From the NCBI GenBank assembly GCA_046727435.1, contig JBKPCR010000109.1, positions 1 through 9,175 on the forward strand: a DNA stretch of 9,175 bases, given 5' to 3'. Each line of letters begins with the position of its first letter. The stretch's first letter is position 1. The DNA is from CAVPRW01 sp046727435 [NCBI: bacterium]. Lineage in GTDB: Bacteria > Tectomicrobia > Entotheonellia > J063. The translations under genes were made by a program, and so were the position numbers. A model generated the notes under the pieces. The model was not told the DNA's origin and did no database searches. It was given only the letters and a program-made list of their open reading frames with translations. Positions 1 to 9,175 of the stretch are shown here, in pieces.

Positions 1-41
1 CAGAGGCCGCCATCGAGTTCCCTCAGCGCCATTGCAATCCC

Positions 42-81
42 GAGAAATGAAAGGTATGGTCGGAGAACTCTTTCATTTCTC
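42..81. repeat. Perfect 12-bp inverted repeat (stem-loop)
   Basis: GAGAAATGAAAG (42-53) and CTTTCATTTCTC (70-81) are perfect inverted complements separated by 16 nt. The repeat lies about 115 bp beyond the stop of the leftward gene ending at 197. No T-run follows the stem on the minus strand, so it is not a canonical intrinsic terminator. It may be a transcript 3'-end stabiliser, an element end, or a recombination/binding site. I see no supported gene in 1-196; the short frames there begin at poor start codons without ribosome-binding sites. Confidence 0.6.
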
Positions 82-196
82 AGCCTTTAGAACCCTTACT
101 TCCTTATTGCCTCTGGTGACAGGCTTGTTGGGTTTAGGCCAAGTTACCTGTGAATCGTTGCCGGACCTGTATTCGGATCGACGCCATCCTCGACAG

Positions 197-1039
197 TTAT
201 CTTGGGTAATCCAGTCGCGGATTGGCCAGAGATGAGGCAACGGTCGGTTGAGCCTCCAACGACCCGCACAACTCGACGAGATGGCAGGCCACCGCATGAC
301 AATAGCGCAGCGCTTCCGGACCCGCATCAAAGTCGAACGCCCGGCGACCGTGTGCCTGTGGATTCGCTGGCAGTTTGATGGTCATCCCCCACCGATCCCC
401 ATACCAGTCCATCCAACACGTGGTGCCGCCGTCGGTGAGGGGGGTATAATGCGCCACGCAGTCCCGGTAGTTCTGTAACTTCTTACCAACGGTCTTCCAG
501 CTGTCATCCAATGTGATCGCGAAGAGTGGTAGGACGTTGTGCAGCATCGTGATGACGTTTTGGATTGAACTTTTCCTGTACTTCCTTTTAGGGAAATAGT
601 GCTTCAATGTCACTTTTTCGATGGACTCATAGACGCGGCGGGCCGCCCCAAGGCATGCGTCGATTTCATAGAACACTCTTGGATCACTGGTGTTACCACG
701 TATCGCCGTCCCGGGGGGATGGGTACGCTCGAACAACTGGCAGACCCCGACATAGAGGTCGATGAGTCGGTTCAGATGATACAGCGTCGAGAGCATGCAG
801 TACCGCAAGTCCTCCTCTTCATAGTAGTCTGCCGCGTAGTAGGGCCCCTGGACATCCGCGAGGTGAACGGCCCGCTCGTTCAGGGAGTGCCCCGCGACGT
901 CGACGATGGTCAGACTAAATCCCGCATACATCGGTAACGTTGCCGTGGCAATCAGGTCCAATGATTCCGGGCGTTCGTCGCCTTCGACCGCGATGCCATG
1001 TTCGTAGACGTTCGTCTCGGGGGAATACACTTCGTCCAT
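197..1039 (-). CDS. Hypothetical protein with HEPN-like R-x4-H motif
   Basis: This is a 280-aa soluble protein with no signal peptide or membrane segment. Residues 189-198 read QNYRDCVAHY, giving R192-x4-H197 inside a predicted helix. That is the R-x4-6-H signature of HEPN domains, which in many defence and toxin proteins act as metal-independent RNases. A long helical stretch (about 123-198) precedes it, consistent with a HEPN helical bundle. The N-terminal 100 residues are acidic and rich in Tyr, with a DYYEEEDLRY patch. The ATG at 1039 has only a weak AAAGAG Shine-Dalgarno about 8 nt upstream. Codon use is less GC-rich than in the genes at the right of the window, suggesting transfer. A divergent small ORF starts 76 bp away. 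The HEPN call rests on one motif and the helical context; a non-catalytic HEPN-like protein is equally possible. Confidence 0.75.
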   Translation of the reverse strand: MDEVYSPETNVYEHGIAVEGDERPESLDLIATATLPMYAGFSLTIVDVAGHSLNERAVHLADVQGPYYAADYYEEEDLRYCMLSTLYHLNRLIDLYVGVCQLFERTHPPGTAIRGNTSDPRVFYEIDACLGAARRVYESIEKVTLKHYFPKRKYRKSSIQNVITMLHNVLPLFAITLDDSWKTVGKKLQNYRDCVAHYTPLTDGGTTCWMDWYGDRWGMTIKLPANPQAHGRRAFDFDAGPEALRYCHAVACHLVELCGSLEAQPTVASSLANPRLDYPR

Positions 1040-1115
1040 AAGTAACGCTCTTTGTACTCTTGATTGGTCACCGCGCTTCCGGCGTCACCGCCCCCGCGCA
1101 CGCACCCCCCCGGCG

Positions 1116-1364
1116 ATGACCACCGAGGTCTTGAAGACCTGCGTCTACCTGGCCAACCACACCGATGTGCAAACCGCCGTGCTTAACCTCATCGCCGACG
1201 GTCGCGGTATCGCCGCCTCCGAGACGGTATTGGGCGAGTTGGCGGCGGCGTTGCCGGGTGAGCTTGCCGATTTGCAGGGGCTCCTACACGACACCTTGGC
1301 GGTCGCGGACACGACGTTAACTGACGTGTTGGACACATTGCAGCGCGACTTTCTGGACGCGTAG
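1116..1364 (+). CDS. Small acidic helical hypothetical protein
   Basis: An 82-aa frame, acidic and rich in Leu, Ala, Asp and Thr, likely entirely alpha-helical (for example VLGELAAALPGELADLQ and TTLTDVLDTLQRDFLDA). Third codon positions are strongly G/C, which favours real coding. However, no Shine-Dalgarno is visible before the ATG; the upstream bases are a C-rich run. It is transcribed divergently from the HEPN-like gene and converges on the membrane-protein gene. I do not recognise the family. With a HEPN-like neighbour, a small antidote or regulator role is conceivable, but nothing in the sequence demonstrates it. A 5-bp stem (CGACC/GGTCG, 1407-1420) followed by a T-containing stretch lies 42 bp after the stop and is at best a weak terminator. 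Confidence 0.45.
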   Translation: MTTEVLKTCVYLANHTDVQTAVLNLIADGRGIAASETVLGELAAALPGELADLQGLLHDTLAVADTTLTDVLDTLQRDFLDA

Positions 1365-1430
1365 CGCCCGTCATCTGCCGGGTCCCCTCATGAAGCGTGA
1401 CGTGCCCGACCTGTCGGTCGTCTCATCTCG

Positions 1431-2087
1431 TCATTTTCGCGATCGATTTCCCAACGATTTCGGTTGCCACCTCAGCGCCGGGGGGAGCGCCGCTCGCGCA
1501 GAGAGCTCATCATAGAGGTCGAGCGCCTGTCTTTTCATATACGACGCCGCACCCGCCGGGACGAAGATGAGGAAACCGAGGAGGTAGCCATGCCAACGCG
1601 CGGTCTCCCCAGTGCCCGCCCCCGTCGTACGTAAGTAATCCAGGAGCAGGGGGACCGGGTCCTTCCCGCTCGCGATGGTTTGAAGAAATACGGTGAGTGG
1701 GATGACGAGGATACCGAGGAGGGTTGCACTATGGATCGTATTGCTCACGCTCATTAAGCTATCGGCAAACTTCTCTTTGGCCTTGTCGGTTCGATTGGCA
1801 ATGTCCGGGAGGACTCCCATCAGGAGAAACCTGGCCATGCCCCCACCGGCGAATCTCACCATGACCCCGAAGAAGACCAGGAACCCGATCCAGAACAGAC
1901 CGAGCACCACCAGGAGAACACGCGGGGGCCATGACGCCGGTTCGGGGAACCGCCTGACCATCGCGGAGCTGATCATAGCGACGACGATGCCGCCGATGCC
2001 CAGCCAGAGATACCAAGGCTGTGAGGTCAGAAACATGCTCAACCGTGGCCACACGGCTCTCCATTTGAGGGATCGGCCTAGGCTCAT
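1431..2087 (-). CDS. Four-helix integral membrane protein
   Basis: This 218-aa protein has four predicted membrane spans at about residues 25-44, 57-78, 118-138 and 166-183. Polar loops separate them, and basic residues flank the spans (N-terminal SLKWR, C-terminal RKxx). The loop at 93-117 is charged (DIANRTDKAKEKFADS) and probably cytoplasmic. The ATG at 2087 has a good GAGGAAG ribosome-binding site a few bases upstream. I recognise no enzyme or transporter motif. The gene lies downstream of the split winged-helix gene on the same strand, 149 bp away, with a small palindrome between them. It could be an accessory membrane component of a defence module with the HEPN-like protein further downstream, but that is only proximity. 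Confidence 0.75.
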   Translation of the reverse strand: MSLGRSLKWRAVWPRLSMFLTSQPWYLWLGIGGIVVAMISSAMVRRFPEPASWPPRVLLVVLGLFWIGFLVFFGVMVRFAGGGMARFLLMGVLPDIANRTDKAKEKFADSLMSVSNTIHSATLLGILVIPLTVFLQTIASGKDPVPLLLDYLRTTGAGTGETARWHGYLLGFLIFVPAGAASYMKRQALDLYDELSARAALPPALRWQPKSLGNRSRK

Positions 2088-2146
2088 AGCTTCCTCTTGC
2101 CGTCTCAGATCAGATGGGTAGGGTCGGGACGGCTCTTATCAACACT

Positions 2147-2160
2147 GATCAAGTTTGATC
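2147..2160. promoter_or_regulatory. GATCAA-GT-TTGATC palindrome upstream of membrane gene
   Basis: GATCAAGTTTGATC is a 6-bp inverted repeat with a 2-bp centre. A third related half-site, TTATCAA, begins at 2137. Read on the minus strand this gives three TTGAT(C/A) half-sites upstream of the 1431-2087 gene. The spacing suits a small operator, but no convincing -10 box follows, so the role is uncertain. Confidence 0.35.
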
Positions 2161-2236
2161 CACCCCCGGCCGGAGGCGTGCCGAGAACCAGTGCCAGGCG
2201 GGCTCAGGTTCAACGATCTCGCGGTGCCCTATATCC

Positions 2237-2728
2237 TCACCCCCACGGCTGGCGCTCTTCCCCATCCAGGCGGTCGTTGAGGCGGTCGCGGTCGGTCGGA
2301 CCCGCGCGGTGCTCCTGGCGGATATGGGGCGCTTTGATGAGCGTGCCCAACTGCAGCCGCGCCTGATCAAGCAGGGCGCGCGCCTCCTCCCACACGGCTT
2401 TCGTATGCTGCACGTCCGCCTGGAACGTCGCGGTCGGCCGTGTGCCGCGCTGCACAGCTTCATAGGTGGCGCCCTGGTAGATTTCCTCGAAGTGCCAGTG
2501 CAGCACCGTGCCGAGCGCCTCGTAGACGTCGCGCTTGCGCACGCCGGGCAGGAGCGTATAGCCCTGGCGCTCCATCCGCTGCCAGTCTTTCCGGGCGCGG
2601 TCGAGGTACTTCCCCCGCGTGTAGCCGCCGTACCGCCCACCGCCCGGGTCGTAAGACGCCCCTCCATCTTGGAGGGTCACCTTAGGCGTGACGAGCGCGA
2701 CGACCTTGACGCGGGAGATCCCCCCCAC
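2237..2728 (-). CDS. C-terminal part of split winged-helix protein
   Basis: A 163-codon frame whose only upstream start is a GTG embedded in a G-run, with no Shine-Dalgarno. It overlaps the 3' end of the winged-helix ORF 2677-2919 in another frame. The first residues (ISRVKVVALVTPK) read like the second strand of the wing missing from that ORF, so the two are best read as one protein of about 227 aa. One extra G in the run at 2720-2726 would join them. The rest is polar and helical, with a basic segment (YTRGKYLDRARKDWQRMERQ), a central YEALGTVLHWHFEEIYQG helix, and a charged tail. I recognise no catalytic motif. A DNA-binding regulator or replication-initiation-like protein is plausible. The frame break could be a mutation, a sequencing error, or -1 slippage. 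Confidence 0.6.
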   Translation of the reverse strand: MGGISRVKVVALVTPKVTLQDGGASYDPGGGRYGGYTRGKYLDRARKDWQRMERQGYTLLPGVRKRDVYEALGTVLHWHFEEIYQGATYEAVQRGTRPTATFQADVQHTKAVWEEARALLDQARLQLGTLIKAPHIRQEHRAGPTDRDRLNDRLDGEERQPWG

Positions 2729-2919
2729 GACCCATGTGGCACCGCCTGGAACGTGCCGGTGAGCTGGCCCTGGCGTTCCAGCCGTTGCACCGCCCGCCGG
2801 ATGCCTCGAACAGACAGCCCCGGCAATGCCTCTGCTAACGCCGGGATGGCCAGCCCCACGGCATGTTGAGTGAGCACGTCAAGGATCTGCCGCTCCACCT
2901 TGCCGAAGCCTCGGCTCAT
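2677..2919 (-). CDS. Winged helix-turn-helix protein, N-terminal frame
   Basis: The ATG at 2919 has a strong GAGAGGAG ribosome-binding site 7 nt upstream, so I prefer it to an upstream in-frame start at 3009. Residues 5-22 form a first helix (FGKVERQILDVLTQHAVG). Residues 24-50 form a helix-turn-helix (IPALAEALP...SVRGIRRAVQRLERQG), followed by one wing strand (LTGTFQAV). After residue 67 the frame runs into a low-complexity Ser/Arg tail (SPASRSSRSSRLR), typical of out-of-frame GC-rich DNA. The natural second wing strand appears in the overlapping frame 2237-2728, implying a one-base deficit in the G-run. The gene begins 13 nt after the 33-aa microprotein and is probably cotranscribed with it. 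Confidence 0.65.
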   Translation of the reverse strand: MSRGFGKVERQILDVLTQHAVGLAIPALAEALPGLSVRGIRRAVQRLERQGQLTGTFQAVPHGSWGGSPASRSSRSSRLR

Positions 2920-2932
2920 GGCCACACTCCTC

Positions 2933-3034
2933 TCAACCCTGCGCGGCGATCGGCGGGCAGTCGGCCGACGCGTGCTGCATGCCGCACGTCTGACACTGCC
3001 AGCGGTCATGGGTATAGATGCGTAGTGAACTCAT
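2933..3034 (-). CDS. 33-aa zinc-knuckle-like microprotein
   Basis: The frame reads MSSLRIYTHDRWQCQTCG and continues to a C-terminal PPIAAQG. Ligand spacing is C14-x2-C17-x3-H21-x4-C26, one residue shorter than the classical CCHC zinc knuckle (C-x2-C-x4-H-x4-C). Its stop lies inside the Shine-Dalgarno region of the winged-helix gene, which starts 13 nt later, so translation may be coupled. No clear ribosome-binding site precedes the ATG. It would be a tiny nucleic-acid- or protein-binding zinc module. The evidence is the cysteine pattern and the operon-like spacing; a chance frame remains possible. Confidence 0.45.
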   Translation of the reverse strand: MSSLRIYTHDRWQCQTCGMQHASADCPPIAAQG

Positions 3035-3067
3035 CGGTCGATCATCGCGCGCGCGCGTGTCATTCCT

Positions 3068-3091
3068 TTGTCTATTATCTTCTTGTCTATT
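3068..3091 (-). promoter_or_regulatory. Candidate leftward promoter with TTGTCTATT direct repeats
   Basis: TTGTCTATT occurs at 3068-3076 and again at 3083-3091, a 15-bp period. On the minus strand the segment between them contains GATAAT (3079-3074), a good -10 hexamer, with no good -35 box at 17 bp. It would start transcripts about 30 nt before the 33-aa ORF and the winged-helix gene. The repeats may be activator or repressor sites. Confidence 0.3.
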
Positions 3092-3198
3092 GGGTAGCGC
3101 TTGCGCTACCCCTGCATGGCAAAACCGGCACGTTTTCGCTACCCCTCCGGTAGCGCGTTCGCTACTCCGGAGGATATGATCCGTAGCGATATCGCTAC
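3092..3198. repeat. Cluster of GTAGCG/CGCTAC inverted repeats
   Basis: Seven copies of the hexamer GTAGCG or its complement CGCTAC fall in 107 bp. They form a perfect hairpin GGGTAGCGC-tt-GCGCTACCC (3092-3111), a stem CGCTACC/GGTAGCG (3137-3155), an overlapping stem GTAGCG/CGCTAC (3150-3165), and a perfect 16-bp palindrome GTAGCGATATCGCTAC (3183-3198). The last ends one base before the stop codon of the 85-aa gene. No T-runs follow the stems, so they are not simple terminators. They lie just upstream of the 33-aa/winged-helix genes and are probably an operator array, an RNA processing or attenuation region, or a replication/partition-type site. Confidence 0.7.
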
Positions 3199-3199
3199 C

Positions 3200-3457
3200 T
3201 CACATGAGCCAGTACACCGTGACGCCGTGAGGGCCGACCTCGCCCGTGCGCTTGATGAGCTCGGCCTCGCGTAACTTCTTGGGGAGCACCTTGACCTTAC
3301 TGGCATGGATATTCAGTTCACGCGCCAAGCGATCGACGCCGCAGTAGACGCGGCCACAGGTGGGACAGCCATGGATCGCCAACAGCGCGTGCGCAAAGCG
3401 GGTGGATGATTTAGTGTGATTCGAGGATAGGACGGCCTGAAATTGAGCGAAGCTCAT
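3200..3457 (-). CDS. 85-aa winged-helix protein with CPTC motif
   Basis: The ATG at 3457 follows a perfect AGGAGG ribosome-binding site at 7-nt spacing, so the longer frame opening at 3553 is not needed. Residues 18-30 form a first helix. CPTCG with a third Cys (C31, C34, C39) sits in the loop before the helix-turn-helix at 41-66 (VDRLARELNIHASKVKVLPKKLREAEL). A wing follows (IKRTGEVGPHGVTVYWLM). It is therefore a small winged-helix DNA-binding protein, possibly stabilised by a metal through the cysteines. It lies downstream of the 86-aa repressor-like gene. An operator palindrome (3582-3601) and a leader hairpin (3500-3522) lie between them, so it is probably repressed by that protein. Its targets are unknown; the GTAGCG cluster just beyond its stop is a candidate. 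Confidence 0.75.
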   Translation of the reverse strand: MSFAQFQAVLSSNHTKSSTRFAHALLAIHGCPTCGRVYCGVDRLARELNIHASKVKVLPKKLREAELIKRTGEVGPHGVTVYWLM

Positions 3458-3499
3458 ACGGCACCCTCCTACTGCGGGTGTAAGGTAAGACAGTGAGGC

Positions 3500-3522
3500 T
3501 CCTGCGGAGTAGGGCCGCAGGA
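3500..3522 (-). promoter_or_regulatory. Leader hairpin of the 85-aa winged-helix gene
   Basis: TCCTGCGG (3500-3507) and CCGCAGGA (3515-3522) form a perfect 8-bp stem with a 7-nt loop. The hairpin lies in the expected 5' leader, between the 3582-3601 operator and the start at 3457. No T-run follows on the minus strand. It may stabilise the transcript or act in attenuation. Confidence 0.4.
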
Positions 3523-3581
3523 CTTGGGTTCGGGCGCGGCGTCCCGCGCACACCCCACTGCGACTAGTAATGTAGCACGAA

Positions 3582-3601
3582 TGTCAATACATGTATTGAC
3601 A
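3582..3601. promoter_or_regulatory. Operator 2: perfect 20-bp palindrome
   Basis: TGTCAATACATGTATTGACA is a perfect 20-bp palindrome. It shares both arms (TGTCAAT...ATTGACA, 6-bp spacer) with the site at 3933-3952. It lies 14 bp past the 3' end of the 86-aa HTH gene and upstream of the 85-aa winged-helix gene, where binding would block that gene's transcription. Each arm contains a TTGACA -35 consensus, but I find no matching -10 box at a standard distance. Confidence 0.75.
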
Positions 3602-3615
3602 AGTGGTCATCCGTT

Positions 3616-3876
3616 TCACGGCTCAGCCGCCTCTGGACGCGGTTTGCGGGGCCGTCCGCGGGGCGCCGGTTGCGGGTCCGGCGTAGCCCGTAACAGCGCA
3701 TCCACTGGAATGCCCGTCCGGTCATTAATCCGCAACGCCACCTTGCCGCCGATGCGCCGCAGACCGTGCCAGTACATATGCGCTTGCTGGCGGTGGATCT
3801 GGGCCGCCCGCGCGAGCTCGCTGGGGCGGTGAATGCCATAGCGTTTCAAGAGATCCTGCAACATCATCCTCTCCAT
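3616..3876 (-). CDS. Cro/CI-like HTH repressor with AT-hook-like tail
   Basis: This is an 86-aa basic protein. Residues 5-62 fit a Cro/CI-type helix-turn-helix: LQDLLKRYG, then RPSELARAAQ, then HRQQAHMYWHG as recognition helix, then GKVALRINDRTG and IPVDALL. The C-terminal tail contains RGRPRKP (73-79), the core of an AT-hook that binds the minor groove of AT-rich DNA. The ATG at 3876 has a GGAGGG ribosome-binding site at about 10 nt. The gene is flanked by two matching TGTCAAT-N6-ATTGACA palindromes, the upstream one overlapping its own promoter. It therefore likely represses itself, the divergent rightward operon, and the downstream winged-helix gene, like a phage or plasmid control repressor. 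DNA binding is inferred from fold and site arrangement. Confidence 0.8.
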   Translation of the reverse strand: MERMMLQDLLKRYGIHRPSELARAAQIHRQQAHMYWHGLRRIGGKVALRINDRTGIPVDALLRATPDPQPAPRGRPRKPRPEAAEP

Positions 3877-3909
3877 GATCGCGGACCCTCCGCGCCGCCG
3901 ACCAAAAAA

Positions 3910-3938
3910 ATATTATCGGATATCACCACAAATGTCAA
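3910..3938 (-). promoter_or_regulatory. Leftward promoter of the HTH repressor gene
   Basis: On the minus strand TTGACA (3938-3933, perfect -35) is followed after 17 nt by TAATAT (3915-3910). GATAAT at 15 nt (3917-3912) is an alternative -10. The predicted start is about 25-30 nt before the repressor ATG at 3876. The -35 box lies within the left arm of operator 1, so autorepression is expected. Confidence 0.6.
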
Positions 3939-3952
3939 TCATGGTATTGACA
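3933..3952. promoter_or_regulatory. Operator 1: TGTCAAT-N6-ATTGACA
   Basis: TGTCAATCATGGTATTGACA has perfect 7-bp inverted arms around a 6-bp spacer, matching operator 2 at 3582-3601. It lies between the divergent repressor gene and the rightward small-gene operon. Each arm is the -35 box of one of the two promoters, so one bound dimer could shut both. Confidence 0.75.
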
Positions 3953-3975
3953 CGACACCGAACTTTCTGTAGAGT
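3947..3975 (+). promoter_or_regulatory. Rightward promoter of the small-gene operon
   Basis: TTGACA (3947-3952, perfect) is separated by 17 nt from TAGAGT (3970-3975, 4 of 6 matches to TATAAT). Transcription would begin near 3982, giving a leader of about 45 nt before the ATG at 4027. The -35 box lies in the right arm of operator 1. Confidence 0.65.
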
Positions 3976-4026
3976 ACCCTCATCGCACGTAAACCGTTGA
4001 AAACATTGAGAGAAACGGAGGAAATG

Positions 4027-4401
4027 ATGGGGATCATGAAAACGCTGGCCACCGCCAAGAAAGCGACCACCACGGCCAAGCCTACGTCCAAGCCGACGTC
4101 CAAGGCAGCGACTCCCGCCAAGGCTGCGCCGCCCGCACCCGCGCCGGTTGAGGCAGCGGTAGGATCACACCAAAACACGGTCGCCAACGGCACACCGGCG
4201 ATCGATGGCGCGACCATCACCGCGGCGACGCGCAAGCGCAAATACCGCGCTGGATACAAAGCCGTGTTGGTGGTGCAGCGGCCGGACGGGACACACTACC
4301 GCCGCATCGTCGGGGAGCCGCAGGAGACCGAGGAGAAGGCGATGGCGGAAGCCGAGCGCGTCAAGGCGGCGTTTGAAAAAGCCGGCAAGATTCCGGCGTA
4401 G
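4027..4401 (+). CDS. Lys/Ala/Pro-rich basic protein, histone-H1-like N-terminus
   Basis: This is a 124-aa protein. I chose the ATG at 4027, 5 nt after GGAGG (4017-4021). The ATGs at 4024 and 4036 are in frame, and an upstream TTG at 3997 is less likely. Residues 5-50 are a low-complexity tail of Lys, Ala, Thr and Pro with a KPTS repeat, like H1-type nucleoid or DNA-coating tails. A short basic patch (RKRKYRAGYK, 69-78) leads into a compact C-terminal module: beta strand AVLVVQRPDG, then a charged helix EEKAMAEAERVKAAFEKAG. It is the first gene of the rightward operon and thus the main candidate target of the HTH repressor. A role in DNA binding is inferred from composition only. Confidence 0.75.
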   Translation: MGIMKTLATAKKATTTAKPTSKPTSKAATPAKAAPPAPAPVEAAVGSHQNTVANGTPAIDGATITAATRKRKYRAGYKAVLVVQRPDGTHYRRIVGEPQETEEKAMAEAERVKAAFEKAGKIPA

Positions 4402-4415
4402 CCAGGGAGACACGG

Positions 4416-4664
4416 ATGCCCACCATCGGCACGATACATCGTGATCCCATGAACGGCCAGTATCATCCGGCGCCGCGCGCGGCGTTCAAATGGTGGCATG
4501 GCGAAACGGCAAGCCAGTGCGAATTCTGCGACGATGACGGCGACGATGACGTCTTGATCGGCTTTTACGCCGAAGAGGACGCGGCCTTATGCGAGCGGCA
4601 CGGCGCGGAACAACTCTGCATCATGACGTGTACGGACGCCGCCTGCCGCGGGAGGAAGATGTAA
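4416..4664 (+). CDS. Small Cys-rich zinc-finger-like protein
   Basis: An 82-aa protein starting 14 nt after the previous stop, with an AGGGAGA ribosome-binding site at suitable spacing. It contains C35-x2-C38 (CEFC), a long Asp-rich stretch (DDDGDDD), then C59-x2-H62 (CERH), the ligand pattern of a treble-clef or zinc-ribbon domain. Further cysteines lie at 68, 72 and 77. The N-terminal part (FKWWHGE) is aromatic. Family unknown. Cotranscribed with the basic protein upstream, it fits a set of small accessory proteins under the same operator. Confidence 0.75.
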   Translation: MPTIGTIHRDPMNGQYHPAPRAAFKWWHGETASQCEFCDDDGDDDVLIGFYAEEDAALCERHGAEQLCIMTCTDAACRGRKM

Positions 4665-4682
4665 GCCATGGATGCATGGAAA

Positions 4683-4800
4683 CGCGGCAGCGCCGCGCGT
4701 GTGGAGGAAGTGCCCCGGCAGGGTGCTAGGCACACCCTGTCAGGGCGAGGCAATGCAGGTTTAGCTCACCAGAGCAATCACCCGGCGCATAATATGCGCC
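4683..4800 (+). promoter_or_regulatory. Structured leader with three hairpins
   Basis: Between the genes ending at 4664 and starting at 4814 there are three stems: CGCGGC/GCCGCG (4683-4697, 3-nt loop), CAGGGTG/CACCCTG (4719-4739, 7-nt loop) and GGCGCAT/ATGCGCC (4784-4800, 3-nt loop). The last stands 2 nt before the AAGGAG ribosome-binding site of the 4814 gene. No T-run follows any stem. This looks like a processed or regulatory intercistronic RNA rather than a terminator. Confidence 0.4.
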
Positions 4801-4813
4801 TGAAGGAGCAACA

Positions 4814-5119
4814 ATGTCAATTCGCCACATCCCCTATCCCGACGATTTCGACGTCAACCATGAAGTCGCCAACCTCGAGGAACGCCGCCGGCGCATCTTG
4901 CACATCCTCGACGTGGGCGACGTGCTGGCGCAGATCGATGATCTGATCGCCCGCGAGTCCGACCCCGCCAAACACCCGTGCCACGACCTCGTCGCCTGGC
5001 TGCTGGACCAGCGCGGGTCGCCAGGGAACGGCGCGCACTTCTGGGATGCCTGGAAACGCCTCTGCCTGGATGCCATCGACGCGCTGGTCGACGAGGCCCT
5101 GACCCAGGGGGAGGACTAG
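4814..5119 (+). CDS. Acidic helical hypothetical protein
   Basis: A 101-aa acidic protein, start fixed by AAGGAG 7 nt before the ATG. It is predicted mostly helical: NLEERRRRILHILDVGDVLAQIDDLIA (20-46), HDLVAWLLDQ (57-66) and FWDAWKRLCLDAIDALVDEAL (76-96). There are two isolated cysteines and no metal motif. I do not recognise the family. A 4-nt gap and a GGAGG-containing C-terminal coding end link it to the next gene, so the two are probably cotranslated. The hairpin just upstream of its ribosome-binding site may modulate its translation. Confidence 0.75.
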   Translation: MSIRHIPYPDDFDVNHEVANLEERRRRILHILDVGDVLAQIDDLIARESDPAKHPCHDLVAWLLDQRGSPGNGAHFWDAWKRLCLDAIDALVDEALTQGED

Positions 5120-5123
5120 CGCC

Positions 5124-5459
5124 ATGGCGAAGCCCTGGAAGTCCTCACGCGCCCCGGCCCCCAGCGTGGAGCCGAGCACGATCACGGAATGCGCCCGGCG
5201 CTATCATGCCTGTGCGCTGGCGCTCGCCAAGTCGCTCGGCTTGCCGATGACTGCTGCATTTTTACAGGAGTACCACTCCGCTATTTCATGCGTGTACATT
5301 GAAGCGGGACGGGCCGGGGTGCGGCTCCCGCCAGCCATCCAGCTGCCGCCGCTTCGCGCCATCAACGGCCAGCCACCGGCGCCCGAGCCGGAGGACCTCA
5401 CCGAAGGCGCGCCCGTGGCAAACTGCGCCAAAATTTCCTTTACCTCAGTGAGGAGTTAA
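5124..5459 (+). CDS. N-terminal half of a gene interrupted by a MITE-like insert
   Basis: This 111-aa frame starts at an ATG preceded by GGGGGAGGAC. Residues 1-95 are host-derived: a helical part (TECARRYHACALALAKSLG, TAAFLQEYHSAISCVYIEAGRAG) and a Pro-rich linker ending EDLTEG. From about residue 99 the protein is encoded by a 206-bp insert (NCAKISFTSVRS), which also supplies the stop. Joining 5408 directly to 5626 restores one frame and yields a protein of about 220 aa containing EDLTEGAPVADAPVAST. That matches QELTEGDHVADAPVAST in the second copy of this family near 7230-7275. The product as it stands is a truncated form of unknown function. Confidence 0.7.
   Translation: MAKPWKSSRAPAPSVEPSTITECARRYHACALALAKSLGLPMTAAFLQEYHSAISCVYIEAGRAGVRLPPAIQLPPLRAINGQPPAPEPEDLTEGAPVANCAKISFTSVRS
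5409..5419 (+). repeat. Target-site duplication, left copy
   Basis: GCGCCCGTGGC recurs exactly at 5626-5636, at the other border of the 206-bp insert. Both copies are read in the same codon phase (Ala-Pro-Val-Ala) in the two half genes. Confidence 0.7.
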
Positions 5460-5625
5460 GCTGACTCGCGGGAATGGTGTAACTCCGCAGATGTGAACAC
5501 TTTCCTTCTGAAGCGTTGGGAGCTGGTATCCTGCCTCCGGCCGCCATGGTGGCTCTTCAAGCAAGTACACTGAGGGTGAGCCGAGTTAATTCCCCATATA
5601 CGTAAAGGTAATTATGACGAGGGCT
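5420..5625. mobile_element. 206-bp MITE-like insertion
   Basis: The segment is bordered by 11-bp direct repeats (GCGCCCGTGGC at 5409-5419 and 5626-5636). Comparing its first 26 bases with the reverse complement of its last 26, without gaps, gives 18 matches. The core is AATTTCCTTTAC (left) against AATTACCTTTAC (right). A subterminal inverted pair CCTCAGTG (5443-5450)/CACTGAGG (5568-5575) and a near-palindrome around CCATGG (5546) add structure. There is no transposase frame, so it is non-autonomous. The long target duplication would suit IS4-type transposases, but the family is not identified. It splits the 5124/5614 gene. Confidence 0.7.
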
Positions 5626-6003
5626 GCGCCCGTGGCCGATGCCCCGGTGGCGTCGACGCACACCCAGGCGCCGGTGGCGGCCCAAGGGTCGTATCAGCGT
5701 CACACGTTTGCGGCACGCCTTCTGTCGGCCCCACCGCACGGCCACGCGTCCAACGGTGACCCGCCCCCGCTGACCACGGCCGACCTGCCGACCCGCATCC
5801 CGGCCGGCGTGCAGCTCCCGTGCGCGGACGCGTTGATCGTGGACCTGCGGCCCCCGCAGCTCAGTCTCTTGATCGGCAAAGTGGGCTTGCGGGCGCTGGC
5901 CGATAACAGCCTGGAGCCGCTGCATGTCGCCTTGCTGGCAGAGCGGGCGCATCGCATGAGCAATGGTCAGAAGCCGACACCGGCCGGGGAGGGGGTGGCA
6001 TGA
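5614..6003 (+). CDS. C-terminal half of the interrupted gene, paralogue copy 1
   Basis: This 129-aa frame starts at an ATG lying inside the insert, with an insert-encoded AAAGG ribosome-binding site 6 nt upstream, so its first four residues (MTRA) are acquired. Residues 5-15 (APVADAPVAST) continue the family sequence, followed by a variable His/Pro/Ala linker. The conserved core at 56-114 (ADLPTRIPAGVQLPC...DLRPPQLSLLIGKVGLRALAD...LHVALLAERA) is identical to the copy at 7360-7536 at 53 of 59 positions. The core looks like a compact helical domain of unknown function. The stop overlaps the ATG of the next gene (ATGA). The half gene is probably still translated, judged by the start supplied and the conserved core. 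Confidence 0.7.
   Translation: MTRAAPVADAPVASTHTQAPVAAQGSYQRHTFAARLLSAPPHGHASNGDPPPLTTADLPTRIPAGVQLPCADALIVDLRPPQLSLLIGKVGLRALADNSLEPLHVALLAERAHRMSNGQKPTPAGEGVA
5626..5636 (+). repeat. Target-site duplication, right copy
   Basis: Exact repeat of 5409-5419 (GCGCCCGTGGC), immediately outside the right inverted terminus of the 206-bp insert. Confidence 0.7.
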
Positions 6004-6122
6004 GCGCCCCCATCGGCAGCACCTGGTGGTGTGAGCTGTGCCGGCGCTACGTCGTGCTGGCAGGGCAGCCCAAGCGCCGGCGCTGTCGCCTGTGCCGCCA
6101 GTGGATGAGGCGAACACGGTAG
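6000..6122 (+). CDS. 40-aa zinc-ribbon microprotein
   Basis: The frame starts at an ATG overlapping the stop of the preceding gene (ATGA), behind a G-rich ribosome-binding site (GGGGAGGGGG). The protein has C11-x2-C14 (WWCELCRRY) and C29-x2-C32 (RRRCRLCRQW) separated by 14 residues, a textbook zinc-ribbon ligand set, with a strongly basic C-terminal half. It likely binds nucleic acid or acts as an assembly factor. Coupling to the upstream half gene implies stoichiometric expression. It is too short for family assignment, but the double CxxC pattern and overlap make it convincing. Confidence 0.7.
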   Translation: MSAPIGSTWWCELCRRYVVLAGQPKRRRCRLCRQWMRRTR

Positions 6123-6144
6123 CCTTCGGATCGGTTTTGGGGTA

Positions 6145-6173
6145 GAAGGGAGGTGGAGGACCCCCATCCCTTC
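6145..6173 (+). terminator. Terminator-like hairpin after the small-gene operon
   Basis: GAAGGGAGGTGG (6145-6156) and CCCCATCCCTTC (6162-6173) pair over 12 positions with two mismatches and a 5-nt loop, 22 bp after the stop of the 40-aa gene. No T-run follows, so it may be a Rho-assisted or RNA-stabilising 3' structure rather than a true intrinsic terminator. Confidence 0.4.
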
Positions 6174-6266
6174 GACGGGCAGGGATTATGTCGCATCTGG
6201 TGAGACGGTTGCCAAATCCTTTGGGAGACCGACTTAGCGTTAGACGGCAGTATCTTGCTGACGAGG

Positions 6267-6276
6267 AAGGAGGTGA
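6267..6276 (+). promoter_or_regulatory. Orphan perfect Shine-Dalgarno sequence
   Basis: AAGGAGGTGA matches the anti-Shine-Dalgarno over 10 nt, but no start codon lies within normal range; the nearest in the region is a GTG at 6290, too far. It stands in an A-rich leader 126 bp before the 6402 gene. It could be a remnant of a lost gene or a ribosome standby site. Apart from this and the two hairpins, the 279-bp stretch 6123-6401 shows no supported gene. Confidence 0.35.
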
Positions 6277-6363
6277 GGCGAAAAACAAAGTGCAAAATAG
6301 CAAAGTAACAGGGGGTATGGACGGTCCACCAGCAACCAACTTAGCATCGTCAACGTTATGTTG

Positions 6364-6396
6364 GCCGATGAGCCGACAGCTCATCGGCACAGGAGG
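6364..6396 (+). promoter_or_regulatory. Perfect stem-loop abutting the Shine-Dalgarno of the 6402 gene
   Basis: GCCGATGAGC (6364-6373) and GCTCATCGGC (6379-6388) form a perfect 10-bp stem with a 5-nt loop (CGACA). AGGAGG (6391-6396) follows after 2 nt, and the ATG at 6402 after 5 more. The hairpin leaves the ribosome-binding site just exposed. It probably stabilises the mRNA 5' end or is a protein-binding operator for translation. Confidence 0.5.
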
Positions 6397-6401
6397 TTAT
6401 C

Positions 6402-6920
6402 ATGAAACCCAAGACAACGTATCGACGACACAGAGGGAGCCTCAGCGTGATACTTGTCGCGCTTATCCTGACGTGGGCCGCCGTGCTGGGCTCCGGCAGC
6501 CCTGCCACCGCAGACACGCTAGTGTTCCCGGCCGGAGTAGCGTGTGAATTCGAACTGCATATTGACGTTAGTGGTGGCAACCTGATCATGAGGGAGTTCG
6601 AGGACAAGAACGGCAACACCGTACGCCTGATCACTGCCGGCAAAGGCTTTACACTTGTGTTCACGAATGCCGAAACTGGTGCCACGTTCTCGTTGAAATC
6701 TAATGGGGCGGTAACACGCACAACGATCAACCCCGACGGGTCGCAGACGGTGACTAGCACCGGACACAACGTCCTCATTTTCTTCCCGACCGATGTGCCG
6801 GCGGGGCCCTCGACGACGCTGTACGAGGGCCGTGTCGTCTACACGGTCGACAGCAATCAAGTCTTCACCTTGTTGGAGTTCAGCGGACAGACGACCGACA
6901 TCTGTGCCATCTTGTCCTAA
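6402..6920 (+). CDS. Secreted beta-rich protein with two cysteines
   Basis: This 172-aa protein has an N-terminal signal peptide: basic residues 1-12, a hydrophobic stretch 15-30, and likely cleavage after SPATA (residue 37). The mature part is Gly/Thr/Asn-rich and predicted beta-stranded (FPAGVACEFELHIDVSGGN, LVFTNAETGATFSLKSNG, HNVLIFFPTDVPAGPSTTLYEGRVVYTV). It has two cysteines, C48 and C168, which could form a disulfide linking the ends of the domain. It resembles small exported hypothetical proteins common in Actinobacteria and related groups, as I recall the family; no function is established. The start is fixed by AGGAGG at 5 nt. A perfect stem-loop precedes the ribosome-binding site, implying post-transcriptional control. 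It is flanked by unrelated genes and appears to be a single-gene unit. Confidence 0.8.
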   Translation: MKPKTTYRRHRGSLSVILVALILTWAAVLGSGSPATADTLVFPAGVACEFELHIDVSGGNLIMREFEDKNGNTVRLITAGKGFTLVFTNAETGATFSLKSNGAVTRTTINPDGSQTVTSTGHNVLIFFPTDVPAGPSTTLYEGRVVYTVDSNQVFTLLEFSGQTTDICAILS

Positions 6921-7233
6921 TGATCTCGGCCCGCTCACGAGAGGAAGCGTGCCCTCTTGCCCGCGCTGTCACATTGGGGATGGCAGTGGAAGACTACCGG
7001 CGCAGTGATTTGAGGCCGTGCCCAGCTGGCAAAGAATGTGGTCCTGGCGAGATGGATTGCAGTCCCTCGCGGCTGATTGCTGTCTCAGTCGCCACGAATC
7101 CTGTCCTGGAGGTGTCGCGAGATGCAGTCAATGCGGTCCGGCACATGCCTGGATCGCTGTCCCGGCCCATTTGAATTGCAGGCCGTTACACCTAGCGGCG
7201 CTGGGCATTGGCACGCAGTTCGTGGGCCAGGAG
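6921..7233 (+). other. Gap between secreted protein and paralogue copy 2
   Basis: About 310 bp with no well-supported gene. A frame from the ATG at 6920 overlaps the preceding stop (TAATG) but lacks a ribosome-binding site and has mixed codon use. The frame of copy 2 stays open back to a GTG at 7018 and encodes CxxC-like residues (RCSQCG). Copy 2 could therefore start within this stretch, but similarity to the first half gene (5124-5408) is not visible beyond the ELTEG motif. The stretch may be decayed 5' sequence of the duplicated gene. Confidence 0.4.
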
Positions 7234-7572
7234 TTGACCGAAGGCGATCACGTCGCGGATGCGCCGGTCGCATCGACCAACGGACATGGTGAGCCATCAA
7301 CGGTCGACCATCAGCCTTTGAACGGCGACACGCCCCCACTCAGCGGGATCGCCACCATGGCCGACCTGCCGACCAGCATCCCAGCGGGTTTGCAGTTGCC
7401 GTGTGCGGAGGCGTTGATCGTCGACCTCCGGCCCCCGCAGTTGAGTCTGTTGATCGGCAAGGTGGGCTTGCGGGCGCTGGCGGACAAGACCCTGGAGCCG
7501 CTGCATGTCGCGCTCTTGGCCGAGCGGGCGCGGCGGTTTGCGCAGGGCCAAAAGGCCCCCAGGGAGGGCTGA
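7234..7572 (+). CDS. Paralogue copy 2 of the interrupted gene (5'-truncated or rearranged)
   Basis: From the TTG at 7234 the protein reads LTEGDHVADAPVAST, followed by a variable linker. The conserved core (7360-7536, ADLPTSIPAGLQLPC...LRPPQLSLLIGKVGLRALAD...LHVALLAERA) differs from copy 1 at only 6 of 59 positions. Many codons differ synonymously between the copies, suggesting both were kept by selection. The start is uncertain: the frame is open to 7018, AGGAG lies too close to the TTG, and an internal ATG at 7357 begins just before the core. Homology to the rejoined copy 1 begins at least one residue before the TTG, so the true start may be upstream. Function unknown. The next gene follows after 3 nt. 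Confidence 0.6.
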   Translation: MTEGDHVADAPVASTNGHGEPSTVDHQPLNGDTPPLSGIATMADLPTSIPAGLQLPCAEALIVDLRPPQLSLLIGKVGLRALADKTLEPLHVALLAERARRFAQGQKAPREG

Positions 7573-7575
7573 GCC

Positions 7576-7779
7576 ATGGATCACGTCCTGCTCATGGCCT
7601 ACTGGCCGGACAAGGTCGAGACGTACGGCGGCCGGCGCCGCGACCTGCCATGGCTCTTGCGGCGCTACTGCCGCGGGGCCACGCGCGTCGTCGTCTACGA
7701 GGCCCGCGAGACGATCTGGGACGTGCGCCACGTGACGGGCGCCCTGGAGCAGTGGGTGCAGGACGGCGGCCACGTGTAA
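7576..7779 (+). CDS. 67-aa hypothetical protein
   Basis: Starts 3 nt after the stop of paralogue copy 2, with GGAGG (7563-7567) at 8-nt spacing. The protein is basic and aromatic (MAYWPDKVETYGGRRRDLPWLLRRYCRGATRVVVYEARETIWDV), with one strand-like hydrophobic segment (TRVVVYEA) and a C-terminal helix (VTGALEQWVQDGG). Composition suggests a compact alpha/beta fold. I recognise no family. Its position after copy 2 parallels the 40-aa zinc-ribbon gene after copy 1, but the two small proteins are unrelated. After the stop there is a GC-rich stretch (CCCGCGGCGGG) without a T-run. Confidence 0.7.
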   Translation: MDHVLLMAYWPDKVETYGGRRRDLPWLLRRYCRGATRVVVYEARETIWDVRHVTGALEQWVQDGGHV

Positions 7780-7847
7780 CCCCACCCGCGGCGGGGGTCC
7801 TCTCCGCCGCGCGCATCACCGCCAGCGTGCGCCCCATCCCACGACGG

Positions 7848-7877
7848 TTGACACGCCCGGCCCATCCCGCCTACACT
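7848..7877 (+). promoter_or_regulatory. Promoter of the substrate-binding protein gene
   Basis: TTGACA (7848-7853, perfect) and TACACT (7872-7877, 4 of 6) are separated by 18 nt. This predicts a start near 7884 and a leader of about 24 nt before the ATG at 7908. The gene is therefore likely transcribed independently of the genes to its left. Confidence 0.6.
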
Positions 7878-7907
7878 CGCCCCAGATATGTAGCGGAGGA
7901 CACGACC

Positions 7908-8897
7908 ATGATGCGCCGTACCATCGGGTTTCTCGTCACTCTCGCCCTCAGCCTCCTCGTGGCGCCGCTCGCCGCCAGTGCGCAGCCACGCGCCAAGCCG
8001 GCGCGGATCGCCTTTCTGGAGTTGGGCGCTGCGCCTCCGGCCTCGGCACCCCCACCCGTGGTGGCGGTGTTCCAGCAGCGACTGCGCGAGCTGGGGTGGA
8101 TCGAGGGCCAGGACCTCACCATTGAATGGCGCTGGGCCGAGGGCAGTCTCGAACGCTTTGCCACCCTGGTCGAGGAGATGGTCCGTCTCCCGGTGGAGGT
8201 CCTGGTGGTCCCGAATCAGACCACCGCCGGCGTGGCGCAGAAAGCGACCACGACGATTCCCATCGTCATGGTGGCAGGCGGCGACATACGGCCGACAATC
8301 TCCAGCCTCGCGCAGCCCGGCGGGAACATCACGGGGATGGCCGGCCTCAACCCGGAGTTGTCGTCGAAACGGCTGGAACTGATCACACGCACGATCCCGG
8401 GGCTCACCCGCGTGGCGGTGCTCCGGGGGCTCGGCCGCCAAACCCTGGCGTTACAGGCGATGGAGGTCGCGGCCCAGGCGTTGGGGGTGCAGCTGCAGCT
8501 CCTGGAGGCGCGAGACTCTACCACGATCGACCAGGCAGTTGCCGCGGCGATCCACCAGGGGGCTGGCGCCCTGGTAGTGTTTTCGGACGGAGGGAACTTC
8601 TTTCCCCATCGCGCCCATCTCGCCAAGCTGGCCCTCACCCACCGGCTGCCGTCGATCTTCAATACGCGTGCGTTTGTCGAGGCGGGTGGGCTCATGAGCT
8701 ATGGGATAAGTCCTGCCGAGCGGGGGCAACGCGCCGCCGTGTACGTGGACAAACTCCTCAACGGGGCCAAGCCGGGAGACCTCCCCATCGAGCAGCCCAC
8801 GACCTTTGAGTTCGTCATCAACCTCAAGACCGCCCAGGCCTTGGGCCTCACGATCCCGCCGACGCTCCTCTTCCAGGCCGACGAGATCATCCGCTGA
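7908..8897 (+). CDS. ABC transporter substrate-binding protein (PF04392 type)
   Basis: A 329-aa periplasmic protein, close to the usual length of the family. The N-terminal signal peptide (MMRRTIGFLVTLALSLLVAP) has an ASA|QP cleavage site at about residue 25. The mature protein shows the type-I periplasmic-binding two-lobe pattern: RIAFLELG strand, FQQRLRELGWIEGQDLTIEWRWAEG, LPVEVLVVPNQTTAGVAQKATTTIPIVMV, GGNITGMAGLNPELSSKRLELI, then the second lobe ending FVINLKTAQALGLTIPPTLL, a hallmark C-terminus of the family. It would capture a small ligand for an ABC importer; the ligand is unknown. No permease or ATPase gene is in the window, and orphan members are common in this family. GGAGGA precedes the ATG by 7 nt. 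The frame is open well upstream of 7908, but that part is antisense or shadow of the preceding genes. Confidence 0.93.
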   Translation: MMRRTIGFLVTLALSLLVAPLAASAQPRAKPARIAFLELGAAPPASAPPPVVAVFQQRLRELGWIEGQDLTIEWRWAEGSLERFATLVEEMVRLPVEVLVVPNQTTAGVAQKATTTIPIVMVAGGDIRPTISSLAQPGGNITGMAGLNPELSSKRLELITRTIPGLTRVAVLRGLGRQTLALQAMEVAAQALGVQLQLLEARDSTTIDQAVAAAIHQGAGALVVFSDGGNFFPHRAHLAKLALTHRLPSIFNTRAFVEAGGLMSYGISPAERGQRAAVYVDKLLNGAKPGDLPIEQPTTFEFVINLKTAQALGLTIPPTLLFQADEIIR

Positions 8898-9144
8898 GGT
8901 GAGCGTTGAGGACTCCTGATCACGCACGGTAACAATTCCCGGACCCCCGCCCCGCCAGCGCGGGGTGCCCCCTGCGGTCCACGCGTCACCCCGCGTCACC
9001 ACCGGGGTCTCGTCGCCAAGATCCCATAAGCGCAGACTTGTCAACTCGCGCTCTCGGGGGCGACGCGTCCCAGGGGGTGCAAACCAGGCCAGAAGATCAT
9101 TAACATCTGTGCGGATTGAAGCCGACCTTATCCGGTGTGCACGG
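8898..9144. other. GC-rich intergenic region with hairpin and tandem repeat
   Basis: No gene is supported in this 247-bp stretch. It holds a perfect 6-bp stem CCCCGC/GCGGGG with a 4-nt loop (8950-8965), flanked by a looser outer pairing GGAC/GTCC, which may mark the 3' end of the substrate-binding gene transcript. CGCGTCACC is repeated with a 10-bp period (8982-8990 and 8992-9000). The neighbouring genes converge on this stretch. Confidence 0.45.
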
Positions 9145-9175
9145 CTATCCCTTCAACTCTTTCTTCAGCTCGTTG
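9145..9175 (-). CDS. C-terminal end of a leftward gene, cut by the window edge
   Basis: Read on the minus strand from the edge, the codons give NELKKELKG and then TAG. The residues are charged and helical, as at many protein C-termini. Codon choice (GAG, CTG, AAG) fits coding sequence, but ten codons are too few for any identification. It would be convergent with the substrate-binding protein gene. Confidence 0.3.
   Translation of the reverse strand, partial: NELKKELKG

Follow-up and report, generated by a model that had tools for sequence, protein, structure and literature searches.

A MITE-like insertion that probably broke one gene of unknown function, with an uninterrupted partial paralogue in the same stretch of bacterial DNA

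Analysis of the window (the whole stretch of DNA under study, 9,175 nucleotides) reveals two consecutive open frames on the forward strand, the first ending and the second beginning inside a 206-bp segment that is flanked by an 11-bp direct repeat. As they stand, these frames code for 111 amino acids (99 native and 12 insert-coded) and 129 amino acids, respectively, and a partial paralogue lies further downstream on the same strand. The coordinates of all these features are collected in Table 1. Comparison of the first half with the Pfam, PHROG and NCBIfam collections yielded no family at E 0.1, and a structure prediction for the second half, calculated from a two-row alignment, is too poor for use (mean pLDDT of 47.7). 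When the first half was compared by tblastn with the remainder of the window, with the composition correction switched off, a single hit (E 0.017, 32% identity) fell on the beginning of the lipoprotein gene near 7908 and was rejected as compositional; otherwise no match below E 0.3 was obtained in this search.

Table 1. Coordinates of the split gene, the insert and the paralogue within the window
Feature	Coordinates	Strand	Remarks
First part of split gene	5124..5419	+	Open frame; 99 native codons, the last one completed by the insert; strong Shine-Dalgarno site of its own
Target duplication, left copy	5409..5419	+	11 bp, GCGCCCGTGGC; exact repeat
MITE-like insert	5420..5625	.	206 bp; GC 50.5%; stop codons in six of six frames
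Left terminal inverted repeat region	5420..5459	+	Agrees with the right end at 27 of 40 positions
TAA inside the insert	5457..5459	+	Closes the first half, to which the insert adds 12 residues
Right terminal inverted repeat region	5586..5625	-	Pairs with the left end
AAAGG (5604-5608) and ATG (5614-5616)	5604..5616	+	Located at the insert's right end; the Shine-Dalgarno site is weak
Second half	5614..6003	+	Open frame; begins with insert-encoded MTRA and continues in native sequence, which contains the core common to it and the paralogue
Target duplication, right copy	5626..5636	+	11 bp, GCGCCCGTGGC; exact repeat
Partial paralogue	7229..7572	+	DNA alignment; crosses the insertion point without a gap (empty site)

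The two copies of GCGCCCGTGGC are perfectly identical, and the identity breaks off at both edges. By itself, an 11-bp direct repeat is not significant: a pair of this length, 50–1000 bp apart, occurs in 191 of 200 shuffled windows, and the real window also contains further 11-bp direct-repeat pairs. Since chance matches can lengthen duplications, the actual target duplication may comprise fewer than 11 bp. The enclosed segment is much poorer in G+C than its flanks (69.1% and 71.7%), contains no transposase gene and is closed by stops in every frame; the net gain from the insertion amounts to 217 bp, so that the frame is shifted. A simple scan of the insert revealed neither a sigma-70-like promoter nor a terminator, the sole one of each that was found lying outside it, and at E 0.1 the rest of the window contains no stretch similar to it. 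We also considered that the insert might be a structured RNA. This reading was dropped, since the Rfam families gave no match across the window at the gathering score and since the stability of the fold is near that expected by chance (z of −0.02 for the plus strand and −1.65 for the minus strand, for which 9 of 200 shuffles fold at least as stably).

Read as inverted repeats, the two ends of the insert agree at 18 of 26 positions, at 27 of 40 and at 32 of 50, and none of 5000 dinucleotide-preserving shuffles of the insert reaches any of these counts (maxima of 16, 21 and 25, respectively); the count of 13 over 20 positions is reached by a single shuffle out of 5000. When the ends were slid over 49 offsets, neither the 26- nor the 40-position count was reached in 1000 shuffles. 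A scan of inverted-repeat centres, with paired bases 100–260 bp apart and covering 2594 centres in the region 5000–6400, returned 5426–5459 with 5586–5619 as the best ungapped inverted repeat, and the centre of this repeat is the exact centre of the segment bounded by the duplication. The 206-bp segment, its 11-bp duplication and the 18 matching positions out of 26, all of them proposed in a previous sequence-only reading of this DNA, are thus confirmed. With 68–69% matching positions the ends are imperfect, a value that is low for a recently mobilised element and suggests a diverged one.

When the flanks are fused and a single copy of the repeat is retained, the resulting 663 nucleotides form one open frame of 220 amino acids, which bears out the earlier claim that removal of the insert restores one frame. 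The paralogue aligns with the split gene without any gap across the junction, the two being identical at 14 of the 17 positions that precede the duplication, at 7 of its own 11 and at 18 of the 24 that follow it. The left 17-mer finds no other match of at least 13 of 17 among the 18318 positions of the window on both strands, and the insert's own ends agree with the paralogue at just 5 of 17 and 5 of 24 positions. Further to the left of the 17-mer the match is only 4 of 12; upstream of residue 90 no homology between the paralogue and the first half can be recognised, and homology starts abruptly at 7229. This in-window paralogue is the single witness of the empty site. Between the two cores, 6, 2 and 17 differences fall on codon positions 1, 2 and 3, respectively, and 59 codons contain 16 synonymous versus 6 non-synonymous codon differences. 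Mostly third-position, synonymous differences imply that the second part was a constrained coding sequence at some time. As to the motif VADAPVAST, which the joined protein was thought to regain, we found no evidence for such a gain: the second half carries this motif even without joining, its beginning being encoded by the duplicated repeat, and joining the flanks contributes the stretch LTEG on the left of the motif. Since the paralogue likewise lacks a recognisable counterpart of the first part upstream of residue 90, the C-terminal core may be capable of existing by itself. Taken together, the duplication, the inverted ends, the 220-residue joined frame and the gap-free paralogue support an insertion into one ancestral frame, and the strength of the case lies in the agreement between repeat, inverted ends and empty site.

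With respect to the definition of prokaryotic MITEs (PMC3852290), the insert is short and without transposase, has terminal inverted repeats and is bordered by a target duplication at an empty site. A point of comparison is MITEAba12, an Acinetobacter MITE with ISAba12 as its proposed parent, 111–114 bp in length (mostly 113 bp), with 16-bp ends, 9-bp duplications and 90 copies, and with stops in six frames and start codons near its ends that possibly created MQQS starts in three cases (PMC6382973). The insert shares with MITEAba12 its short, non-autonomous build, the terminal inverted repeats, the target duplication, the six-frame stops, the location within a gene and a start codon near the element end that can be fused to a neighbouring coding sequence. 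In contrast to MITEAba12, it is 206 bp long, with a duplication of up to 11 bp, and neither a further copy nor a partner element was found in the collections searched. The ends of related insertion sequences tabulated in that paper begin with GGCTTTGTTGC, from which the insert ends AAACTGCGCC and AGCCCTCGTC differ, a comparison that concerns these relatives and not the exact ends of MITEAba12 itself. Gene-disrupting MITEs, and MITEs predicted to provide a neighbouring gene with a start codon, are already described. Rickettsia palindromic elements are mobile units of about 150 bp, many of which lie inside protein genes (PMC10969869, PMC2229807); there, the frame is kept and a peptide is added, whereas the 217-bp net gain of the present insert breaks the frame and its stops occupy all six frames. 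The enterobacterial RU are small MITE-like mobile sequences that occur within genes and are fused to open frames (Delihas 2007, PMC2759123). RU carries open frames that are maintained in the fusions, whereas the insert would contribute four codons on its right side and twelve on its left. Disruption of a gene by such a small element is an event of an ordinary, known kind.

Copies of the insert and relatives of the split gene were sought in several sequence collections, and the negative results reported here come from searches run without a positive control. The insert yielded no match in the plasmid, phage and E. coli genome collections, and its exact end patterns were not found in viral contigs. 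Among 94 genomes from the phylum of a Rokuibacteriota MAG, 52 matched the insert at E≤1; all of these matches are short (best E 0.008), and many of them map to the insert's GC-rich central part. Eight of ten fetched loci were inspected and none of the eight is a copy; all lie within open frames of more than 150 codons, which is weak evidence of coding in such GC-rich DNA. A degenerate pattern of the inverted ends had no match in 95 genomes of the same phylum and three among 395 genomes of another phylum, with none for the reversed-pattern control. Two of these three correspond to the same site in 94%-identical loci, inside a long frame and with no inverted partner at up to 8 mismatches; the third, also in a long frame, has an opposite-orientation match with 7 mismatches 300 bp away. 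All three were judged to be due to chance. Concerning the split gene, its alignment with the paralogue was used to scan genome contigs (185 pattern stretches, no relatives), and viral contigs gave 191 stretches without relatives, further runs adding three stretches without relatives and none. Plasmids and phages gave no match. The second-half protein had no match in 95 whole genomes of the phylum of the Rokuibacteriota MAG, in 395 genomes of the phylum of genome G002 or in 369 genomes of the class of genome G003, and a single match at E 0.38 in a search of four genomes was taken as chance.

Two expectations of the sequence-only reading, further copies of the 206-bp segment with different 11-bp flanks and an uninterrupted homologue of about 220 residues, were therefore not realised in the collections searched, the in-window paralogue being the only homologue found. 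The designation as MITE-like holds as regards the build of the insert (short, with terminal inverted repeats and a target duplication, and without transposase), but no second copy accompanies it in these searches. Neither of the outcomes regarded beforehand as contradicting an insertion was encountered, namely homologues with a natural end near residue 95 along with others starting at MTRA in the absence of an insert, or the lack of any other copy of the segment combined with homologues carrying it as coding sequence; the paralogue without a first part leaves room for a lone C-terminal part.

It was also suggested that the insertion made two working genes out of one, the stop in the insert ending the first and its AAAGG and ATG starting the second on one mRNA. 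We consider this distinctly improbable, although several features speak for it: both halves are open, ATG 5614 is the first in-frame start of the second half after an in-frame TAA at 5587, AAAGG lies 5 nt ahead of it, and the core common with the paralogue falls wholly within the second half. In addition, MITEAba12 can reportedly provide three neighbouring genes with MQQS starts (PMC6382973). The stop, AAAGG and ATG supplied by the insert are indeed all present, but they do not amount to a good ribosome-binding site: the anti-Shine-Dalgarno pairing at ATG 5614 is worth −3.9 kcal/mol, which 41% of the 284 ATGs in the window equal or beat, versus −11.3 kcal/mol for the duplex at the start of the first half. 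We tabulated 13 further start rows (two belonging to one gene and one being that of the first half; 6001, 3460 minus and 2920 minus were left out since their coordinates lie off a start codon), of which 12 are stronger, nine of them at −8.0 to −11.6 kcal/mol, and only that at 1039 on the minus strand is weaker (−2.7 kcal/mol). Moreover, the first stop and ATG 5614 are 154 nt apart, a gap that exceeds the range of ordinary translational coupling, and the insert brings no sigma-70-like promoter that the simple scan could find. The weak start signal supports a disruption rather than the creation of a second gene, and the case for two cotranslated genes from one is weak. A weakly made C-terminal protein is possible; that the MITE fissioned the gene into two expressed and retained genes, with the C-terminal core freed by start signals of a transposon end, appears very improbable.

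Two further explanations concern the nature of the insert itself. Its imperfect inverted ends, together with the failure to find a second copy or a partner element with the same ends in the collections searched, would fit a degraded, single-copy remnant of a larger insertion sequence that arose by internal deletion and stands outside any amplified MITE family. We hold this to be unlikely, as the perfect duplication and the two open halves fit a young insertion of a short element. Alternatively, no insertion took place at all, and two natural genes are separated by an AT-richer intergenic spacer with coincidental repeats. In favour of this, the C-terminal part may occur alone, as the paralogue has no recognisable first half upstream of residue 90; moreover, 11-bp direct repeats are frequent by chance, and VADAPVAST already lies within the second half. 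Yet the inverted ends surpass all 5000 shuffles and are centred on the duplicated segment, and the left flank resembles the paralogue at the expected place and nowhere else among the window positions, which makes a mere coincidence extremely improbable.

The locus is thus best explained by a MITE-like non-autonomous transposon that probably inserted into, and thereby broke, one gene of unknown function. In such an event, a transposase encoded elsewhere, probably of the DDE type, would have mobilised the element in trans; the duplication implies a staggered cut by this enzyme, the repair of which would have duplicated up to 11 bp and left the 206-bp insert with its imperfect inverted ends in the gene. 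The shifted frame and the stops in every frame break the gene into the first part and the second frame described above; of the second part, little or no product is probably formed. The perfect duplication and the intact frames suggest a fairly young event, after the split of the two paralogues. If this is a mere disruption, it represents one more small transposon-like insertion, with ends unmatched in the collections searched. If, on the other hand, the gene was fissioned, the paralogue without a recognisable first part would show the C-terminal core working alone, and expression of the second half would make the locus a compact natural case in which the end of a transposon has converted a single gene into two.

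Several other features of the window were noted. The segment 6125–7228, between the split gene and the paralogue, has a G+C content of 57.6% versus 62.7% for the window, and an open frame within it (6402–6920) looks secreted when judged by eye. On the other side of the split gene, region 4416–5119 contains small genes with strong Shine-Dalgarno sites; the protein encoded by 4814–5119 matches nothing in Pfam, NCBIfam, PHROGs, plasmids or viral contigs, and the region looks like an uncharted mobile or accessory one. Searches with other proteins of the window against viral contigs, plasmids and 95 genomes found nothing. The nearby lipoprotein encoded by 7908–8897 is an ABC-type substrate-binding protein (PF04392). 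In the phylum of the Rokuibacteriota MAG, 49 of 94 genomes contain matches to it at E≤1e-60, and single genomes have as many as 23 among the candidates scored. Identity to the lipoprotein is 50–53% in the Rokuibacteriota phylum; in a separate search, in which identity was measured differently, 12 proteobacterial loci reach 36–47% and one Rokuibacteriota locus 38%, values which hint at the lineage without fixing it. Between two minus-strand frames, about 105 bp (3094–3198) contain three GTAGCG and four CGCTAC hexamers as inverted repeats, possibly an iteron-like array or a hairpin stack. Finally, a perfect 20-bp palindrome, TGTCAATACATGTATTGACA, and its near-copy TGTCAATCATGGTATTGACA, at 3582–3601 and 3933–3952, flank a small Cro/C1-like helix-turn-helix gene on the minus strand (3616–3876; PF13443 below cut-off), and are probable operators of an autoregulated repressor.
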